64,000 nt of DNA, from the IMG/VR virus record IMGVR_UViG_3300049448_000340, positions 16,219 to 80,218 of that record. One strand, written 5' to 3'. Positions within the stretch are counted from its first letter, which is position 1, and each line of letters starts with the position of its first letter. Shown here one piece after another: positions 1 to 64,000 of the stretch. Both the position numbers and the translations under genes were made by a program. Under the pieces are notes generated by a model. It saw nothing but the letters and a program-made list of their open reading frames with translations, had not been told where the DNA came from and searched no databases. This DNA comes from a virus.

Positions 1-891
1 CACTCAGGCGGTCTACATGTGGTGGACAACGTCCACTTCATGAACCGGGAGCTCAAGCAGCGCATCTCGGACGAGCTATGTCGAGTGACCACTGAGCCCA
101 ACCCGCACATCGAAATGCGAAAGTACTTCACGAACACTGACGAGCTGAGGTTTCCTGTAAGAGCGGCATTTGCGTTCACAGCCATCCAGCCTCCATTCCT
201 CAATGAGGACTTGATCCAAAGGTCGGTCACTTTCAAGACAGCCTTTGTCGAGCGAGAGCCTGAAGGGGATTGGGTCACGGACACCCTGGAGGAAAGAGGC
301 GGGAGGGAAGCTTGGGTCGCACACCACCTGGTGTTCCTGCATCTCTTCCTGAAACAAGTGTGGGAACCAGACTTCCGAACGCAACACCGGCTAGCCCATC
401 TCGAACAAGCTCTGACAGTAGCATCCCGCGTGCTCGACTTAGACAACTTATCGCAAGAGGTCTTCGCGGACTACCACGAACATATGTCGGTGATAGGCCA
501 GGTCGATCCTACCAAGGACGTAACACCAGCGCCTATTGAGATCCAACAGTTAGTACCTCCATCGCCACCCCCGGGTCAAGTATTCGGTCAGACGCTCCTG
601 CGAAACCAAGCAACACAGATTGCAGCAACGGACTGGGTGCTCCAGGGGATCAGAGACTTCTTAGCCCACAGATTCCCCAATCTCCAGGGCGAGTCAGAAC
701 GGTTTGGTGCGGGAGACGTTTCTGATTGGTGCATGGGTCAGGATGAGTACCAGGACAATGAGATCCTCACTAACTCCCGCAAGCTTGGGAAGTACATGTC
801 TGATAGGATCTCGACCTTGAGTATGGTCCTAAATATCAGGTCAGCTGGTTCGTTCCAGAACAAACAGACCTATCGCCAACACAGCAGGTGA
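1..891 (+). CDS. C-terminal part of a phage replication ATPase (primase/SF3-helicase-like), cut by the window edge
   Basis: The reading frame is open from base 1, so the gene begins outside the window. The visible part starts just before a Walker B-like strand (LHVVDNV). It continues with a block (ISDELCRVTT, then RKYFTNTDELRFPVRA, then DLIQRSV) that resembles the sensor region of the P-loop ATPases that follow primase domains in many phages and plasmids. In those proteins the ATPase acts as a replicative helicase or helicase loader. The last 120 residues show no motif I know. The stop overlaps the start of the next gene. The family call rests on this partial motif pattern; the Walker A loop is not visible. 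Confidence 0.6.
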   Translation, partial: HSGGLHVVDNVHFMNRELKQRISDELCRVTTEPNPHIEMRKYFTNTDELRFPVRAAFAFTAIQPPFLNEDLIQRSVTFKTAFVEREPEGDWVTDTLEERGGREAWVAHHLVFLHLFLKQVWEPDFRTQHRLAHLEQALTVASRVLDLDNLSQEVFADYHEHMSVIGQVDPTKDVTPAPIEIQQLVPPSPPPGQVFGQTLLRNQATQIAATDWVLQGIRDFLAHRFPNLQGESERFGAGDVSDWCMGQDEYQDNEILTNSRKLGKYMSDRISTLSMVLNIRSAGSFQNKQTYRQHSR

Positions 892-1688
892 TGAGAGATA
901 CTATGGGAGTAATGTCGGATCTGGAAACACTGGCTGCGATCGACGACGGTCGTGTCATCATCTGGCCCTTCGATCGGCAATCACTCAATACCAGCTCGTA
1001 CGACATTCGCCTTGGTGAATTCTACTACGAGGAACACCGTCCGTCCCTTGCCACGAGGGCCCGCGCTTTACTGACTCCGAAGCGCGCAATGGTTTTCAAC
1101 CCGTACGACAAAGAGCATGTCGATCGAGTCTGGGGCAAGGACGAAGATTTCCTACGAGCAAAGCCAGCCAAGGAAGTCTTGAGGTCCTATATCTCGTCGG
1201 ACTGGATGGGGATCGAACAGCGTGACCTCCTAACTACAGGGATTCATCCAGACGACCTCATCATCCTGGTGGGTCCGCGACGTACCATCCTAGCCCACTC
1301 CCAGGAGTTCATCGGGGGCGTACGCTACGCCACTTCCATGATGAAAGCAAGGTCGAGCTGGGGGCGAAGCTTCGTCGAGGTATGCAAGTGTGCTGGCTGG
1401 GGTGACATCGGGTTCTTCAATCGCTGGACAATGGAGATCACGAACAACTCCTACTGGTACTCCATCCCCCTAGTAGTAGGCAGGCGGATCGCACAGATTG
1501 CCCTCCTGACCACTGGTGAGATCCAGGGAGACTCCTACTCGACGGAGCAATCCAAGTACCAGACGTCCGAGAAGCTCGATGACGTCATCACTACTTGGCA
1601 TCCCCGCCTACTCAAACCAGGCTTGTGGCGTGACAGAGACATCGTGCGGATGCCTGCAATGCCTGAGCAACTTCCTCTAGCGGCCTAA
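888..1688 (+). CDS. dCTP deaminase / dUTPase-superfamily protein
   Basis: The N-terminal SSYDIRLG matches the motif in which dCTP deaminases carry a conserved Asp-x-Arg-Leu-Gly. The later ARSSWGRS, GWGDIGFFNRWTMEITNNS and GRRIAQIALL segments fit the RSS motif, the glycine/NS motif and the closing strand of that fold. Dcd enzymes turn dCTP into dUTP, feeding thymidylate synthesis; here a ThyX gene lies downstream. At about 266 residues it is longer than the usual 190 or so, with an insertion around residues 45-105, so substrate specificity is uncertain. GTG at 888 overlaps the previous stop; ATG at 891, 903 or 912 are alternative starts. Confidence 0.72.
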   Translation: MMRDTMGVMSDLETLAAIDDGRVIIWPFDRQSLNTSSYDIRLGEFYYEEHRPSLATRARALLTPKRAMVFNPYDKEHVDRVWGKDEDFLRAKPAKEVLRSYISSDWMGIEQRDLLTTGIHPDDLIILVGPRRTILAHSQEFIGGVRYATSMMKARSSWGRSFVEVCKCAGWGDIGFFNRWTMEITNNSYWYSIPLVVGRRIAQIALLTTGEIQGDSYSTEQSKYQTSEKLDDVITTWHPRLLKPGLWRDRDIVRMPAMPEQLPLAA

Positions 1689-1691
1689 TAC

Positions 1692-2156
1692 ATGCCCAAC
1701 CACGGTAAGGGTCCTCCTAAGAAGCAGTTCTGCCCTAAAGGTCATGATACCTTTAAGGTAGGAAGGACCCGGAATGGCCGATGTAGAGATTGTAACGACA
1801 TTCGATATGCATCACGCACAGATCAAGAGCGCAGGGATGAACGACGTCGCCGAAGGTATAGGCAGCAGAGAGCCATAGTCGAGAAGTGTGCCCAAGTAGC
1901 CTCTAACTACCTATCATCGTTCCCTAACGACTTCATCGGTGCAGTAGAAGCGGCGTTCCAAGTTCTTCCTGATCATGCCCGTACGATGCTTGTACCTTCT
2001 CCAGAGACAATAGCTGCCCTTAAGAGGCCCGACTATGAAGATTACTCTCTGCGGCTCCACCAAGTTCGAAGGTCTGTTCTTCGCTTGGGACAAAGCTCTA
2101 ACGACAATGGGTCACATCGTCTACAGTCTGGGAGCCTTCCCAGCAGTAGAGAATAA
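1692..2156 (+). CDS. Small zinc-ribbon-like basic protein
   Basis: I do not recognise a family. Residues 14-35 hold CPKGH and CRDCN, a four-cysteine/histidine zinc-binding pattern resembling the front half of many phage HNH nucleases, followed by an arginine-rich stretch (ERRDERRRRRYRQQR) that could bind nucleic acid. No HNH catalytic segment follows. The last 40 residues overlap the next gene in another frame and look like low-information sequence, so the true end may differ if there is a sequence error. It starts three bases after the dCTP deaminase-like gene and is probably co-translated. Confidence 0.55.
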   Translation: MPNHGKGPPKKQFCPKGHDTFKVGRTRNGRCRDCNDIRYASRTDQERRDERRRRRYRQQRAIVEKCAQVASNYLSSFPNDFIGAVEAAFQVLPDHARTMLVPSPETIAALKRPDYEDYSLRLHQVRRSVLRLGQSSNDNGSHRLQSGSLPSSRE

Positions 2157-2475
2157 GGACCGAGAGAGCAAAGGCTATCTGACGGATGAACAGAAGGAGA
2201 TCTTCGATCTAGTCTACTATGCCAAGATTGAGGAGTCCGACGCCATCCTAGTCCTCAATCCGGGCAACTACATCGGTGAGAGCTGCCGGCGAGAAATAGC
2301 CTGGGCCCGTATCCGGAATAAGAAGGTCTACTGGCTGAAGGCTCCAGTATTAGGACCTGGAGAAGCCTGGATCGAGGGAGAAACCAGCGTCGATAGTATA
2401 CCAGGCTTCCAACGGTACACCTATAAATATGGGCTGCCTGAGCAGTTCAATGGTGATGGTAGTGATCCCCGATGA
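2035..2475 (+). CDS. Nucleoside 2-deoxyribosyltransferase-like protein
   Basis: The N terminus MKITLCGSTKF is the typical first strand and loop of the nucleoside 2-deoxyribosyltransferase / DUF4406-like Rossmann fold. The segment SDAILVLNPGNYIGESCRREIAWA matches the conserved Asp and Glu region of that superfamily. Known members swap bases between deoxynucleosides or cleave N-glycosidic bonds of (deoxy)nucleotides. In this phage it would fit the nucleotide-pool group with Dcd, ThyX and NrdJ. An AGG sits just before the ATG. The gene overlaps the end of the upstream zinc-ribbon ORF by about 120 bases, which is long for this genome. Exact substrate unknown. Confidence 0.68.
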   Translation: MKITLCGSTKFEGLFFAWDKALTTMGHIVYSLGAFPAVENKDRESKGYLTDEQKEIFDLVYYAKIEESDAILVLNPGNYIGESCRREIAWARIRNKKVYWLKAPVLGPGEAWIEGETSVDSIPGFQRYTYKYGLPEQFNGDGSDPR

Positions 2476-2738
2476 ACATCCAACGTATCCAAGGGGCCAC
2501 AAGAGTCCTAGGTAAGTCGCAGGGCTACCTAGGTTTGCCAGTCAGAGACCAGGTTATGGACTGCCCTCCAGCTGGGATAGTCCCAACCATGACGACAGCG
2601 TGGGAACCTACTCCGGACGAGCTGGAGGCTATAGCTAGAGGCGCTCCAGTCTACGTCAGAATCTTCGGTACAATGCATCCACCCATCACCGTATACGTAG
2701 GCGAACCCCCAGGGGACGAGGACAATGTTGGAACTTGA
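2472..2738 (+). CDS. Hypothetical small protein
   Basis: I do not recognise the 88-residue product. The C-terminal half (TPDELEAIARGAPVYVRIFG, then PPITVYVGEP) reads like a compact alpha/beta phage accessory domain. ATG at 2472 overlaps the upstream stop (ATGA), and the end overlaps the next gene by 14 bases, both consistent with translational coupling. An internal ATG at 2589 would give only the conserved-looking second half and is an alternative start. Confidence 0.55.
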   Translation: MNIQRIQGATRVLGKSQGYLGLPVRDQVMDCPPAGIVPTMTTAWEPTPDELEAIARGAPVYVRIFGTMHPPITVYVGEPPGDEDNVGT

Positions 2739-3102
2739 TCCGGGCCACAGGTACCTCCTGGACATCCTAGACGGGCCTCCCGATGAGAAGGTCGTCAAGG
2801 AATATGTCAAGCGTGAAGGGCCGAACTACCCAGGCAACGTAGGCCATCATTCAGGTCCGACGCTGCAGGAGAACTGGCGTGCCGATATCGCACGGCTCCA
2901 ACACGTGAACTCCCAGATCCCGTGCAACGAAACCTTAGCTGCTATCAGCCTTCTGAGGCAAGCTATGTTCCTACTGGAAAGCAGAGCCAAGAGGACTCAC
3001 GGGCAAGTTCTGCCTTGTGTTGACCTTGACACGATCGAGCATTATCCCACCTGCAAAACCTGCGGTCATATCCTCTGCACCATCCACCAAGGGGCTTTAT
3101 GA
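2725..3102 (+). CDS. Conserved-looking phage protein of unknown function
   Basis: The 125-residue protein has an ordered layout: an N-terminal LDPGHRYLLDILDG, a central REGPNYPGNVGHHSG loop, a helical pair (ADIARLQHVNSQIPCNETLAAISLLRQAMFLLESRA) and a C-terminal CKTCGHILC. I have the impression that similar proteins are common hypotheticals in phages and prophages, but I cannot assign a function. The helical pair followed by a CxxC...C cluster suggests a small regulator or binding protein. It overlaps both neighbours by a few bases within the operon. Confidence 0.6.
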   Translation: MLELDPGHRYLLDILDGPPDEKVVKEYVKREGPNYPGNVGHHSGPTLQENWRADIARLQHVNSQIPCNETLAAISLLRQAMFLLESRAKRTHGQVLPCVDLDTIEHYPTCKTCGHILCTIHQGAL

Positions 3103-3632
3103 TGCCAGCCAAACCAGATCTGTGTGTCGACTTCGACGGTGTCATCCACTCCTACACCTCAGGATGGCATGGATCACACATCGTAGCTGACCCTCCTGTC
3201 CCAGGAGTCTTCCAATGGCTCTATAGGGCTCAACAGTACTGGAGGGTGAATATCTATTCCTCACGCTCAAAAGAAGCGGCAGGCATTCAAGCGATGAAGC
3301 TCTACTGTAAGGAACATGCGACCAAAGAGCTACAAACACCATCTGCGATCAAGGACTTCCTGCAGAACCTACAATGGCCGACGCAGAAGCCTGCAGCCAA
3401 CATGACGATCGATGATCGAGCATTCTGCTTCCAAGGCAACTGGGACGATCCGGCTCTCGACCCTCGAGTGCTTCTGCAGTTCAAACCGTGGAACAAGCGC
3501 GGCCCGGAGACTCGTACCCTTCCGTTTCACATTCAACACTTGATCGACGCCATCAACATTGACCAGAAGGACCTGGCTATCCACTTGGAGGCCTCCATCC
3601 TCAAGGAATTGTACGGACCTGTGACAAGGTGA
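3099..3632 (+). CDS. HAD-superfamily phosphatase-like protein
   Basis: LCVDFDGVIHSY near residue 8 is HAD motif I, in which the first aspartate is the nucleophile. NIYSSRS at about residue 50 fits motif II, and NMTIDDRAFCFQG at about residue 100 fits the acidic motif IV region. HAD phosphatases of this size in phages act on nucleotides, polynucleotide 3'-phosphates or sugars; the substrate cannot be read here. The gene overlaps the upstream stop (ATGATG) and ends the first gene run before promoter P1. Confidence 0.68.
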   Translation: MMPAKPDLCVDFDGVIHSYTSGWHGSHIVADPPVPGVFQWLYRAQQYWRVNIYSSRSKEAAGIQAMKLYCKEHATKELQTPSAIKDFLQNLQWPTQKPAANMTIDDRAFCFQGNWDDPALDPRVLLQFKPWNKRGPETRTLPFHIQHLIDAINIDQKDLAIHLEASILKELYGPVTR

Positions 3633-3687
3633 CCCGACCAATTTCCACGGACCATAATTTTACCCTAGAGGAACCGCAAAATAACTC

Positions 3688-3717
3688 TTGCGTGCCCCTT
3701 AGGATCTATTGTATAAT
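3688..3717 (+). promoter_or_regulatory. Promoter P1 of the phage promoter family
   Basis: TTGCGT (3688-3693) and TATAAT (3712-3717) are separated by 18 bases. The spacer contains CCCCTTAGG, the core shared with four other promoters in this window. An A/T tract (GCAAAATAAC) lies just upstream. The predicted start is near 3724, at a six-pair stem-loop (3723-3728 with 3735-3740) at the very 5' end of the message. It drives 3778 onward, up to the terminator at 8601. Confidence 0.72.
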
Positions 3718-3777
3718 CTATTTGTAAGTTGGAGCTTACAAGCTTCAATGGGTACTAGATCAAGGAGAGGACAAGTT

Positions 3778-4323
3778 ATGGCACAAGGACAACAGGATCG
3801 CCCGCAGGAAGCCATTCGCGAACCGGGTGCAGGGGCGTCGACCACGACCACATCGCCGGCGGCTTTGGCGACGGGATCGATGGCGAATACGGGAACGGTT
3901 GCCCCGACGACTGCGGCTCCGACCGACGGCAAGCCGGCGCCGACCGAAGAGCAGCTGCGTGCGGCTCGCGAGGTCGTTGCTCGGGCGAAGCAGGCGGGCG
4001 TCAAGCTGACGGCGTCGGGTGGGGGTCAGGCCCGCATCATGCTGCCGAACGGCGAATCGCGCGCTGCCTACATCAAGCGCCGGTGGGCCGAGAAGGCGGA
4101 ACGCGCCACGATCGTGAAGGAGATCCAGAGCGCCGGCCCGCCGCACGACAAGTGCACCTACCAGATCGTCTTCGCCGCGACCAAGGGCCTCCCCGGCGGT
4201 CCCGACAAGGACAAGCCGACGGGCGATGACGGCAAGACCTATTCGCTGCAGCCGCCGAAGCCTGGCGCGTCGCCGGCAGCCTCGCAGACGAACCAGGGTG
4301 CATCGGCAGCCGCCGCGGAGTAA
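3778..4323 (+). CDS. Alanine-rich protein of unknown function, first gene after promoter P1
   Basis: ATG 3778 follows AAGGAGAGGAC, a strong ribosome site, so I prefer it to the upstream ATG at 3709, which lies over the promoter. The 181-residue product has low-complexity Ala/Thr/Pro ends and a middle domain (LRAAREVVARAKQAG through RAAYIKRRWAEKAERATIVKEI) with two charged helices. No known domain seen. Codons are strongly G/C-ending (cgc, ctg, gcg, aag), unlike the neighbouring genes but like the single-strand binding protein and virion genes. This suggests high expression. A 14-base palindrome follows the stop, then the structured RNA at 4341. Confidence 0.7.
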   Translation: MAQGQQDRPQEAIREPGAGASTTTTSPAALATGSMANTGTVAPTTAAPTDGKPAPTEEQLRAAREVVARAKQAGVKLTASGGGQARIMLPNGESRAAYIKRRWAEKAERATIVKEIQSAGPPHDKCTYQIVFAATKGLPGGPDKDKPTGDDGKTYSLQPPKPGASPAASQTNQGASAAAAE

Positions 4324-4327
4324 CGAA

Positions 4328-4341
4328 TCACTGGCCAGTGA
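4328..4341 (+). repeat. Perfect 14-base palindrome after a highly biased gene
   Basis: TCACTGGCCAGTGA reads the same on both strands, directly after the stop of the gene ending at 4323. It lacks a T tract, so it is not a simple terminator. It could be a processing hairpin or dimeric protein site at the junction between mRNA and the structured RNA downstream. Confidence 0.55.
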
Positions 4342-4816
4342 GCTGAAGTACGGGCCGCTATGGGTTGGAGGCTAGCGCCTCCTTCCCTGCTCTCGTACGT
4401 TGGTCGGAAACAAACCATCGGCAAGGCCAGCGACCCGTACTCAGCGACGAGTCCAACGTTGTCAAGGTCCGACGTCATGAACAGGATGCACGCCCCGGTA
4501 CGCAGCCTGCAAGCATCGCCGAGGGCTCCTTTGATGGAGGTAGGCGAGGAAGCGGTAGGCTGTGGGCATAAGTCCTAGGCAAACCCGGGGTATTGGAGGA
4601 CGGCGGTTTGCGTGTGCTCCCTAGGTTGACCATGCTACGACCGTTCCCGAGGCTTTGGGGGTTGTGCCTGACGAACAGATGACGCTGCGTGAAACAACCT
4701 CCACTGTTTTAGTAGGGACGGCTTCGGAGGGTGTGCCGTAAACACCTTCCACTCTGACGTGATGTGCCGCTATCGAGCTAGCGACATGTTACTCCTCAAA
4801 ACTTGGCCCGGTAGCT
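4341..4816 (+). ncRNA. Candidate large structured non-coding RNA (about 475 nt)
   Basis: No convincing reading frame covers this stretch, although genes are otherwise packed. It has many complementary blocks. 4341-4344 plus 4349-4356 pair with 4805-4816, closing the ends. GGAGGC tagc GCCTCC is a hairpin at 4367-4382. 4397-4403 pairs with 4453-4459, 4574-4585 (CCTAGGCAAACC) with 4605-4610 and 4620-4625, 4657-4665 with 4694-4702, and 4726-4734 with 4742-4750 (nine pairs each, one G-U). It lies between a strongly expressed gene and a RuvC-like gene, on the P1 transcript. I cannot match it to tmRNA, RNase P, a group I intron, GOLLD or ROOL by eye. It could also act as a leader for the gene at 4824. 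Confidence 0.6.
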
Positions 4817-4823
4817 GTAACTT

Positions 4824-5381
4824 ATGGACTCGCCCCAGGCGCTAACACTTGCTGAGTTAGTCGGCGAAGGAGCGGTTTCGCAGCTGCCGGGCTCTTCTTT
4901 TTTCGAGTTCTACCAAAAGGTAAAGGGGCGACCACCAGTCGAAACCCTACCGTACGAGATTATAGGCTTGGACCCTGGAGAGACCACAGGCGTCAGTGTT
5001 TGGACCAGGACAGGCTCGGAATTCCAGGTGCAGTCATTCCAGATCAACACCTCCATCATCGAATGGGGCGTTGACAAGTTTAACATCCTACTCCAACGTT
5101 CTCCAGGCAAGTGTGTAGTCATAGAGAACTACCGCGTGTATAGTTGGAAGGCCAAGATACATAGCTGGCAGGAGCTCCTCACTCCCCGGTTGATCGGGGT
5201 GGCTGAGACCTTCTGCCGTCTGGGTTCGATCCCGATCGTCAAGCAGATGGCACAACAAGGGAAGTCGTTCGCAACTGACGACAAGCTAGAACAATGGGGC
5301 CTCTACCTTAAGGGGAGACCTCATGCCATGGATGCTACACGTCACGTCTGTCAGCTACTACTCTTCGGAGAATGGAAGTAA
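4824..5381 (+). CDS. RuvC-like Holliday junction resolvase
   Basis: IIGLDPGETTGVSVW places the first catalytic aspartate at residue 50 after an RNase H-fold strand. VVIENYRVYSWK supplies the acidic residue of the second strand near residue 99. The C-terminal ATDDKLEQWG and HAMDATRH segments resemble the DxxR/K and final Asp region of phage RuvC proteins. Such enzymes cut branched DNA before packaging or during recombination. At 185 residues it has the usual size. It starts eight bases after the structured RNA, so its expression may be linked to that element. Confidence 0.72.
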   Translation: MDSPQALTLAELVGEGAVSQLPGSSFFEFYQKVKGRPPVETLPYEIIGLDPGETTGVSVWTRTGSEFQVQSFQINTSIIEWGVDKFNILLQRSPGKCVVIENYRVYSWKAKIHSWQELLTPRLIGVAETFCRLGSIPIVKQMAQQGKSFATDDKLEQWGLYLKGRPHAMDATRHVCQLLLFGEWK

Positions 5382-6124
5382 TGATGCAAAGGAGCAAGTC
5401 AGCAATCGTAGCTTTGCTCCTAGCCACAACGGCTTGCGGAGGATCACCCTTGGCTCCGCTTCAGCCGGGAAAGGTCAGGATCTCCGACCCTATGCAGTAC
5501 CTGGCTCAATCGCGAGCACCCGACGGTAACGTAGCAACTCCCCTACACGACTACGACCCGATAGCTTATCGCAGGTTCGACTTCGGGCACTCTCAAGCGT
5601 CAGACAGCTTCCTGACTGGCCCGACTTCGGCGATCACAACCTGGAGCTACTCTCCCTGGAATGAGTTCACCGACGCCAACGGTGATGGTGGGGAGACCTA
5701 TGAGCTCCAGGGCGATAAGGTGTTGATCACCAGCACGAAGCATATGGGCATCCCTACGACAGCCATCTCATGGGTCGCCCTACGTACCGACACCGTAGAT
5801 TGCTCGCAGGGTTGGACGACCTACTCTCCACTCGAGCGAGGGTGTAGAGTAGCAGTCACATACCCGAACATCGGACCAGTAGACACGATCGTCAGTGAGC
5901 ATCTCAACCCAGTTGAACAGTTTGTTGAACGCATATTCCTGGGACGAGGCTGGGGCAGACTAGCATGGCAGACGTTCCGAGCCTCGGGACAGCCAGTCAA
6001 GGACCGTTGCCCCGACTTCGGATGGAGCACCTATGCGAGCTGGGCTCTAACCGATTGTCGGTATGCCCTCAATGTCGAGCAGGCATCAGGCAATCTAACA
6101 GGAAAGAATCTCTGGCACCCCTAG
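5381..6124 (+). CDS. Phage-encoded lipoprotein
   Basis: The N terminus (basic MMQRSKS, hydrophobic AIVALLLATTA, then Cys-Gly-Gly) is a lipoprotein signal peptide with a lipobox ending TTAC. The mature protein, about 225 residues, would be attached to a membrane of the infected cell. It contains four further cysteines (DCSQGW, RGCRVAV, DRCPDFG, TDCRYAL) that could form disulfides in the periplasm or outside. I recognise no family. Phage lipoproteins of known role often block superinfection by other phages, but this is inference. ATG 5381 overlaps the resolvase stop; ATG 5372 and 5384 are alternatives. Confidence 0.65.
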   Translation: MMQRSKSAIVALLLATTACGGSPLAPLQPGKVRISDPMQYLAQSRAPDGNVATPLHDYDPIAYRRFDFGHSQASDSFLTGPTSAITTWSYSPWNEFTDANGDGGETYELQGDKVLITSTKHMGIPTTAISWVALRTDTVDCSQGWTTYSPLERGCRVAVTYPNIGPVDTIVSEHLNPVEQFVERIFLGRGWGRLAWQTFRASGQPVKDRCPDFGWSTYASWALTDCRYALNVEQASGNLTGKNLWHP

Positions 6125-6147
6125 TAAGCGAGCGGGATAACCTAACC

Positions 6148-6717
6148 ATGCAGTCCGATAATGAGAGAGCTTGGGAACGGAGTAAGCGAGAGGGCGTCAA
6201 CCCGAAAGACCTGATCGGGGTCACCAAAGTCCCCTTCCAAGTCGTTCCTTGGCCGGCTGTCGCTTACATGTCGTTCTGCATGTATGATGGAGGAGTCAAG
6301 TACGCTCCCGTCAACTGGCGTGACATCGCCGTCAAGCTAAGCATCTACGCCGAAGCTGGGCTAGGCCACTTCGCTTCGATCCTCGACGGCAAGGACTATG
6401 ATCCCGTCACTGCATTACACCATGCGGGCTATGCTATGTCGTGCGGAGCGATCATCCTTGATGCCTTGATCACCGACAGCCTCATCGACGACCGCTTTGC
6501 AGTGCGTCGCCAACGTCCAGGGGCTCTGGCATCACGCGACATCGTCGGCTACCCAGAAGGCAGGCCAGGTGCCATCAAGGAGATGATCGCCAAGCCTCTC
6601 CGTCTCGATCCTATCGGTTCTATACCGGTACCTCCGCCTCAACCGTCAGCAGATCCCGAACCGGTACCTGCACCTGAGAGTCTGGTCCCAGACGGAGGTC
6701 GGGAGGAGCCGTTCTAA
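6148..6717 (+). CDS. dATP/dGTP diphosphohydrolase N-terminal-like (DUF5664) protein
   Basis: NPKDLIGVTKVPFQVVPWPAV, then GGVKYAPVNWRD and DPVTALHHAGYAM, follow the pattern of the DUF5664 domain, which is named after the N-terminal part of dATP/dGTP diphosphohydrolases. The conserved Lys-Tyr-x-x-x-Asn-Trp-Arg and the HHAGYA helix are visible. The last 40 residues are a proline-rich tail. It may remodel the dNTP pool, but a lone domain is not proof of activity. The frame stays open upstream into the lipoprotein gene; ATG 6148, after the lipoprotein stop, is the sensible start. Confidence 0.65.
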   Translation: MQSDNERAWERSKREGVNPKDLIGVTKVPFQVVPWPAVAYMSFCMYDGGVKYAPVNWRDIAVKLSIYAEAGLGHFASILDGKDYDPVTALHHAGYAMSCGAIILDALITDSLIDDRFAVRRQRPGALASRDIVGYPEGRPGAIKEMIAKPLRLDPIGSIPVPPPQPSADPEPVPAPESLVPDGGREEPF

Positions 6718-6758
6718 CCTGCTCAACTAGCCAAAAACCAACCTGAGGAGTAACCACT

Positions 6759-7079
6759 ATGAAGATCAGAGCCCTCAAATATGGGACTCTAGAGGTAGTC
6801 GGAGCCGTCGAAATCCAGGACATGCAGATGTCCAGCGCCCATGCCTTCAAGCTTGAGGACAAGCCGGTCCCAGAGATGGTAGCTTGTGGCAAGACTCCCT
6901 ACTGGATCGACGACGAGAACAATCCTATTGTCGAGTACGACGGAGGCACCTGGGATATGCGCTCCACTCGGATGGAGTTCTTCCTGGAGGTCCCGGAGGA
7001 GTTCATCGGCCGACTGCCTGGCTGGATCCGCATGCCTCCTAAACCGATCATGGTCCTCGGCGACTTTACAAACTGCTGA
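6759..7079 (+). CDS. Hypothetical protein
   Basis: A clear ribosome site (CTGAGGAGTAA) precedes ATG 6759. The 106-residue product begins with beta-rich MKIRALKYGTLEVVGAVEI and ends with PGWIRMPPKPIMVLGD. I recognise no family, and there is no signal peptide or membrane segment. It is co-directional with close neighbours in the P1 transcript. Confidence 0.55.
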   Translation: MKIRALKYGTLEVVGAVEIQDMQMSSAHAFKLEDKPVPEMVACGKTPYWIDDENNPIVEYDGGTWDMRSTRMEFFLEVPEEFIGRLPGWIRMPPKPIMVLGDFTNC

Positions 7080-7090
7080 CGGCTAGTCCG

Positions 7091-7423
7091 ATGGCAAATC
7101 CTGAGGCGTACACGACCTATCTCGGGAATTCCTACTACGAATGGACTTCCTTCGAGAGAGGGTTTGATGTACCGACAGCCTTCATGGAGTCTGTTCGAGT
7201 TGGCTTCCACATGCCGAGGTGTGACATGTGCCAGGACTTCCCTGAGAAGCTCGAGATAGGTAGGCTCGTTAGGCCACTCATCCACGAGCCCTCAGGGCGA
7301 ATTATCCACATGCAGCATCTCGATACCGAAGTTCGGATCGAATGCCACGGCCATCGCTGGAGCTTCCAAGGGTCCCAAGCTGCTGCCTACCTAAACGCCA
7401 TGTTCGAGCCTGGACCCGGCTAG
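7091..7423 (+). CDS. Hypothetical protein with possible zinc site
   Basis: The 110-residue protein contains HMPRCDMCQDF and RIECHGHRW, which together give a Cys-x2-Cys and Cys-x-His pattern able to hold a metal. The remainder looks like a small alpha/beta domain. I recognise no family. It lies twelve bases after the previous gene and ends just before an HNH gene. Confidence 0.5.
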   Translation: MANPEAYTTYLGNSYYEWTSFERGFDVPTAFMESVRVGFHMPRCDMCQDFPEKLEIGRLVRPLIHEPSGRIIHMQHLDTEVRIECHGHRWSFQGSQAAAYLNAMFEPGPG

Positions 7424-7426
7424 CTA

Positions 7427-7939
7427 ATGGCAACCGGTAAGGCAGTAGACCGCTACAAGGACAAGCGTACGCTTGATTGGCGTAGGCGCACTACGTATAC
7501 GATCTGGTACCACATTGTACGCAGGTGCTACGAGCCTATGCATGACTCGTACTGGGAGTATGGAGGAAGAGGGATATGTGTACATGAAGAATGGCTCTAT
7601 TCTCCATACTCTCAACAGCCGAGGACAAAGGCTGAGGCTTTCCGAAACTTCGTGCGAGACGCAGGTCTTCGCCCAGGACAACACGTCTCATTCGATCGCA
7701 TTGAGGTCAACGGCCATTATGAGCCGGACAATACCCGTTGGGCAAACGGTCACGTTCAGGCCAGAAACAAGCGGAACAGTCTATACATTGACGACCCAGA
7801 TAATCCCGGCACCAAAATTCCGGTTGCCGACCTAGCCGACCGTATGAAAATCCCATATCAGAAGCTCAGGTACATGCTGAAGTCCCAAGGACGCTGGCCA
7901 GGAGATGTCAACGATGGAGAGGTGGATCAAGGTGAGTGA
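7427..7939 (+). CDS. HNH-type homing endonuclease-like protein
   Basis: The order YTIWYHIVRRCYEP, then YGGRGICVHEEWL, then FVRDAGLRPG, then SFDRIEVNGHYEPDNTRWA is the typical layout of the phage HNH family in which a YGGRG segment precedes a DRIDxxGxYxPxNxRW block. The C-terminal helix-turn-helix-like part (VADLADRMKIPYQKLRYMLKSQG) could recognise DNA. Free-standing HNH genes in phages are usually mobile homing elements. Here it is inserted in a tight gene run, overlapping its downstream neighbour. I see no intron boundaries. Confidence 0.72.
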   Translation: MATGKAVDRYKDKRTLDWRRRTTYTIWYHIVRRCYEPMHDSYWEYGGRGICVHEEWLYSPYSQQPRTKAEAFRNFVRDAGLRPGQHVSFDRIEVNGHYEPDNTRWANGHVQARNKRNSLYIDDPDNPGTKIPVADLADRMKIPYQKLRYMLKSQGRWPGDVNDGEVDQGE

Positions 7940-8129
7940 CCTGCCTGACCTATACCAGGTCTGGTGTCAGGAGTTCACAGCAGGTCTAATAATCGACACA
8001 TCGGACAACCGCTGTGTCAGTGCAGCACCAATACTAGCGACACGACACAAGTTCATCGGTAAGTCCCTCAAGTACATTCAAAACGTCTGCCACAACAGAC
8101 GCTGGACGCTGGAGAAGCTCAGCCAATAA
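7914..8129 (+). CDS. Hypothetical small protein
   Basis: About 70 residues (from MERWIKVSDLP), overlapping the end of the HNH gene by 26 bases and followed by the strong ribosome site of the next gene. A short FIGKSLKYIQNVCHNRRWTLEKLSQ C terminus is basic and helical. Not recognised. It may be a second half of a homing-type module or an unrelated accessory gene. ATG 7905 is an alternative start. Confidence 0.4.
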   Translation: MERWIKVSDLPDLYQVWCQEFTAGLIIDTSDNRCVSAAPILATRHKFIGKSLKYIQNVCHNRRWTLEKLSQ

Positions 8130-8141
8130 AGGAGGAGTGAC

Positions 8142-8465
8142 ATGGCACAGTCAGTTGACCTGAGTGAGAAGAGGTATTGGTACAAAGAGACAGTCGTCAA
8201 GTTCGGCAAGTTCAAGGGTGAGGATTACACCTGTGGACAGATCATGGCACTGGAGCCCTCATACCTGATCTGGTGCGACGAGAACATCGAATGGTTTAAC
8301 CTCGACGAGGACTTCCGGATGGAAGTCGAAGAAGCCGTCGAGCGTGAACGGGAACACAAAAGGTCAGAGCGTCGAGGCAGTCGAGGTCGTCGGGCTCCGA
8401 CTATCGTCGACCTGACTACCGGTCGCGAGTCCAACGGCATAGACGACGACGAGATCCCCTTCTGA
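8142..8465 (+). CDS. ExoX C-terminal / DUF3820-like small protein
   Basis: A near-perfect AAAGGAGGAGTGAC precedes ATG 8142. Residues 18-45 (VKFGKFKGEDYTCGQI, then PSYLIWCDENIEWF) match the small domain found at the end of exodeoxyribonuclease X and as free DUF3820 proteins (fGKykG, then YL.W). The rest is a charged helix (EEAVEREREHKRSERR) and a tail ending DDDEIPF, an acidic-hydrophobic end of the sort single-strand binding proteins use to recruit partners. Function unknown; a DNA-repair accessory role is a guess. Confidence 0.6.
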   Translation: MAQSVDLSEKRYWYKETVVKFGKFKGEDYTCGQIMALEPSYLIWCDENIEWFNLDEDFRMEVEEAVEREREHKRSERRGSRGRRAPTIVDLTTGRESNGIDDDEIPF

Positions 8466-8479
8466 GCAGCAGGACTAAC

Positions 8480-8578
8480 ATGATGTGTTGGGCAATCGGT
8501 ATACTGTTTATAATAGCTGTACTCGTCGCAGCATTTGCCTTCCCCGATAAAGGAGGAGACTACAGTTCTCGCAGATAG
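8480..8578 (+). CDS. Tiny single-pass membrane protein (32 residues)
   Basis: ATG 8480 is preceded by AGGA at a fair distance. The product is MMCWAIGILF followed by IIAVLVAAFAF, a membrane-spanning segment, and a short polar tail (PDKGGDYSSRR). It fills the gap between the last larger gene of block one and the terminator at 8601. Small phage membrane peptides can be lysis or exclusion factors, but nothing here fixes the role. Confidence 0.42.
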   Translation: MMCWAIGILFIIAVLVAAFAFPDKGGDYSSRR

Positions 8579-8600
8579 TCCATAGTCCTCAAGGGAGAAG

Positions 8601-8628
8601 AGCCGGGTTCAGCCCGGCTATATTTTTG
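8601..8628 (+). terminator. Intrinsic terminator ending block one
   Basis: AGCCGGG (8601-8607), loop TTCAG, CCCGGCT (8613-8619) form a perfect seven-pair G/C-rich stem followed by ATATTTTTG. It ends the P1 transcript just ahead of promoter P2. Confidence 0.85.
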
Positions 8629-8661
8629 CCCTATCTCCTAAAAGGCCCCAAAAAATACCTG

Positions 8662-8691
8662 TTGAGGTCCCATAGGAACTTATTATATAAT
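8662..8691 (+). promoter_or_regulatory. Promoter P2 of the phage promoter family
   Basis: TTGAGG (8662-8667), an 18-base spacer beginning TCCCATAGGAAC, and TATAAT (8686-8691). The TTGAGGTCC and AGGAAC parts recur in promoter P5 on the other strand 51 kb away. An A-rich tract (CCAAAAAATACC) lies immediately upstream. It drives the gene at 8748 and the run to 15508. Confidence 0.78.
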
Positions 8692-8747
8692 ATACTCAAG
8701 AATCTTAATTTACCACTACGACATCAACCAAGAGAGGAGCGAGTAGC

Positions 8748-9191
8748 ATGCGCGTATTTCGGCAGGGCGATGTCCTGATTCGGGAAGTCCCGAAGGATCA
8801 TATCCCAATGATGCTAAGCGGGACGCAGACGGTCAAGCGCGACCAGCGCACTGGCAAGGTGACGTTGGCGTACGGGGAGGTCACCGGCCACCACCACACC
8901 TTCTCGGATAAGTCGAAGGTCAACATGTTCGCGAAGGCCGGCGAGGCCGAGATGTTCGAAGGCCCCTCAGGCGGCAATAGCGGAGCTCGCGAGCTGGCTA
9001 AGCTCCGTCACGGGGTCGAAAGCGATCCCCTGATGGATCCGACCCTCCGCCGCTTCATCGACGTCCAGTCGGAAGTGGCCTTACTGGAGCACCAGGAGCA
9101 CACCACGATCGAGGTGCCCAGGGGTTTCTACGAGGTTGTGATCCAGCGGGAATACGCTGGTCGTCAGGAAATCAGGCGCGTGGCGGATTAG
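8748..9191 (+). CDS. Conserved phage protein with YGEVTGHHH motif, likely strongly expressed
   Basis: First gene after promoter P2, with GAGAGGAGCGAG ahead of its ATG. RQGDVLIREVP, AYGEVTGHHHTF and the C-terminal LEHQEHTTIEVPRGFYEVVIQREY form a pattern I associate with a widespread phage family of unknown function. The histidine cluster could bind metal. Codons are strongly G/C-ending as in the genes at 3778 and 18056, implying high early expression. The stop codon sits at the base of a nine-pair hairpin (9189-9220). Confidence 0.7.
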   Translation: MRVFRQGDVLIREVPKDHIPMMLSGTQTVKRDQRTGKVTLAYGEVTGHHHTFSDKSKVNMFAKAGEAEMFEGPSGGNSGARELAKLRHGVESDPLMDPTLRRFIDVQSEVALLEHQEHTTIEVPRGFYEVVIQREYAGRQEIRRVAD

Positions 9192-9305
9192 CTGTCGCTC
9201 GCACGAACGAACGGCAGCTACGCCTGATTTGGCGGGAGGGGCCTTACCGATGTCACTGCGATCTGAGGGTTGCGCAGCTAGCGTGTCACGCTGGGACTTG
9301 TAGGC
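9189..9305 (+). other. Short structured non-coding stretch with stop-codon hairpin
   Basis: TAGCTGTCG (9189-9197, its first three bases being the stop codon) pairs with CGGCAGCTA (9212-9220), nine pairs with one G-U. Further on, CTGCG and CGCAG, and AGCG and CGCT, can pair. There is no T tract and no reading frame, so it looks like a processing or stabilising 3' element rather than a terminator. Confidence 0.5.
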
Positions 9306-10739
9306 ATGGACTCCTCCCGTCACCTCGAGGATTTTGTAGCATCTCTCAGTAAAGGAGAGATTGTCCTCTCATACCTGAACCTTGCTGGGATCGAACGAAA
9401 GGCGATCGCACACATGAACGAAGTTGTCGACTACTTCTTCAATACACAGCCTGCAGACCGTGCGACAGCGGAGAGGGCTATCCTCACTTTCCACCACCAT
9501 GCTAACGTCCATGGAAACCAAAATGAGTGGCTGGACCAGAAACCACAGTTCATCTGGTGTCAGTCTCCCCAAGCGATGGTCGTCATCTCCAAGGTCCTCA
9601 GCGACATCCATGAAGGCACTCGGCCAGTAAAGCCCTCAGGGATGCGTCCAGGCCCGGGCGCCAAGATCCACGCACCTGCGCGACTTCAGAACTCGGTCCG
9701 GGGAGACACTCCTGTCGAGTATCTAATCGGACAGGCCACAGATGTCTTTGACTCCCGAGGACTGGACATCAGCTTAAGGGCTATGGGGACAGTCTCAGGA
9801 CACTGGTCCTCGACCGTGGAGAACGAGACGCTAGACAGCCTGTTTCGCGGAACCAGAAGAGGAGGCTCGGTCCTACGAGGAACTTGGCCATGGAGCCTGG
9901 AGAACATTGCAAGCCAAATCAGGTTCTCGATTAAGACCAACCCGGATACTACCTTGTACTCTGAGCAGGGGGGTAACGGGAAAGACGGGGAGTTAGTTGA
10001 ACGCAGCCTAGCAGCTACCGAACCACATCTGTCACAGATCAAGCTTGACCCCAAGTTCTACGGGCGGAGGCTCAAGCTGAGGCATGCATGGTTAGGACAA
10101 CATGCAGTAGACGATCACTCCTATACAGATCTTGCATGGGCGCTACGTAGGTCATGTAACTGGGTCATGGACTATGGCTCATTCGTGTTCTGCTGCGAGC
10201 GTCCTGCAGAGATTCACTACCAAGACCTCGGCACAGGAACTACAAGGTATCGGCTCCACAATGAGAATGGGCCTGCAGTTAGGTTCCACGACGGCTGGCA
10301 GATGCATGTGCTTAGTGGAGTCGGTGTACCAGACTTCGTTGTCGAGAAACCCCACTTGATCACTACATTCAAGATCAACCGAGAAGGGAACCAGGAAGTC
10401 CGGCGGATCATGATCGACCGCTTCAAGTTCGGCGAGCAGCCCTCAGGGATCGCCGCTTACGTGATCGCCTGTGGAGCAAAGCGCATCAGCCATGACGAAC
10501 GCTGGGGAACCCTCTGGAGGTTCAGGAACGCACAGCTTGCGAGATCGATGGGCGAGATCGAGGACGAGACATACGTCATGCTCGAGGTCGTTAATCGCTC
10601 TCCAGAACCCGATGGGTCGTTCAAACGCTACTACTTGCGGGTTCCGCCTAACATGCGCACGGCACATCAAGCGGCAGCCTGGACATTCGGGTTCACCGGT
10701 GCAGAGCTCGACCTCTACTACCCCTTACAGGAGTCGTAA
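9306..10739 (+). CDS. DUF6745-like protein
   Basis: The 477-residue protein has a C-terminal half reading RPAEIHYQD, RLHNENGPAVRFHDGWQMHVLSG, VPDFVVEKPHLITTFKI and EVRRIMIDRF, ending AAAWTFGFTG and DLYYPLQE. This order matches what I know of the DUF6745 family, common in actinobacteria and phages and of unknown role. The first 200 residues are helical with no known motif. It lies between the structured 3' element and the DNA ligase. Confidence 0.6.
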   Translation: MDSSRHLEDFVASLSKGEIVLSYLNLAGIERKAIAHMNEVVDYFFNTQPADRATAERAILTFHHHANVHGNQNEWLDQKPQFIWCQSPQAMVVISKVLSDIHEGTRPVKPSGMRPGPGAKIHAPARLQNSVRGDTPVEYLIGQATDVFDSRGLDISLRAMGTVSGHWSSTVENETLDSLFRGTRRGGSVLRGTWPWSLENIASQIRFSIKTNPDTTLYSEQGGNGKDGELVERSLAATEPHLSQIKLDPKFYGRRLKLRHAWLGQHAVDDHSYTDLAWALRRSCNWVMDYGSFVFCCERPAEIHYQDLGTGTTRYRLHNENGPAVRFHDGWQMHVLSGVGVPDFVVEKPHLITTFKINREGNQEVRRIMIDRFKFGEQPSGIAAYVIACGAKRISHDERWGTLWRFRNAQLARSMGEIEDETYVMLEVVNRSPEPDGSFKRYYLRVPPNMRTAHQAAAWTFGFTGAELDLYYPLQES

Positions 10740-10742
10740 CAG

Positions 10743-11657
10743 ATGTCCTTCAGGCAACCAATGCTTGCAGTAGATACGTCTCTAATGTATCTGGAGAGCC
10801 TCTTCGTAACCACCAACGATGCCTTCTACATGTCAACTAAGTTTGACGGAATTAGGGGGTCCGTAGTTGACGGAGTTCTAGTCTCCAGAACCCTGAAGTT
10901 TATCCCTAACTACTACATCCGGTCGATCCTAAGTCGGCCAGAATTCGAAGGCTTAGATGGCGAGTTGGTGGTAGGGGCACCTTGTGGCGAAGGAGTTATG
11001 TCCCGATCGAGCTCGGGAGTGATGTCAAGAGAAGGCAGACCCGACTTCAAGTTTTACGTATTTGACAAGCATGATCTTGACGGAGTCTTCATGGACCGTC
11101 ACGAGTACCTACAGACCAGACCTTGGATGGGACATCCCGGGGCGGAGTTCATCGAGTTAGTAGATCAGCATCTGGTGACCTCAATCGATCAGGTGGCGGA
11201 ACTGGAAGAACGGTTTGTAACCGAGGGGTATGAAGGGGCGATTCTCAAGTGGGTAGCATCTCCTTACAAGCAGGGAAGGTCGACCCTGAGAGAACGTTAC
11301 ATGATGAAGCTAAAGCGCTTCAAGGACTCTGAGGGTACAGTTACCGGCTTTGAGGAGTTGATGCACAATGACAACGAGGCGACAATCGACGATAGAGGCT
11401 ACACTAAGAGGAGTAGCCATAAGGACAATAAGCGACCTGGCAACACTCTTGGAAAGCTCGTCATACAAGATCTCCACAGACCCGAGTGGACTCCTAAAGT
11501 TGGAACTGGCTTTGATGCCGAAACCAGGAAGGAGATCTGGGACAACCAGGAACAGTACCTCGGCAAAATCGCCAAGTATAAATACCTCCCAGTCGGAACC
11601 CTCGAGCAACCCAGACACCCAGTCTTCCTCGGCTTCCGTGACTCCTCCGACCTCTGA
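10743..11657 (+). CDS. ATP-dependent DNA ligase
   Basis: STKFDGIRG gives ligase motif I with the nucleotidyl-accepting lysine at residue 33. GLDGELVVG, KFYVFDKHD, EGYEGAILKW and YMMKLKRFKD fit motifs Ia/III, IIIa, IV and V. The C-terminal 100 residues (VTGFEEL through LGKLVIQD and AKYKYLPVGTL, ending RHPVFLGFRD) form the OB-fold domain, and the final FLGFRD fits motif VI. It would join nicks during phage replication and recombination, using ATP. The length (304) is typical of small phage ligases. Confidence 0.88.
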   Translation: MSFRQPMLAVDTSLMYLESLFVTTNDAFYMSTKFDGIRGSVVDGVLVSRTLKFIPNYYIRSILSRPEFEGLDGELVVGAPCGEGVMSRSSSGVMSREGRPDFKFYVFDKHDLDGVFMDRHEYLQTRPWMGHPGAEFIELVDQHLVTSIDQVAELEERFVTEGYEGAILKWVASPYKQGRSTLRERYMMKLKRFKDSEGTVTGFEELMHNDNEATIDDRGYTKRSSHKDNKRPGNTLGKLVIQDLHRPEWTPKVGTGFDAETRKEIWDNQEQYLGKIAKYKYLPVGTLEQPRHPVFLGFRDSSDL

Positions 11658-11811
11658 GGAGTGTCCTGGAGTCCGAGGTAAATGTTGGGATCTAGGGCCG
11701 TCGTTTCCTACATGCCCGGCAAAGGACTGTCCAAAGATAGGAGCGGGCCGATCAGGTTACCGAGCACCGCTGGGACCTAGCTTCATCACCAGAAATGTGA
11801 GCCGTCAATGA
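11638..11811 (+). CDS. Small cysteine-rich protein
   Basis: A GTG at 11638 opens a 57-residue frame with a compact cysteine pattern (ECPGVRGKCWDLG, then FPTCPAKDCPKIG) and a conserved-looking end (GYRAPLGPSF). Its TGA overlaps the ATG of the next gene (ATGA at 11808), the coupling seen throughout this genome. This is the main support that it is real and that the 150-base gap after ligase is not empty. Role unknown, probably metal-binding. Confidence 0.45.
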   Translation: MTPPTSEECPGVRGKCWDLGPSFPTCPAKDCPKIGAGRSGYRAPLGPSFITRNVSRQ

Positions 11812-12254
11812 AGACCTCCAACCGTGGTGTACAGAAGAAAGCAAAGACGTGGAGACTGACCCCAAAGGGTGAGGAGGCCGTAGATCGTCTCGTACCTCAA
11901 GAGTGCAAGTACATAAGGGTACCTGCCTTTGGGGTAGCAGCTGCTCGGATGCGCGAGATCCGATTGTGGCTTGGCCAGTTCGATGATCGAAAGCTCGAGC
12001 AGATCCTCAGGGCCAATGTCGCCGGGATTATGGGACCCAACAATAGGGTGGCAGCAAGACTTGAGGGGGAGAAGGCAGGTGACTACGAGTTCTCCGGGAG
12101 GGAAGATGCCATCGAACAACTCGTCTCGCTCGGGTTCTCCCACTCCTACTCCCCAGGGCAGCTTGAGGCGAGGGCGTCGGAAGAGCTCCGACTCCAACGA
12201 CTATACACTGGAGGAACTGAAGGAGATCAAGGACCTAGTGCTGGGTCAAGTTGA
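11808..12254 (+). CDS. Hypothetical protein
   Basis: The 148-residue product begins basic (MKTSNRGVQKKAKTWRLTPKGEEAVDRLVP) in a way that suggests a winged-helix-like or DNA-binding fold, followed by a helical segment (MREIRLWLGQFDDRKLEQIL). The last 50 residues overlap the next gene in another frame and look less natural. Not recognised. Confidence 0.5.
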   Translation: MKTSNRGVQKKAKTWRLTPKGEEAVDRLVPQECKYIRVPAFGVAAARMREIRLWLGQFDDRKLEQILRANVAGIMGPNNRVAARLEGEKAGDYEFSGREDAIEQLVSLGFSHSYSPGQLEARASEELRLQRLYTGGTEGDQGPSAGSS

Positions 12255-12402
12255 GTTCCTTGATTCGGAGCTTGACAATCCCCAGAACACTACAGACCTA
12301 GAGTTCGAGCGGACGAAACATCTAAGGCAGTACGAGATATGCAGTCGAATTCTAACCAAGACAGTCGAGAAGATCAAGCAGCTCGTTTCATCAGGGGAAT
12401 GA
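12106..12402 (+). CDS. Small helical hypothetical protein
   Basis: ATG 12106 is preceded by GGGAGGGAAG. The product has a polar Ser/Arg/Pro N terminus and a regular helical C-terminal half (TLEELKEIKDLVLGQVEFLD, then LRQYEICSRILTKTVEKIKQ) that looks real. The first 50 codons overlap the upstream gene in another frame, so a later start (TTG near 12157) is possible. The stop overlaps the Fic gene start (ATGA). Confidence 0.5.
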   Translation: MPSNNSSRSGSPTPTPQGSLRRGRRKSSDSNDYTLEELKEIKDLVLGQVEFLDSELDNPQNTTDLEFERTKHLRQYEICSRILTKTVEKIKQLVSSGE

Positions 12403-12899
12403 TGCAGTCGGAGGCCCTTGAGGACTTCATCCGTGAAAGTAATATCATAGAGGGCATTATCAAGCCGAAGGACATCCAAGAGACGGCCGCTTACATGTCT
12501 CTCTTAGGGCTGAAGAGAATGACGTTGCACATTCTCAACAGGTTCCAAGAGATAATCGCTCCAGACAAGCCTCTCAGACGTCTAAAGGGCATGGACGTCT
12601 ATGTCGGCAACCATATTCCTCCGCCAGGAGGATCAAACATCGTCGAGATGTACGAAGAGATCATCCTGATGGCCAACCAGGATGAAGATCCTTGGAAGGT
12701 CCATCTCCTCTTCGAGGATCTACATCCGTACATGGACGGCAACGGTCGTACTGGTCGAGCCTTGTGGATGTGGCAGATGCACAAGCAGGGCCGCGATCCG
12801 TTCCAGCGGTCATTCCTCCACCAGTTCTACTACGACACCCTCTCACGCACCAGGGCAGGAATAGCCTATGCAAAGCCAGCTGACCCCGGCCAAGGTTAA
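12399..12899 (+). CDS. Fic-domain protein (probable AMP-transferase)
   Basis: HPYMDGNGRTGR at about residue 109 is the Fic active-site loop, with the catalytic His, the Asp for Mg2+ and the two Arg for the nucleotide phosphates. Near the N terminus, ESNIIEG gives the inhibitory (S/T)xxxE(G/N) motif with Ser14, Glu18 and Gly19, so the enzyme carries its own inhibitory helix. Fic enzymes usually transfer AMP to a hydroxyl of a target protein. The 166-residue size is a bare Fic core. In a phage it may change a host protein or replication partner; the target is unknown. ATG 12399 overlaps the upstream stop. Confidence 0.8.
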   Translation: MMQSEALEDFIRESNIIEGIIKPKDIQETAAYMSLLGLKRMTLHILNRFQEIIAPDKPLRRLKGMDVYVGNHIPPPGGSNIVEMYEEIILMANQDEDPWKVHLLFEDLHPYMDGNGRTGRALWMWQMHKQGRDPFQRSFLHQFYYDTLSRTRAGIAYAKPADPGQG

Positions 12900-13533
12900 C
12901 ACGGACGAAGGGTGCGGAGATTGCGCCCTATGTTGCAAGCTGCTGCACATCGACCCGGAGCCTGCTGTTGCCCAGATGACCCAGGGGCAGGTAGACTTCC
13001 CCGAGAAGCCCTGGAACACCTGGTGCAAGCACTGCAAACCGGGACACGGAGGAGGCTGCCGGATCTACCCTGTGAGACCTCAGGCTTGCGTGACCTTCCA
13101 ATGCATCTACCTACAGTCCTTAACTCGGGATGACGTACCCAAACTGGAGTACAACCTTAAGCCGAAAGTTTCTCACGTAGTACTGATGGGTTCGGTACAG
13201 GACAATATGGTTCTGTTCGCCCACTGTGACCCGGCCTACCCGAGAGCCTGGCGTAACGAGCCAATGCGCTCGCACCTGATCAATGTCTCCAACCTAGGAT
13301 GCACTGTTATCATCGTAGTAGGGCGAGACCACTACGTGATGACGAAAGGCCGACCGACGGTGAAGATGACGGAGGAGCAGGCCCTTGAACTATCTAAGAA
13401 TAAGTTCATCAAGCAGGGGTCGGACGGACAGCTCCATATCGGGCTTCTGGATTCCACAGTTGCATCTACTGATAGTCGGCTTGTCCCGCGCCCTGTACCT
13501 CGGGCCGACTACGACTACGACAACAAGAGATAG
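12868..13533 (+). CDS. YkgJ-like CxxCxxCC metal-binding protein
   Basis: GCGDCALCCKL near residue 16 is the CxxCxxCC signature of the YkgJ/UPF0153 family, thought to bind zinc or iron. The following WCKHC, GGGCRIYPVRPQAC and FQCIY cysteines complete the family pattern (the RP.AC motif). The C-terminal 120 residues are unlike the bacterial proteins. AGGA lies eight bases before ATG 12868, and the start overlaps the Fic gene by 32 bases. Function unknown in bacteria as well. Confidence 0.7.
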   Translation: MQSQLTPAKVNTDEGCGDCALCCKLLHIDPEPAVAQMTQGQVDFPEKPWNTWCKHCKPGHGGGCRIYPVRPQACVTFQCIYLQSLTRDDVPKLEYNLKPKVSHVVLMGSVQDNMVLFAHCDPAYPRAWRNEPMRSHLINVSNLGCTVIIVVGRDHYVMTKGRPTVKMTEEQALELSKNKFIKQGSDGQLHIGLLDSTVASTDSRLVPRPVPRADYDYDNKR

Positions 13534-13535
13534 CT

Positions 13536-14930
13536 ATGAAGCCTTTACTGGTCACACCCCGAGACTATCAGATCGAGGGGGCCCAGAAGCTTGTCAAGAA
13601 TAAGAAGGTTATTCTTGGCGACGAGATGGGCGTCGGCAAGACAGGTACAGCAGCTCTGGCTTGGCGCGAGATCGGGATGAAGGGGCCTGCTCTGCTGATC
13701 GGGCGTCCTGCAGCTCAAGCTGTATGGATCCAGCAGGCCGATCAATGGGGCATCCAGCCTCCGATGACCATTACAGGTACTCCCAAGCAGCGACAGGCTA
13801 TCTGGGAGGACATGGACTATACCTGGTTTGGGTCCTGCACCATCCAGGTCCTACGCAACGACCTCAACAGCGGGATTGCACCTAAGGGTCTGCCTGTACT
13901 CATCTACGACGAAGTTCATCGAGCCAATAACCGCAAATCAGAAAACTGGGCTACCCTGAAGAAGGTAGCGTGCGAGTACTTCTGGGGCCTAACAGGGTCG
14001 CCAATGCGTAAAGGGTTCTGGGATCTCTGGGCGCTGTTAAACCTCTGCGATCCTAAGGCCTTCTCGTCCTACTGGAACTACGTCCAGACCTTCGGCTTAA
14101 CGCAAAGGGACGAGATGGATCATTGGGAGGTCTTATGCCTCAATCCTGCAGCAGCAACAGCCTTTGGCAGGAAGATCTATCCCCACTTCATCCGCAGGGA
14201 GAAAAAGGACGTCCTTCCTGAGCTACCTCCGAAGCAGCGCATTCTAGACCGTCGCATCCCAGAGATGCAACCACGGCAGCTAAAGCTTTATAAACAGCTG
14301 GAGTCCGAGCTCATCGGGGAGCTTAGTGACGGCGAAATCATCATCGCCCAGAACCAGCTTGTCAAGCTCCTCAGGCTAAGGCAGATCCTGTGTACGCCGA
14401 AGATCCTCGATCCTTCATTCCCAGAGTGGGGCGCAAGCCTGGAGTACCTGGGGGATATGATCGAGGAGACACAAGACCACCATTTCGTAGTATACACTCC
14501 ATTTGCAGAAGCCATCCAGTACATTTCTGCATTCCTCTCAACGAGACTGCCCGACACGCCTGTATTCTCATTCAGAGGGGGTGTGATGAACCCCCAGCAG
14601 ATCGTCGACCATGCAAAGAGCTTCAAGGAGACCAGAGGCATCGCGGTCTGCTCAATCGCCTTCGCTGAGTCGTTCGAGCTGACTCCCGCTGAGTGGGCCT
14701 ACTTCAATGGGTTCAGTTGGAGTTTAATCGAGAACCTCCAAGCGGAAGATCGTCAGCATAGGATGACGACTACGGCCAGTATCTCGTATTACTACCCGAT
14801 GCATGTTGGGGGTGTAGACCTTGAGCTGATGGCTCCTGTCCTCGACGAGAAAGCCGGCCACACCCTCGACGTCTATCGTACGCACAAACGTCTCAGAGAC
14901 GTCCTAATCCGAGCTCGCGACAACAGGTGA
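13536..14930 (+). CDS. SNF2-like superfamily 2 DNA helicase/ATPase
   Basis: RDYQIEGAQKL is the Q/DYQ motif, GDEMGVGKT (residues about 28-36) is Walker A, LIYDEVHRANN is motif II (DEVH), and FWGLTGSPMRKG is motif III. In the second RecA domain, HHFVVYTPFAEAI, VFSFRGG and NLQAEDRQHRM match the SNF2 motifs IV-VI (QAxxRxxR). Such phage enzymes translocate on duplex DNA and remodel replication or recombination complexes. The length of 464 is a bare helicase core. Confidence 0.85.
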   Translation: MKPLLVTPRDYQIEGAQKLVKNKKVILGDEMGVGKTGTAALAWREIGMKGPALLIGRPAAQAVWIQQADQWGIQPPMTITGTPKQRQAIWEDMDYTWFGSCTIQVLRNDLNSGIAPKGLPVLIYDEVHRANNRKSENWATLKKVACEYFWGLTGSPMRKGFWDLWALLNLCDPKAFSSYWNYVQTFGLTQRDEMDHWEVLCLNPAAATAFGRKIYPHFIRREKKDVLPELPPKQRILDRRIPEMQPRQLKLYKQLESELIGELSDGEIIIAQNQLVKLLRLRQILCTPKILDPSFPEWGASLEYLGDMIEETQDHHFVVYTPFAEAIQYISAFLSTRLPDTPVFSFRGGVMNPQQIVDHAKSFKETRGIAVCSIAFAESFELTPAEWAYFNGFSWSLIENLQAEDRQHRMTTTASISYYYPMHVGGVDLELMAPVLDEKAGHTLDVYRTHKRLRDVLIRARDNR

Positions 14931-14934
14931 CCGA

Positions 14935-15132
14935 ATGGCGGATGTAACGACAAGAGCTATCAGTCTCAGCGAGGAAGATCGGCAGCTGACCTTACTAGCT
15001 CTGGCTTTATGTTCTTTACTGAGACCGGGGTTCGATACAGCTCTGAGGCTAATTGCTGACCAGCTTCAGGGCGGATACATGTTCGAAGAGTTCAAAAGGT
15101 TTAATAGCGACGTAGTAAAGCCGAAGCCGTAG
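14935..15132 (+). CDS. Hypothetical small helical protein
   Basis: The 65-residue product reads LSEEDRQLTLLALALCSLLRPGFDTALRLIADQLQGG, a helical layout similar to a small phage protein often found near recombination genes, with MFEEFKRFN near the end. No catalytic motif. It starts four bases after the helicase gene. Confidence 0.55.
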   Translation: MADVTTRAISLSEEDRQLTLLALALCSLLRPGFDTALRLIADQLQGGYMFEEFKRFNSDVVKPKP

Positions 15133-15151
15133 TTCATCATGAAAGTCCGTC

Positions 15152-15508
15152 ATGGCATTGATCTACCGCAGGCTCGCTTTGATAGCGGGGGCCCGAGCTG
15201 AGATCCAGCCCTTGGCGAGAGCCTGGGGAGTACTCATCTGGGGTCACATTGGGAGGTACAACCTGAGAGCACTGGAGTGCTACCCCCAGCTCAAAGAGGC
15301 CCGAGCGAGACGGAGAGAGGTAAACGGTGACGGTGTTGCGTTGGTAGAGTCCGTAGAGAACATTCTTTATCCCCTTTCAGCCTATACAGCAATGTACGAT
15401 ACTGAAGTACACAAGCCTCCGCCCCTACCTCCGACGGAGAAGGACCTCCAGCCCTTTAGCCGCGTGGAAGATGTCTACGACCTGCCTAGGTTACGGAAAC
15501 GCGGTTGA
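15152..15508 (+). CDS. Hypothetical protein
   Basis: The 118-residue product is helical in its first half (LALIAGARAEIQPLARAWGVLIWGHIGRYNLRALE cut into two helices) with a polar, proline-rich tail (KPPPLPPTEKDLQ). Not recognised. It is the last gene of the P2 block, ending about 40 bases before promoter P3; no terminator is visible between them. Confidence 0.5.
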   Translation: MALIYRRLALIAGARAEIQPLARAWGVLIWGHIGRYNLRALECYPQLKEARARRREVNGDGVALVESVENILYPLSAYTAMYDTEVHKPPPLPPTEKDLQPFSRVEDVYDLPRLRKRG

Positions 15509-15544
15509 CACAGTTTTCGACAAAGGTAGACCATAAAATTGACC

Positions 15545-15574
15545 TAGATTTCCCTAAGGCATTCGTTATATAAT
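15545..15574 (+). promoter_or_regulatory. Promoter P3 of the phage promoter family
   Basis: TATAAT (15569-15574) is preceded at the family spacing by TCCCTAAGGCAT, matching the CC/AGG core of P2 (TCCCATAGGAAC). The hexamer at the usual -35 place is TAGATT, poor, while a good TTGACC lies six bases too far upstream (15539-15544). This suggests the spacer core, rather than the -35 box, carries recognition. It is placed to drive the nuclease, Sak4-like and preQ0 genes. Confidence 0.65.
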
Positions 15575-15614
15575 ATAGATCATGTGAACTTGGTGTTAAA
15601 CCTGTAGGGTGGGC

Positions 15615-16847
15615 ATGAACAACGAAGAGTTCGAATTCGACACTACAGCCCGAGAGGAACTAGACCCCATCGATATCTTCGGTGAGGCAAGGAACTCTAT
15701 CGGCCTGTATATCGAATCCACGTTCTCCTCAGCCACCAAGAAACGGACCGCCTACATCAGAACCTCCGATCGGATCACCTACCGTAGGTGCCGGAGGAAG
15801 TGGAACTGGGCCGACTCCAAGCGTCGCAATCTCCAATCAAACCAGGCTGCTAGCCCTCTGTGGCTAGGCTCGGGGTTACACTACTGCTTCGAAGATTTCC
15901 ACGGCCCACGTAACCACGAGCATCCTCGTGACGCTTTGCAGGCATACTACGATGCCACTCTGAACTCCGGTCTCCAGATTCCCTCCGACGCCGAAGACCT
16001 ATTGGTACTAGGCAAAGGGATGATGGACTACTACGAGGGGTGGCTCGAACACCGCGATCCTCTTACCACATTCGTTGTCGATGGAGAACCTCAGGTCGAG
16101 GTACAAATCTTCATTGAGATCCCCAAAGAGCATCTTATCCCGTATTGCCCAGATCCGAGTATCTTAGACGAATACGACCAAATCCTCTACAGTTTAACAA
16201 TCGACCGTGTCATTATCGACGAATTGGGGAGGTTATGGGTCGTCGAGTACAAGTCCGCCAAGAACTTCCAGTGGATGCATCTCGAGACCGACCAACAGGT
16301 GACATCATATACGTGGGGTACAGGTATTAAATACCCGGGCTACCAAATTGCAGGGACGATCTACCAGCAACACAAGAAACAGATCCTTCAGCCGCCTGCG
16401 TTCCTAGCCTCCACTAAGCTGTTCTCGACCTCAAAGAGACAAAAGACCTCCCGAGCGATGTATATCAATGCGCTCAGGAACCTGTACGGCAATGACGAAA
16501 GAGTCTGGCCGGCAGAAAATAGGCTCTTCCTCCAGTTCCTCGATACACAAGAATCACATACGGCAGACCATCTCATCCGACGTGACTACGTCGAACGGAA
16601 TGAGAATCAGGTAGCTTCTGAGTACCAGAAGATCTTGATGGAGATTCCAGAGATGCTTAACCCCAACACACCCATCTACCCCAATCCAACTCGTGACTGC
16701 TCGTGGGACTGCCCCTTCCAGACGCCGTGCATCGGCATCGATTCTGGCGAGGACTACGAGCATGAGCTCGAAGTGACTACTATGCGTCGTGATGCTCCGG
16801 AAACCTTCTGGCGCAATCATCTTCTCCTGCCCCAGCTCGTCAGCTAA
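15615..16847 (+). CDS. PD-(D/E)XK nuclease of the RecB/Cas4 type
   Basis: SDRITYRRCRRKWNW near the N terminus is the RecB-nuclease entry helix. The acidic LTIDRVIID and VVEYKSAKNFQW give the Asp and Glu-x-Lys of the PD-(D/E)XK core, followed by QQVTSYTWG, the conserved Gln/Tyr helix. C-terminal cysteines (DCSWDCPFQTPC) could bind an iron-sulfur cluster together with the N-terminal cysteine, as in Cas4 and AddB. It probably makes single-stranded ends for the recombination genes next to it. GTG 15609 is an alternative start; ATG 15615 is preferred. Confidence 0.78.
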   Translation: MNNEEFEFDTTAREELDPIDIFGEARNSIGLYIESTFSSATKKRTAYIRTSDRITYRRCRRKWNWADSKRRNLQSNQAASPLWLGSGLHYCFEDFHGPRNHEHPRDALQAYYDATLNSGLQIPSDAEDLLVLGKGMMDYYEGWLEHRDPLTTFVVDGEPQVEVQIFIEIPKEHLIPYCPDPSILDEYDQILYSLTIDRVIIDELGRLWVVEYKSAKNFQWMHLETDQQVTSYTWGTGIKYPGYQIAGTIYQQHKKQILQPPAFLASTKLFSTSKRQKTSRAMYINALRNLYGNDERVWPAENRLFLQFLDTQESHTADHLIRRDYVERNENQVASEYQKILMEIPEMLNPNTPIYPNPTRDCSWDCPFQTPCIGIDSGEDYEHELEVTTMRRDAPETFWRNHLLLPQLVS

Positions 16848-16861
16848 CTCCAGGTATCTAA

Positions 16862-17968
16862 ATGCCAGATGCTCTCGATCCTGCAGCTTCTTTGCCGGAA
16901 GATGGCCCGGAGACAAAAGCCACAGAGGCAAAGGTTGAGGTTATGCCTCCTACCAATGGGGCAGCAGCTCCTGCAACGGTTGCACCGCAGGTTGTGGCTC
17001 CACCACAGGACACCCAGGTTAAGCCATCCAACCTGCCGCCGTTCATCATTCAGTCGAACCAAAATGCTGTTCGTTGGCTCAAGGCGTTGATCTACGGCGA
17101 GTACGGATCAGGCAAGACCTTCTTGGTCGGTACAGCATCCGAGATCGATGTCTTCCGAGATGTTCTGTTTATCTCGACGGACGTAGGCGAGCTAACCCTC
17201 TTCGATCCGGACTCCCAGTACCACTTCGACATGATCGACATCGTGTCGGTCTTCGACTATAAGACGCTCGGCCAAGTCCATGAATTCCTAAAAGCCCACT
17301 GTGCTTTACGCGATCGGGCATCGAACGGCGACAAAGACGCCATCGACCAGCTGATGCGTCTGCAGAAGTTTGTCATGCCCACCATCCCGGACCCCGATCG
17401 GCTACGGCTATACAAGACGGCGATTGTTGACAGCCTCGCCGAGGCCGAGAACCAGTGCATGATGCAGTTGCTCGGTGTCGGCGCCAAGACGATGATCGAC
17501 GAGGAGGTTCAAGCTGAGGGTTGGGACCAGTACCGCATGCAGAGGAACATGATTCATCGGCTCATCCGAAACTTCCGGAATCTCCCGATGAACATCCTCT
17601 TCACCTGCCCGAGACAGTACAAAGAGAACGAGCAGAAGAGGCGCATCTATGGGCCGATGATGACGGGCAAGCTGGCCTCAGAGGTCCAAGGATTCGTTGA
17701 CCTAGTAGGTCACCTAGTCGTTGGTGACCTGCAGAGCCAAGAAGCGGAAGAAGGAGAAGTCCCGGACGTGTTAGCTCCGAGGCGCCTATACATCCAGCCA
17801 GGGACACGTCACGCAGCCAAAAGTCGATTCACAAGGTACAAGAAGCCTTACTTCGACAATCCTACAATCAAGTTCATCGGTGAATCAGTCGGCCTCTTAG
17901 AGGGAGGAATGCACTCGATGGCTCCCATCGCAGTGTCCAACCCCAGGAGAGCGACAACGAAATCCTAG
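16862..17968 (+). CDS. Sak4-like RecA-fold recombination ATPase
   Basis: After a 55-residue Ala/Pro-rich tail, LIYGEYGSGKTFLVG (about residue 78) is Walker A. VLFISTDVGELTL and LYKTAIVDSLAEAEN fit the first strand pair and the Walker B region of the single-domain RecA-fold proteins that include Sak4 annealing ATPases. NILFTCPRQYKENE and TGKLASEVQGFVDLVGHL match the later strands. Phage Sak4 proteins work with a partner single-strand binding protein, and one follows directly (18056), with a nuclease upstream. The stop codon lies inside a perfect hairpin (17962-17984). Confidence 0.75.
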   Translation: MPDALDPAASLPEDGPETKATEAKVEVMPPTNGAAAPATVAPQVVAPPQDTQVKPSNLPPFIIQSNQNAVRWLKALIYGEYGSGKTFLVGTASEIDVFRDVLFISTDVGELTLFDPDSQYHFDMIDIVSVFDYKTLGQVHEFLKAHCALRDRASNGDKDAIDQLMRLQKFVMPTIPDPDRLRLYKTAIVDSLAEAENQCMMQLLGVGAKTMIDEEVQAEGWDQYRMQRNMIHRLIRNFRNLPMNILFTCPRQYKENEQKRRIYGPMMTGKLASEVQGFVDLVGHLVVGDLQSQEAEEGEVPDVLAPRRLYIQPGTRHAAKSRFTRYKKPYFDNPTIKFIGESVGLLEGGMHSMAPIAVSNPRRATTKS

Positions 17969-17984
17969 GCATCCAGCCTAGGAT
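17962..17984 (+). promoter_or_regulatory. Perfect hairpin with a stop codon in the stem
   Basis: ATCCTAGGC (17962-17970), loop ATCCA, GCCTAGGAT (17976-17984): nine perfect pairs that include the TAG stop of the Sak4-like gene. It is followed by a GCCCCGGGGC palindrome and then the leader of the single-strand binding protein gene. There is no T tract, so an RNA-processing or stabilising site is more likely than a terminator. Confidence 0.65.
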
Positions 17985-18055
17985 GAGCCCCGGGGCCTCT
18001 CCTCAGGAAGGCATTTCGGGTGTCTCCTTTAGCAGCCTTGAACGAGGATACGTAA

Positions 18056-18637
18056 ATGGCAAAAGGTGCGTTTAGCGAATTCGAACCCGGCGGCGGTGCT
18101 GGTGGGAGCGAAGGCGAAGACGGCGACAACAGCGCCGAGATGGACTACGAAGACGGCGGCGGGATGATGGTGGATCTCTCGGGCACTTCCGAGAACATCC
18201 AGTACAAGCTCGTCCCACGCGGCATCTACGACGCCGAGCTGATCGAGATGGAATACGGCCAGTCCCAGCGGTCCCAGAACAATATGTGGACCACCATCTG
18301 GGAGCTCGACAGCGAGGAATTCGCCGACGAGAAGGGCAATCGCAGCCGGCAATGGATGCACTTGACCTTCACCGATGGAGGCCTGCCGCGCATCAAGCGC
18401 TTCCTGACTCGAGTCGGCGGTGACGACGAGCTCGTCTCCTACGCTCGGTCGTTGCTGACGACCAAGTTCGATCCGCAGGCCGTCGCCGACGAAGGCAAGC
18501 TGATCGGTGCCCGCGCACGTCTCCGGATTGATATCCGGCGCTACGAGGGCCAGAACCGCAACAACGTGCGGGAGATCCTACCGCCGGGTGCCGACCAGTC
18601 GGGTGCCGCGGCGAAGGGAGCCTTCGCGAACGTCTAG
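18056..18637 (+). CDS. Single-stranded DNA-binding protein (DUF669-like)
   Basis: GAGGAT precedes ATG 18056. After a Gly/Asp/Glu-rich start, the block LVPRGIYDAELIEMEYGQSQRSQNNMWTTIWEL matches the DUF669-type phage single-strand binding proteins (a short acidic lead, then P.G.Y.a.i......s...g...w..). RQWMHLTF and ARARLRIDIRRYEGQNRNNVREI complete an OB-fold-like barrel. It should coat DNA for the Sak4-like ATPase just upstream. Codon choice is strongly G/C-ending, as expected of a protein needed in bulk. Perfect hairpins flank the gene on both sides. Confidence 0.72.
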   Translation: MAKGAFSEFEPGGGAGGSEGEDGDNSAEMDYEDGGGMMVDLSGTSENIQYKLVPRGIYDAELIEMEYGQSQRSQNNMWTTIWELDSEEFADEKGNRSRQWMHLTFTDGGLPRIKRFLTRVGGDDELVSYARSLLTTKFDPQAVADEGKLIGARARLRIDIRRYEGQNRNNVREILPPGADQSGAAAKGAFANV

Positions 18638-18658
18638 CCCTATCGGGGAGCTAGACGT
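18630..18658 (+). promoter_or_regulatory. Perfect hairpin over the stop codon of the single-strand binding protein gene
   Basis: ACGTCTAGC (18630-18638) pairs with GCTAGACGT (18650-18658), with inner CCC/GGG able to pair too. The TAG stop is in the 5' arm. No T tract follows. It mirrors the hairpin at 17962-17984, so this one message segment is bracketed by two hairpins. Confidence 0.65.
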
Positions 18659-18876
18659 CGTCGCGTGGGTGTGAACGGGGTCCGTTAATCATGCATCGAG
18701 AGTTCGCCAGGCGAGATTCAGGTACGTGTGTAGGGATCTGGTGCCCCCGGATCGCGAAGCGTAGCCTGATGAGCTGAGTGAGGATGCGCGTGTTGAGCGT
18801 ACACCGGAGCGGGAGTACCAGTCCTAAACCGCCTCGCCCCGTTCGCTCCGAAACCAGATTGTTAGGATGGAACGAA
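18659..18876 (+). other. Non-coding spacer with possible RNA structure
   Basis: About 220 bases with no convincing gene (a start at 18778 would add an arginine/serine-rich, unnatural N terminus to the next gene). Short inverted blocks such as GATCTGG and CCGGATC are present. I see no promoter of the family here. It may be a 3' untranslated region of the single-strand binding protein message. Confidence 0.4.
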
Positions 18877-19137
18877 ATGCCTCCACTCAACGATTTATCT
18901 GAGGTCCTGAAGGTCCTCCCACCAAAACCGGCTGAGCCGAGGAAGGGATCGGTCTGGACGAACAACAGCAACAAACACCAGTACATTGTTGTCGGATACA
19001 TCTTCGACGGCACCAACAGCGTCGATGCCTGGAAGGTCCTCTATATCAAGGTTGAGGATCACTGGCCTGACCCCCAAGTCCCCTTCTGCCGGGATGTCCC
19101 GGAGTTCCTCGAGAAGTTCACCCGGATGGGAGGGTAA
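18877..19137 (+). CDS. Hypothetical small protein, weakly DUF1653-like
   Basis: ATG 18877 follows TTAGGATGGA. The 86-residue product has KGSVWTNNSNKHQYIVVGYIF and WKVLYIKVEDHW, then VPFCRDVPEFLEKF, a barrel-like pattern weakly resembling DUF1653 proteins. It stands six bases before queC and is probably translated with it. Function unknown. Confidence 0.5.
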   Translation: MPPLNDLSEVLKVLPPKPAEPRKGSVWTNNSNKHQYIVVGYIFDGTNSVDAWKVLYIKVEDHWPDPQVPFCRDVPEFLEKFTRMGG

Positions 19138-19143
19138 CCAGCA

Positions 19144-19896
19144 ATGAAGACCTTGGCGTATGTCCTCCTCTCAGGGGGCATTGACTCGACCACCTGCGTC
19201 GCGGAGGCTGTTGCAGCCGTAGGGCGGCGCAATGTCCGATGTGTGTCGATCGACTACGGCCAGCGACACATTCGCGAGCTGGAGTCGGCACGAGCGGTGG
19301 CAGGGTACTATGCCCGGCCTCACACCATCCTACCAGTCTCGTTCCCGCGCTCTATGCTGACGGACCCGTCCATCGAGGTTCCGAACATCTCATACGCGGA
19401 GATCCAGGGGGTGTCCCCTACCTACGTTCCGTTTCGGAACGGGCTATTCCTGGCGACGTTGGCATCACATATCGCAGGTATCCACTTCGACCCAACGAAG
19501 ATGACTCTCCCGATGGAGAGTACGATCCCAGGCGACAACGTACCCAACCCCGAATACAACGCCGACGTTACGTTGTACTTCGGCGCGCACGCGGAGGACG
19601 CGCAGAACTGGGCGTACCCAGACTGCACACCCGAGTTCGTCGGAGCGATGGCCAACGCGCTGTACGTCGGCACATACCACAAGCTCCGGTTGGTGACCCC
19701 CTTCGTACACTCGACGAAGTCCCAAATCATCCAGCGGGGTAAACAGCTCGGCGCACCGTATTACCTGACCTGGTCCTGCTACAAGGGCGGTGAGGTACAC
19801 TGCGGTACCTGTGCAACCTGTCTCGCACGAAGGGACGCCTTTATCGAGGCAGGCGTCGAAGACCCGACCATCTACATGGCCGAAGCTGCCGAGTAA
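19144..19896 (+). CDS. queC: 7-cyano-7-deazaguanine (preQ0) synthase QueC
   Basis: YVLLSGGIDSTTCV at residues 7-20 is the PP-loop (SGGxDS) of an ATP pyrophosphatase, and SIDYGQRHIRELE is the family's next conserved block. FRNGLFLATLASHIA and the zinc site CYKGGEVHCGTCATCLARRDAF (four Cys) complete QueC. It turns 7-carboxy-7-deazaguanine into preQ0 with ammonia and ATP. There is no fused glutamine amidotransferase domain, so this is not the Gat-QueC form linked to archaeosine-like DNA. It begins the preQ0 gene group with queD, queE and folE. Confidence 0.92.
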   Translation: MKTLAYVLLSGGIDSTTCVAEAVAAVGRRNVRCVSIDYGQRHIRELESARAVAGYYARPHTILPVSFPRSMLTDPSIEVPNISYAEIQGVSPTYVPFRNGLFLATLASHIAGIHFDPTKMTLPMESTIPGDNVPNPEYNADVTLYFGAHAEDAQNWAYPDCTPEFVGAMANALYVGTYHKLRLVTPFVHSTKSQIIQRGKQLGAPYYLTWSCYKGGEVHCGTCATCLARRDAFIEAGVEDPTIYMAEAAE

Positions 19897-19945
19897 CTAC
19901 ACTACACTACGTATCCAACACCCGAGGGGAGGTTCAGGGCCGTAT

Positions 19946-20530
19946 ATGACGTTCAAGATCGACCGTTGCATCGAGATCGACGCAGGACACCGTGTGCCGA
20001 CCCACGGGTCGAAGTGCGCAAATCCTCACGGGCATCGGTATAAGATCTTCGCCGAGTGTCAGTCGGCCAGCCTCACCCGAGAGCATCAGGGTGGAGCATA
20101 CATCCATCTTCCTGGAGGCGATAAGGACGAGCAGCGGGATATGGTCATGGACTTCGGCTTCCTGAAGGAAGTCATGATGCACCATATAGACCGGATGTGT
20201 GATCATGGCATGATCCTCTGGTGCGACGACCCTTGGGCGGCTATGATGCTGGACCCTTACCAGAACAACCCTATCGGAGTCCTACAAAGTTTGACCCACG
20301 TGAGGGATGAGACCCTACCATTCCTCTTCGACGTCGTCGAGAAAGGCCACGATCCTCTTGCTCCACGCAAGCTGTTGATTGTGCCGTTCATTCCGACGGC
20401 AGAGCGCCTCGCAGAATTCTGGTACAACCTCATGAAGGAGGATGTCCATGTTCGGTCGAATGGGGTCGCCTATCTCAATCGCGTTAGCGTCTGGGAAACG
20501 CCGAACTGCTGCGCGTCCTACCCAGCATAA
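19946..20530 (+). CDS. queD: 6-carboxy-tetrahydropterin synthase QueD
   Basis: EIDAGHRVPTHGSKCANPHGHRYKI holds the zinc histidines (GHRV and HGH) and the catalytic cysteine of the QueD/PTPS fold. MVMDFGFLKEVM is the conserved Asp-Phe strand, followed by the His/Asp pair (HIDRMCDHGMIL). PTAERLAEFWYNLM near the end is the conserved PTaEn helix. It makes 6-carboxy-tetrahydropterin from dihydroneopterin triphosphate, the FolE product. At 194 residues it is longer than bacterial QueD, with an insertion after residue 90. AGGG lies six bases before ATG 19946; the frame is open further upstream over queC. Confidence 0.88.
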   Translation: MTFKIDRCIEIDAGHRVPTHGSKCANPHGHRYKIFAECQSASLTREHQGGAYIHLPGGDKDEQRDMVMDFGFLKEVMMHHIDRMCDHGMILWCDDPWAAMMLDPYQNNPIGVLQSLTHVRDETLPFLFDVVEKGHDPLAPRKLLIVPFIPTAERLAEFWYNLMKEDVHVRSNGVAYLNRVSVWETPNCCASYPA

Positions 20531-20550
20531 GGAATACGTGGAGCCGGTCA

Positions 20551-20886
20551 ATGGTTGCGAAGTTCTCTGTCGGGGAGAGGGTGATTGGCCTACAGCACTC
20601 CCGAAGTCTGGCCCTGTTCGACATCCAGGAGATCTACCTGAATGCTGAGGGGAGTGCCGTCTACAAAGCCGTAAGGTGCTCGAACAACTCTCCTGAGTTC
20701 GTCGAGGAGGTTAACCTCAGCAAGTGCAACGGCAAGTACGTTGAATACGGAGGAAGTGTCTGGGACATTGAGTCAGTCCACCGGCCTGTCTTAACGGCTC
20801 CTCCGGGTGAAGTCTCTGACGACACGAAGCTCGCCCTTAGCGACCTGGTCGAGTACCTGAATCGCAAGCACATAAGCAGAGGGTAA
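20551..20886 (+). CDS. Hypothetical protein within the preQ0 gene group
   Basis: The 111-residue product begins with a beta-rich FSVGERVIGLQHSRSLALFDIQEIYLN segment and ends helical (KLALSDLVEYLNRKHIS). Not recognised. Its place between queD and queE and four-base spacing to queE suggest joint translation, but no role in 7-deazaguanine synthesis can be claimed. Confidence 0.55.
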   Translation: MVAKFSVGERVIGLQHSRSLALFDIQEIYLNAEGSAVYKAVRCSNNSPEFVEEVNLSKCNGKYVEYGGSVWDIESVHRPVLTAPPGEVSDDTKLALSDLVEYLNRKHISRG

Positions 20887-20890
20887 CACT

Positions 20891-21646
20891 GTGGCTAACA
20901 CCGCAAAGAACATCCCGGTCATGGAGATCTTTGGACCCACCATCCAGGGTGAGGGAGCTCTAACAGGTCAGGTCTCCTACTTCATCAGGACCGGTGGCTG
21001 TGCCTATCGGTGCACCTGGTGCGACCAGATGGAAGCGGTTCTGCCGAAGGAAATCAAGAAGAACGCCACCTACCTGTCTGAGTCGCAGATCGTCGAGAAG
21101 GTCATGACTCTGCTACCTCCAGACGGTGTGCCAAACGGGTCGGACGTCTGGATGACGCTGAGCGGAGGCGACCCGCTCATGTGGAACCTCGAGTACGTTG
21201 TCGGCTCCCTCCAGATAGCAGGAATGAAGGTAGCTGTTGAGACTCAGGGGACTCTGAACCCTATGTGGCTCCAGTACGTAGACCTCATCACCTGCTCACC
21301 AAAGCCTCCGTCCTCTGGGATGAGCCACAAGATCAACCATAACACTATCGAAAGCTACCACCGCTTGTTCGGCAAAGACAGGGTTGTCCTGAAGGTCGTC
21401 GTCTTCGATGAGAAGGACCTCGACTTCGCCCAGGCAATCCACGAGAAGTGGCCTACGACACCTTTCTACCTGAGCGTAGGCACTCCGACAGAGCAAGAGT
21501 GCCCAGACGACGACAAGATGAAACAAGCAATCCTCAAGAGGTACAGATGGCTCGCGGACGAGTTTCTCAAAAGACCAGCACTGTGGGGAGCAACAATGGG
21601 TCCGCAGATGCACACCTTTCTGTACGCCCGCGAGAAGGGAAGGTAG
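20891..21646 (+). CDS. queE: 7-carboxy-7-deazaguanine synthase QueE (radical SAM)
   Basis: FGPTIQGEGALTGQVSYFIRTGGCAYRCTWCDQ gives the conserved start and the CxxxCxxC cluster that binds the [4Fe-4S] and SAM. VWMTLSGGDPLMW is the GGxP-like motif, and VETQGTLNP and LITCSPKPPSSG match later QueE strands. The enzyme contracts 6-carboxy-tetrahydropterin to 7-carboxy-7-deazaguanine. GTG 20891 is the start that keeps the conserved N terminus. It sits between queD and folE in pathway company. Confidence 0.9.
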   Translation: MANTAKNIPVMEIFGPTIQGEGALTGQVSYFIRTGGCAYRCTWCDQMEAVLPKEIKKNATYLSESQIVEKVMTLLPPDGVPNGSDVWMTLSGGDPLMWNLEYVVGSLQIAGMKVAVETQGTLNPMWLQYVDLITCSPKPPSSGMSHKINHNTIESYHRLFGKDRVVLKVVVFDEKDLDFAQAIHEKWPTTPFYLSVGTPTEQECPDDDKMKQAILKRYRWLADEFLKRPALWGATMGPQMHTFLYAREKGR

Positions 21647-21651
21647 CGGCC

Positions 21652-22323
21652 GTGAATGAAGCTACATCTCCCGGATACGAGTACCGTCGCCCTTCTCAGT
21701 CTCCCATCAGGGAGATGATCGAGAAGAAGCTCCCTCCCGAAGGACAACGGGATAGGGATGCAGCACACTCGATACGTGCCGCTCTCGAGCAGCTCGGGAT
21801 GGACTGTGACCCAGGAAATCCGTCTATCGCCAATACGCCGGAACGATTCATCAAGTACCTCAAGGAATTCTTCCAGCCGTTCGATGCAATCGAGCTCCTC
21901 GGAGAAGGCTTCGATGCGGTACACGACAACACGTCGATCAGCAGCATCGTCGCCCAGGCGCATATTCCGTTCACGGCGGTATGTGAGCATCACCTCCTCC
22001 CGTTTCAGGGAGAGGCTTTCGTTGGTTACATACCTAACCAGCGCGTCATCGGATTGTCCAAGATGGCACGTCTTGTTCATGCTGTCGGACACGAGCGTCC
22101 GGGTCTCCAGGAAGCGATGGGCGAGAAGATCGCCGACCTCCTTTATCAGGGGATCGACGCCAAGGGAGTAATGGTCGTTCTCCAGGCTAAACACGGCTGC
22201 ATGTCATGTAGAGGGGTTCACACGCCTGAGGTCGTCACTGTCACCTCCTGCGTTCGAGGGCTCTTCCGCGACGTCGTAGCTGCTCGTGAAGAATTCCTCT
22301 TCCTCACAGGTTTCCGTCGTTGA
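21652..22323 (+). CDS. folE: GTP cyclohydrolase I FolE
   Basis: TPERFIKYLKEFF, AHIPFTAVCEHHLLPFQGEAFVGYIP, GLSKMARLVHAV, RPGLQEAMGEKIAD and KHGCMSCRGVHTPEVVTVTS are the ordered motifs of type I GTP cyclohydrolase, with the zinc ligands in CEHH and CMSC. It converts GTP to dihydroneopterin triphosphate, the first step to preQ0. I chose GTG 21652, after the queE stop and behind AAGGGAAGG; ATG 21709 is an alternative. The reverse strand has a long open frame here that I treat as a shadow. Confidence 0.92.
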   Translation: MNEATSPGYEYRRPSQSPIREMIEKKLPPEGQRDRDAAHSIRAALEQLGMDCDPGNPSIANTPERFIKYLKEFFQPFDAIELLGEGFDAVHDNTSISSIVAQAHIPFTAVCEHHLLPFQGEAFVGYIPNQRVIGLSKMARLVHAVGHERPGLQEAMGEKIADLLYQGIDAKGVMVVLQAKHGCMSCRGVHTPEVVTVTSCVRGLFRDVVAAREEFLFLTGFRR

Positions 22324-22556
22324 CTCTGTCTACCCCTCTGAAAGAGCGCCTGGCTTTCTGGTGGAAGTTCCCCAGTAAGGGGATCTTCCACTACGATCCA
22401 GACAAGGGTGAGGGGTCCTTCGCTGAGTCCTATGACCCCTTCAAAGACGAGATGCGCATGAGATACTCTCAGTTCGGATACGTCACGGGGCACGGCAATA
22501 TCACTCTCGCAGGTTACCGAATCTATGTCGAGCCAATCCCGAAGTACAAAGACTAA
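22320..22556 (+). CDS. Hypothetical small protein
   Basis: TTG 22320 overlaps the folE stop and opens a 78-residue frame (ERLAFWWKFPSKGIFHYDP, then SQFGYVTGHGNITLAGYRIYVEPI) that looks natural and ends overlapping the next ATG. No known domain. The TTG start is inferred only from context. Confidence 0.5.
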   Translation: MTLSTPLKERLAFWWKFPSKGIFHYDPDKGEGSFAESYDPFKDEMRMRYSQFGYVTGHGNITLAGYRIYVEPIPKYKD

Positions 22557-22843
22557 TGCCGACACCTAAGGTTAAGGCTGCAGATGTTCTCCCGTGGTGT
22601 GCTGTCTGCGACAAGCGAGTAGACAGCATAGAGGAGATCCGTCAGCCTCATGTCAGGAAGACTCTATACATCGTACGATGTCACGGCCAGGAAGAGCGTA
22701 CCGTCCTGGGCGACGAGACGATCCTCGATGCCTATTCGATCGAGGTTGGTACGGCGTTTGCAACCAGAAGGTTAGGAGCCCACGATGTCGACACCAAGGG
22801 ACGAACAAGGGATCGAAGACGAGATCCAGGCCAAGGGACTTGA
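22556..22843 (+). CDS. Hypothetical protein with CxxC pair
   Basis: The 95-residue product has WCAVCDKRVD near residue 14 and a beta-rich middle (RKTLYIVRCHGQEERTVLGDE), suggesting a small zinc-binding domain. The last 20 residues overlap the start of the next gene in another frame. Not recognised. Confidence 0.5.
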   Translation: MPTPKVKAADVLPWCAVCDKRVDSIEEIRQPHVRKTLYIVRCHGQEERTVLGDETILDAYSIEVGTAFATRRLGAHDVDTKGRTRDRRRDPGQGT

Positions 22844-23117
22844 CGCCCCGCGTCTGTCGCCGGAGAAGATCGATGCGACAATCGCCGAGACCCAATACTA
22901 CGTCTTCCCCAACACCGTAACGACCGTGTGCTGTCTGACGCTGCAGAACGGTTACACAGTGATCGGGAAATCGGCGCCGGCATCCGAGGACAACTTCGAC
23001 AAGGAGCTCGGCGAGAAGATTGCCTTTGCGAATGCCCGCGAACAGATCTGGGCGCTCGAAGGCTACCTGCTCAAGCAGGAGCTCCACGAGGAGGCTGAGG
23101 GCGAAGCGGAAGCATAG
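22785..23117 (+). CDS. N4 gp49 / Sf6 gp66-family phage protein
   Basis: KGLDAPRLSPEKIDATI, YYVFPNTVTTVCCLTLQNGYTVIGKSA and EKIAFANAREQIWALEGYLL follow the layout of the N4 gp49/Sf6 gp66 family, a common small phage protein of unknown function. Codons are G/C-ending like the strongly expressed genes. The family is often found in early regions, which fits here. Confidence 0.72.
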   Translation: MSTPRDEQGIEDEIQAKGLDAPRLSPEKIDATIAETQYYVFPNTVTTVCCLTLQNGYTVIGKSAPASEDNFDKELGEKIAFANAREQIWALEGYLLKQELHEEAEGEAEA

Positions 23118-23184
23118 CCAAATCCCGCGGAACCCTCCGAAACTACTGTGCTAGGGGACCCCGTTATAGCATGGTCGATCGCGC

Positions 23185-23514
23185 ATGAAAATGAGGCAAT
23201 GGTCAGAGGATGGGTACCGCAAGTGCTCGTTCTGCGACAATCAGATCGGGCAGTGCATGGGCATGGTCATGGCGGGGGATTTTGTCCTGGTCATGCGTGG
23301 ACAAATCCACCCACAGCAGATGCGCGAGCGCTGTGGTTCATGCGCTGCCCGACATACCACGGCCAGAGAGGGGGATAGGGGCCCCTTCCCCTTCTTCTGG
23401 GCGTTCCTATACGACGAGTTCTTCAGGAAAGTAAGCTGGCACCTACAGTTACGGCTCAGGAGAGTCAAGCACCCAGTGATGTTTCCCACCGAGGATAGCT
23501 CGGTGTCTTTTTGA
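23185..23514 (+). CDS. Hypothetical zinc-ribbon-like protein ending in a terminator
   Basis: YRKCSFCDNQIG and RERCGSCAARH give two CxxC pairs at residues 13-16 and about 50-53, a likely zinc ribbon. The C-terminal part is aromatic and basic (FFWAFLYDEFFRKVSWHLQLRLRR). The last nine codons overlap the terminator hairpin at 23487-23513, so the encoded end may be incidental. Not recognised. Confidence 0.5.
   Translation: MKMRQWSEDGYRKCSFCDNQIGQCMGMVMAGDFVLVMRGQIHPQQMRERCGSCAARHTTAREGDRGPFPFFWAFLYDEFFRKVSWHLQLRLRRVKHPVMFPTEDSSVSF
23487..23513 (+). terminator. Intrinsic terminator after the preQ0 block
   Basis: CACCGAG (23487-23493), loop GATAG, CTCGGTG (23499-23505) and TCTTTTTG form a textbook intrinsic terminator. 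It ends the P3 transcript. Confidence 0.88.
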
Positions 23515-23577
23515 CCGGGGACCGCGCACCTGGCGGGGCCTCTTACTAGGCGATGACCCAAACGGAGACCAAAGAAC

Positions 23578-23796
23578 ATGGCCCAGTGTGAATACCACCC
23601 AGACAAGGAATGCAGGTTCCTACACTTGTGTCAGGGAGTGGGTTGCTCTCACGAAGGCTTCGAAGTGAGGAAGTATCCTACTCGCAGGTCTCCCTGGCAA
23701 TCGGGCTACAAGCCTGAACCGCCTCCGATGCAAAGTTCCGACGGAGGTCGTGCCCTCGGCGGCAAAGAGACTCCGAGCAAACCCAGAAGGGAGTAA
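23578..23796 (+). CDS. Small cysteine/histidine-rich protein
   Basis: GGAGACC precedes ATG 23578. The first 30 residues (CEYHPDKECRFLHLCQGVGCSHEGF) hold four Cys and three His in a zinc-finger-like spacing, and the rest is a proline-rich tail. Not recognised. It is the first gene after the terminator, with no promoter of the family visible, so it is read through or driven by an unseen site. Confidence 0.5.
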   Translation: MAQCEYHPDKECRFLHLCQGVGCSHEGFEVRKYPTRRSPWQSGYKPEPPPMQSSDGGRALGGKETPSKPRRE

Positions 23797-23800
23797 GAAC

Positions 23801-24772
23801 ATGGCATACCAGCTGCCAGTAGCCGAGATCGTGTTAGACTCAGCCCATCCTATGGGCGACGAGTACCGCACGACGACTGTCCGAGGCAACATCCACAAGT
23901 TCGTCCTAGCCGAGCGCAACCGTCACAGGATGTTCTCGCTCTCCGACCGGTCGAGTCGAGCAATCCCGACCAAGCGTCTCATCGACGAGATCCTAGGTGG
24001 AACAGGTTTGGCGATGCCTGTTGAGTTCCGTCGCAACATTCCAGGCATGGCTGGCGGCGAACCCTTTACCGGTGAAGAGCTTCTACTAGCCCAGCAGAGA
24101 TTTGAGGACGACGCTAGGGCTGCATGTGTAGGGGCCCGAACTGCAATGGAGGCGAACGAGGCGAAGGAGACAGTTAACCGCCGCCTCGATCCGTACTCTT
24201 GGACCTATACGGTGATGACCGCCACTCGAGACTGTTGGCTGAACTTCGCTGGTCTCCGGCTCGACAAGTTTGCCCAGCCCGAGATCCGCGTGTTCGCCGA
24301 GTCCTTCTGGCGCGCCTGGAACGAATCGACCCCCAAGCTTCTCAAACCCGGCCAATGGCATACCCCGTTCGTCGACGGCGAAGACTGGATAAGCATCGAA
24401 GAGATGGCCTCCAGACCTGGAGAGGGCTACATGCCCGAACACGATACTTTGAATAAGGCGATCAAGCTGTCGGTGGGCCGGTGTGCACATACCTCCTATG
24501 TCGATTTTGAGACTGGGAACAGGATGACAGTTGAGAAGGCAATCGGCCTGTATGACAAGCTGATCACCTTTCGCCCGCTCCATGCCTCGCCCTCTGAACA
24601 CCAATGCACTCCGGACGAGCTGGCAAATCCGATCATCACCTACCGAGCAGAGCCTATGTGGATGCACCCCAAGCTCCATGGGAACCTGCCGGGATGGATT
24701 CAGCACCGGAAGCAGCTGCCTGGTGAACGTGTTGCTCCACTACCCGAGGGCTACGTCTATCGTGCGCATTAG
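23801..24772 (+). CDS. thyX: Flavin-dependent thymidylate synthase ThyX
   Basis: NRHRMFSLSDRSSRAIPTKR holds the ThyX signature RHRx7S. EAKETVNRRLDPYSW, TATRDCWLNFAGLR and AQPEIRVFAESFW match the helices that bind FAD and dUMP. SVGRCAHTSYV and HASPSEHQCTP fit the later conserved blocks. It methylates dUMP to dTMP using methylenetetrahydrofolate, FAD and NADPH. ATG 23801 follows AGAAGGGAG. The frame is open upstream but overlaps the small gene. The length of 323 is at the long end for the family. Confidence 0.9.
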   Translation: MAYQLPVAEIVLDSAHPMGDEYRTTTVRGNIHKFVLAERNRHRMFSLSDRSSRAIPTKRLIDEILGGTGLAMPVEFRRNIPGMAGGEPFTGEELLLAQQRFEDDARAACVGARTAMEANEAKETVNRRLDPYSWTYTVMTATRDCWLNFAGLRLDKFAQPEIRVFAESFWRAWNESTPKLLKPGQWHTPFVDGEDWISIEEMASRPGEGYMPEHDTLNKAIKLSVGRCAHTSYVDFETGNRMTVEKAIGLYDKLITFRPLHASPSEHQCTPDELANPIITYRAEPMWMHPKLHGNLPGWIQHRKQLPGERVAPLPEGYVYRAH

Positions 24773-24777
24773 ATTAG

Positions 24778-25146
24778 ATGCCTAGGAAGCGTATCACCAC
24801 AGTAGGTCAGGATTATACGATCCTGGCTAAGCAGATACCAGACAAGGCGATAGCGAAGGCCTACGGCCTGACTGAACGCCAGATCTGGTCGAGGCGCTAT
24901 ACTCTTACCTCTCGCAGCAGGGTCGAGCCGAAGAAACCGTCTCCCCTGAAAGGTCGTGAAGAAGAGATCAGGTACCTGCTAAACGTTGAACGACTGTATC
25001 TATCACAGGCAGCAGACCGACTAGGGGTTTCTCTTGGGACCCTTTCCGGGTATGTTCGAAGGCATAGGCTCCGGCAACAGGCCGTTGTGAGGCGCTTTGA
25101 CCATCCTAGGGTTATGGTTACTAGACAACAAGACCAACACAGCTGA
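24778..25146 (+). CDS. Small protein with two helix-turn-helix-like segments
   Basis: DKAIAKAYGLTERQIWSRRYTL and LSQAADRLGVSLGTLSGYVRRHRL are two helix-turn-helix-like repeats in a 122-residue basic protein, so it may bind DNA and regulate transcription, for example of the reductase gene directly after it. No enzyme motif. It lies five bases after thyX and eight before nrdJ. Confidence 0.55.
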   Translation: MPRKRITTVGQDYTILAKQIPDKAIAKAYGLTERQIWSRRYTLTSRSRVEPKKPSPLKGREEEIRYLLNVERLYLSQAADRLGVSLGTLSGYVRRHRLRQQAVVRRFDHPRVMVTRQQDQHS

Positions 25147-25153
25147 GGATAAC

Positions 25154-28100
25154 ATGAAGATCGTTCGCCGATTCACTACTGCAGGGACACCTGTCGAAGA
25201 ACAGATTGTCTGGAAGCGGATGGCCTCCCACATCGAAGACATGAGAACTGGGAAGGTCATACACCATCAAGACGACGTTGAAGTCCCGGAGCAGTGGTCG
25301 CAGACGGCGACGAACATGCTATCCCAGAAGTACTTTCGGAAGCGCGGCGTCCCAACAAGGACTATCCGCTTCAACTCTCCTGAAGAATCGGATATGCCCG
25401 GCTGGATACAGCGTTCAATCCCGGCTATGGATGCCGAGTACATCGGCGAGACCTCTGGGAAGCAGGCCTTTCACCGGTTGGCTGGCTGCTGGACGTACTG
25501 GGCCTGGAAGATGGGACTCATCAAGGATGGGGTATCAGCCCGGAATTACTATGACGAGATGTACTGGATGCTTGCCATGCAGTACGCTGCACCCAATTCG
25601 CCTCAGTGGTTCAATACCGGACTGCATTGGGCCTATGGCATCGAGGGACCGGATTCCGGTCAGTGGACGGTACTCTGGGACGGGAACATCGCAGATGGAG
25701 TTACATATCCTTACGTTGACCGAGTATATGATTCATACTCCAGGCCTCAGCCGCACGCATGTTTTATCCAGCCAGTCCAGGATGATCTTGTCAATGAAGG
25801 CGGCATTATGGACCTATGGGTTCGGGAGGCGCGTCTTTTCAAGCACGGCTCTGGCACCGGTACAAACTTTTCTAGTCTCCGTGGTGAAGGGGAAGGACTC
25901 TCGGGTGGAGGTCGTTCCTCCGGTCTCATGTCCTTTCTACAGATCGGTGATCGAGCGGCTGGTTCAATTAAGTCTGGCGGTACCACTCGAAGAGCTGCCA
26001 AGATGGTCTGTATCGATGTGGACCATCCAGACATCGGAGAGTTCATCGAGTGGAAGTCCGGAGAAGAAAACAAGGCCTCAGACATCGCCGTGGGGTCGAA
26101 AGTCACAGCACGACATCTGAGAGGCATCCACGAGGCAGTTCTGAGATGGGGAACCAGTTCGGTTCTCTATAAGGAGCGTGTAAATGCTGCACGTGATGAT
26201 GGCGTCCCTGACTCGATTATCAACCGGGTGCGCTACGCTGCAGAGCGAGACGAGCCGTTCAAATGGGAAGTCTACGAGGCTAACTCTTGGGAGGGAGTCC
26301 CGATCGAGACGGTCTCAGGGCAGAACGCAAACAACTCGATCAGGATCACCTCGAAGTTTCTACAAGCCGTCGACGAAGATAAGCCTTGGGACTTGATCGC
26401 CAGGACTACTGGCAAGCCGATGAAGACCGTATCGGCCAAGGGTCTCTGGGACAAGATCGTTCGAGCTGCCTGGACTACCGCTGACCCAGGTATGCAGTTC
26501 CATGACGTGATCAACGACTGGCACACCTGCAAAGCGGATGGAGACATCAATGCCTCTAATCCATGCTCCGAATACATGTTCCTCGACGATACTGCTTGCA
26601 ATCTTGCTTCGCTCAACCTGGTTAAGTTCCGTGGGTCTAATGGTGGTGTGGATGTTAACGCATACATCCACGCCTTGAGGCTGTGGACAGTCACTCTGGA
26701 TATCTCAATCCAGATGGCTTCGTTCCCGTCCCGGAACATTGCACACAACACTATGCAGTATCGGACGCTGGGGTTAGGCTACGCCAATCTCGGCGGCCTC
26801 TTGATGCGTTCAGGCATCCCATACGACTCTGAGGTGGGGCGCAACTTCGCAGCAGCTTTGACCTCTCTAATGACAGCTGTAGCGTACAGCACCTCCGCAG
26901 AGATGGCTGGCGAGATCGGCCCGTTCCCAGCATGGGAGCGCAACAAACACTACATGGCCGTTGTGATGGGCATGCATGCTGCTGCCCTGGACGGCCTTCA
27001 GACGGACGAGTGGTCTGGGCAGTTGCTAGTTGCAGCTCAGCGCTACTGGAGTTTGGTCGTAAATGATGCAGGGACTGTTGGCTTCCGCAATGCACAGGGG
27101 ACGTTGCTAGCCCCAACAGGCACTATCGGACTCCTGATGGACGTCGACACAACAGGCTGCGAACCCGAGACCTCCCTAGTGCGCTACAAGAACTACGCCG
27201 GAGGCGGCTCGGATAAGTTCGTGTGTCAAGCAGTCGAAGAAGGCCTCATTAAGCTCGGCTACAACGGCGACCATCTGAAGGCCGTTCTCAAGTTCGTCGA
27301 GGAGAACGGGCACCTAGCAGTTGCGACTGAGAATCACGTCGCAGGTATCTGGTCGGAGCACCTCCCAGTCTTCGACTGCGCTCTAGACCGTAAGGAGACC
27401 ACCAGATATATTCGGCCGATGGCCCACATCGAGATGCTGGCGGCCATCCAGCCGTTCCTGTCTGGAGCGGCGAGCAAAACGTGCAATCTGCCTGAGACAG
27501 CAACCTACGAAGACGTCGACATGCTTTACCGGGCTGCTGAGCGGTTGAAGTGCAAGGCTGTCGCCCTATACCGAAACAACTGCAAGCTCACCCAACCAGT
27601 CCAAACCGAGCAGCAGCCGGCCGTCGAGCGCCCAGACGACCAGCCCTTCATCCCTGAGACCGATCTAGTACGTCACACATCCATAGAGGAGCTCCGAGCA
27701 GAGAGGACGCACAGCAACGGCCATGACAAGACGAACGGATCGATGCAGAGGGGCGAGAGGAAGTACCCTCCCAACAGGCGATATGGACCGGCACAGAAGG
27801 TTCGCATCAACGACCAAGTGATCCATATCCGAACCTCCGAGTACCCTGACGACCACTCGTTCGCTGAAGTGTTCGTCGATATGGGCAAGGACGGGTCGAT
27901 GCTGCAGGCGGTCCTAGGTCAGTGGGCTAAGGCTGTCTCACTTGCAAGGCAGTACGGAGCGCCGACTGAGAAGCTCGTTGAGTCGTTCCTGCATACCCGA
28001 TTCGAGCCTGCTGGGTTCGTTCAGGAGCACGACCACATTAAGTCATGCACCTCCGTCATCGATCTGGTTGCTCGCGAGATCGGCTTTACCTACCTCAAGC

Positions 28101-28342
28101 GTATGGACTTAGTCCAGGTACCCCCTGACACAGACCACGCGATGCACTTCAATCCGGTTGCATTCCAACCACAGCATCAGACAGAACATTCTTCCCTGAT
28201 GGGGACTGCTGGAGTTGTAGCGTCGCCAGTTCGGATGGTTGCGTCCGGTAACGCTTGCAGTGTCTGTGGCAACGAGATGGAGTGGGACGGTACCTGCCTC
28301 AGATGTCGCCGTTGCGGCAACAATACCGGTTGCGGGAGTTAG
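25154..28342 (+). CDS. nrdJ: Adenosylcobalamin-dependent (class II) ribonucleotide reductase NrdJ
   Basis: The 1062-residue protein shows AAPNSPQWFNTG and HACFIQPV near the start, GTGTNFSSLRG, NPCSEYMFLDDTACNLASLNL (the NxCxE radical region), LAPTGTIGLLMDVDTTGCEP and NLPETATYEDV, the ordered blocks of NrdJ. A TSCPD domain follows (about residues 870-970, with SFAEVFVDMGKDGS and KSCTSVIDLVAR), then a zinc ribbon (CSVCGNEM and CLRCRRCGN). It reduces ribonucleotides without oxygen but needs B12. ATG 25154 follows TGAGGAT; an earlier start in the upstream gene is unlikely. Confidence 0.93.
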   Translation: MKIVRRFTTAGTPVEEQIVWKRMASHIEDMRTGKVIHHQDDVEVPEQWSQTATNMLSQKYFRKRGVPTRTIRFNSPEESDMPGWIQRSIPAMDAEYIGETSGKQAFHRLAGCWTYWAWKMGLIKDGVSARNYYDEMYWMLAMQYAAPNSPQWFNTGLHWAYGIEGPDSGQWTVLWDGNIADGVTYPYVDRVYDSYSRPQPHACFIQPVQDDLVNEGGIMDLWVREARLFKHGSGTGTNFSSLRGEGEGLSGGGRSSGLMSFLQIGDRAAGSIKSGGTTRRAAKMVCIDVDHPDIGEFIEWKSGEENKASDIAVGSKVTARHLRGIHEAVLRWGTSSVLYKERVNAARDDGVPDSIINRVRYAAERDEPFKWEVYEANSWEGVPIETVSGQNANNSIRITSKFLQAVDEDKPWDLIARTTGKPMKTVSAKGLWDKIVRAAWTTADPGMQFHDVINDWHTCKADGDINASNPCSEYMFLDDTACNLASLNLVKFRGSNGGVDVNAYIHALRLWTVTLDISIQMASFPSRNIAHNTMQYRTLGLGYANLGGLLMRSGIPYDSEVGRNFAAALTSLMTAVAYSTSAEMAGEIGPFPAWERNKHYMAVVMGMHAAALDGLQTDEWSGQLLVAAQRYWSLVVNDAGTVGFRNAQGTLLAPTGTIGLLMDVDTTGCEPETSLVRYKNYAGGGSDKFVCQAVEEGLIKLGYNGDHLKAVLKFVEENGHLAVATENHVAGIWSEHLPVFDCALDRKETTRYIRPMAHIEMLAAIQPFLSGAASKTCNLPETATYEDVDMLYRAAERLKCKAVALYRNNCKLTQPVQTEQQPAVERPDDQPFIPETDLVRHTSIEELRAERTHSNGHDKTNGSMQRGERKYPPNRRYGPAQKVRINDQVIHIRTSEYPDDHSFAEVFVDMGKDGSMLQAVLGQWAKAVSLARQYGAPTEKLVESFLHTRFEPAGFVQEHDHIKSCTSVIDLVAREIGFTYLKRMDLVQVPPDTDHAMHFNPVAFQPQHQTEHSSLMGTAGVVASPVRMVASGNACSVCGNEMEWDGTCLRCRRCGNNTGCGS

Positions 28343-28368
28343 GGTAGGCCCTCCCATTATTTACCCTC

Positions 28369-28398
28369 TTGCAATGACCAAGGCACATATGGTATAAT
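28369..28398 (+). promoter_or_regulatory. Promoter P4, predicted to give a leaderless message
   Basis: TTGCAA (28369-28374), 18 bases with GACCAAGGCAC, and TATAAT (28393-28398). The T/A tract CCATTATTTACC lies just upstream. The first ATG is at 28405, only seven bases after the -10 box, which is where transcription should start. Confidence 0.75.
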
Positions 28399-28404
28399 AA
28401 GATA

Positions 28405-28704
28405 ATGGCTGATCCAATAGACCTCTGGGCAGTAGACCTCGACAAACCTGTGGAGGTTCTAGCCCGATACTGGAACGAATTTAACTGCTGGAGCTGGCCT
28501 GAAGAGCTGCTCAGCCTCAAGCCTGAAGGGTATGATGATATGCCCCTCAGTGAGAGGCACATCATCATTAGGCCCGCAATGCATGCGATCAGCGATAAGG
28601 TACCTGAGAAAGAATTGCTCCGGTACCACCATCTGCACAATCTATCGAGAACCGAGACCGAGTTTGAAGCTTGGTGGGCTAAGTCTGAGGCAGGAGACAT
28701 CTAA
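28405..28704 (+). CDS. Hypothetical protein, probably translated from a leaderless mRNA
   Basis: The 99-residue product (DPIDLWAVDLDKPVEVLARY, then CWSWPEELLS, then RHIIIRPAMHAIS) is not recognised; it looks like a small helical accessory protein. Its ATG coincides with the predicted transcription start of P4, leaving no room for a ribosome site. It overlaps the dpdA-like gene start by one base. Confidence 0.6.
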   Translation: MADPIDLWAVDLDKPVEVLARYWNEFNCWSWPEELLSLKPEGYDDMPLSERHIIIRPAMHAISDKVPEKELLRYHHLHNLSRTETEFEAWWAKSEAGDI

Positions 28705-29552
28705 TGGCTTTGTTTGCACCTATTGGTCCTGCTCGCCTCCTGAGGAAGATTCGTGAGCTACATGGCGACAGGATGTTAGGGAAGTACCACTTGGTGCTTG
28801 CCCATGATATCGTCGCCAACCCGGATGAGTGGAGAAACTGCCGCACACTCCCTCCAGACTCGACTGTCATCATCGACAATTCGATCATCGAGCTCGGAGC
28901 TCCCGTCGATGTGGATACGATGGTAGAAGCCTATGGGATTCTTGGCCCTGACTACCAGTGTATCATCGTACTGCCGGATAAGTTCGACGATCCGGTTGTT
29001 ACCCTAGAGCAGTCGGCTGACTACCTCGAGAAGTTGAAGTCCAGGCCGGAGCTCGGCGGTGTCGAGTACATGTACGTCGTCCAGGGCGATAGGTTGTCGG
29101 ACTTCTCAGAGTCGTTTCTCTGGTCCAGCCTGGATCACATCGTTGATCGGGGAGCTCGATGGATCTCAGTACCTCGGCGAGTATGTGACAAGTTCGGCAC
29201 AAGGATGGTAGGGCTCTATCCTCTGTTGAACTACAGGCTCAGAAGGCCGATAATCGACATTCATCTGTTGGGGTTCAGCGAGAACGTCCTCGACGATGCC
29301 TGGTGTACAGCCTGTCCAGGAGTTACGGGGATTGATTCGGCAGTACCTGTTCGACTCGGCCAAGCAGGTCGCTCGATCGACTTACTACACAAAGGAGATC
29401 AAGCAGGGCCAAGAGGGACCTTCTGGGAGGACCCCCATGGCCACCTGAACCTCATGGTCGGCGAGAACCTCCTAGCTGTCAGAGTCTGGTTCGAAGCTGC
29501 ACATAAGAACCTTCCCAGATATATCCCCGAAATCAAGGAGGAGTGGCTGTAA
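28704..29552 (+). CDS. dpdA: DpdA-like 7-deazaguanine DNA transglycosylase
   Basis: The 282-residue protein shows KYHLVLAHDIV, VIIDNSIIELGAPVD (Asp58 in a place suited to substrate binding), CIIVLPDKFDDPVVTLEQSADYL, YVVQGDRL, GARWISVPRRV and DIHLLGFSENVLDDAW with GVTGIDSAVPVRLG. This is the pattern I associate with phage DpdA proteins, distant relatives of tRNA-guanine transglycosylase. DpdA swaps guanine in DNA for preQ0 or a derivative. The four preQ0 genes lie 5-9 kb upstream, and the polymerase gene follows directly. Subfamily and final base cannot be read from sequence. Confidence 0.75.
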   Translation: MALFAPIGPARLLRKIRELHGDRMLGKYHLVLAHDIVANPDEWRNCRTLPPDSTVIIDNSIIELGAPVDVDTMVEAYGILGPDYQCIIVLPDKFDDPVVTLEQSADYLEKLKSRPELGGVEYMYVVQGDRLSDFSESFLWSSLDHIVDRGARWISVPRRVCDKFGTRMVGLYPLLNYRLRRPIIDIHLLGFSENVLDDAWCTACPGVTGIDSAVPVRLGQAGRSIDLLHKGDQAGPRGTFWEDPHGHLNLMVGENLLAVRVWFEAAHKNLPRYIPEIKEEWL

Positions 29553-32300
29553 ATGCCCAAACTCCTAGCAGGTCCAGCGTGGGACTTCGCTGACACGGAT
29601 ATGCCGAAGTGTCTTGGATGCCCTTACGGGGGAGCCAAGTGTGGTTCGCGCGGGAGGATGGATGCACCGATAGTCTTTGTGGGCGAGGCACCCGGCCAAG
29701 AAGAGATCAGACCAGGCCAACGGCTGCCTCTAATAGGTCCTTCAGGAGAGGTATTCTGGGGTACATTCCCTCCCTTACAGACGCTCAGGGATGAGGGCAT
29801 GGACCCGAATGGGTTCCTCATCCTCAATGCAGCTCAGTGCAGACCTCCGAGGACCAAGAACCAGCAGAAGAATATCGCCAACGTCAAGAGGGCAATGGTC
29901 ACATGTCGTGACCGTCTGCTAGAGCAGGTAGCCAGGCATCCCCGTAAGCTCGTAGTAGCAATGGGGAACTTTGCCCTCTGGTCCTTGACAGGGAATATGA
30001 ACTATAAGATCACCCAGGTTCGAGGTCAACCTATTCCTAGTCCCTTGGCTGAACATGGGATCCTGCCGGTAGTTCATCCCGCAGGCATCATGCGTGGTAC
30101 TGGCAACTATCGTCAGTACAAGATGGACATGAACTACGCCCTTGACATCCTCCGGGGACATCCTCTCAAAAGCCCCGTCAAGACATTCTACCTGGTATGC
30201 GATACACCCGACAGGGTCCGTCGAGCAATCAAGAAGTTAGTCAAGGCACCAGTTATCGACTGTGACATTGAGACGACGGGGTTCAACCCCAGAGTCGATG
30301 ACATACTGGCTCTAGGGATGTCGAAGGACCCCCGGCTGGTGTACATCTTCCCAGGAGCGATTCGATCGATTGACCGGATGATCGAGTTGCAGGCCCACGA
30401 GACGTGGATGGACGGTCAGCCATCCATGATTCCATACCTGAGAGGCTTCTTCCGGAAGTACCGCGGGCATATGAAGTTCTCCGCCGCCGGCAAGCCGATA
30501 GGCAAGGGTAAGCTCTGCTGGCATAACGGCAAGTTCGACATCTCATTTATGAGGGCTCCCGGCTCGGGTCTGGAAGACGAGGACCTCTCTATTGGCCAAG
30601 AGGCAGAGGTTGCGGTCGACGAAGATACGATGTTGATGTCCTATGTGCTCGACGAGAACAGAGGCATCCACGATCTAGAGCAGGTTGCTTCGGACCTACT
30701 GGGAGCACCAGACTACAAGTTCATTATCAAGCAGTGGGTTCCTAGGAAGAAAGATTCGTATTGTAGGATCCCCCGTACGATCCTGTACAACTATTTGGCA
30801 TTGGACGTCGGCTCGACAGGCGGCATTCGAGACATCATGCGTCGCCGAGTACGGGAGGATCCGGTACAAGAGAAACTGTACCAGCATCTCCTCCGATTCT
30901 CGGAAACGGCGTATTGGATCGAACGCCGTGGCATGCCCGGGAACAGGTTCGCTCTGGAGAGGCAGCAGAGACGCCTCCAGAAGGTCCTCGACGAGTCCAT
31001 AGCAGTGGTTCAGGAGGAGGCTGAGAAGCTCGGTGTTGATAAGTACATCAATCCAGGCTCCCCACAACAGATGGCCTGGATCTTCTTCGACGTCCTGAAG
31101 TATGACATCCCCGAAGGGCATGAGCGTTCTACCCAGAAGGAGGTAGTAGCGAAGCTACCTCAGTCGCCGATTGTCAAAGCGTACAGGGCTTTCAAGGTAG
31201 CCCAGAAGGCTAAGGGGACGTATGCAGATGCCCTCCTCAGAGCGATCGATCCCGTTACTGGACGAATTCATCCGGGACTACTTATCCATGGAACGCGCAC
31301 TGGCAGACTTTCGCACAAGGTCGTCGCTAACATCCCTCGAGACAAACGCCTTAGGGGCATGTTCGCATTCGAGGTCCCTCAGCAGTCCCGAATTCTCGAA
31401 CTACCCAAGCCTTACCTCATTACTAAAGGCTTCTCGGGTGAGCCGGCTGTCATCGGAGGCATGGCTCGAGGGGGCCGGCTATTCCTCAAAGCCGACCTTG
31501 ATCAGGCGGAGCTTCGAGTACTTGCTGCCATGTCAGGAGACCCCGAGCTCTGTGCCATCTACCTCTCCAACACACGCAAGCTCCACAGAGAAGTCGCATG
31601 CGAGATCTGGGGATCGCCAGGGACGACAGAAGGCAAGAAGAGCGGTGAGTTCAAGTGGGGCAACGAAGAGTACATGAGGGCAAAGGCTCTCAACTTCGGG
31701 ATCATCTACGGTCGAGAAGAGTTTTCCATCGCAATGGAGTTCGGCATCCCTGTCGGTGAGGCTAAAGGCTACATCGACATGTGGAAGAACAAGTTCCCGG
31801 TTGCGTGGAAGTTCATCGAGGATTGTCGAAAGAAGCCCCTCGAGATGAAGACCATGGTGACTCCTTTCGGAAGGAAGAAGAGGCACTGGATCGTCACGAG
31901 AGAGAACGTTCATGGCCTCCAGAACGAGGCTGCGAACTTCCCAGAGCAGTCGATCGCCAATGACATTGTCCTCGAAGCGTCGAATCAATTAGCTGTGCCT
32001 TTCCGCAAACTTGATGTACACACTGTCTTTTTGGTGCACGACGAAATCTTACTGGATGTTCCTGACGACATCGGTGTCGTAAGGGAAGCTCGCCATATGG
32101 TTGCGGAAGCTTTAGAACAAGCGCCGAAGACCTGGGGCATTACCAGAGTGCCATTCAAGGCAGACACCTCAGTCGGTCGCCGTTGGGGTGTTTATCGAGG
32201 CACCGACCGCAAGGGGGCTTGGAACGAGTATCTCCAGTCTAAGATTCACCTCGTCACCGACGCAGAATACACCGAGCTGGGCAGAGGAGCCGCCGACTAA
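29553..32300 (+). CDS. Family A DNA polymerase with N-terminal uracil-DNA-glycosylase-like domain and proofreading exonuclease
   Basis: Residues 1-205 look like family 4 uracil-DNA glycosylase: CLGCPYGGAKC, VFVGEAPGQEE, LNAAQCRPPR, VTCRDRLLEQV and VHPAGIMR, with cysteines suited to an iron-sulfur cluster. From about 235, DCDIETTGF (Exo I), CWHNGKFD (Exo II) and YNYLALD (Exo III) make a DEDD 3'-5' exonuclease. The palm and fingers carry LKADLDQAELRVLA (motif A, about 648), RAKALNFGIIYG (motif B, about 711) and FLVHDEI (motif C, about 828). It is the likely replicase. The position four before the motif B lysine is Tyr, where Pol I and Taq have Arg. Confidence 0.92.
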   Translation: MPKLLAGPAWDFADTDMPKCLGCPYGGAKCGSRGRMDAPIVFVGEAPGQEEIRPGQRLPLIGPSGEVFWGTFPPLQTLRDEGMDPNGFLILNAAQCRPPRTKNQQKNIANVKRAMVTCRDRLLEQVARHPRKLVVAMGNFALWSLTGNMNYKITQVRGQPIPSPLAEHGILPVVHPAGIMRGTGNYRQYKMDMNYALDILRGHPLKSPVKTFYLVCDTPDRVRRAIKKLVKAPVIDCDIETTGFNPRVDDILALGMSKDPRLVYIFPGAIRSIDRMIELQAHETWMDGQPSMIPYLRGFFRKYRGHMKFSAAGKPIGKGKLCWHNGKFDISFMRAPGSGLEDEDLSIGQEAEVAVDEDTMLMSYVLDENRGIHDLEQVASDLLGAPDYKFIIKQWVPRKKDSYCRIPRTILYNYLALDVGSTGGIRDIMRRRVREDPVQEKLYQHLLRFSETAYWIERRGMPGNRFALERQQRRLQKVLDESIAVVQEEAEKLGVDKYINPGSPQQMAWIFFDVLKYDIPEGHERSTQKEVVAKLPQSPIVKAYRAFKVAQKAKGTYADALLRAIDPVTGRIHPGLLIHGTRTGRLSHKVVANIPRDKRLRGMFAFEVPQQSRILELPKPYLITKGFSGEPAVIGGMARGGRLFLKADLDQAELRVLAAMSGDPELCAIYLSNTRKLHREVACEIWGSPGTTEGKKSGEFKWGNEEYMRAKALNFGIIYGREEFSIAMEFGIPVGEAKGYIDMWKNKFPVAWKFIEDCRKKPLEMKTMVTPFGRKKRHWIVTRENVHGLQNEAANFPEQSIANDIVLEASNQLAVPFRKLDVHTVFLVHDEILLDVPDDIGVVREARHMVAEALEQAPKTWGITRVPFKADTSVGRRWGVYRGTDRKGAWNEYLQSKIHLVTDAEYTELGRGAAD

Positions 32301-32533
32301 TGGAATCAGGAATAGAGTTCCGCCGTACCTGGAAGCGAGGAGCTAACGGCGAGTGGCAAGAGGTCGAGTTTGAACGGCTCCGGGTCGGAGACGTGTTCAA
32401 GCTGGAGGACACCTCCAAAGGCGTAACCTACCTTACGGGTAAGGTCGGTACTACGCCACAACCCTGTGAGCCCCCAGGAAACTGGACCTTCGAATCGGAC
32501 GGCCTCGAGTGGCACGATAAGGACCCCGACTAA
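32300..32533 (+). CDS. Hypothetical small protein
   Basis: 77 residues, beta-rich (GEWQEVEFERLRVGDVFKLED, then VTYLTGKVG). Not recognised. Its start overlaps the polymerase stop by one base, so it is probably translated with it. Confidence 0.55.
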   Translation: MESGIEFRRTWKRGANGEWQEVEFERLRVGDVFKLEDTSKGVTYLTGKVGTTPQPCEPPGNWTFESDGLEWHDKDPD

Positions 32534-32967
32534 TGCGTGCCCCCGCCCCCGCTCGGGCGAGACCAACCCTGCACCCGGACAATGGAGTTCGAGAGGCTCG
32601 AGAGATCGTATTCCGCAACGGGGGTCGAGGATCAGGTAGGACGTTCTATATGATCACGTCCATCGACCCCGATGTCCCAACAGTGATCGTCACTCACGAT
32701 CCGGGAGTCGGTCGCTATATCGGCGACCTCATCAAGGTGCACCGCCCAGAGATAAACTACACCGACTACGGCTCAGGGAAGACTAAGATCATCACGGTGA
32801 AACGCGACGAGGACCTCCGGTTACTACGAGGATGGTCAGGAGCAGTCAAAGTTGATCACGCAGTACTCGACAACATAGACAGACGGGTGCTTGGACTATT
32901 GGAAGCCGTCTGTGAGAAGGTCGCTGTTGAGAAGGCAGACAGGGATCGAGCTAGACAGGGTAGATAG
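32533..32967 (+). CDS. P-loop-like protein with an altered Walker A
   Basis: VFRNGGRGSGRTFYMITSI contains a Walker A-like GxxxxGRT in which the catalytic lysine is replaced by arginine. VPTVIVTHDPGVG, KIITVKRDEDL and GAVKVDHAVLDNID could be the following strands, the last resembling Walker B. So the 144-residue product looks like a degenerate or minimal P-loop ATPase. Role unknown. It overlaps the previous stop. Confidence 0.5.
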   Translation: MRAPAPARARPTLHPDNGVREAREIVFRNGGRGSGRTFYMITSIDPDVPTVIVTHDPGVGRYIGDLIKVHRPEINYTDYGSGKTKIITVKRDEDLRLLRGWSGAVKVDHAVLDNIDRRVLGLLEAVCEKVAVEKADRDRARQGR

Positions 32968-32970
32968 AGG

Positions 32971-33207
32971 ATGGACGACGATCTGGCTTCAGAGTTCTTT
33001 AAGGTATCGGCTGCTTGGCATGGTCGTAGTGACGAGCGTATGACCACGAACCAAGCTATCACGCGCCTGAACCATGTTGCCTCGCAGGCGGAAAACCCAG
33101 GACTTGCTGGGAGGGCCCGCTTATTACTGGACCAGATCGTTTACGGAAGAAATCATCGACCAGCAAGGATTATGACCAATGGCCGCACCGATCCACGTCG
33201 TTACTAG
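32971..33207 (+). CDS. Hypothetical small helical protein
   Basis: 78 residues, mostly helical (NQAITRLNHVASQAENPGLAGRARLLLDQIV). Not recognised. It overlaps the next gene by 29 bases. GAGG precedes ATG 32971. Confidence 0.5.
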   Translation: MDDDLASEFFKVSAAWHGRSDERMTTNQAITRLNHVASQAENPGLAGRARLLLDQIVYGRNHRPARIMTNGRTDPRRY

Positions 33208-33427
33208 CGAAGTTTGTGGGCGCTGCAAGTTCTCAAGAGCCAATCCGGCGCCTTCTCCCGGACTTGAACTGATCTGCAAACGGATGCCTCCACACGCCTC
33301 GGCTACCCTGATGGGTCGTCAGCCTGATGGTCAGCCTCTCTTCATGTACACTTCATACTACGCCTGTGTAGGCGAGCACGAGGAAGGCTGTGGTGAATGG
33401 AAGCCGAAGATCACCATCACCAACTGA
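33179..33427 (+). CDS. Hypothetical zinc-binding protein, last gene of the plus arm
   Basis: CGRCKFSRANPAPSPG, LICKRMPP, YACVGEHEEGCGEW give five or more cysteines in an 82-residue protein, suggesting a zinc-stabilised fold. Not recognised. It ends thirteen bases from the end of the first minus-strand gene; no intrinsic terminator is visible between the converging units. Confidence 0.5.
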   Translation: MAAPIHVVTSEVCGRCKFSRANPAPSPGLELICKRMPPHASATLMGRQPDGQPLFMYTSYYACVGEHEEGCGEWKPKITITN

Positions 33428-33439
33428 CCGTCGCCGATA

Positions 33440-34402
33440 TCAGGGGTGGGTGAAGGGCTGGAAGAATACGCTGGCTGGGCCCGAAGCGGGTAGGGCTGTC
33501 ACAACGGCGTAGCCGTTCATCTTAGACACTCCCGAAGCTCCTTGGACAATGGCGTAGGAGTTTATCTTAGACACTCCCTCGCCTGTAGCTTCAACGATGC
33601 CATAAGAGTTGAGCTTGCTCACCCGGTCGTCAGCGTTCTCGACGATCCCGAAAGAATTGATCTTAGGGACGGCTGCAGGGGCTGCCTCAGCGTTGTCAGT
33701 TAAGATCGAGAACGTTGCGATCCCGGGCCAGTATGTCGCTCCCGACTTGAAGTAGCCCTGCGACTTACTGCCTGTTCCGACGTTGCCTCCGGAGTCACCA
33801 GCTATCAACGAGTCGTTAGTGGTTATCCTTGTGAAAGTAGGAGCCGTAGTGCTATTGGTGCTTGGTCCGGTAGCAGGGCTGACCCGAGACCAGGCAAAGC
33901 TAAGTAGAGATGCCTGTGATGACACGACAGTAGTCGACAGATTCTCGTTGTCGGTAGCGGTGGTGATTTGGCTGATAGCATGACTGTCGATAGTACCGGT
34001 CTGAGTGATCGCGTTGTGCGACGTTGCTACACCCATCGTGAAGCTAGTTGTTCCGGAGAGGGTGACCGCAATGGTATTCGATCCTGACGCAGGATTGACC
34101 AGGTACCAGACCTCGAAGTCCTGGTTATTGCTCTCCTGCGCCGCTGTGATTCCATCCAGCTTAGTCAGGGCAACACCGTTGTAGGTGATGCCTGTGACCG
34201 TCCGAGAGGCCGAGTTGAACGTCGAAACAGCAACGGCGAGGAAGCGGTTCGACCCGGAGGTCGTGTGCGACCAGCTGAAGCTAGAGACGTTCGTCGACCA
34301 GCTTCCTCCGTTGCTCTTCGAGGCAGCATCGAAGGCTGCCTTAGCAGATAGAGGCCATAATAAGGCTACAAGTAGGACAGCGAGTAGTAGACGCTTGATC
34401 AT
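33440..34402 (-). CDS. Secreted-type protein with C-terminal four-fold repeat, tail fibre region
   Basis: The start (MIKRLLLAVLLVALLWPLSAKA, given in two halves: basic MIKR and hydrophobic LLLAVLLVALLW, then cleavage-like SAKA) is a Sec signal peptide. The mature part is Ser/Thr-rich and beta-like, as in surface or fibre proteins. Residues about 245-305 carry four repeats of the type KINSFGIVE, KLNSYGIVE, KINSYAIVQ and KMNGYAVV. It is the last gene of the minus arm, overlapping the upstream gene (ATGA). A signal peptide is unusual for a virion protein, so export to the cell envelope during infection is possible. Confidence 0.65.
   Translation of the reverse strand: MIKRLLLAVLLVALLWPLSAKAAFDAASKSNGGSWSTNVSSFSWSHTTSGSNRFLAVAVSTFNSASRTVTGITYNGVALTKLDGITAAQESNNQDFEVWYLVNPASGSNTIAVTLSGTTSFTMGVATSHNAITQTGTIDSHAISQITTATDNENLSTTVVSSQASLLSFAWSRVSPATGPSTNSTTAPTFTRITTNDSLIAGDSGGNVGTGSKSQGYFKSGATYWPGIATFSILTDNAEAAPAAVPKINSFGIVENADDRVSKLNSYGIVEATGEGVSKINSYAIVQGASGVSKMNGYAVVTALPASGPASVFFQPFTHP
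33496..33668 (-). repeat. Short coding repeats (four units)
   Basis: Four units of roughly 45 bases encode variants of SKINSYGIV. In the plus-strand orientation two units share TTATCTTAGACACTCCC or TCATCTTAGACACTCCC and the other two are more diverged. They look like a recently expanded fibre-tip repeat. Boundaries are approximate. Confidence 0.6.
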
Positions 34403-35502
34403 GGGGTGCTCTTCACGCCGATGTTAAAGCCAGCTGCAGTAAGGTCCGAGACTGCCCAGGCGCCTCCACCGTTTGGATTGGTCGCCCAGACGTTGTAGTA
34501 GTTGGCAAAGCTGGTTGTGACTGTGACATCCGACGAGTTCGAGTCGACACTTCCGGTACGGAGGTTGTGCTCAATGTGTTGTGGTCCGCTAGCCCCTCGC
34601 TGCCCACGGAACGATGTTACGACTGCATTGACGGAGAAGCTGCCTGAGGGGAAGGTTGTATTTGCATTCCCGAACTTGACACCGCACTGGTTCAACTGGT
34701 TGTTGGTCGCGCTGCTGATGAAGGTGCCGTCGTTAAAGGTGGTCGAGTTGACGATCGCGGTACAGGGGTTGGTCCCGGTCCACGCTGTCGCATTACCTGC
34801 TGAAGCAGGCTCCATCGTGACCAGAGCCATTGCTCGAGTATCAGCATCCGCTGCGATCGTCTCTGAATAGGTGTCGGTGGTATTCGTCATCGCGCCGTAG
34901 GCGATCTGGTTTAGCTGGGTGCGACTGTCAGTGGTGACGTCGCCACTGAAGGTACAGATCGAGGCACTGTTGACGTAGAGCGTCGCCTGTCCGGAGACCG
35001 CATAGTTGATGAATAGGTCTACCTGAGTGACACCGATCGTTGGTAGCGCACCGGAGGTGCAGGTAGCAAGGTCAGTAAACGTGCCACCAGTCGACCGCTT
35101 CGAGAGCTTGACCTGCCCTGCGGTACCGGTCCCACGTACCAAGATTGCAGGGTTCCCGTCTGAGGCATAGACGACTACCATCTGGCCGCCGGACACTGTA
35201 GCAGTACCGTCCACGTTCCCATACTGGAAGTGCAGCCAGAGAGTGCCAGTGTTGGTGAAAGTCGGAGAGATCCAGCGGTACGGATTTGGATCGGTGGAGC
35301 TCTGGCTGTTCAGAACGATCGGCGCACGGGAGTAAGCAGCTCTGAACCGGGTCGTAGTTGTGGTAACATTGCAATTAGTTGCGCAGGTACCTGCTCTCGT
35401 GAAGTCGGCGTCCTCATTGCCGGCGAACAGGATCGTGGCTTCAACTGGACTGTTGACGGCTAGCAGCAGTACCAGAAGCAGGAAGGATAAGAGGCGCCTC
35501 AT
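34399..35502 (-). CDS. Secreted-type beta-rich protein, tail fibre region
   Basis: ATG 35502 (MRRLLSFLL start) follows GGAG and overlaps the previous stop; longer starts up to 35625 lie in the upstream gene. Residues 1-22 are a Sec signal peptide (hydrophobic LLSFLLLVLLLAV, then SPVEA). The mature 345 residues are Thr/Ser/Asn-rich. A central LWLHFQYGNVDGTATVSGG through VDLFINYAVSGQATLYVNSA resembles a concanavalin/LamG-like beta sandwich that could bind sugar. Six or more cysteines (GTCATNCNV, LATCTSG, SICTFSG) suggest disulfides, again pointing to export. Function unknown. Confidence 0.62.
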   Translation of the reverse strand: MRRLLSFLLLVLLLAVNSPVEATILFAGNEDADFTRAGTCATNCNVTTTTTRFRAAYSRAPIVLNSQSSTDPNPYRWISPTFTNTGTLWLHFQYGNVDGTATVSGGQMVVVYASDGNPAILVRGTGTAGQVKLSKRSTGGTFTDLATCTSGALPTIGVTQVDLFINYAVSGQATLYVNSASICTFSGDVTTDSRTQLNQIAYGAMTNTTDTYSETIAADADTRAMALVTMEPASAGNATAWTGTNPCTAIVNSTTFNDGTFISSATNNQLNQCGVKFGNANTTFPSGSFSVNAVVTSFRGQRGASGPQHIEHNLRTGSVDSNSSDVTVTTSFANYYNVWATNPNGGGAWAVSDLTAAGFNIGVKSTP

Positions 35503-35503
35503 G

Positions 35504-36055
35504 TTATGCTCCATCACCAGTAACGGTAAATGTTGAAGTAGAGAAGACAGACACACCCAAGTATGAATTCTGTCCGAAGGTCTTGGTAAACGAATGTGGG
35601 TTTGCAGCAAACGTTGCGCCACCACCTGCAGACACTGTTACTTGACCTCCTGCGGTAGTTTGCAACAGGGCGATGTTGCATCCTACAACAAGGGACGAAG
35701 GAACGGTCACTGCGACTGGCGACGAATTGGTGAACTTAACTGTTGTGCCACAGTCTGCAGCAGCCAGGGTATAAGTAGTACCCGACTGGGTCGTGACTGT
35801 CCCTATGACAGTCCCGAAAGTATTCGTGCCGGACCAGGTATTGTTGCCCGACGAAGAGGGAGCTGCCGTACAGGTGAAGATCCCAGTGCCTGCCAGTGCT
35901 GAGGCAAAGCTCCCAGCGGAACAAGTGAATACCAGTACCGGACTTACCTTCTGGACTGTCTGGGCTAACAGAGCCCCGACAAGGCCTACCGACAGCAGGC
36001 CGGCAATTACGATGGCACGAAGCCGAAGCTTGGGCTTTCCCGTTCCCGTTCTCAT
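35504..36055 (-). CDS. Membrane-anchored or secreted fibre-like protein
   Basis: ATG 36055 overlaps the upstream stop (ATGA). A basic start (RTGTGKPKLRLR) and a hydrophobic AIVIAGLLSVGLVGALLA form a signal peptide or anchor. The rest has TTYTLAAADCGTTVKFTNSSPVAVTVPS, which resembles a segment of the neighbouring fibre gene (TSYTVLYTDAGKIVVFNNASPVAVAL), so the two share a domain. Four cysteines are present. It may be a fibre-domain duplicate rerouted to the envelope. Confidence 0.6.
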   Translation of the reverse strand: MRTGTGKPKLRLRAIVIAGLLSVGLVGALLAQTVQKVSPVLVFTCSAGSFASALAGTGIFTCTAAPSSSGNNTWSGTNTFGTVIGTVTTQSGTTYTLAAADCGTTVKFTNSSPVAVTVPSSLVVGCNIALLQTTAGGQVTVSAGGGATFAANPHSFTKTFGQNSYLGVSVFSTSTFTVTGDGA

Positions 36056-36843
36056 GTCAGAGTCCATCCGCCTTGGGATTGCGTTACGACCCACGTGCCG
36101 GCTGCGTGGCATTCAAGCATTATGAACCACCCCTTGGTGTTCCCCTCGATAGTACCTCCTGGAGCACTATCCGAACCAGACCAGGTTATTACGTCTGTGC
36201 CGTTGGCGGCGAAGCGTAGAATCTGGTTCACGATGACAGAGAGGCCGTAGTTGAGTCCGATCACTGCAGCAGGAAGCGATCCGATGACTGTCCCTCCGGC
36301 TCCTACGTTTGTGTAGCGGGTTCCGCTCTCTCCGGCCGAAACAGAGAAGTTAGCTGTCTTAGCGACTACCGGGACAGTAGTGGCTGTGCTTCCCGCAGCT
36401 CCTCTGATAGCGAAGTAGTTGACACCATCCGAGTGGATGGTCGCCCCTTGGTTCTGTTGTAGAATTAGGGTGGCTGCCCCATTGATAGTCGAGGGGCCTG
36501 CTGCCGTAATTGTGGCTGCTCCCACTCCGATGTTGATCACCCACAGCTTCGAATCCGGCGGCATGAAGATACCGCTGGAAGAGTTAGCTGCAGCCAGAGC
36601 TACTGCGACCGGGGACGCATTGTTGAAGACAACGATCTTGCCAGCGTCCGTGTACAGGACGGTGTAGGAGGTGCCTGCCGTCGTGATGACAGGGGTGCCA
36701 TCAACCTGATGGCCTCCAAGCAGAGTTCCATCACCGACGAACAAGCGGTCGAGGTCTTGATCAACGAGGAGCTCGCCGTCATTGGGCACGAGGGCCAGAC
36801 GAGCAGCAGAACCTCCACGCCTAAAGTCAATTTTGCCTGGCAT
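36052..36843 (-). CDS. Tail fibre protein
   Basis: The N terminus (KIDFRRGGSAARLALVPNDGELLVDQDLDRLFVGDG) matches the short phage fibre entry domain in which a beta hairpin RRGT... is followed by GEL..DTD...L.vGDG. The rest is beta-rich (GKIVVFNNASPVAVAL, then TITAAGPSTINGAATL), ending AAGTWVVTQSQGGW, typical of fibre tips. It overlaps the tail hub gene stop (ATGA), in the usual fibre position after the tip genes. It probably takes part in host recognition. Confidence 0.72.
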   Translation of the reverse strand: MPGKIDFRRGGSAARLALVPNDGELLVDQDLDRLFVGDGTLLGGHQVDGTPVITTAGTSYTVLYTDAGKIVVFNNASPVAVALAAANSSSGIFMPPDSKLWVINIGVGAATITAAGPSTINGAATLILQQNQGATIHSDGVNYFAIRGAAGSTATTVPVVAKTANFSVSAGESGTRYTNVGAGGTVIGSLPAAVIGLNYGLSVIVNQILRFAANGTDVITWSGSDSAPGGTIEGNTKGWFIMLECHAAGTWVVTQSQGGWTLT

Positions 36844-39092
36844 CAGAAGGTCCCCAAATCAATCTCGACGTCGGTAGGTGAGCAGTCGCCGAAGCCTCCC
36901 AGATTCAGATCCCACTCAGCATCTGCTGCGTTGAGATCTACCTCCTGACCAGCTTGCAAAGCCAGAACGATAGGATTGCTGCTCTGTGTTGATCCGATCC
37001 CCAGAGGAGTATACGGATAGACTGTGACCGACGATAGATCCTCGAGCCCTTGTCCGTACAGATTGAATGACTGGTACTTCGAGTACAGAAGAGACCCGAT
37101 GAAGTCTGGCGGGAGGGAGTCTTCGAAGACTGCGTCGTCGATGCGGAGGAACTGACTGTCTGTGGGATGAGCACAAGGAGTAGTACCGAACATCCCTCTA
37201 TATAAACCTGTGAGATCGTAGGCGTTCTGACCTGTTAAGGTAGCAGTGGTATAACCGATGAACTCAACGTCGCCGTCTGGGTCTTTGACAGCGCACACAC
37301 TTAGACCTGAAGCAGCCTGTGCATCCGTCACAGACTCCAGATTGCCGTTGCTCATTATTAACGATACCGACAGGGTGTTTGTATTGTCGGGGTTAGAGCC
37401 AGTATAGTCCGGGAGAGAGGCAGTAGTCACCCCCTGACGAGATGGACCTCCCTTGGTGCCGAACTGGATGTAGGTCGCATCATCGTCTGAGACGTAGACG
37501 TTCGCTCCTCCCCAATTGGGATCCGAAACACCTGCTGTACCTCCTGAGATGCCGACCATGATGGTCGGTAAGGACTTGCCTCGGAAGGTGAGAAGCTCCG
37601 GAGTTGGCTCCAAGATGATCGGCGGATTGACGGGACCGGGGGCCACTCCTGTATCGAATAGTGTCGGAGGCACGCTTTGCTGCTGTGGGTACAGGATCGT
37701 GGAGGTGGCTCCTATCGGGAACTCCTCGCAGACAAAGGTCAGTACCCCCTTCTCATCCTCTTCGATGGTCTGGACGCGCACAGGGAACTTGTTCAGTCCC
37801 AGAGTCGCATCCGTGAGCGAGACTGCATCCATGGGCTCTAAGACGCAGTACTGCCATCCGAGCTTGAAGGTGAATGTCCTACGGATGGCAATGTTACGCT
37901 TGAGCTGGATGTGCGCGCTGACAGAGGCATAGTTGATATGGGTGAATTCATCAGCGAGGCCCATACGATCGACACGAGGACCGTATGTCTCAACCTGATT
38001 CTCGTCTTTCGCCTCAGCAACCGAATCGTTATAGAGGAGGTACCGGTCTCGGAAGTCGATCCTGATGACATTCTTGACATCTACAGGGTCAACTCGGCTT
38101 ACGGTAACCGGGTCTTCTCCTTCGTCGGCCTGGATGAAGTCCAAGTCGGTAAGGTCGAAGAGTATGGGATTCTTAGGACTGTAGTACTTCAGGGCCCTAT
38201 CAGCATGAGCTGCGTCATAGCCAGGATTGGTCCCGTCGTACTTGTCCCAGTACGGGATGAACTTAAGTATCGTCCCTGTCCACACAGGAGCAATCAACAT
38301 GTTCTTGCACCAGCGGTCCAAGATGCTGGAGGCAGGTTCTACGTTGTTCAGGACGACAGACATCCCGAAGCCAACAGCCTGACAGTAGGTGGAGACTGCA
38401 TTGTCTCCGATAGCAGGGTTGGTAGCATCTGCAGACGAGAACAGACTTGTGGAATCCACGAAGGATGTTGGTACGGGAACGCCATACCGAGTATTGGTCA
38501 ACAGATCATAGATGCACTCTGCTGGATCGGCATCCATCAACACTTGAGTGCTATCTGGCGCAGTGTACAGGTTAAGTGGGCAGGTACCAGCAAAGATACC
38601 TTTCGGAACGAAATTGAGTTGGGGGATTGTAGCTGAGGAATCCAACGGCCAATGATAGAAACCTATAAAGGCTGTGAAGGTGTAGTTGTAGACGTCGTCC
38701 GGATGATCCAGTAGAGGAGGCCATACTGCCTGGTCTTGCGTCCCGAAGAACAGCTCGAAGACCTTGCCGTCAGGGGCAGTGCTAGGGGTGTAGGTGGCTT
38801 GGTCGTCGAAGACGATATACAGGTCCGAGATGTCTCCTTCACCTAGGGCCCCCATGAATGAGGCAAAGTACTTGAACCCAGTTGTCTCGTTCTTGCCTCC
38901 CGACAGGAGTCCTTTGCCTCCACCTGACTTAATAGCCTGCGACTGAAAATCGTTCGCATAGATGACATTCATGGTCACTCGGGGAGTGCCATAAATGATC
39001 GGGATGGGTAGGATGTTGACAGCCGTCTGGATCTGGAGACCCGTGAACTCCGGGATCGCCTTCTTCTTGGACGGCGCGAACAAGAACCCCAT
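36843..39092 (-). CDS. Central tail tip (hub) protein, GTA gp15-like
   Basis: The start (FAPSKKKAIPEFTGLQIQTAVNILPIPIIYGTPRV) matches what I know of large phage tail tip proteins (IQTS....PIP.vYG). The middle (DLLTNTRYGVPVP, ASSILDRWCKNMLIAPVWTGTILKFIPY and RTFTFKLGWQYCVLEPMDAVSL) fits the tail-protein domain of the lambda J / GTA hub group. The C-terminal 200 residues contain DPDGDVEFIGYTTATLTGQNAYDLTGLYRGMFGT cut into strands, as in that group. At 749 residues it is shorter than typical J. It follows the peptidase gene as in the GTA order. Confidence 0.8.
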   Translation of the reverse strand: MGFLFAPSKKKAIPEFTGLQIQTAVNILPIPIIYGTPRVTMNVIYANDFQSQAIKSGGGKGLLSGGKNETTGFKYFASFMGALGEGDISDLYIVFDDQATYTPSTAPDGKVFELFFGTQDQAVWPPLLDHPDDVYNYTFTAFIGFYHWPLDSSATIPQLNFVPKGIFAGTCPLNLYTAPDSTQVLMDADPAECIYDLLTNTRYGVPVPTSFVDSTSLFSSADATNPAIGDNAVSTYCQAVGFGMSVVLNNVEPASSILDRWCKNMLIAPVWTGTILKFIPYWDKYDGTNPGYDAAHADRALKYYSPKNPILFDLTDLDFIQADEGEDPVTVSRVDPVDVKNVIRIDFRDRYLLYNDSVAEAKDENQVETYGPRVDRMGLADEFTHINYASVSAHIQLKRNIAIRRTFTFKLGWQYCVLEPMDAVSLTDATLGLNKFPVRVQTIEEDEKGVLTFVCEEFPIGATSTILYPQQQSVPPTLFDTGVAPGPVNPPIILEPTPELLTFRGKSLPTIMVGISGGTAGVSDPNWGGANVYVSDDDATYIQFGTKGGPSRQGVTTASLPDYTGSNPDNTNTLSVSLIMSNGNLESVTDAQAASGLSVCAVKDPDGDVEFIGYTTATLTGQNAYDLTGLYRGMFGTTPCAHPTDSQFLRIDDAVFEDSLPPDFIGSLLYSKYQSFNLYGQGLEDLSSVTVYPYTPLGIGSTQSSNPIVLALQAGQEVDLNAADAEWDLNLGGFGDCSPTDVEIDLGTF

Positions 39093-39634
39093 TAGACTGG
39101 TTCCTCCGCATCTGTCTGGAACTCTGGCAGGACGTAGCCCTTGCCTTCAGGACACCAGTACGAGAAGAACCTCGGACGACGTTTTGCAAGGTTGTAGTTG
39201 GACACGAAGCTGTCTGAGCGGCATTTCCCAGGAGGGTTCGCATGGATGAGGTTAGGCCATTCGGTAACTATGCCTCCGTGTGCCCAGCAGTGACCGAACT
39301 TGAACAGGACGACATCTCCAGGCTTGGGAGGCCCTTCAACTTCTCCTGCCCAAGTGAGAACAGCTTCAAGATAGAGCTCAGTACGTTGGTGGATCGCCCA
39401 CTGAGCAGGATAGGGTCTAGGATCGAACCAGGGAATCAGCCCTACCCGGCTGAAGATCTCGATGAGGATCATGGCACAATCGACGCCTACATCCTTGATC
39501 GATCCGTTCGAGACATAGGGAGTCCCGACCCAAGTGAAGGCCTCAGCCACGAGGAGTTTCCTCGCCTCTTCCTCGGTTGGTGTCGGAGTCGGGGTTAGCC
39601 CGGGAGGATTTGTGTCGACTGTCTGATCGGACAT
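39092..39634 (-). CDS. NlpC/P60-family tail peptidase, GTA gp14-like
   Basis: AFTWVGTPYVSNGSIKDVGVDCAMIL gives the Gly-Thr-Pro-Tyr lead and the catalytic cysteine, WAHGGIVTEW the histidine, and LIHANPPGK the third polar residue of the NlpC/P60 papain-like fold. In phages and GTAs this protein sits at the tail tip and may cut peptidoglycan during entry. A 20-residue Pro/Thr-rich N terminus precedes the domain. Its place between the DUF2163-like and hub genes is the GTA order. Confidence 0.82.
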   Translation of the reverse strand: MSDQTVDTNPPGLTPTPTPTEEEARKLLVAEAFTWVGTPYVSNGSIKDVGVDCAMILIEIFSRVGLIPWFDPRPYPAQWAIHQRTELYLEAVLTWAGEVEGPPKPGDVVLFKFGHCWAHGGIVTEWPNLIHANPPGKCRSDSFVSNYNLAKRRPRFFSYWCPEGKGYVLPEFQTDAEEPV

Positions 39635-39849
39635 TCAGCTAACATGCACTGATGTTTGGGGGTACCATTGACGAGGGGAGCGGAACAGCGGCTGCATCTA
39701 TCCGTAAATGATTTCACTACCTCTTCGTGGAGGGAATCGATCGTACCAGGAGGCAGTCTCTTCAGGAACGCCTTGAAGAGTGCCAAAGCTCTTTCGCCCC
39801 TCTCCAGAGGAGGCAAGTCTGGCGACAAGAACTTATCTAGATCGACCAT
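39595..39849 (-). CDS. Small cysteine-containing protein in the tail tip cluster
   Basis: 84 residues with a helical first half (ERGERALALFKAFLKRLPPG) and a CSRCSAPLVNG...CMLAEC pattern that may bind zinc or metal. It overlaps the NlpC gene start by 40 bases. Not recognised; possibly an assembly helper. Confidence 0.5.
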   Translation of the reverse strand: MVDLDKFLSPDLPPLERGERALALFKAFLKRLPPGTIDSLHEEVVKSFTDRCSRCSAPLVNGTPKHQCMLAECPIRQSTQILPG

Positions 39850-39856
39850 CGGGGTG

Positions 39857-40762
39857 CTATGCAGCCACGACCACGGGAGGTACCTTCGGGAATCCTCGGA
39901 AGCTGACTAACCTGTTGAACTTGAGCTCGCATGCTCCCCCACGACCCATCTTGGTGCAGCCCGCACTGGCCTCAAAAGTATCTCCAGGGTTCGGCAGTTG
40001 AGCTAGAGGGTAGGCCAGACCGAATGTAGTTCCGTCGTTACTTTCGATGGCTACCTGTACATTGATGAGTGGCCCAGATGTGAACTTCAAACGGCCTAGC
40101 GCGTAGTAGGGGACCCCATCGGCTCCAGTGACGGGAGAGATAGCCGTCGTTGGATTGATGTCTTGGGGAGAGGCCACGCCTACGGTGTAGGTCGAGGTGA
40201 AGTCTGCCCTGACCGCTCCGCATCCCGGCTCGTACAGAGTCCAGAGACAGCCCTGCTGGTAAGTGTTGCGAGGCATGTCTATGTCGAGCAGAGACATGGG
40301 CGACTTGACCTTCATCTCGCAGAAGGTCCGACCCATACGGTCGATAGTTGAGACGAAGCCCAAGAACAGAGGTATGATTGCTACAGGCTGCTCGAGGTAG
40401 TCTCGATAGGCTACTTGCTGGCCCGCTGCCCAGAAGACTCGATCCCGTTGGATGGTTGCACCGTCCAGGAGGCCTGATTGAACTGCAGTGAAGAACTCTG
40501 CACCGGCTAGCTGCTCTCCAGGGAAGGCTGAGATCTTCACGGTCAGTTCATCGACCTTGAAGCCTACTCCGAGATTGTACTGGAGGCCTTCGATACGTAG
40601 GGCATTAGCCTTGTAGGTGTGGCTATTGAGGTTGAGATCCAGATCGATGCTCGTGAAGTAGTCTGCCGCTCCATCGTTGAGGGTGAACGTGTAGAGTTCA
40701 GCTATCGCGAACCTGTGCTGGGTCAGGATCAGCTGGATCATCTCGGGAGGAACGTCTTTCAC
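39857..40762 (-). CDS. Tail tip protein of the DUF2163/BR0599 family, GTA gp13-like
   Basis: LYTFTLNDGAADYFTSIDLDL, YKANALRIEGLQYNLGVGFKVDELTVKI, FLGFVSTIDRMG, SPMSLLDIDMPRNTYQQGCLWTLYEPGCG, and the C-terminal AGCTKMGRGGACELKFNRLVSFRGFPKVP follow the BR0599-type family, including paired cysteines and the closing F.N...FRGFP..P. These proteins form part of the tail hub in GTAs and many siphoviruses. Confidence 0.82.
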   Translation of the reverse strand: MKDVPPEMIQLILTQHRFAIAELYTFTLNDGAADYFTSIDLDLNLNSHTYKANALRIEGLQYNLGVGFKVDELTVKISAFPGEQLAGAEFFTAVQSGLLDGATIQRDRVFWAAGQQVAYRDYLEQPVAIIPLFLGFVSTIDRMGRTFCEMKVKSPMSLLDIDMPRNTYQQGCLWTLYEPGCGAVRADFTSTYTVGVASPQDINPTTAISPVTGADGVPYYALGRLKFTSGPLINVQVAIESNDGTTFGLAYPLAQLPNPGDTFEASAGCTKMGRGGACELKFNRLVSFRGFPKVPPVVVAA

Positions 40763-40776
40763 CCTTCCTGCTCCCC

Positions 40777-41445
40777 TTACCGTTTGTCGCTACGGAATTT
40801 GCAGGACTGCAGAGTCCACATGTGGTGCATGAACTGTTCGAAGTCTTGAATGTCCTCGATGAACCTGCAGTAGTAATAGTACGAGTAGTCCATGGTGATG
40901 ACTACGCCATCAGACACCGGAGTTGTGAATACTACGTTGATCAAGTCGGAGTCGATGTCCCAGTTTGCAGGGTCGTCCAATACGCCATCGAGGTACACGT
41001 TCATAGGCTGTAGGAGGTTAGCTCCTCCGACAGGCTCAATGAACCAGGTGCTCCAAGTCCTCATCAAACGGAACGTTGTACGAGTGCCATCGCCTGTCGC
41101 GATGTGCTGATTCAGTCGGCGGTTGTCTTTCGGGTTGTTGTAGAAGAACCTTCCATACTGGCCTCGGCAGGCTACGAACAAGCCCGAGATCTCTTGGAGC
41201 TCCTTCATGCCTGCGACAAAGTGACCGGTATCCTTATCGACGTTCTGTGTCTCGTCCGCCAAGAGCTCGAACGTAATCTCGAACTCCCAAAGCGGATAGG
41301 CTTGCCTAGCAGAAATCTGCTCGACGCCTTTAACTGTAGTCTGTACTATCGAGGCATAGGTTGGCTTAACGTGAACAGAGAAGCCTGGCCTCAAGGTAGG
41401 AAAAACCGGAGTCGGTGTGGGATAAGTGAACGCCATTACGGCCAC
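40777..41445 (-). CDS. Tail tip protein with DUF2460 domain, GTA gp12-like (copy 1)
   Basis: FSVHVKPTYASIVQTTVKGVEQISARQAYPLWEFEITFELL, then GLFVACRGQYGRFFYNNPKDN, then TFRLMRTW and CRFIEDIQDFEQFMHHMW match the DUF2460 layout (P.w.F.l.y..l, then G....F...dp.d). The family is the distal tail protein partner of GTA gp12. A second, longer copy lies directly upstream with the same motifs (41436-42707). Confidence 0.8.
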   Translation of the reverse strand: MAVMAFTYPTPTPVFPTLRPGFSVHVKPTYASIVQTTVKGVEQISARQAYPLWEFEITFELLADETQNVDKDTGHFVAGMKELQEISGLFVACRGQYGRFFYNNPKDNRRLNQHIATGDGTRTTFRLMRTWSTWFIEPVGGANLLQPMNVYLDGVLDDPANWDIDSDLINVVFTTPVSDGVVITMDYSYYYYCRFIEDIQDFEQFMHHMWTLQSCKFRSDKR

Positions 41446-42707
41446 CAGTCAACGATGAGATTTGCATCACCGGGCCTAAAGGGATTACCTCCGTATGCGT
41501 CGTTTGCTGCAGGGAAGATGTTACCTCCTCCAAGTCCCGTCGTACCGTCGCACCTGATCTCCATATGCATGGTCAACGGGCTGAGAGGGTTTATCTTGGC
41601 TGAAGGAATGTCAGTCCTACCTCTTGTGACCTCCAAGAACTGAGTTGTGTCGGTGATATCCATATCGATGTGGATTTCTATCGGAGGATCGATACAGTTG
41701 GTGAACACAACCCTCATATAGCAGGCTGTAATGTTGTAAGTGGTCACGATAAACTTTGTGAAGTAAGTCCTACAGGTGACTCGGAAGGACCCTGTATCGG
41801 GTACCTGTATATTACCTGAGACAACCGTGAATAGGTTGCTCGGGAACCCTGTATCAACATCAGGCCTCTGGAACTGCCAGCCGTTGGCTACATATGGAGC
41901 TCCGATGGCCGTGCCAAGATCTGGTGCGTATAGCCATACCTCTTGAGTTGGAGGAGGATCAGTTTGGGGCGTCGTGATAATCGGATCTTCATCCGGGATA
42001 TGCTTTGGAAGGAAGATTGTACTCCCAGGTGGAGGAGGTGGGTCAGGCAAAGTACTCCTGAACTTCAAGGAAGGAACACGCCACCAACCGTAGGCGAACT
42101 CCTCTAAGTCGAGCATATCCTCGATGAAGCGACAGTAGTAGAAGAACGAGAAGTCGGCTGTAATCTCGACTCCCGGTGCAGGAGGATTTACGAACTTAAG
42201 AGTACGGAGGTCTGTATCGATCCACCAGTTGTTTGGCTGTAAGACGATAACCCCGTTGAAGTACACGTTGAAGGTTTTGCCTACCCGGACATCTGCAATG
42301 CCGATAGGCTCGACGATGGCGTAAGGAGCAAACCCCCAAGTCCTGCTTAGCACAAAATCCTTAACAACTCCGTCACCTGAGCCTATGAGCTGCCCGACGC
42401 GAGAGTTGTCGTCTGGGTCCTGGTAGATGAAGGTTCCGTATTGCCCGTTCAACAGAAGCCAGAACTCAGACAGAGTCTGCATCTCTGTGTATCCCAGCAC
42501 GTCTGAGAACGGAGAAGGATTTTTGCCCTCGTCCCTCAGGACCTCATACGTTAGTTCGAACTCCCACAGTGGATAGGGCATCTGATAGTTGGTCACCTCT
42601 CGCCCTGAAGGAGGTGAGCTCACTATCGAAGCGAACGTGGGCTTCTTGTGCACAGAGAAGCCTACATGGATCAGAGGCTCGGCCGGGAAGAGAGGGATAT
42701 CGGTCAT
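41436..42707 (-). CDS. Tail tip protein with DUF2460 domain plus extra C-terminal domain (copy 2)
   Basis: The first 215 residues repeat the layout of the next gene: FSVHKKPTFASIVSSPPSG, YPLWEFELTYEVL, LNGQYGTFIYQDPDDNSRVGQLIGSGDG, FVLSRTW and FYYCRFIEDMLDLEEF. A proline linker (DPPPPPGS) then leads to a 190-residue beta-rich domain (GNIQVPDTGSFRVTCRTYF, CYMRVVFTNC) not present in copy 1. A tandem duplication with one copy gaining a possible carbohydrate-binding or decoration domain is the simplest reading. Confidence 0.78.
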   Translation of the reverse strand: MTDIPLFPAEPLIHVGFSVHKKPTFASIVSSPPSGREVTNYQMPYPLWEFELTYEVLRDEGKNPSPFSDVLGYTEMQTLSEFWLLLNGQYGTFIYQDPDDNSRVGQLIGSGDGVVKDFVLSRTWGFAPYAIVEPIGIADVRVGKTFNVYFNGVIVLQPNNWWIDTDLRTLKFVNPPAPGVEITADFSFFYYCRFIEDMLDLEEFAYGWWRVPSLKFRSTLPDPPPPPGSTIFLPKHIPDEDPIITTPQTDPPPTQEVWLYAPDLGTAIGAPYVANGWQFQRPDVDTGFPSNLFTVVSGNIQVPDTGSFRVTCRTYFTKFIVTTYNITACYMRVVFTNCIDPPIEIHIDMDITDTTQFLEVTRGRTDIPSAKINPLSPLTMHMEIRCDGTTGLGGGNIFPAANDAYGGNPFRPGDANLIVDWWP

Positions 42708-42719
42708 GACTTCGGTCAG

Positions 42720-45700
42720 CTAGAAGCCTGCAGGCCTCCAGCCGTTCCGAGCGGCGTTTTCAGCCCAGCGCATCATGGAGTTGCTGTTCCTCCTCATCAA
42801 TCCTTCAAAGGACGAGCGTGTCGCAAATGGATGGTACCCCGAGACATTGGCGTTGTAGTTCAAAGTGGTCGTGTTGCTACCTCCACCTCCACTTCTGTTA
42901 CCTCCTGAGGCGGTGTTGTGGATCATGTTCTGTACGCCGTCAGAGAGATCTGCTGGTAGGACCATCTCCCTGGGATGGATGACAGCTAGGGTACCTCCAC
43001 GGCCGTCATCAACCTTCATGCCTCCGGCGGCTGAAGGGACGACCATACCTGCATAACCGAAGAGGCCTCCGATGAACGGGATCGCCTTAAAGAGTGAACC
43101 GATACCCCCGAGAGCAGAACCGACTCCCGATGTAGCAGCCCCAGCAGCGTGGGCTTGTAGAGCTGCCTCGTCTGTTACAACAGCAGCAGTGTGACCAGTT
43201 TCAGCGGCCTGCCCTAGAACCTTCGCACCAGTCAGGGCCGTCTCAGTAGTAGCTGCGGTACCCTTGACTGCAACGCCAGTTGCCGTAACTGCTGTGTCCG
43301 TATTCTTGGTCGCCGTACCGAGTGTTGTTGCAGCCTGTTCGATGACCTTAGCACTCGCGAGTTTAGTGCTTCCCCCGAACAGCAGATCAAATCCGCTTGA
43401 CAGGTTCTTGATAGCACTTGGTAGACCTGTAACCAGCGAGAGGGCTCCACCAAGTACTCGCATCCTGGGGCTCACCAGCGCCAAACCGCCTGCTAAGGCT
43501 GACAGCCCTGAGCCCACTCGGGTTAGAGCATCCCAGGTACTACCTGTGCTTGTGCTTGTTGAACTCGACGATGAGGTACCACCGGAGCCTGTGGTACTGG
43601 GCGTCCCGGTGTCCTTGTTACCCCCGCCCGTCCCAGTGCCTGTACCTTTGGACTCGATGGTAGTCGTCAGCTTTGTCAGAGCTTGGGTGTTCTTGCTGAT
43701 TTCTGAAGCCGACGATTGGGTCGAGCGGCTGTCTTCGGTTGTTGCAGTCGTACCCTTCTGGGCTTCTGCTGTATTGCTTCTGGTTACGTTAGCATCGTCC
43801 GACATAGCCGTTTTGGCTTGAGTCGTCTCTGTCGAGAGACCCTTAACGGCTGTGCTGTTCTCGTTGACTGCTTGCTTGAGGGCCGCTGCATCAGGGTCGC
43901 TGCCTCCTCCACTGCCCCTTCCTGACCATCTGCCTCCTCGGGCTTCAACAGGCTCGATATGCCAGGGCTCTTTCTTCTCGCTCCAGTTCTCAAGCGGAGC
44001 CCACAAGCCTTGCTTGGCTAAGAAAGGCCGCATCCTCTCGAGTTCTGCCTGCGACAGCTGCTCTCCGCCAGCACCTCTCAGGTCGTTGGCTAGGCCAAGC
44101 TGCTCAACCTGGTCTCCGTACCCATGTAGTGAACCGCCGGGCTTGGCGTGTCCGATGCCTGCAACCTGTTGAGATACAGGTCGGAAGAGACTCCCCTTTG
44201 AGACATCCATGCCGGACGACCGAGCATCAGCCAAGGCTGCATCAAGCCGAGTATGGAAGTCCTGAGCCAGCTCTGGGCTGTCTCTGCCGACAGTTGGAGA
44301 TGGTACATTAACTGAAGACGGTCCCGTGATATTGAAGGTACTGGTACCACGGAGTGTAGGTGAGGTTAGATCGCGCTCGCCTGAGGCACCACCACGGAGC
44401 TCAGCGGGAGTCGGGCCAGCTCCTCCAGGACCTCCCCTCGAGATCTGGGCACCAGCTCCGATACTCTTAGCCTGATCGATCTTGGTGGTCAGGTCTTTGA
44501 TCGCTTGGGTGTTCAGCTCAACGTAGTTGCCGGACTTCTTGGTGACCTCAGTCAGGTTCTGTTGTGCCGTCTTGAGGCTCTCGTCAGTCTTGCCCGGGCC
44601 TAGGCCGATAGCCTTGGTAACCCAGCTTGAAATAACCGAGCCGAGAGTGGTGTCTTTACCCGCTTCGGTCTCTACACCTAACGACTTGGCAAGCTGCTGT
44701 CCCGCAAGCTGGCTCGCTATGGAGCCTCCGAGACCAACGACCCCTCTTATCAGGGCCTGTCTCAGCTGCTGGGCCGCTTGCACCCGAGTCATTGTCCTGT
44801 CTAGGGCGCCCGTAATGACCTGCTCGATAGCTGACCCGACTTGATCGAACGATCGCTTGAACGCCTCCGCCATCTGCTTCGACGATTTATCGGCAGCAGC
44901 GGCGATCTTGTCCTGCTCGGATGCTACTGCCCGAGCGTAATCAGCCTCCAGCTGTAATCGTTTAAGTTGGAACTCCTCCCTGACGTCCTGCTTGAGGTTT
45001 TCGTTCGCGAGGATCGCGTCGTACTGGGCTGCTAGTTGGGTGTATAACTGAGCGGTATACTCAATCTGGTAACCTGCTGCCTGGGTCGCAGTGATTTTAT
45101 GCTCACGAACCTGAGCTTCCATATTTCTACGGAATGTCTCAAGATACGCATTGTCGATACGGCTCTTCATCTCCGTTTGACGCATGGTCTCACGGATCTG
45201 ATCGTCGACAGCTCGCTGAGCAGCGCGAGCCATCTCAGTTTGGACTTCAGCCCACTGGTTACCGGTCTTACCGAACAGACGTGCCGCCTCGGAAGCCCAC
45301 TCCTGGTAGATCTGCCGAATCTGTGTCCAGTTCTTACTGGCTTCCTGGAGCTTCTGACGCTCTGCAGCAGCGAAGCGTTGGTAGTTCTGTTCGGCTATCT
45401 GATTGGCAAGGGCTGACTGCTTCGACTGCTCTGCACTGTACCTTTCAGGCTGACTTGCATCCTCTCCTCTGGCACGCATTCCGGAGAGGATCTCTCTCTG
45501 AAGGCGCATCTGAGTATTGAGGTCGCTGGCAGCTTCGATCTGCTTGCGATGCTGAAGCTCGACGAAAAGGTTGAACTGCTGATCAGCTGCTGCTCTAGCT
45601 GCGTCCGTCTCCCGATTGAAGCCCTCAAGGGCTTGGGTGGTGTGCTCTCCCCAATATTCGGCATTATAGGCAGCCTGCCTACGGCGGATCTCAGCAATCT

Positions 45701-47078
45701 TTGTCTGATTGTTCTCAGCCGCCCGAACTTCTTCTTCGAAGCCTAACTGGGCCCGCTTAAAGGTATCCTGTTCGTCTTTGCCCTTGATAGTTGAGCTCTC
45801 GACTGTCAGGTTCCTGATAGTCCTGGTGATATCTGCCAGGTTCTTGGAGATCTCGAGTCGCTTACCTTCTGAGGCGGTGGTCCCCTCTGTGAGGCCCTGC
45901 ATCTCCTTCTCGAGCTCAGCCCGACGCTCGGATAGGACCGTTATGGCTCGAAGGATATCGGCTTGCTTGGATAGCTCAGGAGAACCCTGGACAACAGCAG
46001 CCCCCGCAGCCCTCTGCAGAGGTGACTCTGCCGGAGCCATATCGTTCGGGTTAGGCTTAAGCTTCGAAACATCCAGTCCGCCTAGTACATCTAAGCCTGG
46101 AGGGGGAGCCATCCCCTGCATACCGCTTACCAGGTTTAGGTACGCCTGCAACTGGACTGTAGTGTCGCGTACGCTCTCTCCTGCTTTGCCAAACCGGTCA
46201 TCAAGAGCTTGGAGGATGACTGCTAGCCCTGCAGACTCTTCGCCACTTTTGTTTAGCCGCGAAGCCAGGTTTGCAAGCTCGGGGCTTATGGCTTTGATGT
46301 CTTCGGCGCCCTTCAAGAACGATGAAGATGTTGTCCCGAACATCTTCTCGAACTTTTCAGTGCCGGCAGACAGACTCATATTGTTGATCGACGCGAAGGC
46401 CTGAACCAAGTTCATGATCTTCGGTCGTTGGGCATTCGCTGCATCGCCGATCTTGTCGACGTATTGCATCACCTCGCGAGCAGAACCAGATGACTGGTTG
46501 AATCGGCTTGTGAAAGTATCGCGCCATCCTTCAACATCGGACTTGGATACATTCAGTCCTTGTCCGAGAAGGAGTAGATTGTTGTAGGTGTCTCTGACTG
46601 CAGCGGAGCCCTGATAGGCTTCGTAGGCGAAGTAAGCAGTCGCTGCAGCAGCGGCTAGTGCTGCACCTCCGGCAACAGCAAAGCCTCCGGACATCATTCC
46701 GGTAAGGGCGTTGACTGCGGTACCTAGACCTCCCATCCTCTCCGTCATGACCACGAGAGAGCCTGGGATGCGGCTGAAGTTGCCGGTCATCATCTCATGA
46801 CCGAGCACGATTATTTCACGTATCGCCCCCGAAGTGGCGAACGTGAACTGGTTCATAGGACCAGCTGGTGGTACTATATTGAGGGTTGCGTTACCTGCAG
46901 CAGCGGCTGCATTACCCATCTGGGTGAACGCATTGGCAGCCGCGTTGGCTGCATTGGCGGCTTGGTTGGTAGCGTTGGTGAACTGCTGGGTATAGGCAGC
47001 GCCTTGCTGCATCCCCTGGTTGAATTGACCAAGAGTCGCAGTGACGTTTACATTAATCCCGCCGCCACCACCAAGCAT
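42720..47078 (-). CDS. Tail tape measure protein with an M15-like peptidase domain
   Basis: At 1452 residues this is the longest gene and lies just after the tail chaperones, as tape measures do. It opens with an Asn/Ala-rich helix, has hydrophobic stretches (near residues 130-165, 1260-1290 and 1375-1400), and has long coiled-coil-like helices in the middle. Residues about 940-1040 look like an M15/VanY-type peptidase: SLFRPVSQQ, KPGGSLHGYG, LGLANDL and EPWHIE supply the metal-binding His, Asp and His. Such a domain would open peptidoglycan as the tail injects DNA. Gly/Ser/Thr-rich linkers surround it. Predicted tail is long. Confidence 0.88.
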   Translation of the reverse strand: MLGGGGGINVNVTATLGQFNQGMQQGAAYTQQFTNATNQAANAANAAANAFTQMGNAAAAAGNATLNIVPPAGPMNQFTFATSGAIREIIVLGHEMMTGNFSRIPGSLVVMTERMGGLGTAVNALTGMMSGGFAVAGGAALAAAAATAYFAYEAYQGSAAVRDTYNNLLLLGQGLNVSKSDVEGWRDTFTSRFNQSSGSAREVMQYVDKIGDAANAQRPKIMNLVQAFASINNMSLSAGTEKFEKMFGTTSSSFLKGAEDIKAISPELANLASRLNKSGEESAGLAVILQALDDRFGKAGESVRDTTVQLQAYLNLVSGMQGMAPPPGLDVLGGLDVSKLKPNPNDMAPAESPLQRAAGAAVVQGSPELSKQADILRAITVLSERRAELEKEMQGLTEGTTASEGKRLEISKNLADITRTIRNLTVESSTIKGKDEQDTFKRAQLGFEEEVRAAENNQTKIAEIRRRQAAYNAEYWGEHTTQALEGFNRETDAARAAADQQFNLFVELQHRKQIEAASDLNTQMRLQREILSGMRARGEDASQPERYSAEQSKQSALANQIAEQNYQRFAAAERQKLQEASKNWTQIRQIYQEWASEAARLFGKTGNQWAEVQTEMARAAQRAVDDQIRETMRQTEMKSRIDNAYLETFRRNMEAQVREHKITATQAAGYQIEYTAQLYTQLAAQYDAILANENLKQDVREEFQLKRLQLEADYARAVASEQDKIAAAADKSSKQMAEAFKRSFDQVGSAIEQVITGALDRTMTRVQAAQQLRQALIRGVVGLGGSIASQLAGQQLAKSLGVETEAGKDTTLGSVISSWVTKAIGLGPGKTDESLKTAQQNLTEVTKKSGNYVELNTQAIKDLTTKIDQAKSIGAGAQISRGGPGGAGPTPAELRGGASGERDLTSPTLRGTSTFNITGPSSVNVPSPTVGRDSPELAQDFHTRLDAALADARSSGMDVSKGSLFRPVSQQVAGIGHAKPGGSLHGYGDQVEQLGLANDLRGAGGEQLSQAELERMRPFLAKQGLWAPLENWSEKKEPWHIEPVEARGGRWSGRGSGGGSDPDAAALKQAVNENSTAVKGLSTETTQAKTAMSDDANVTRSNTAEAQKGTTATTEDSRSTQSSASEISKNTQALTKLTTTIESKGTGTGTGGGNKDTGTPSTTGSGGTSSSSSTSTSTGSTWDALTRVGSGLSALAGGLALVSPRMRVLGGALSLVTGLPSAIKNLSSGFDLLFGGSTKLASAKVIEQAATTLGTATKNTDTAVTATGVAVKGTAATTETALTGAKVLGQAAETGHTAAVVTDEAALQAHAAGAATSGVGSALGGIGSLFKAIPFIGGLFGYAGMVVPSAAGGMKVDDGRGGTLAVIHPREMVLPADLSDGVQNMIHNTASGGNRSGGGGSNTTTLNYNANVSGYHPFATRSSFEGLMRRNSNSMMRWAENAARNGWRPAGF

Positions 47079-47096
47079 CTCACTACCTCGTCGATC

Positions 47097-48052
47097 TTAG
47101 CCTACGTACTCGCCGTTAGGTTGGTTCTTGAGCCATTCGCCTATACGAATGACATTCGTGTAAGGATCGTCTGCTTCAGTTAGCGCAGGAGAACCTCCCT
47201 GCATGTTCTGCTTAAGCTTGGCTTGAAGGTTTGTAGCTGCCTCCTGTTTATCCGGGTCCCAACTGAAGTACCCAACAGCCCACTGGCGAAGTGAAGGTCG
47301 CCTCTTCCACTCCGCCAGCAAAGCCTTATATCTTCTGTAGGACCATCTCCTGTTGATGCGATCCCAGGATCCTCCCTCGACGCCTTCAGAGACGAGTCGG
47401 GCGATTATTGCATCAAAGTCGGGGAGTCCGTCTCCATCAGGAACTCCTCCAGGGTCAGGTGCCCGTTGGACGGAGTCTGTGATGCTTTTCCCTCGCCGCT
47501 GAAGGAGGGATTCGACCCAGCCGATTCCGCCTCCCCGTTTGAACCCGAGGAGGCCTCGGCTTCCCCCGGCGAGGGCTCCGACTCCGGCAGCTTGGGTGCC
47601 CATTCCTCCTCCGTCAGGAGGGAGGACTTGATCATTAGGGCACCATAGGAGGCCGTCAGCATTCGCCATTGACTCGTCTTTAAGTCCTTGCACAGCTCGG
47701 CATGCTTACGGTCCATCGCATCAGCCTGGGTACCCTCGGAGGCGAGGGCTCTCTCGGCTACCTCCTCGTCGGACGTGAGGATGACAGAGAGGATCCGGAG
47801 GATCGCGTCGATGCGCTCGACCACATCCCGTCCTGCTGCGACGAATCCCATGTACCCCCAGACCTGGCGGATTATGTGGAAGTGCAGCTCGGGGATCTGG
47901 TACTTCTTGTCTCCGACTACGAAGACAACGTACTCATCCGTCTGCTCGACCTTCTTAAGATCCGCCAGGATCTGCTCGCGAGCCTTACGCAGGTCTTCCT
48001 GGGTAGGTCCCTGCGTATTATAGGACGCCGTCAAGACTGGAAAGTCGGACAT
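47097..48052 (-). CDS. Tail assembly chaperone fusion (G-T) made by -1 frameshift
   Basis: The upstream chaperone frame (from ATG 48052) and the downstream frame (to 47097) overlap. GGGAAAA on the minus strand at 47492-47486 is in the right phase (GAG GGA AAA) for a -1 slip into the downstream frame, which continues AGC ATC ACA. The slip would give a product of about 318 residues. The T part (WDRINRRWSYRRYKALLAEWKRRPSLRQWAVGYFSW in parts) is typical of lambda-GT-like proteins. It lies between tail tube and tape measure genes. Such fusions help assemble the tail around the tape measure. Confidence 0.82.
47405..48052 (-). CDS. Tail assembly chaperone (G-like, unshifted product)
   Basis: The 215-residue zero-frame product starts MSDFPVLTASY and has a folded N-terminal part (QTDEYVVFVVGDKKYQIPELHFHIIRQVWGYM) and helices to about residue 160, then a Ser/Gly/Glu-rich tail. 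It ends 81 bases after the slip site. In related phages the unshifted form is made in excess and neither form is kept in the virion. Confidence 0.8.
   Translation of the reverse strand: MSDFPVLTASYNTQGPTQEDLRKAREQILADLKKVEQTDEYVVFVVGDKKYQIPELHFHIIRQVWGYMGFVAAGRDVVERIDAILRILSVILTSDEEVAERALASEGTQADAMDRKHAELCKDLKTSQWRMLTASYGALMIKSSLLTEEEWAPKLPESEPSPGEAEASSGSNGEAESAGSNPSFSGEGKASQTPSNGHLTLEEFLMETDSPTLMQ
47486..47492 (-). promoter_or_regulatory. Programmed -1 ribosomal frameshift site (GGGAAAA)
   Basis: On the minus strand the heptamer reads G GGA AAA, the X XXY YYZ pattern, in phase with the upstream chaperone frame. Downstream the TCCGTC and GACGGA blocks (about 10 and 60 bases on) could form a stimulating structure, but this is weak. 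Confidence 0.82.
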
Positions 48053-48100
48053 CCGAGTCTATGCTCCTGTGTTCAGCCGGCTGGTTGTCGGCTGCGGTGG

Positions 48101-48862
48101 TTACTGGTTCGTGCTCAGCTTGAAGGTCGAGCCGTCGAAGCCGGCGAACGCACCGAACCCGAAGTCGTTGATCACGAAGTTGTCGACCGTAGTCGGCAGA
48201 CCGATGTTCGTGCCAACGCAGTTGTAGAGGGTCAGGTTCAGAGAGTTGCCGCCGTACGGCTGGTAGAAGTCCCCTCGGAATACGGGCGTCGTACCCATGA
48301 ACGGATTTCCGCCGTCCAAGGTGAAGCCGCCGGCGACCGTATACTCGTACGAGATCTGGATAGGCAAGACCGCCGGACTCGTTGGGACGTCACCGGTGAA
48401 GAAATTGTAGACGCCTCCTGTGGCTGCCTTGTATTGGCCGGCGGACAGTGTGGCGGTCGTATTGACCTTGGTCATCCTGGCGCCGGTGCTGGGAACAAAT
48501 ACGCCGAGGTCGAAGGTCCAGGTCGCTCCTTGCGAAGCCGTAATGGTGGCCGCGATATTGCGAGCCTCCGCGAACTGCGTCAGAGTCTGCCCGGCAGCAA
48601 CGGTCTGACCGAAGAATAGAGAGTTGTAGACCGGCGTCGAGATCAAGGCGTATTTGCCCTTACCCTCGATCTTGGTCTTGCCCCGGGCAACGGCAATCGG
48701 GAACTGACCCTGCGAGTACAGGTCACGCAGATCACCGGTGAAGGTAATCGTGATGTCCTGCAGAGCCATCAGCTGCACTGGCGTTGCGTCGGCGATGTCG
48801 GTGCGGGTGACGAAGAAGACCCCCGATCCGAAGCCGAGTTGCATCTGGGTAGTGGCGACCAT
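48101..48862 (-). CDS. Major tail (tube) protein
   Basis: The 253-residue product lies immediately before the chaperone genes and has the tube-protein layout: an N-terminal GFGSGVFFVTRTDIADATPVQL, ALQDITITFTGDLRDLYSQGQFPIAVARGKTKIEGKGKYA in strands, and SYEYTVAGGFTL and FRGDFYQ further on. The G/C-rich codon choice of bulk virion genes is present. Ribosome site GAGGAG precedes ATG 48862. Confidence 0.82.
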   Translation of the reverse strand: MVATTQMQLGFGSGVFFVTRTDIADATPVQLMALQDITITFTGDLRDLYSQGQFPIAVARGKTKIEGKGKYALISTPVYNSLFFGQTVAAGQTLTQFAEARNIAATITASQGATWTFDLGVFVPSTGARMTKVNTTATLSAGQYKAATGGVYNFFTGDVPTSPAVLPIQISYEYTVAGGFTLDGGNPFMGTTPVFRGDFYQPYGGNSLNLTLYNCVGTNIGLPTTVDNFVINDFGFGAFAGFDGSTFKLSTNQ

Positions 48863-48907
48863 GTCTTAACTCCTCAGAGGTCTTTTGGCGTTGTAGTAGT
48901 TAGTTAG

Positions 48908-49423
48908 CTATGGCCATAGGATCTTGATGGGGACACAGACCATGGCCTGCGAGTCTGTATCTCCAGTGTACCTCAGAATAGCCCCTTGAATCTTCACGTA
49001 TTGGACAAGGTTGCCCAATGTACAATTGTTCGGGAAACCAAAGCCAGCTGCATCACCGTCGATGGCGCTCTCGATCGCCTCCAACATCCAGGTGACATAC
49101 CTGGTTCCGAGCTCTTCCGAGTCTCCGGAATTGACGCTGCACCAGCCGAAGATCCGAGCTCCCAGCCAGCGGACGGGCGGCATGTGGAAACCTGGCTGCT
49201 CGTATATTTCCGGCATACCTTCGAACTGAGCCAAGAACGGCATGCTCTCCTGAGGGATCTGATTTCCATCAACGAACCTCCGAGCCGATCCCTGCCAGGT
49301 GCTGTGTCCCCGAATCTGCTGAGGGAACTGGGACTCCTTCAGTAGGTCAAACAGAGCCTGGAAGATCTGCTCACGAGAGGTGGCTAGCGAAGCAGTCGAA
49401 GTAGGCGATATCCGGAGTGTCAT
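48908..49423 (-). CDS. Tail terminator / completion protein
   Basis: At 171 residues in the position between the neck protein and the tube, it begins with a long helix (REQIFQALFDLLKES) and continues with a beta-rich part that contains PVRWLGARIFGWCSV, as in the fold of lambda gpU-like terminators. The identification rests mainly on synteny. It would cap the tail tube and join it to the head. Confidence 0.62.
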   Translation of the reverse strand: MTLRISPTSTASLATSREQIFQALFDLLKESQFPQQIRGHSTWQGSARRFVDGNQIPQESMPFLAQFEGMPEIYEQPGFHMPPVRWLGARIFGWCSVNSGDSEELGTRYVTWMLEAIESAIDGDAAGFGFPNNCTLGNLVQYVKIQGAILRYTGDTDSQAMVCVPIKILWP

Positions 49424-49434
49424 ATCTGCGCCTG

Positions 49435-50019
49435 CTAGCCCTTCACGAGGCCGACGCCGGAGTTGAGACCCGACCTGTTGATCGCCCTTATGACTGCCAG
49501 CTCGATGTCATTGTTGGCCTCTCTAGCCATCTCCGTGAGCGCACTCAGTAGGTAGTAGTACGGGGCCATCTTGCCGCCTGGATGGTGCACCTGGAAGGCA
49601 ACGACAAACTCATCCATCGTAGTCTCACCGCCCTGCTGGAACTCCTTCAGGGTGGAGGTAGGGAATACCAGAGCACTGGCGTTACGAGGCTTGATGAGAT
49701 GTGCAGGAATTACTCCACCCATCTCCAGGATGTTGGCGTAGGGGACCTCTTCATGGTCGACCCATACCTCACCTATGACGGTCTCGCCCTCATCGTACAC
49801 AGCAGTCGATAAGGCCTGCGCCAGATGAACATGACCAGGTCTCGTAGCGCTATGCAGGTCCGAGAACATCTCACCTATGTTGGTCTCAGCCGCTGCCTTC
49901 AACTTGCCGGTAATCACACGCATCGCCGCCATCACCTCTTGCTTTGTGAGGGCAGGCAGCTCTCTGAACTTCTCCTGCAGAGAAATGACATTTACGTCTA
50001 CGCGGATTCCGTCGGCCAT
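49435..50019 (-). CDS. HK97 gp10-like minor tail / neck protein
   Basis: LQEKFRELPALTKQEVMAAMRVITGKLKAAAETNIGE is the long helix pair and PYANILEMGGVIPAHLIKPRNASALVFP the conserved glycine-rich block of HK97 gp10-type proteins. PGGKMAPYYYLLSALTEMAREAN ends it. It lies between the connector and the terminator, as expected. Confidence 0.75.
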   Translation of the reverse strand: MADGIRVDVNVISLQEKFRELPALTKQEVMAAMRVITGKLKAAAETNIGEMFSDLHSATRPGHVHLAQALSTAVYDEGETVIGEVWVDHEEVPYANILEMGGVIPAHLIKPRNASALVFPTSTLKEFQQGGETTMDEFVVAFQVHHPGGKMAPYYYLLSALTEMAREANNDIELAVIRAINRSGLNSGVGLVKG

Positions 50020-50027
50020 ACTACATG

Positions 50028-50909
50028 CTAGATCGGTAGGGTTGATTTGAAAGGTTGGAGCTGACGCTTGATCTGCGCTGGTATATCGGACAAGTCGTAT
50101 CGGACGGTCACCTGCTGCTGAACGGTTCTCGACATCTCACCCACGCGCGACCGGTAGGCAAGACGCTCTGCTACGTATTGCAGAGCAGCCTCTTCCAAGG
50201 CGGCCGGGATGAAGCCGTAGGTAATCAGAACTGAAGCGGCCGCGTCATCCTTGTAGAACTCATAGATCCCAGGTTCACTCAGAGGAGAGCCTTCATCTAC
50301 AGGGAGGACGCGATACTGTCCGACTGCCGTCGGAGGATCTGTCACCCTGACGAAGGGTGTATTGTCTGAGGCGTATACTACTCCTCCGTCTTGTGCCCAG
50401 ATCCCATAGAGCTGGTTCAGCGTAATCTTCGTCGTCGAGTTAGACCCGGAGGCTGCTGGGATATCGTAGGCCTCGTTCGTGACTTGGTAGCCTGCCCGAT
50501 ATGAGACTAGGATGTTCTGGCTTCCCGCTTGGAAGGGAGCTCCTACGATCTTCTGGTGGGACCCCGGAGGCTGTCCATTCCAGGCTGACAGTGTATACCC
50601 GTTGGAAGGTATCAGTGTTGAAGAGGGCGAGATGACTACCCCACAGGCCGAAACAGATGAGACGGACAGAACAGGGTAATTGCGGAGGATAACTGTGCAA
50701 CCCCCCGAGCCACTGTACTGCTCGTTGACATAATCCTTCGGCAAGAGCCAGGGGCGCTCGAGGTAGGCTAGGATGTCGGCGCTGACCCTTGAAATCATTC
50801 GTGCATACAGGCGATCAATTGAGACGCCAGAGCTCGTCCCTTGGACGTAGTTGGAGGTTGCCAACCAGTCCTTGAGATTCCCTAGCGTGGTGAGATCGCC
50901 TAACTTCAT
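50028..50909 (-). CDS. Head-tail connector (HK97 gp6-like)
   Basis: The first 60 residues (LTTLGNLKDWLA, RLYARMISRVSADILAYLERPWLL) and the C-terminal helix (ALEEAALQYVAERLAYRSRVGEMSR) match the gp6/connector fold, with a beta-rich insertion in the middle. The start has no ribosome site; it is preceded by TTTAGTTCAAC, a string also found before the gene at 56900. An 11-pair hairpin lies between it and the capsid gene. Confidence 0.7.
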   Translation of the reverse strand: MKLGDLTTLGNLKDWLATSNYVQGTSSGVSIDRLYARMISRVSADILAYLERPWLLPKDYVNEQYSGSGGCTVILRNYPVLSVSSVSACGVVISPSSTLIPSNGYTLSAWNGQPPGSHQKIVGAPFQAGSQNILVSYRAGYQVTNEAYDIPAASGSNSTTKITLNQLYGIWAQDGGVVYASDNTPFVRVTDPPTAVGQYRVLPVDEGSPLSEPGIYEFYKDDAAASVLITYGFIPAALEEAALQYVAERLAYRSRVGEMSRTVQQQVTVRYDLSDIPAQIKRQLQPFKSTLPI

Positions 50910-50940
50910 GTTGAACTAAATTCGTGGGGTAGAAGGTGGG

Positions 50941-50974
50941 GGATTGGGAGCACCGTCCCCGGAGCTCCCAATCC
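50941..50974 (-). promoter_or_regulatory. Perfect 11-pair hairpin after the major capsid gene
   Basis: GGATTGGGAGC (50941-50951) and GCTCCCAATCC (50964-50974) are perfect complements around a 12-base loop, just downstream of the capsid stop on the minus strand. No T tract follows, so it is more likely a processing or mRNA-stabilising element than a full terminator; it could be a partial one. Confidence 0.7.
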
Positions 50975-50982
50975 GTCGATCC

Positions 50983-52536
50983 TTAGGCGTCCGGGATGTT
51001 CGTCAGGATGAACATCGCGAACGGGGCGTACACGGCCAACACCTCCTCGGCGTAGACCCCGTATTCCCGTTGGCGGGTGCGCAGCGGCCAGTCGACCCGA
51101 TAGTAGTCGCGGCGGATCTTCATCTCCGCGACATTCGGCACCTCGTTCGACTGGTACCACGGCGGTAGACGCTCACACCAACCCATCATCGTCCCGGGAG
51201 GCAGATCCGGATGGATCTTGATCGGCAGCTTGTAGCCGGCCTCGTGCGAGAATGGGTTGAAGTAGTAGTCGATCACGCCGCCGGCGGTGATGGCATACGG
51301 CCCGCCCGGTGACGAATTCGCGTCGTACCGCAGCAGCGGTCCGGCGGTGTTCGACAGCACCTTGTCCGCGATGTTGCGCTGCTCGCGGGCATTGACGTAG
51401 ATCACCGAGGGCCCGAGCTGGTACAGATCCCACATGCTCTCGAGCATCGTGTCGATCTCTTCGATCGAACCGCGACCCGAAGATGTCAGAGCCGCCGGCA
51501 CACCCAAGGCACCAGGGGTCATGAAGGTGACCATGGCGTTGTTGACCGGATTGAAGCCGATCGACAGCAGACCGTCGTAGGCGAGCGTCTGATTCCGGCT
51601 GTTGTCGGCAGTGATCGCCGTCGCAGCTTGCCGACCACCGACGATCGGGACCGCCAGCGAGCCGTTCGCCTGGGTCGTGATGACCTGCAGCGTCTCCGCA
51701 GCGGCCGTCCCGATGTACCAAGCGTACGCAACTGCACCCGCGACCGGAGTCGTCCAGAACGCGAGATGATTGGTGCCGGACACGATTGCCTGGGTTGCCG
51801 AAGTCGCCGACTTCTGAGACGATCCACCCGAGAGGGTGAAGGTCTTTCCGTCGGCGCCGGTAACCACCCGGCTTGTCGCAACGCCACCCGCCAGCGAGCT
51901 GTTCTTGTAGCCCTCCAGCGTCAGCGCGACGACGATCACGTCGTAGGTTGCCGAGCCCAGCGTCGAGCCGGTATCCGCAACCGCCGCGACCGAAGGCGTG
52001 GCAGGCGTCCCGAGGGCGAGCGTCGCATTGCCGCCGAGAATGCCGGTTTCCTCCTTCCGCATCATCTTCTGCAGCAGACGGAACGTCACCATGGCGTTCT
52101 CGTCCTCGAAGCCTTCCGCAGCAGCTTCCGCTTCGAAGGTGAGGTAGTCTTCCTCGCCCAGCGTTACGTAGGTTGCGGCTCGCGGCACCGAGGTGTACGA
52201 CATCGTCCCCGAGCGCTGACCTTCCGGAACCCAGCCCATGGAATCGTATCCGGAACCGACCAGGCTGCGGATTTCCTTCCAGTGTGCTGCATCGCCGGGA
52301 TGCTGCGTACCTGCTCCCCGCGGACCCACGCGCGGAATGGAATTCCGGAGCGGGGTGATCGTCGGGTAGATGTTCTTGGCCGGGATCTCGAGGTTGTACC
52401 AAGTGAGTCCCGTCGAGATGGTAACCCCCTTCTGGAGGCCCCCTCCCATCAGCATGTCTCCTGCGAGTGGCTGACCCAGTGAACCTTTGAATAGGTCGAG
52501 CGTTTCGCGGGAGAGATCGCCTGCACTTCCTTGCAT
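50983..52536 (-). CDS. Major capsid protein with an inserted Ig-like domain
   Basis: An SD (GGAGAAGG) precedes ATG 52536. The N- and C-terminal parts (DYLTFEAEAAAEGFEDENAMVTFRLLQKMM, then SSGRGSIEEIDTMLESMWDL, SVIYVNAREQRNIADKVL, PWYQSNEVPNVAEMKIRRDYYRVDWPLR) fit HK97-fold capsid proteins. Residues about 177-300 are a beta-rich Ser/Thr/Ala segment (TYDVIVVALTLEGYKNSSL, HLAFWTTPVAGAVAYAWYIGT) like a fibronectin/Ig-type insert, likely exposed on the shell. G/C-ending codons and position support the call. Confidence 0.82.
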   Translation of the reverse strand: MQGSAGDLSRETLDLFKGSLGQPLAGDMLMGGGLQKGVTISTGLTWYNLEIPAKNIYPTITPLRNSIPRVGPRGAGTQHPGDAAHWKEIRSLVGSGYDSMGWVPEGQRSGTMSYTSVPRAATYVTLGEEDYLTFEAEAAAEGFEDENAMVTFRLLQKMMRKEETGILGGNATLALGTPATPSVAAVADTGSTLGSATYDVIVVALTLEGYKNSSLAGGVATSRVVTGADGKTFTLSGGSSQKSATSATQAIVSGTNHLAFWTTPVAGAVAYAWYIGTAAAETLQVITTQANGSLAVPIVGGRQAATAITADNSRNQTLAYDGLLSIGFNPVNNAMVTFMTPGALGVPAALTSSGRGSIEEIDTMLESMWDLYQLGPSVIYVNAREQRNIADKVLSNTAGPLLRYDANSSPGGPYAITAGGVIDYYFNPFSHEAGYKLPIKIHPDLPPGTMMGWCERLPPWYQSNEVPNVAEMKIRRDYYRVDWPLRTRQREYGVYAEEVLAVYAPFAMFILTNIPDA

Positions 52537-52592
52537 GGCCTTCTCCGTTGAGTGACAGTTGTGGTTCGGCCGGTATGGCCAGGGTCAGCAGC

Positions 52593-52967
52593 TCAGTTTC
52601 CCGTCCCCGGTTCTGCTTCGCTGCCGTGTTCGCCGGCTGCTCCACTTCCGTCCCCGGAAGCAGCGACAGCCGACATGGAATCGGATGATTGGTATCCCGT
52701 AGCACCCTGAGGCGCCTGCAGAGGTTGGGAGCCTACGATGACTGGGGGCTCGTAGCCTTCCGCAGCCATCTTGAGATATTCCTGCGGCCCTTCGGGCAGA
52801 GGCCGGCCATCGTTGCCGACCGTCGTCGAATGGTCATCGCCTTTGCAGATGTCGCATAGGTGCGACTGATCAGCGAAGTGGCGGCTGATGAATCCGGACC
52901 TCGTCGCCGGGATCTGGTAGTGCTCGATGACCTCGCGATCGGGCCGTCTGAATTCTTCCGCTGCCAT
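52593..52967 (-). CDS. Small hypothetical protein between head genes
   Basis: 124 residues with a CDICKG pair (residue 38), then a low-complexity Pro/Gly/Ser/Ala tail. GAGGAG precedes ATG 52967. Codons are G/C-ending. It could be a small virion or assembly protein. Not recognised. Confidence 0.55.
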   Translation of the reverse strand: MAAEEFRRPDREVIEHYQIPATRSGFISRHFADQSHLCDICKGDDHSTTVGNDGRPLPEGPQEYLKMAAEGYEPPVIVGSQPLQAPQGATGYQSSDSMSAVAASGDGSGAAGEHGSEAEPGTGN

Positions 52968-53020
52968 GTTTCGCTCCTCGAGGGATGCCGTAGGTGTTGG
53001 GGCGTAGGTCGGGGGTGGAG

Positions 53021-53668
53021 TTACGGATTCGGGTTGTGTGGGTGGAACCGCGTCATTGTCGGACCCACACGCGTGGGATGTCCAACACCCGGAGAGCCGC
53101 CTGCCAGCTCGCGCGTGCGAATCTGGTGACCCGGTCGATTATCCGGGAGAAGCTCGCCGGCGTTGGCTCGGCGCATGGCTGCAAGCTGCTGGGGGGTAGT
53201 TCCAGGTGCTGTGAGAGCCGGACCCAGAAAGCCTCGTTCGAGAGCGTCCGCCAACCAGCGGAGCTTCTCGACCTCCTGTGCGCTCAGCGCATTGACGGGC
53301 TCCAACACCTGCTGGACTGGCGGAGCCGTGGCGCCCTGAGCGACCATCTGAGGCCACTGGTACTGATGCTGGCTATCGCCTGCTGCAACGGAGGTCACCC
53401 AGAACAGATCGTTGCCGTCGAGCAGCACCTGCCCGTTGACGAGCGTCGCCTCATTCAGGTCGGCGCCGGAGCCCCAGACCTTCGTGATGATCATGGGGTA
53501 GGCTTCGCCTGCACTGACATCGTTGCCGACATGGACGATCGAGCCGTCGGAGTTCTCCTGATGAGTCGCCATATTGGCTAGGGCGTCCGCACGACGCTTG
53601 TTGATCTTGGCCGCGTCGTCTTCGCCAAGAGTGTATTGGACCACTCGACAGATGCTGGGTACTGGCAT
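53021..53668 (-). CDS. Virion-associated protein of unknown function
   Basis: The 215-residue protein has VVQYTLGEDDAAKINKRRAD, SIVHVGNDVSAGEAYPMIITKVWG and LVNGQVLLDGNDLFWVTSV, a beta-rich pattern I have seen in uncharacterised capsid-region proteins. The C terminus is basic and disordered. G/C-ending codons suggest a well-expressed virion protein. AAGGAT precedes ATG 53668. Confidence 0.6.
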   Translation of the reverse strand: MPVPSICRVVQYTLGEDDAAKINKRRADALANMATHQENSDGSIVHVGNDVSAGEAYPMIITKVWGSGADLNEATLVNGQVLLDGNDLFWVTSVAAGDSQHQYQWPQMVAQGATAPPVQQVLEPVNALSAQEVEKLRWLADALERGFLGPALTAPGTTPQQLAAMRRANAGELLPDNRPGHQIRTRELAGGSPGVGHPTRVGPTMTRFHPHNPNP

Positions 53669-53726
53669 GGTTTGATCCTTGGGTTAAGGGAACGCAGAGT
53701 GCTCGTATCTGCGGTTGGTGGCGTAG

Positions 53727-56700
53727 TTAGTTCCGGGTGACCAGAACGGGGTTGCGCTGGGCTGCCTTGATCAGCTCGAGGGCTCGTGTCTGCGGATCGA
53801 GGCCATCAAGATAGCGCTTCACCATCTCGGGCGTATCGACGTTGCCGGCACTCGGGACCGAACCCCTCCCCGAATACGAGATGGTTGTATCGCCTCCCTT
53901 CTCGACCGCAACGACGCCGGGCATGATCCGCTTGACTCCGCGAGCAGGCTCGGGCATCTTCTCGAGGTCCTTCACCCGATTGACGAGCTCCTGAACCTGG
54001 CCGGTCAGGTTGCCCATGACGCGTTTCAGGACGATGTTTTCCTCCGCCATCTTCGACAGAGCGCCTTCGCCGAAACCCATCGACTTCTCGAACGACCCGA
54101 TCTCCTCGTCGGTCGACCGCAGGAGGACTCCCTTCGACATTGCGCAGTCGGCTCCGAGATCTGCCATCCCGTCGTGGATCTTCTTCAGTGAGCTGCGCGT
54201 CGAGGTTGATAGGGCTGCACCAGCCTTCGACACCCACTTGTCGACATCGGCATCCATGCAGACATCGCCGTCGGTCATCGCAGAGACATGGTCGTGGGCT
54301 GCCTGCAGATGCATCCGGTTGACCTGGCCGAGACGCCGGCCGACCTTCTCGAGGGCATCGATGAGCCGTACTGCAGGGCTCTTCTTATACTGGAAGCCCT
54401 TCTTCTTGGCTTCCTCCTCGGCCTCCTCCTCGGCCTTGCCGACTGCCTTGTCGAGCAGACCATGCAGATAGGAGGCATTCGGCCCGACGGCGGCTCGAGT
54501 CAAGACGACAAGTGCTGTTCCCTGGTCGCCGTAGTCGCCCATGTCCTCGGTGCCCATGACGAGCTCGGAGGTCTCTTCCTCGACGAGCCGACGTAGGAAC
54601 ATGCAGAGGTTCGAGATGTTGCGCTCGAGCTCGGCGGCCATCGGCGAATTGTCACCTTCGCGAATCGCCTCTAGTGCGAGGCATTCCTTGATGTCGTAGA
54701 GGCGGAGGATCGAGCAGGCAACCTCGCCGACATCATAGAGGTGCTTGGAGATGCAGCTGCCCATCGTCTCGAGCAGTTCGATGCCCTTCATCGTCGAGGC
54801 ATCGGGAGGTCCTTCCTTGCTGACCTTCTCGAGCCAGGCTTCGCTGATCGCCTTGCGAACCTGCATCAGCTGTAACTGGGTGTACTTGCCGATATTGCGA
54901 GGCATCTGCATGAACGTCCAAGATGCCTGAACATGAGCCGACGTGTCCAGCGGATAGAGGCTTTTTCCGCCCTTCAGGAGGCCTGGATCGGCATACGGGA
55001 CGTTGCCATGTGGCTTCAACTGCTTCTCGAGCTGCTCGTCATTGAGAGCCTTCTCGGCGGCCGACCACGCTTGGGCAAAAGCCTTCTGCTCGTCGCCGCT
55101 CTCCTTGTAGACGCTGTTCCAGACATGCATCCACTGGCGCTGCTTATTGGCACTCGTGAAGTGCTCCTTGACGGCCGCCGGAAGTTCGTCGACTGAATTG
55201 TAGACCTTGCCGAGCGGAATCATCCCGGAACGGGTCTGTTGGCCGGCCACAGCTGCCTGCCAGGCCTTGTCGAATGCCTGGGCGTCGGAGATTTTGACGG
55301 TACCTCCATCGACGGAGTCGAGAGCCTCGCGGAGGCTCGCCATCGCTGCGTCTGCAGGAGCTGTCAGCTCCTTCATCATCTGCTGACGATCTAGCTCCTG
55401 ATTCCAGGCTACGGCGTCCGCTTTCTTCGCAAAGGGTTTATTGTCCTTCGCAAGCCAGTATTGCCGAAGGCCTGGATTGAGATCCGCCGGAGGAGTTTCC
55501 GTACCACCGGTCCCGTCGGCACTTTTGGATACACCGGGTTGTCCTCCACCCGGGCTTCCGGAGCCTTGATCGCTGTTGACGCCACCGGCGCTATTGTCAG
55601 GATTGCCCTCGCGGGTCTTCGGCTCGTGCTCGTGGGCGCCGGATTCGTGTTCCTTGTTCGTTGCGCCCGGATCGACTGCTGTCGCATCACGGCGCCAATT
55701 CGGCTCGCCGTTGCCGGTTCCCGACGAGCCGGTCATGCTGGGCAGATCGGGAACGTGACCGGATGTTCTGGCGATCGCTGCCGCTTCAGCCGTAGCTGAC
55801 TCTTCGCGACCCGGCTGATGCATTGCCTTCTTGATTTCCTCGAGGACGGACGCCTGGACGTTGGTCGGCAAGGTCCAGAAGGCTTCGATCTGCTCCTTGC
55901 TGAGGCCACTCTCAGCGAGGGTCTTCTCGGCCTTCTCCTTATCTTCGTCAGCGCCCTTATCCTTGGCGTCCTCTTCCTTGTCCTTCTCCTGCATGAATGG
56001 CGGGAGCTTCTTATCCTTGTCGTCTTCTCCGCCGGCCTTATTCAGGTCGTCGGCAGCGGCTTCCTTTGACAGTTCGGCGTCGAGCTGACCGGAATGAAGC
56101 TTTTGGAAGGCTTCCTGCACTCCCTGCTCGTTATCGACAGTCACGAACGAACGGATCTCGACCTCGGGAACCGGACCGACCGACTTGATCAGCTGGAAGG
56201 TTGCCGTCGGGAGGCAGGGGATATCGACGAGGCTCAGTTCGATCGGATCGGCGATGTAACGCGTCAGGCGGGGGTTGGCAGAGTCGGTCCAGCGCTTGAC
56301 ATAGCCGCCGCCTTGGCTGAAACCGGTGTAGACGCCTTCCTGGACCTTCAACCAGTCCTGGTCGTCGACGATCTTGGCGCACACCTCGATCTGCTTGAGG
56401 CTATCGTTGAAGTGTAGCTCCTTCAGGACGCCCGCAGCCGACTTGCCGTGCATGGCCCGGACGTTGCCGAGGGACTTGCCATCCGAGGCCTTGGCGATGT
56501 CAGCCGACCACTTCTCGTAGTACGGCTTGGTGCCATCATAGTCGCAGATCTCGCCTGCTCGATCCGGCACCTCCGCGGTAGCCAAGCCGTACACCAGACG
56601 GTTGACCGCATCCACCTTGGTGATGGGCAGAAACATCCGAAGATCGTTGCCTTGCATTGTCCCGTCCCTCTTTTCCAAGGCTGCCAGCGGCAGGCCAGCT

Positions 56701-56900
56701 TTCTCGACATCGAAACGCAGGTCCAACTGGAAATAGTCGGACACCCCATCAGGGGAAATTGGACCTTCAACTAGGTCACAGCCTCCAGGAGCACGATACA
56801 TGGTGCAAATGTAGCACCTCATGGCAGTCCAATTCGGGGACTGCGGCATATACCGCGCCTGGGCCTGTGAAATCTTCTCTTTCGTTGGAGCCGTTTGCAT
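53727..56900 (-). CDS. Prohead protease-like polyprotein with ChaB domain
   Basis: The 1057-residue product has a protease-like region at about 85-250 (LVYGLATAEVPDRAGEICDY, NVRAMHGKSAAGVLKELHF, TGFSQGGGYVKRW, LSLVDIPC), fitting the XkdF/S78-type prohead protease group with a candidate histidine in the MHGKSA segment. A Lys/Glu/Asp-rich helical stretch follows (about 270-370), then a Gly/Ser linker, a ChaB-like domain at about 565-635 (YNSVDELPAAVKEHFTSANK, WNSVYKESGDEQKAFAQAWSAAE in parts) and a helical C-terminal half. It probably combines protease, scaffold and internal functions. No ribosome site precedes ATG 56900. Confidence 0.72.
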   Translation of the reverse strand: MQTAPTKEKISQAQARYMPQSPNWTAMRCYICTMYRAPGGCDLVEGPISPDGVSDYFQLDLRFDVEKAGLPLAALEKRDGTMQGNDLRMFLPITKVDAVNRLVYGLATAEVPDRAGEICDYDGTKPYYEKWSADIAKASDGKSLGNVRAMHGKSAAGVLKELHFNDSLKQIEVCAKIVDDQDWLKVQEGVYTGFSQGGGYVKRWTDSANPRLTRYIADPIELSLVDIPCLPTATFQLIKSVGPVPEVEIRSFVTVDNEQGVQEAFQKLHSGQLDAELSKEAAADDLNKAGGEDDKDKKLPPFMQEKDKEEDAKDKGADEDKEKAEKTLAESGLSKEQIEAFWTLPTNVQASVLEEIKKAMHQPGREESATAEAAAIARTSGHVPDLPSMTGSSGTGNGEPNWRRDATAVDPGATNKEHESGAHEHEPKTREGNPDNSAGGVNSDQGSGSPGGGQPGVSKSADGTGGTETPPADLNPGLRQYWLAKDNKPFAKKADAVAWNQELDRQQMMKELTAPADAAMASLREALDSVDGGTVKISDAQAFDKAWQAAVAGQQTRSGMIPLGKVYNSVDELPAAVKEHFTSANKQRQWMHVWNSVYKESGDEQKAFAQAWSAAEKALNDEQLEKQLKPHGNVPYADPGLLKGGKSLYPLDTSAHVQASWTFMQMPRNIGKYTQLQLMQVRKAISEAWLEKVSKEGPPDASTMKGIELLETMGSCISKHLYDVGEVACSILRLYDIKECLALEAIREGDNSPMAAELERNISNLCMFLRRLVEEETSELVMGTEDMGDYGDQGTALVVLTRAAVGPNASYLHGLLDKAVGKAEEEAEEEAKKKGFQYKKSPAVRLIDALEKVGRRLGQVNRMHLQAAHDHVSAMTDGDVCMDADVDKWVSKAGAALSTSTRSSLKKIHDGMADLGADCAMSKGVLLRSTDEEIGSFEKSMGFGEGALSKMAEENIVLKRVMGNLTGQVQELVNRVKDLEKMPEPARGVKRIMPGVVAVEKGGDTTISYSGRGSVPSAGNVDTPEMVKRYLDGLDPQTRALELIKAAQRNPVLVTRN

Positions 56901-56939
56901 GTTGAACTATATTGACGTCACTGTAGTGAGTAGGGGCAA

Positions 56940-56985
56940 GTACGGTCTGGTGTGGCTTTGGCGAGCGGAGAGGACCAGACCGTAC
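56940..56985 (-). promoter_or_regulatory. Perfect 12-pair hairpin between virion genes
   Basis: GTACGGTCTGGT (56940-56951) and ACCAGACCGTAC (56974-56985) are exact complements around a 22-base loop, between the Ig-domain gene and the protease polyprotein gene. No T tract. As with the hairpin after the capsid gene, the next start is TAGTTCAACATG with no ribosome site. Confidence 0.68.
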
Positions 56986-56999
56986 CTGCTAGTCGAGCT

Positions 57000-57020
57000 A
57001 CCGGCTGGCTGCTAGCCGGT
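57000..57020 (-). promoter_or_regulatory. Hairpin at the stop codon of the Ig-domain gene
   Basis: ACCGGCT (57000-57006) pairs with AGCCGGT (57014-57020). On the minus strand the TAG stop (57014-57012) begins inside the 5' arm. Same type as the hairpins at 9189, 17962 and 18630. Confidence 0.55.
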
Positions 57021-57800
57021 CACCTCGACAGCGTTCGACGGCGGAGCTTTGGTCCTGCCGGCGCTGTTGGCCGCTTCAACGGTGCAGGTGATGCTCTTGC
57101 CTACGTCCTTGCTCTGGACAACATAGTCCGGACCTTCGGCAATGGTCTCCTCGAGACCCCCGCCCTTGCTCTTCCAGTCGTAAGCGTAACTGGTTGGCTC
57201 ACCTTCCCAGTTGCCCATCGTGCAGCTGAGAGTCTCGCCGACCGTGCCGGTCCCGGAGACGTACGGGACGTCGATATTCACAGGGGCGCCGAGCACCGGT
57301 TCGACCGGGGGTTCGGTCCCGCCCGGGCCCTGATCGGCCGGTACCTCGTAGATCGGAACGCCAGTATCCGACTGAGATGCAGCTCGTTCCCAATTCTCAG
57401 TGGCCATCCGATTGCCGATCGTAGCGTCGATTACGGCGCCTTGGACGACTGGAGACTCACCCGGGGCGAGTATACGGTCGGCATGCTGACCCGTACGTAG
57501 ACGCATCTCCATGTCCAACGCGTCCGCGGCCGCCGATTCCGAACGGATGCTCTGGATACCCGGGCCTGCGCCGGAGACCGCGGTCGTCGCGATTTCCTCA
57601 GCAAAGTCGAGTCCATAGGTGGCCTTCATCTCGAGGATGTCGGTGCTGCGCACGTCATGGACGATGCCGTCGCCGTCGGCCTTGTAGAGGCGTGCTGTCG
57701 AGGTCCAGAATTCCTGACCGGGATGATGGGCCTTCATATCGATCGTCGGAATCAGTGCAGGCCGAAGGGCTCGCTGGTCATCGGGTTGAATTTCGGGCAT
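57012..57800 (-). CDS. Virion protein with C-terminal Ig-like domain
   Basis: TTGGAGGAAGT precedes ATG 57800. Residues 1-160 (PTIDMKAHHPGQEFWTSTARLYKADGDGIVHDVRSTDI) are unfamiliar and include helices. Residues about 170-262 (VPYVSGTGTVGETLSCTMGNWEG, YAYDWKS, SITCTVEAANSAGRTKAP) are an Ig-like domain of the kind found on phage surface proteins, with two cysteines in disulfide places. G/C-ending codons. It could be a head decoration protein next to the portal. Confidence 0.65.
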   Translation of the reverse strand: MPEIQPDDQRALRPALIPTIDMKAHHPGQEFWTSTARLYKADGDGIVHDVRSTDILEMKATYGLDFAEEIATTAVSGAGPGIQSIRSESAAADALDMEMRLRTGQHADRILAPGESPVVQGAVIDATIGNRMATENWERAASQSDTGVPIYEVPADQGPGGTEPPVEPVLGAPVNIDVPYVSGTGTVGETLSCTMGNWEGEPTSYAYDWKSKGGGLEETIAEGPDYVVQSKDVGKSITCTVEAANSAGRTKAPPSNAVEVTG

Positions 57801-57840
57801 GTTACTTCCTCCAAGTGGTTGTTGTAGGTCCTGGGACGCT

Positions 57841-59580
57841 TCACCTGAACCGCATCAGAGAGCCCACTGCCGCAGCTGTTGTCTGCGGGGTCTCATCCGA
57901 CACGTATTCCAACCGACCCTTCTGCTTCCGGCGACGAATGCCGTCGTGCAGACCGTCAGCATTGAGGTCTTCGAACTCGATAGGCCAGGGAGCATAGCCC
58001 GACTGAGAGGCCTCCTCGTTGACGGCCTTGTCGAACATCGTCTGAGATATGAGCACCTTCTCAGCCGGCTTTGCATCCTGAGATTGCTTGTCTTCTTCCT
58101 TCGGAACAATAGTACTGTCGCTCTGTTGACCAACGACGTTCTGAGCTCCTGGATCGCCTGAGGCTGCTAGCCTCGCAGCCGCGTCCGGGCTCGTAAACGT
58201 CGTAATCGGGATGTAGCCCTGCTTCGTCAGGACCATCGGCGTTGAAAATGGGCCTCCTAAAGGCTCCTTGCCCAGATGCAGACGGACATCGTCGATCGCG
58301 AGGACTCCGGCCTTCGCATAGCCAGTGTCGATCTCCATCGCAGTCTTCGGATCCTGCTCTCGGATCTCAACGAACTTGAACTCCAGATCGGGCGACTTGA
58401 AGTCTTCTACGATAATACGGTCCATGACCGTCTTCACGTAGGACTGATTCGGCTCTAAACCGGCCTCGAGAGCTCGAGTGTTCGACTTCTCGACAACGCC
58501 TCGACTGACGTGCTCGATGAACGGATCCGGAGCAATGGCGAAGGTAAAGCAGATGACTCGCGCCAGGTACTCGTCGAAGATGTCTTTTAGCGGAGGAGAC
58601 TTGGTCTCCTGGTACTTGAACTCCCCGGGGACCATACGAAGGCGGCGTCTGGTTGCCAGATTCCCTGAGAGGAGGGCATCCATCCAGTCTTGGAAGTCCT
58701 TGATCTGCTGGAGGTTCCACTCCTTTGGGAGCCCCATGAAAGCGTCGGGCTGCGATCCCTCGGTGTAGTAGGAGAGTTGGAATAGTGTACGACGGATGGC
58801 CGTGTTGATCGTGACGATGATCTGCTCGACCTTCGAATAGCCGTACATGTCGTGTGTACGGTAGTTCCAGGGGAGGTAGAGCAGCTCTTCCGTCGTGAAG
58901 TCTGCTGCTGGAATACCGTGCAGAATCTGCTGGTATGCAGGATCGGGAGGCATCGGCCTGCGACCGTCTGCAGCCAACAGGGGCTTGATCGTCGCTCCAT
59001 CGATCAGCTCGAGGGCGTACAGCGTGCCGTCACGAGCACGTCTGCGCCATATCGAGGCTGCGTCGATGACGAAGACATCCTCCATCCACGCTTTGAGCCA
59101 CTGATCCCAAGGCAGCTCGCGGTCGGGATATTGAAGGAAGTCCGTGATCGTCTTGATCCGATCTTTTGTCTCCTGAGGGAGCTTTGGATTGGCATCTGCT
59201 CCTTGCTTGGCCCAGAGCTTAGGGTCGCCTCTACCTGCTTCCCTCGGTCGGATGGTCCAGTCCAGAGACGACATCTGGTCCTTACGGGACTCTAACGCAA
59301 TCCGAACCAGGTCGCAATTATCTGCCAGAGCTCGCAAGACACCGAAGGAAACCGGCTCGTTTGAGCGAGGATTATAGTTGAGGTTGACGCCCGTCGGGTA
59401 ATCGTACCGACGGCCTTTGACTCCCTCCTGGTCCTGAGGAGCCATTGGGGCTAATGGTTGCATCGGGCCGAACCATGTCGTAGGTTCGACTCCGGTAATC
59501 ACATACCGAGCAACTTGCGTGGCTCTCCTAGCCATACCGGCTAAAGACGTCACTCTTGCTCCAGGAGGGATTGCTGCCAC
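57841..59580 (-). CDS. Portal protein
   Basis: The 579-residue protein begins helical and has NEPVSFGVLRALADNCDLVRIALESRKDQM, WLKAWMEDVFVIDAASIWRRRARDGTLYALELIDGATIKPL, LLYLPWNYRTHDMYGYSKVEQIIVTIN and the later SYVKTVMDRIIVEDFKSPDLEFKF, a portal pattern (the YG.S..e...... helix is typical). It is the first gene after promoter P5. GTG 59580 is the likely start, with AAGG upstream. It forms the 12-fold DNA entry ring. Confidence 0.88.
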   Translation of the reverse strand: MAAIPPGARVTSLAGMARRATQVARYVITGVEPTTWFGPMQPLAPMAPQDQEGVKGRRYDYPTGVNLNYNPRSNEPVSFGVLRALADNCDLVRIALESRKDQMSSLDWTIRPREAGRGDPKLWAKQGADANPKLPQETKDRIKTITDFLQYPDRELPWDQWLKAWMEDVFVIDAASIWRRRARDGTLYALELIDGATIKPLLAADGRRPMPPDPAYQQILHGIPAADFTTEELLYLPWNYRTHDMYGYSKVEQIIVTINTAIRRTLFQLSYYTEGSQPDAFMGLPKEWNLQQIKDFQDWMDALLSGNLATRRRLRMVPGEFKYQETKSPPLKDIFDEYLARVICFTFAIAPDPFIEHVSRGVVEKSNTRALEAGLEPNQSYVKTVMDRIIVEDFKSPDLEFKFVEIREQDPKTAMEIDTGYAKAGVLAIDDVRLHLGKEPLGGPFSTPMVLTKQGYIPITTFTSPDAAARLAASGDPGAQNVVGQQSDSTIVPKEEDKQSQDAKPAEKVLISQTMFDKAVNEEASQSGYAPWPIEFEDLNADGLHDGIRRRKQKGRLEYVSDETPQTTAAAVGSLMRFR

Positions 59581-59630
59581 TACCTAAGCCTTACCCTTCA
59601 GCTCAGTGTTGTTAGGACCTATTCTGGTAT

Positions 59631-59660
59631 ATTATGAAACACGTTCCTCTTGGACCTCAA
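59631..59660 (-). promoter_or_regulatory. Promoter P5, the minus-strand member of the family
   Basis: On the minus strand TTGAGG (59660-59655), 18 bases starting TCCAAGAGGAAC, and CATAAT (59636-59631). The -35 hexamer is identical to P2's and the spacer shares the AGGAAC core. It is positioned to drive the portal, head and tail genes. A GACCATAATTTAACC block, also seen as GACCATAATTTTACC near P1, lies at about 59678-59692. Confidence 0.75.
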
Positions 59661-59702
59661 GAGAAATCTTTAGAGCGACCATAATTTAACCATCCGAGGC
59701 AT

Positions 59703-60359
59703 TTAGAACCGATATATGCCCCAGAATGTGTTCCGGCTGACCTCCTCTCCGACGACAAAGGGGTCCATCATACCCTCCCGGACAACCTGGTAAGAGATCT
59801 CGTGGAGGAGGTTGCGGATGTCGATACCGTCATCCTCCCACATCATCATTGGCTCGGCTTCTACCGGGACGACTCTTCGTCGTTCGTTCACGACGAATAG
59901 GCAGCCGTCACGCTTCTGCAAAGCCAAAGCTATCTGCTTTATGTCATCTTCGGGATTCAGGCAGTGCTGGAGAACCCACACAGCCAATGCGATATCGAAG
60001 GCTCCTCCGTCCAAGTTGACTAGGTTGAGGTACTCAGGAGAGCACGTAGCAAACCTGTTATCCTTGACATAGTCGACCGCCAGAGCCCGCATCGTATAGC
60101 TGATGTCTACGCCAAGAACATAGGCGTCATAGGCCTCGATCATGGCCTTAGACATCCTACCAATGCCACAGCCGTAATCGAGTACGCGGGTATCCAGTCC
60201 TTGAGGAGAGCACTGTTGAAATATCAGCCTGCTGAGGTACGGAGTCTCCCTCTCCCAGCGCTCGTCTGTTGTCTGACCTGACTGGGGAGTCAGGATGACA
60301 GCTTTCGCCTGCTGCTGGTTTCGGACGTTGTAGACCCCCGGGAAGTAAGTACGGATCAT
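59703..60359 (-). CDS. SAM-dependent methyltransferase
   Basis: RVLDYGCGIGRMSKAMIE (about residues 59-76) is class I motif I, VLGVDIS is the acidic end of strand 2, and FDIALAVWVLQHCL is the motif IV/V region. No base-flipping DNA methylase motif (such as PPY) is present, so it resembles small-molecule or sugar methyltransferases. It follows a TPR/glycosyltransferase gene with four-base overlap, suggesting a shared task. It lies between terminase and portal, upstream of P5. Confidence 0.75.
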   Translation of the reverse strand: MIRTYFPGVYNVRNQQQAKAVILTPQSGQTTDERWERETPYLSRLIFQQCSPQGLDTRVLDYGCGIGRMSKAMIEAYDAYVLGVDISYTMRALAVDYVKDNRFATCSPEYLNLVNLDGGAFDIALAVWVLQHCLNPEDDIKQIALALQKRDGCLFVVNERRRVVPVEAEPMMMWEDDGIDIRNLLHEISYQVVREGMMDPFVVGEEVSRNTFWGIYRF

Positions 60360-61711
60360 GGCTGCACCTTCTTCCCGAGTTCCCGCATCAGGCGGGTACG
60401 TACATTATCGACGACTGGACCCCAGTCATTCCACCTCTTTTGCCGGACTAAGGTGACCGAGGGATACCACGGAGTCTTCTCGCCTGATGCACCCCAGGGC
60501 CAGTAGGGCTCCTTACAGAGCATCACGTACGTGGGTACACCGAGAGTTCCTGCCAGATGAGCGATGGAGGTGCAGGAGGTCACAACTACGTCCATCTTCA
60601 TGATGGCAAGTGCCGTATGCGTCCACACATCCAGCTGGGGAGACAGGTCGTGGATGAATCGATCCATCCCGATCTCGGCTATCTCCGCCGATTGTGGCCC
60701 AACTTGCAGACTATAGAGCCAGAAGAACGGGCTGTCCGCCAGCGAGCATAATGTCTTGAGAGGAACCGAGCGATCCTTGTTGCGCGGGAAGTCAGGTCGA
60801 CCGGACCAGCAGAGACCGATCTTGAGAGCTGGCTTGACCTGAGGTTCGGGAATGTCAACCTTGATCGTATGATCAACCACGTCGGCTAGGACCCTGTTCC
60901 TAATTGTCTTTGACGGTCTGGGCACCTCGTTCAGGCTGAGGTTGAGAACTGCAGGTATCGTCCCGAGATGGACATGGTAGTCGGTTTTGACAATAGGGGC
61001 TCCGGCATGCAGGAGCTGAATCCCTCTATCCTGGAAGTCCCATAGGAGAGGAACCAGTTGGGGCACTGTTGAGAAATAGACAGACTCAGCGTTATCAAAG
61101 CATCCATGCTCGAGGAATCGGGAATACATGATCGTATCGCCAATACCTTGGTCGTGCAGGATCCTGATCGACCTGCCAGCCAAGGACTGCCCCACCCAGG
61201 GCTTACTCGGCAAGTCCCGCTCGATTTCGAAGAAGTCCTTCTCGATCCGCAAGTGGTAGTTCTTCCACCCCTTCTCGTAGTTTCCTACCAAAAGGTTCAG
61301 CAGGCTCAGATTCCATTTGGCGTCGCGTCTGTCCGGATCGATTTTCAGAGCCTCGGAGAAGGCCTTATCAGCCTCCCGGTATTTCCCCAGAGACATCTGG
61401 ACGTTGCCCATCGACAACAGGCCTGACACCCTACTCATGGGTTCAGGATGATGGTTGTAGTCCAGAGAGCGTTGAGCGCAGAGCAGAGCCTCATCGTAGG
61501 CTCCCATACCCCACATCACGGACGATAGGTTTGCCCACAGCTGGAAGTTCTCCGGGCTCGAGGATAGTGCTCGACACAAAGCTGCTTTGGCTCCGAAGAA
61601 CTTCTTCTCTTCGACCAGCTGAGATGCTAGTTTATTCGAGTTGGTTAGGGCCTGTTTGATCTTCTCGTCGGCATCGTCGGACAATTCGATGGTTTGCTGG
61701 TTGTTGCTCAC
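60356..61711 (-). CDS. TPR protein with glycosyltransferase-like C-terminal domain
   Basis: Residues about 15-165 form TPR repeats (AKAALCRALSSSPENFQLWANLSSVM, LLSMGNVQMSLGKYREADKAFSEALKIDPDRRDAKWNLSLLNL in parts). The C-terminal part (LKIGLCWSGRPDFPRNKDRSVPL, WLYSLQVGPQ, VVVTSCTSIAHLAGTLGVPTYVML, PWYPSVTLVRQ) resembles the GT-B (family 9/41-like) domain of bacterial TPR glycosyltransferases. It may glycosylate a virion or host-surface component, together with the methyltransferase next to it. GTG 61711 overlaps the upstream stop. Confidence 0.72.
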   Translation of the reverse strand: MSNNQQTIELSDDADEKIKQALTNSNKLASQLVEEKKFFGAKAALCRALSSSPENFQLWANLSSVMWGMGAYDEALLCAQRSLDYNHHPEPMSRVSGLLSMGNVQMSLGKYREADKAFSEALKIDPDRRDAKWNLSLLNLLVGNYEKGWKNYHLRIEKDFFEIERDLPSKPWVGQSLAGRSIRILHDQGIGDTIMYSRFLEHGCFDNAESVYFSTVPQLVPLLWDFQDRGIQLLHAGAPIVKTDYHVHLGTIPAVLNLSLNEVPRPSKTIRNRVLADVVDHTIKVDIPEPQVKPALKIGLCWSGRPDFPRNKDRSVPLKTLCSLADSPFFWLYSLQVGPQSAEIAEIGMDRFIHDLSPQLDVWTHTALAIMKMDVVVTSCTSIAHLAGTLGVPTYVMLCKEPYWPWGASGEKTPWYPSVTLVRQKRWNDWGPVVDNVRTRLMRELGKKVQP

Positions 61712-61941
61712 AGATAGATCCTTTCTTTACTCAGGTCGACACGGAGACCAGGGCCTTCCATGTCATCTTTTGCCCGATCAAACAACTCTTCGAGTCGATC
61801 GAGCTCCTCACCATCAGGACTCGTCTCGCTCAAAAGACTACGCCGGATGATTTTCCACGCCTCAGCGGCGAACTCGCTCCCCTTGAGCGACATTTCAACC
61901 ACGTCGACAACTAGTCTGGGATTTTCAGTGATAATACTCAT
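61708..61941 (-). CDS. Hypothetical small acidic helical protein
   Basis: 77 residues (VVDVVEMSLKGSEFAAEAWKIIRRSL, then EELDRLEELFDRAKDDM), mainly helical. Not recognised. It overlaps both neighbours (ATGA on each side). Confidence 0.5.
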   Translation of the reverse strand: MSIITENPRLVVDVVEMSLKGSEFAAEAWKIIRRSLLSETSPDGEELDRLEELFDRAKDDMEGPGLRVDLSKERIYL

Positions 61942-62573
61942 TGAGTCGCCAACTTTGCAGCTATCTCACGTGCAGTGCCCACTGCGGCTTGTTCAGCAAT
62001 CTCTTCTGGTGGCTGCGCCCACGCTAAATAGATCACCCCAACAAACGCAGTGTGGTGTGGTGGAATCGGAACAGCACATCCACGCCTCATGTTGCGCTCA
62101 AATAGGCGTCTGCTTAGAGGCCCCTTCTCTTCCGACAAATCAACACAGACCGGGCTACCTTCGAGTACTTGTACAAGTTTTCGCATATCTGAAGTGGTCA
62201 CGATAACAGGTAGACGGCGAGGATTTGGAATGACAGGACGTTCTCCATCGCGTCGCCTAGCTGCAATGAACTTTTGAGAATTGCTGCCTAGGTCAATCGA
62301 CCAAATCTGCACTAAATCGGCTCCAGTCTGCTCAACTAAATGGCTAAGTGCTTGCGGTATCTCGTGAGTCTTGAGCACAACCTGGTCAGGAGTCAACCAC
62401 GACTCGATAATCGCTTCACGATTCTCGTAGAGTACCCATCCAGTCCCTCCTATAATGAACAGCAGGATTACTACTGCCGCTTTCCAGGGAGAGTCAATAT
62501 ACCCCAGGATCTGGCTGATTATGCCAGCAATACCTCCAGGGGAGGGCTGTAGCGGAGCAGGAGGTTCGGTCAT
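61938..62573 (-). CDS. Single-pass membrane protein
   Basis: After a proline-rich start, AAVVILLFIIGGTGWVLYE (about residues 32-50) is a membrane segment. The soluble 150-residue part (ALSHLVEQTGADLVQIWSIDLGSN, FVGVIYLAW) resembles a GAF/PAS-like sensory or binding fold but has no catalytic motif. It sits directly after the terminase. It could be a lysis or exclusion protein, but nothing fixes this. No signal peptidase site seen. Confidence 0.58.
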   Translation of the reverse strand: MTEPPAPLQPSPGGIAGIISQILGYIDSPWKAAVVILLFIIGGTGWVLYENREAIIESWLTPDQVVLKTHEIPQALSHLVEQTGADLVQIWSIDLGSNSQKFIAARRRDGERPVIPNPRRLPVIVTTSDMRKLVQVLEGSPVCVDLSEEKGPLSRRLFERNMRRGCAVPIPPHHTAFVGVIYLAWAQPPEEIAEQAAVGTAREIAAKLATQ

Positions 62574-64000
62574 CGCTGGCCTGGGCGTTGTTCGGCTATT
62601 TCGGCCTCCATCTTGCGTACGCGAGACACTTCCTCCTGCATGTACGCAATGAAACCCGCTCCAACGACATGAGGACGTGCATGAGCAATGACAACCGCAT
62701 CGCCCTTATCAGGTGATCGTCCCAGTCGGGCTTTGACATGCTCCTTGGGCTCCACCAAAATCCCTCGGGGGGTTAGGGACCACAGAGGCGCAGTTAGATC
62801 AGCCAAGAGTCCCGGATCGGGTGGCAGAGCTAAGTCCTCTCCCAGGTCTGGATCAAGGGCTTCTCTGAATTTCCACCACCATTCCGCTCGAGAATTCGCG
62901 AAACCTAGCTTGCCAGAGCGATCTTTTGCGATGGACTTCTCTGACATGATCATCGGAATGATGTCCATCTGCATCATTTTGCCGATATCGACAGGAGCTG
63001 TGCCGACACCAGTTACGTCAATCTGAATGCGTCGCTTCGCAAACCCGTGATCGATCAGGAGCTGGATGATCTGGTTACCATCCTTGGTTTGTCTTCCAGG
63101 AACCGCTAAGAGATTGGCAAACCAGTTCTCTAATCTGTCGACGATGATGGTCTCATCCTTGCCACCACGTGACACGTCTACGCCAACAGCGCTCTCGCGT
63201 TCAGCAGTTGCTAGCCTGATCTGCAGTTCTTGATTGGTTTTTGGCGCAGGAGGTAGCTTCTTCGCGATGTTATGCTGTGTGATCGCGTAGGTGTCTGTCC
63301 CAGAGAATCCTAGGAGTGATTCTGGTATCGGGATGTCTTCTCCACCCTTGCGGCGGGGCAGATCCTCAGACGCGGGCCGACTGAATAGTGGCGGCGGGAG
63401 CCGTTGGTTGGACGCAGACGCCAGGTCTTCCGCTATTTCTGAGGCCTCCTCAGGTTTTTCCTCCTTGTCTATCTCCTCGTGGATCTTCTCCAGACGTGCT
63501 TTCTCTTGCTTCTCCAGGAATGCCTCAAAGGTGGAGGCCCATCTGGCTTGCGCCGCCAACACCCAGTCCGTCGGGATAACTTGCCATTCGTGATCTTCTT
63601 GACCGACACCGAAATCTCCTCTCAACATCCGTGAACGCAGGGGTTCTGGCAACCCCTGTAAGGTGCGCCGATACCCAGTCTCCATGAGTCTGGGGTTGTC
63701 TTCGACCCTTGCTCGGATGAAAGTGCGGGATTTTGGGTAAACTAAGTCGGTTTCTCCTCCCTCGTACGTGATTTCTACAGGATCGGGTCCGTCTACCTCC
63801 ATGTCTTCGCCATCAGGTCCGACGATGTACCAGCGTAACTCGCCCTGTTTTGCTGGGTTTGGATGCCTTGGGTCGAGCCATGGACCCCAGTACTTGATGA
63901 CCCACTGTCCTTGAGCATCAACAGGAGGATTCCCAGTCGCTATGATCCTCACCCGCTGTCTTTGGCGAGTCGTGCGATTCCAGGTGCCTAAGAACCGGTA
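62570..64000 (-). CDS. Terminase large subunit, cut by the window edge
   Basis: The frame is open to base 64000. The visible part includes GTWNRTTRQRQRVRIIATGNPP, a typical end of the ATPase domain (sensor-type ...TGNPP), then a nuclease domain: AVGVDVSRGGKDETIIV (first catalytic Asp), IQIDVTGVGT and GDAVVIAHA (last acidic residue). A Glu/Lys/Ala-rich insertion (residues about 140-200) separates them. It cuts the concatemer and drives packaging. GTG 63952 is not the true start; the gene continues beyond the window. Confidence 0.88.
   Translation of the reverse strand, partial: YRFLGTWNRTTRQRQRVRIIATGNPPVDAQGQWVIKYWGPWLDPRHPNPAKQGELRWYIVGPDGEDMEVDGPDPVEITYEGGETDLVYPKSRTFIRARVEDNPRLMETGYRRTLQGLPEPLRSRMLRGDFGVGQEDHEWQVIPTDWVLAAQARWASTFEAFLEKQEKARLEKIHEEIDKEEKPEEASEIAEDLASASNQRLPPPLFSRPASEDLPRRKGGEDIPIPESLLGFSGTDTYAITQHNIAKKLPPAPKTNQELQIRLATAERESAVGVDVSRGGKDETIIVDRLENWFANLLAVPGRQTKDGNQIIQLLIDHGFAKRRIQIDVTGVGTAPVDIGKMMQMDIIPMIMSEKSIAKDRSGKLGFANSRAEWWWKFREALDPDLGEDLALPPDPGLLADLTAPLWSLTPRGILVEPKEHVKARLGRSPDKGDAVVIAHARPHVVGAGFIAYMQEEVSRVRKMEAEIAEQRPGQR

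What the first reader, a model, noticed from the sequence alone, without database searches (positions are those of the whole stretch)
59703..61711. Glycosyltransferase-methyltransferase pair between terminase and portal
A TPR/GT-B-like protein and a SAM methyltransferase overlap by four bases inside the packaging region, where such genes do not belong. They may decorate virion or host-surface sugars.
Basis: partly seen in the sequence, partly recalled or inferred. Interest (0 to 1): 0.5.

Follow-up and report, generated by a model that had tools for sequence, protein, structure and literature searches.

The report
Phage protein-glycosylation gene pair beside portal
A phage carries, among its capsid and packaging genes, a two-gene cassette (a sugar transferase with a protein-gripping arm, and a methyltransferase) that most likely attaches and caps sugars on one of its own virion proteins; unrelated phages carry the same pair.

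Summary
A 451-aa TPR plus GT-B protein (60356-61711, -) overlaps a 218-aa SAM methyltransferase (59703-60359, -) by ATGA, in a chain of four 4-base overlaps that starts at terL. Three relatives read terL-s77-portal; ours reads terL-mem-s77-GT-MT-portal, so GT-MT is an inserted cassette, and not a one-off. The GT falls in a supported branch that holds only viral TPR-GTs. The MT family lies within 3.5 kb of a TPR-GT in 19 of 45 non-redundant viral copies, and one contig encodes both as one protein. The GT domain folds like GT9 heptosyltransferases, including the protein O-heptosyltransferase TibC; the TPR plus GT-B layout is that of FlmG and OGT. Phage TPR-GTs recur in virion-morphogenesis modules, so the position is not misplaced. 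Best reading: cytoplasmic O-glycosylation of a Ser/Thr-rich virion protein, the sugar then methylated. Favoured substrate: a 1381-aa, 28% Ser/Thr, 20-residue-repeat protein encoded just upstream of terL. Such repeats occur in 7 of 18 loci with this GT type against 2 of 86 other viral loci (kinship not corrected). Donor, substrate and chemistry are inferred.

The parts
60356..61711 (-). TPR-GT: 451-aa protein, N-terminal TPR domain (about residues 12-164) and C-terminal GT9-type GT-B domain (about residues 165-451); invariant Asp192 in a GxGD motif
61220..61678 (-). TPR helical region (residues 12-164) of the TPR-GT, proposed protein-binding arm
60359..61219 (-). GT-B catalytic domain (residues 165-451)
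59703..60359 (-). MT: 218-aa class I SAM methyltransferase of a phage family (A4) with conserved DYGCGIGR, GVDIS, WVLQH and TFW motifs
61708..61941 (-). s77: 77-aa protein with homologues in the terL-portal gap of three relatives; marks the probable ancestral order terL-s77-portal
61938..62573 (-). mem: 211-aa protein with one hydrophobic stretch, PHROG 31287; apparently a separate addition between terL and s77
62570..64000 (-). terL, large terminase subunit, cut by the record's end (684 aa complete in L008:7088-9142)
59581..59702 (.). 122-base gap between MT stop and portal start
57841..59580 (-). portal protein

Best explanation
GT-MT is a mobile virion-modification cassette. During late expression, the TPR domain of the GT binds a phage virion protein in the cytoplasm. 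The GT9-type GT-B domain transfers a sugar from a host nucleotide-sugar donor (ADP-heptose or similar) to Ser/Thr of that protein, and MT then methylates the sugar, so the particle carries capped glycans. The favoured substrate in this phage is the Ser/Thr-rich 20-residue-repeat protein encoded just upstream of terL; in sister phages it would be a similar repeat protein and/or the Thr/Ser-rich F1 protein encoded between GT and MT. Shown here: gene anatomy, insertion site, predicted folds, the viral branch, recurrence of the pair, one fusion, co-occurrence with the repeat proteins. Inferred: late timing, protein as acceptor, O-linkage, donor, sugar as the methylation target, order of reactions, substrate.
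For: Coupled to terL through four 4-base overlaps. The window GT and 13 other viral rows (12 of the L105-L117 set plus L120) form a branch with 99% SH-aLRT support; 25 of 26 bacterial rows fall in another starred branch, together with 17 other viral rows. MT homologue within 3.5 kb and on the same strand as a TPR-GT in 19 of 45 non-redundant viral copies (L105 and L113 hold two copies each); 13 of 22 among those over 200 bits. MT::TPR-GT fusion in one 640-aa ORF, L242:5479-7401. F1 (24-29% Ser+Thr in 11 copies) is the next same-strand gene after the GT in 10 of 13 GT-seeded loci and the second in one more; two of these loci (L109, L110) are near-identical. TPR-GTs sit in capsid/tail modules. 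Nearest folds for the GT domain: 3tov GT9 Z 17.8 (rmsd 3.4, 254 aligned), WaaF 1psw Z 17.4 (248), TibC 4rap Z 16.6 (250); OGT 5djs spans both domains (Z 17.5, 338 aligned, rmsd 11.2). 20-residue-period proteins: 7 of 18 such GT loci against 2 of 86 other viral loci (Fisher 4.4e-5). The repeat protein has the highest Ser+Thr content (28%) of 95 ORFs of the phage. Precedents seen as passages: FlmG, whose TPR domain binds the substrate (PMC7591256); TibC heptosylates Ser of autotransporters (PMC4358343); mycobacteriophages glycosylate capsid and tail tube (PMC12363180).
Against: No sugar, donor or substrate is shown. F1 is absent from the window's record, and the repeat protein is not in that record but on another contig of the same phage. 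The repeat count is not corrected for relatedness, its cut-offs were set after seeing some of the proteins, and 11 of 18 loci lack a detected repeat protein (some are cut short). L188, a terL/portal relative without the pair, has a period-40 ORF (554 aa, 12% Ser+Thr), one of the two control hits. 26 of 45 MT copies have no TPR-GT within reach. Sequence profiles of the GT domain reach no solved structure of a glycosyltransferase, so the GT9 link is by fold alone. The MT fold is generic and resembles small-molecule and protein methyltransferases alike. TibC modified Ser but not Thr in the passage read. No PF01370 epimerase in the record, so the donor would have to come from the host.
Confidence: 0.6

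Rival explanations
1. The pair modifies the host envelope (LPS or another surface glycan) late in infection, blocking re-adsorption or superinfection.
For: GT9 enzymes of this fold (WaaC, WaaF) build LPS core (fold match, function recalled); glycosyltransferases of temperate phages modify host serotypes (PMC12619734 passage).
Against: A TPR domain suggests a protein acceptor; the GT has no obvious membrane segment (highest 19-residue hydropathy 1.37); the genes are coupled to terL, and TPR-GTs recur in morphogenesis modules in several lineages.
Confidence: 0.13
2. MT methylates a virion protein directly (N-terminus or side chain) and the GT acts separately; the two are neighbours because both modify virion proteins.
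For: The model resembles protein N-terminal methyltransferases about as well as others (NRMT2 6kdr Z 18.3, top hit MccD Z 19.3); MT occurs without a TPR-GT in 26 of 45 copies, and in L222 stands two genes before a 20-residue-repeat protein.
Against: The MT::GT fusion and the frequent proximity favour successive steps.
Confidence: 0.15
3. GT and MT hypermodify phage DNA bases.
For: Phage DNA glucosyltransferases also have GT-B folds (recalled).
Against: No thymidylate-synthase-type enzyme (PF00303) in the 80-kb record, which is not the whole genome; TPR domain; position among structural genes; nearest folds of the catalytic half are GT9 and OGT/SPY.
Confidence: 0.04
4. A recently acquired, non-functional moron at the terL/portal module boundary.
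For: Clean insertion relative to L184-L186, and absent from 9 of 9 other related records searched whole, several of them fragments.
Against: Both frames intact, invariant residues kept, translational coupling, GT and MT identical in three IMG/VR contigs.
Confidence: 0.05

Closest known systems
FlmG, Caulobacter flagellin O-glycosyltransferase (PMC7591256, passages)
   Same: N-terminal TPR domain plus C-terminal GT-B domain in one soluble protein; cytoplasmic protein O-glycosylation.
   Different: Cellular; flagellin target; pseudaminic acid donor made by host pathway genes; the word methyltransferase does not occur in that paper's main text. FlmG's sequence was not compared here.
Bacterial autotransporter heptosyltransferases (TibC; PMC4358343, passages)
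   Same: GT9-like GT-B domain (Z 16.6 over 250 residues); an enzyme that modifies surface autotransporter proteins at Ser.
   Different: TibC has an N-terminal beta-barrel and a four-cysteine iron finger; ours has TPRs and no such cysteine cluster. No methyltransferase partner known to me (recalled).
Virion glycosylation of mycobacteriophages Che8, Corndog, Myrna (Freeman 2023, not held; known through a passage of PMC12363180)
   Same: Phage-encoded glycosyltransferases act on the phage's own capsid and tail tube.
   Different: Mycobacterial hosts; no TPR-GT is mentioned in the passages read; target here probably a repeat protein.
TPR glycosyltransferases of Azospirillum, Burkholderia and others ('tetratricopeptide repeat-containing glycosyltransferase family protein')
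   Same: Same domain order; about 26-33% identity.
   Different: 25 of 26 sampled bacterial rows lie outside the viral branch. In 80 bacterial loci no neighbour matched this MT by BLAST at E<=1e-4; three weak profile hits of 15-34 bits only.

Membership tests
TPR-containing GT-B glycosyltransferases | TPR repeats N-terminal to a GT-B catalytic domain in one chain | tested here: met
   (GT-B half by predicted fold)
TPR-containing GT-B glycosyltransferases | conserved catalytic-domain motifs (GxGD, TSxAHLAG, PWYPS, RQ) | tested here: met
   invariant or near-invariant columns in 51 rows; alignment
GT9 (heptosyltransferases) | fold of the catalytic domain | tested here: met
   3tov, 1psw, 4rap, 6dfe at Z 16.4-17.8
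GT9 (heptosyltransferases) | match to Pfam PF01075 or a GT9 structure by sequence | tested here: not met
   no PF01075 hit at E<=0.1; profile search of solved-structure sequences found no glycosyltransferase at E<=1
GT9 (heptosyltransferases) | ADP-heptose donor | not testable with these tools
   needs biochemistry
Bacterial autotransporter heptosyltransferases (TibC/AAH) | N-terminal beta-barrel and four-cysteine iron finger | tested here: not met
   TPR helices instead; cysteines at 46, 78, 204, 301, 322, 380, 399, no cluster of four; features as described for TibC
FlmG | TPR NTD plus GT-B CTD | tested here: met
FlmG | direct sequence orthology and flagellin target | not tested
   FlmG's sequence was not obtained; target needs experiment
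Class I SAM methyltransferases (Methyltransf_23/11) | Rossmann fold with glycine-rich SAM loop (DYGCGIGR here) | tested here: met
Phage virion glycosylation systems | glycan on virion protein that depends on the phage GT | not testable with these tools
   uncultivated phage, no particle
Phage virion glycosylation systems | GT encoded in or beside virion structural genes | tested here: met

The most novel reading that the evidence does not exclude
A mobile phage system of its own: a viral TPR heptosyltransferase-like enzyme and its methyltransferase (once seen as one fused polypeptide) that densely O-glycosylate and methyl-cap a 20-residue-repeat virion fibre, a phage counterpart, by convergence, of TibC acting on AIDA-type adhesins, moving between unrelated phages together with its repeat substrate.
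Probability: 0.3. Interest if true: 0.7.

Novelty: new variant of a known kind. Interest (0 to 1): 0.52.

Why it matters
It would extend protein O-glycosylation by TPR-GTs from bacterial flagellins to phage particles of (probably) alphaproteobacterial hosts, with a dedicated capping methyltransferase and a named candidate substrate. It predicts a methylated glycan on a specific virion protein, testable with three genes in a laboratory E. coli strain, and it offers an explanation for the recurrent position of TPR-GT genes in head/tail modules of environmental phages.

Tried and rejected
Rejected: 'misplaced' pair. Phage TPR-GTs recur in head/tail modules. The family scans count members without naming them. 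I took the six-member cluster of 540-587 aa before the GT for portals, and checked one member, L131, which matches solved portal proteins at 4.4e-68.

Rejected: donor made by the phage; no PF01370 epimerase in the record. This covers one family and an incomplete genome.

Tried: isolated-phage and plasmid homologues of MT: none at E<=1e-5 in 50,697 phage and 72,556 plasmid records.

Tried: sequence link of the GT domain to solved structures: one chance hit at E 0.88, no glycosyltransferase.

Tried: F1 in our phage: none by profile. My first family grouping put our repeat protein with those of sister phages partly through low complexity. A filtered comparison of nine repeat proteins gave E 5e-12 between ours and L220's, 6e-4 with L226's, and nothing at E<=1e-3 with the other six, so homology of the repeats is suggestive only.

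Tried: AU test of the viral branch, not finished. Before that tree, rows were de-duplicated at 85% identity (166 to 143), and the first 26 other-viral and first 26 bacterial rows were taken with the three annotated phage rows.

Limits: loci under 10 kb were dropped (one of 19 GT loci, L107); five of the GT loci (L218, L226, L227, L239, L242) were put in the group by profile score, not by the tree; the 86 controls include near-identical contigs; the cut-offs (z 6, 0.15) were set after I had seen some of the proteins; L114 (period 20, 0.19) did not pass.

Tried: literature. Listings of term searches for phage TPR glycosyltransferases with capsid and methyltransferase (none found) and with portal (10 of 15 listed), for capsid glycosylation, virion glycosylation and phage glycosylation showed no title or abstract opening on this pair. 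The library holds open-licence papers only.

Full report
OBSERVATION. The two ORFs are real and intact. The GT (60356-61711, -) starts GTG and MT (59703-60359, -) starts ATG inside the end of the GT gene (ATGA). The same kind of 4-base overlap joins terL/mem, mem/s77 and s77/GT (ATGA, ATGA, GTGA), so the whole run terL-mem-s77-GT-MT looks translationally coupled. terL and portal are confirmed by PHROG and Pfam profiles. The window is part of an 80,218-base uncultivated virus record. Three IMG/VR contigs carry identical GT and MT proteins, and one of them matches window 56001-64000 exactly at the DNA level and continues upstream of terL.

THE SITE. Three viral contigs share both our terL (573-600 bits) and our portal (509-553 bits), with only 237, 210 and 133 bases between the two genes. 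Those gaps encode homologues of our 77-aa s77 (shuffle z 9.4, 9.9 and 3.6 against ours; 8.9-16.9 among themselves). The ancestral order is therefore probably terL-s77-portal, and ours is terL-[mem]-s77-[GT-MT]-portal. Nine related records searched whole, several of them fragments, have neither GT nor MT (0 of 9; the tenth is our phage). GT-MT is thus most simply a two-gene insertion, and mem a separate one.

THE GLYCOSYLTRANSFERASE. TPR families hit within residues 32-146. An AlphaFold2 model from 51 sequences has pLDDT 94.3 and pTM 0.92. Its catalytic half matches GT9 enzymes: 3tov Z 17.8 (rmsd 3.4, 254 aligned), E. coli heptosyltransferase II 1psw Z 17.4, TibC 4rap Z 16.6 (250 aligned), WaaC 6dfe Z 16.4; the TPR half gives the other high rows. 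OGT and SPY match over both domains with large rmsd (5djs 338 aligned, rmsd 11.2). Asp192 of the GxGD motif is invariant in 51 rows; its equivalence to the catalytic aspartate of heptosyltransferases is recalled and was not superposed here. The GT9 link rests on fold only: PF01075 and PDB sequence searches are negative.

A VIRAL BRANCH. A scan of viral contigs with the family gave relatives at 33-38% identity (L105-L117), closer than the best 80 bacterial loci (26-33%). In a tree of 67 rows the window sits in a 14-row branch, all viral, with 99% SH-aLRT support; 25 of 26 bacterial rows fall in another starred branch with 17 other viral rows (quick method, midpoint root, clade test not finished).

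THE PAIR IS CONSERVED. In 8 of the 13 GT-seeded loci an MT of the same family lies two or three genes downstream on the same strand (directly downstream in ours). L107, L108 and L112 end within 2.4 kb after the GT; L116 and L117 have the room and lack it. Seeding with MT as well, 45 non-redundant viral MTs score at least 100 bits, and 19 of them have a TPR-GT within 3.5 kb on the same strand; among the 22 over 200 bits it is 13 (GT-seeded and MT-seeded loci pooled; L105 and L113 contribute two copies each). In L242 one 640-residue ORF holds MT (3-192) fused to TPR-GT (217-637), followed by F1. Where MT lacks this neighbour, 82 neighbour proteins from 29 loci include 4 PF01075 glycosyltransferases (the set holds TPR-GT neighbours of L252 and L253, so some of the four may be those), fibre proteins, portal and capsid proteins, a sulfotransferase and a carbamoyltransferase, but also DNA polymerases, nucleases and other unrelated genes.

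CONTEXT ELSEWHERE. In L110 the order is terL, capsid/protease, portal, further genes, then GT-F1-MT and a tail protein; in L106 it is protease, capsid, small genes, then GT-F1-MT. In a separate SU10-like lineage the TPR-GT ORF starts 4-8 bases inside the end of the preceding portal gene (L122, L127, L131, L151); the portal identity was checked on L131 (4.4e-68 to a solved portal) and its cluster-mates are 57-64% identical to it. Ten of 68 neighbour proteins match the SU10 portal model. A TPR-GT near the portal is therefore a recurring arrangement.

CANDIDATE SUBSTRATES. F1 (about 226 aa, 24-29% Ser+Thr in 11 copies) is the next same-strand gene after the GT in 10 of 13 loci and the second in L112; its one hit in the phage collection at E<=1e-3 is annotated as a tail collar fibre. 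Our phage lacks F1 but encodes, just upstream of terL on the overlapping contig (L008:2727-6872), a 1381-aa protein with a clear 20-residue period (41% self-match). It has the highest Ser+Thr content (28%) of 95 ORFs in a crude gene set. Proteins with a 20-residue (or 40-residue) period occur in 7 of 18 GT loci, 4 of 20 MT-only loci and 2 of 86 other viral loci of at least 10 kb (Fisher 4.4e-5 for the first against the last, not corrected for kinship). Our repeat protein aligns with L220's at E 5e-12 (22.6% over 398 residues, low-complexity filter on) and weakly with L226's, not with six others. Relatives without the pair (L184-L186) show no such protein among the ORFs before terL, but another, L188, has a period-40 ORF after its portal.

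MECHANISM. FlmG glycosylates flagellins in the cytoplasm, and its TPR domain binds the substrate (PMC7591256, passages). TibC adds heptose to serines of autotransporters (PMC4358343, passages). Mycobacteriophages glycosylate capsid and tail tube with their own enzymes (passages in PMC12363180 and PMC12619734), and a Rhodococcus phage paper reads a GT plus a methyltransferase as a sign that virions may be glycosylated (PMC13313380, passage); the primary paper is not held. Put together, the likeliest scheme is TPR capture of a Ser/Thr-rich virion protein, sugar transfer from a host donor, and methyl capping. Every chemical step, the donor and the substrate are inference.

HOST. The tail genes are of the gene-transfer-agent type (Rcc01698_C, phiJL001 Gp84, DUF2460; families, label recalled). 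The best portal hits among isolates are Brevundimonas phages, and Caulobacter phages are among the best 15 of 1,111 terL records. An alphaproteobacterial host is likely, not shown.

VERDICT. A real, recurrent and apparently mobile phage cassette; a new variant of virion/protein glycosylation systems rather than a new kind.

Noticed in passing
L008:2727-6872 (upstream of terL, outside the window record): 1381-aa protein made almost entirely of 20-residue Ser/Thr/Asp-rich repeats; the 80-kb record ends inside terL, just short of it.
   Followed up: partly
L242:5479-7401: Natural fusion of the methyltransferase and the TPR-glycosyltransferase in one 640-aa ORF.
   Followed up: yes
window 1-877 and L018, against L283/L284: The left end of the window's record overlaps the far end of contig G036 at 99-100% DNA identity, so the two contigs seem to cover one circular or permuted genome of roughly 99 kb (inferred, not assembled).
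   Followed up: no
window 36052-36843 (-): Mtd_N-like N-terminus (PF18454, just under cut-off) on a protein at the tail-fibre end: possible variable receptor-binding protein; no reverse transcriptase or template repeat was looked for.
   Followed up: no
window 40777-42707 (-): Two adjacent DUF2460 genes, 222 and 423 aa, in a gene-transfer-agent-like tail module.
   Followed up: no
window 57012-57800 (-): 262-aa protein with an Ig-like C-terminal part (weak Pfam, PHROG 12736 virion structural) directly after portal; another possible surface-exposed glycan acceptor.
   Followed up: no
L116:11179-12060: An MptE-like protein (PF01973) follows the TPR-GT where F1 usually lies.
   Followed up: no
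L222:9989-15785: MT family member without TPR-GT, two genes before a 1498-aa 20-residue-repeat protein, in a phage whose portal resembles ours (287 bits).
   Followed up: partly
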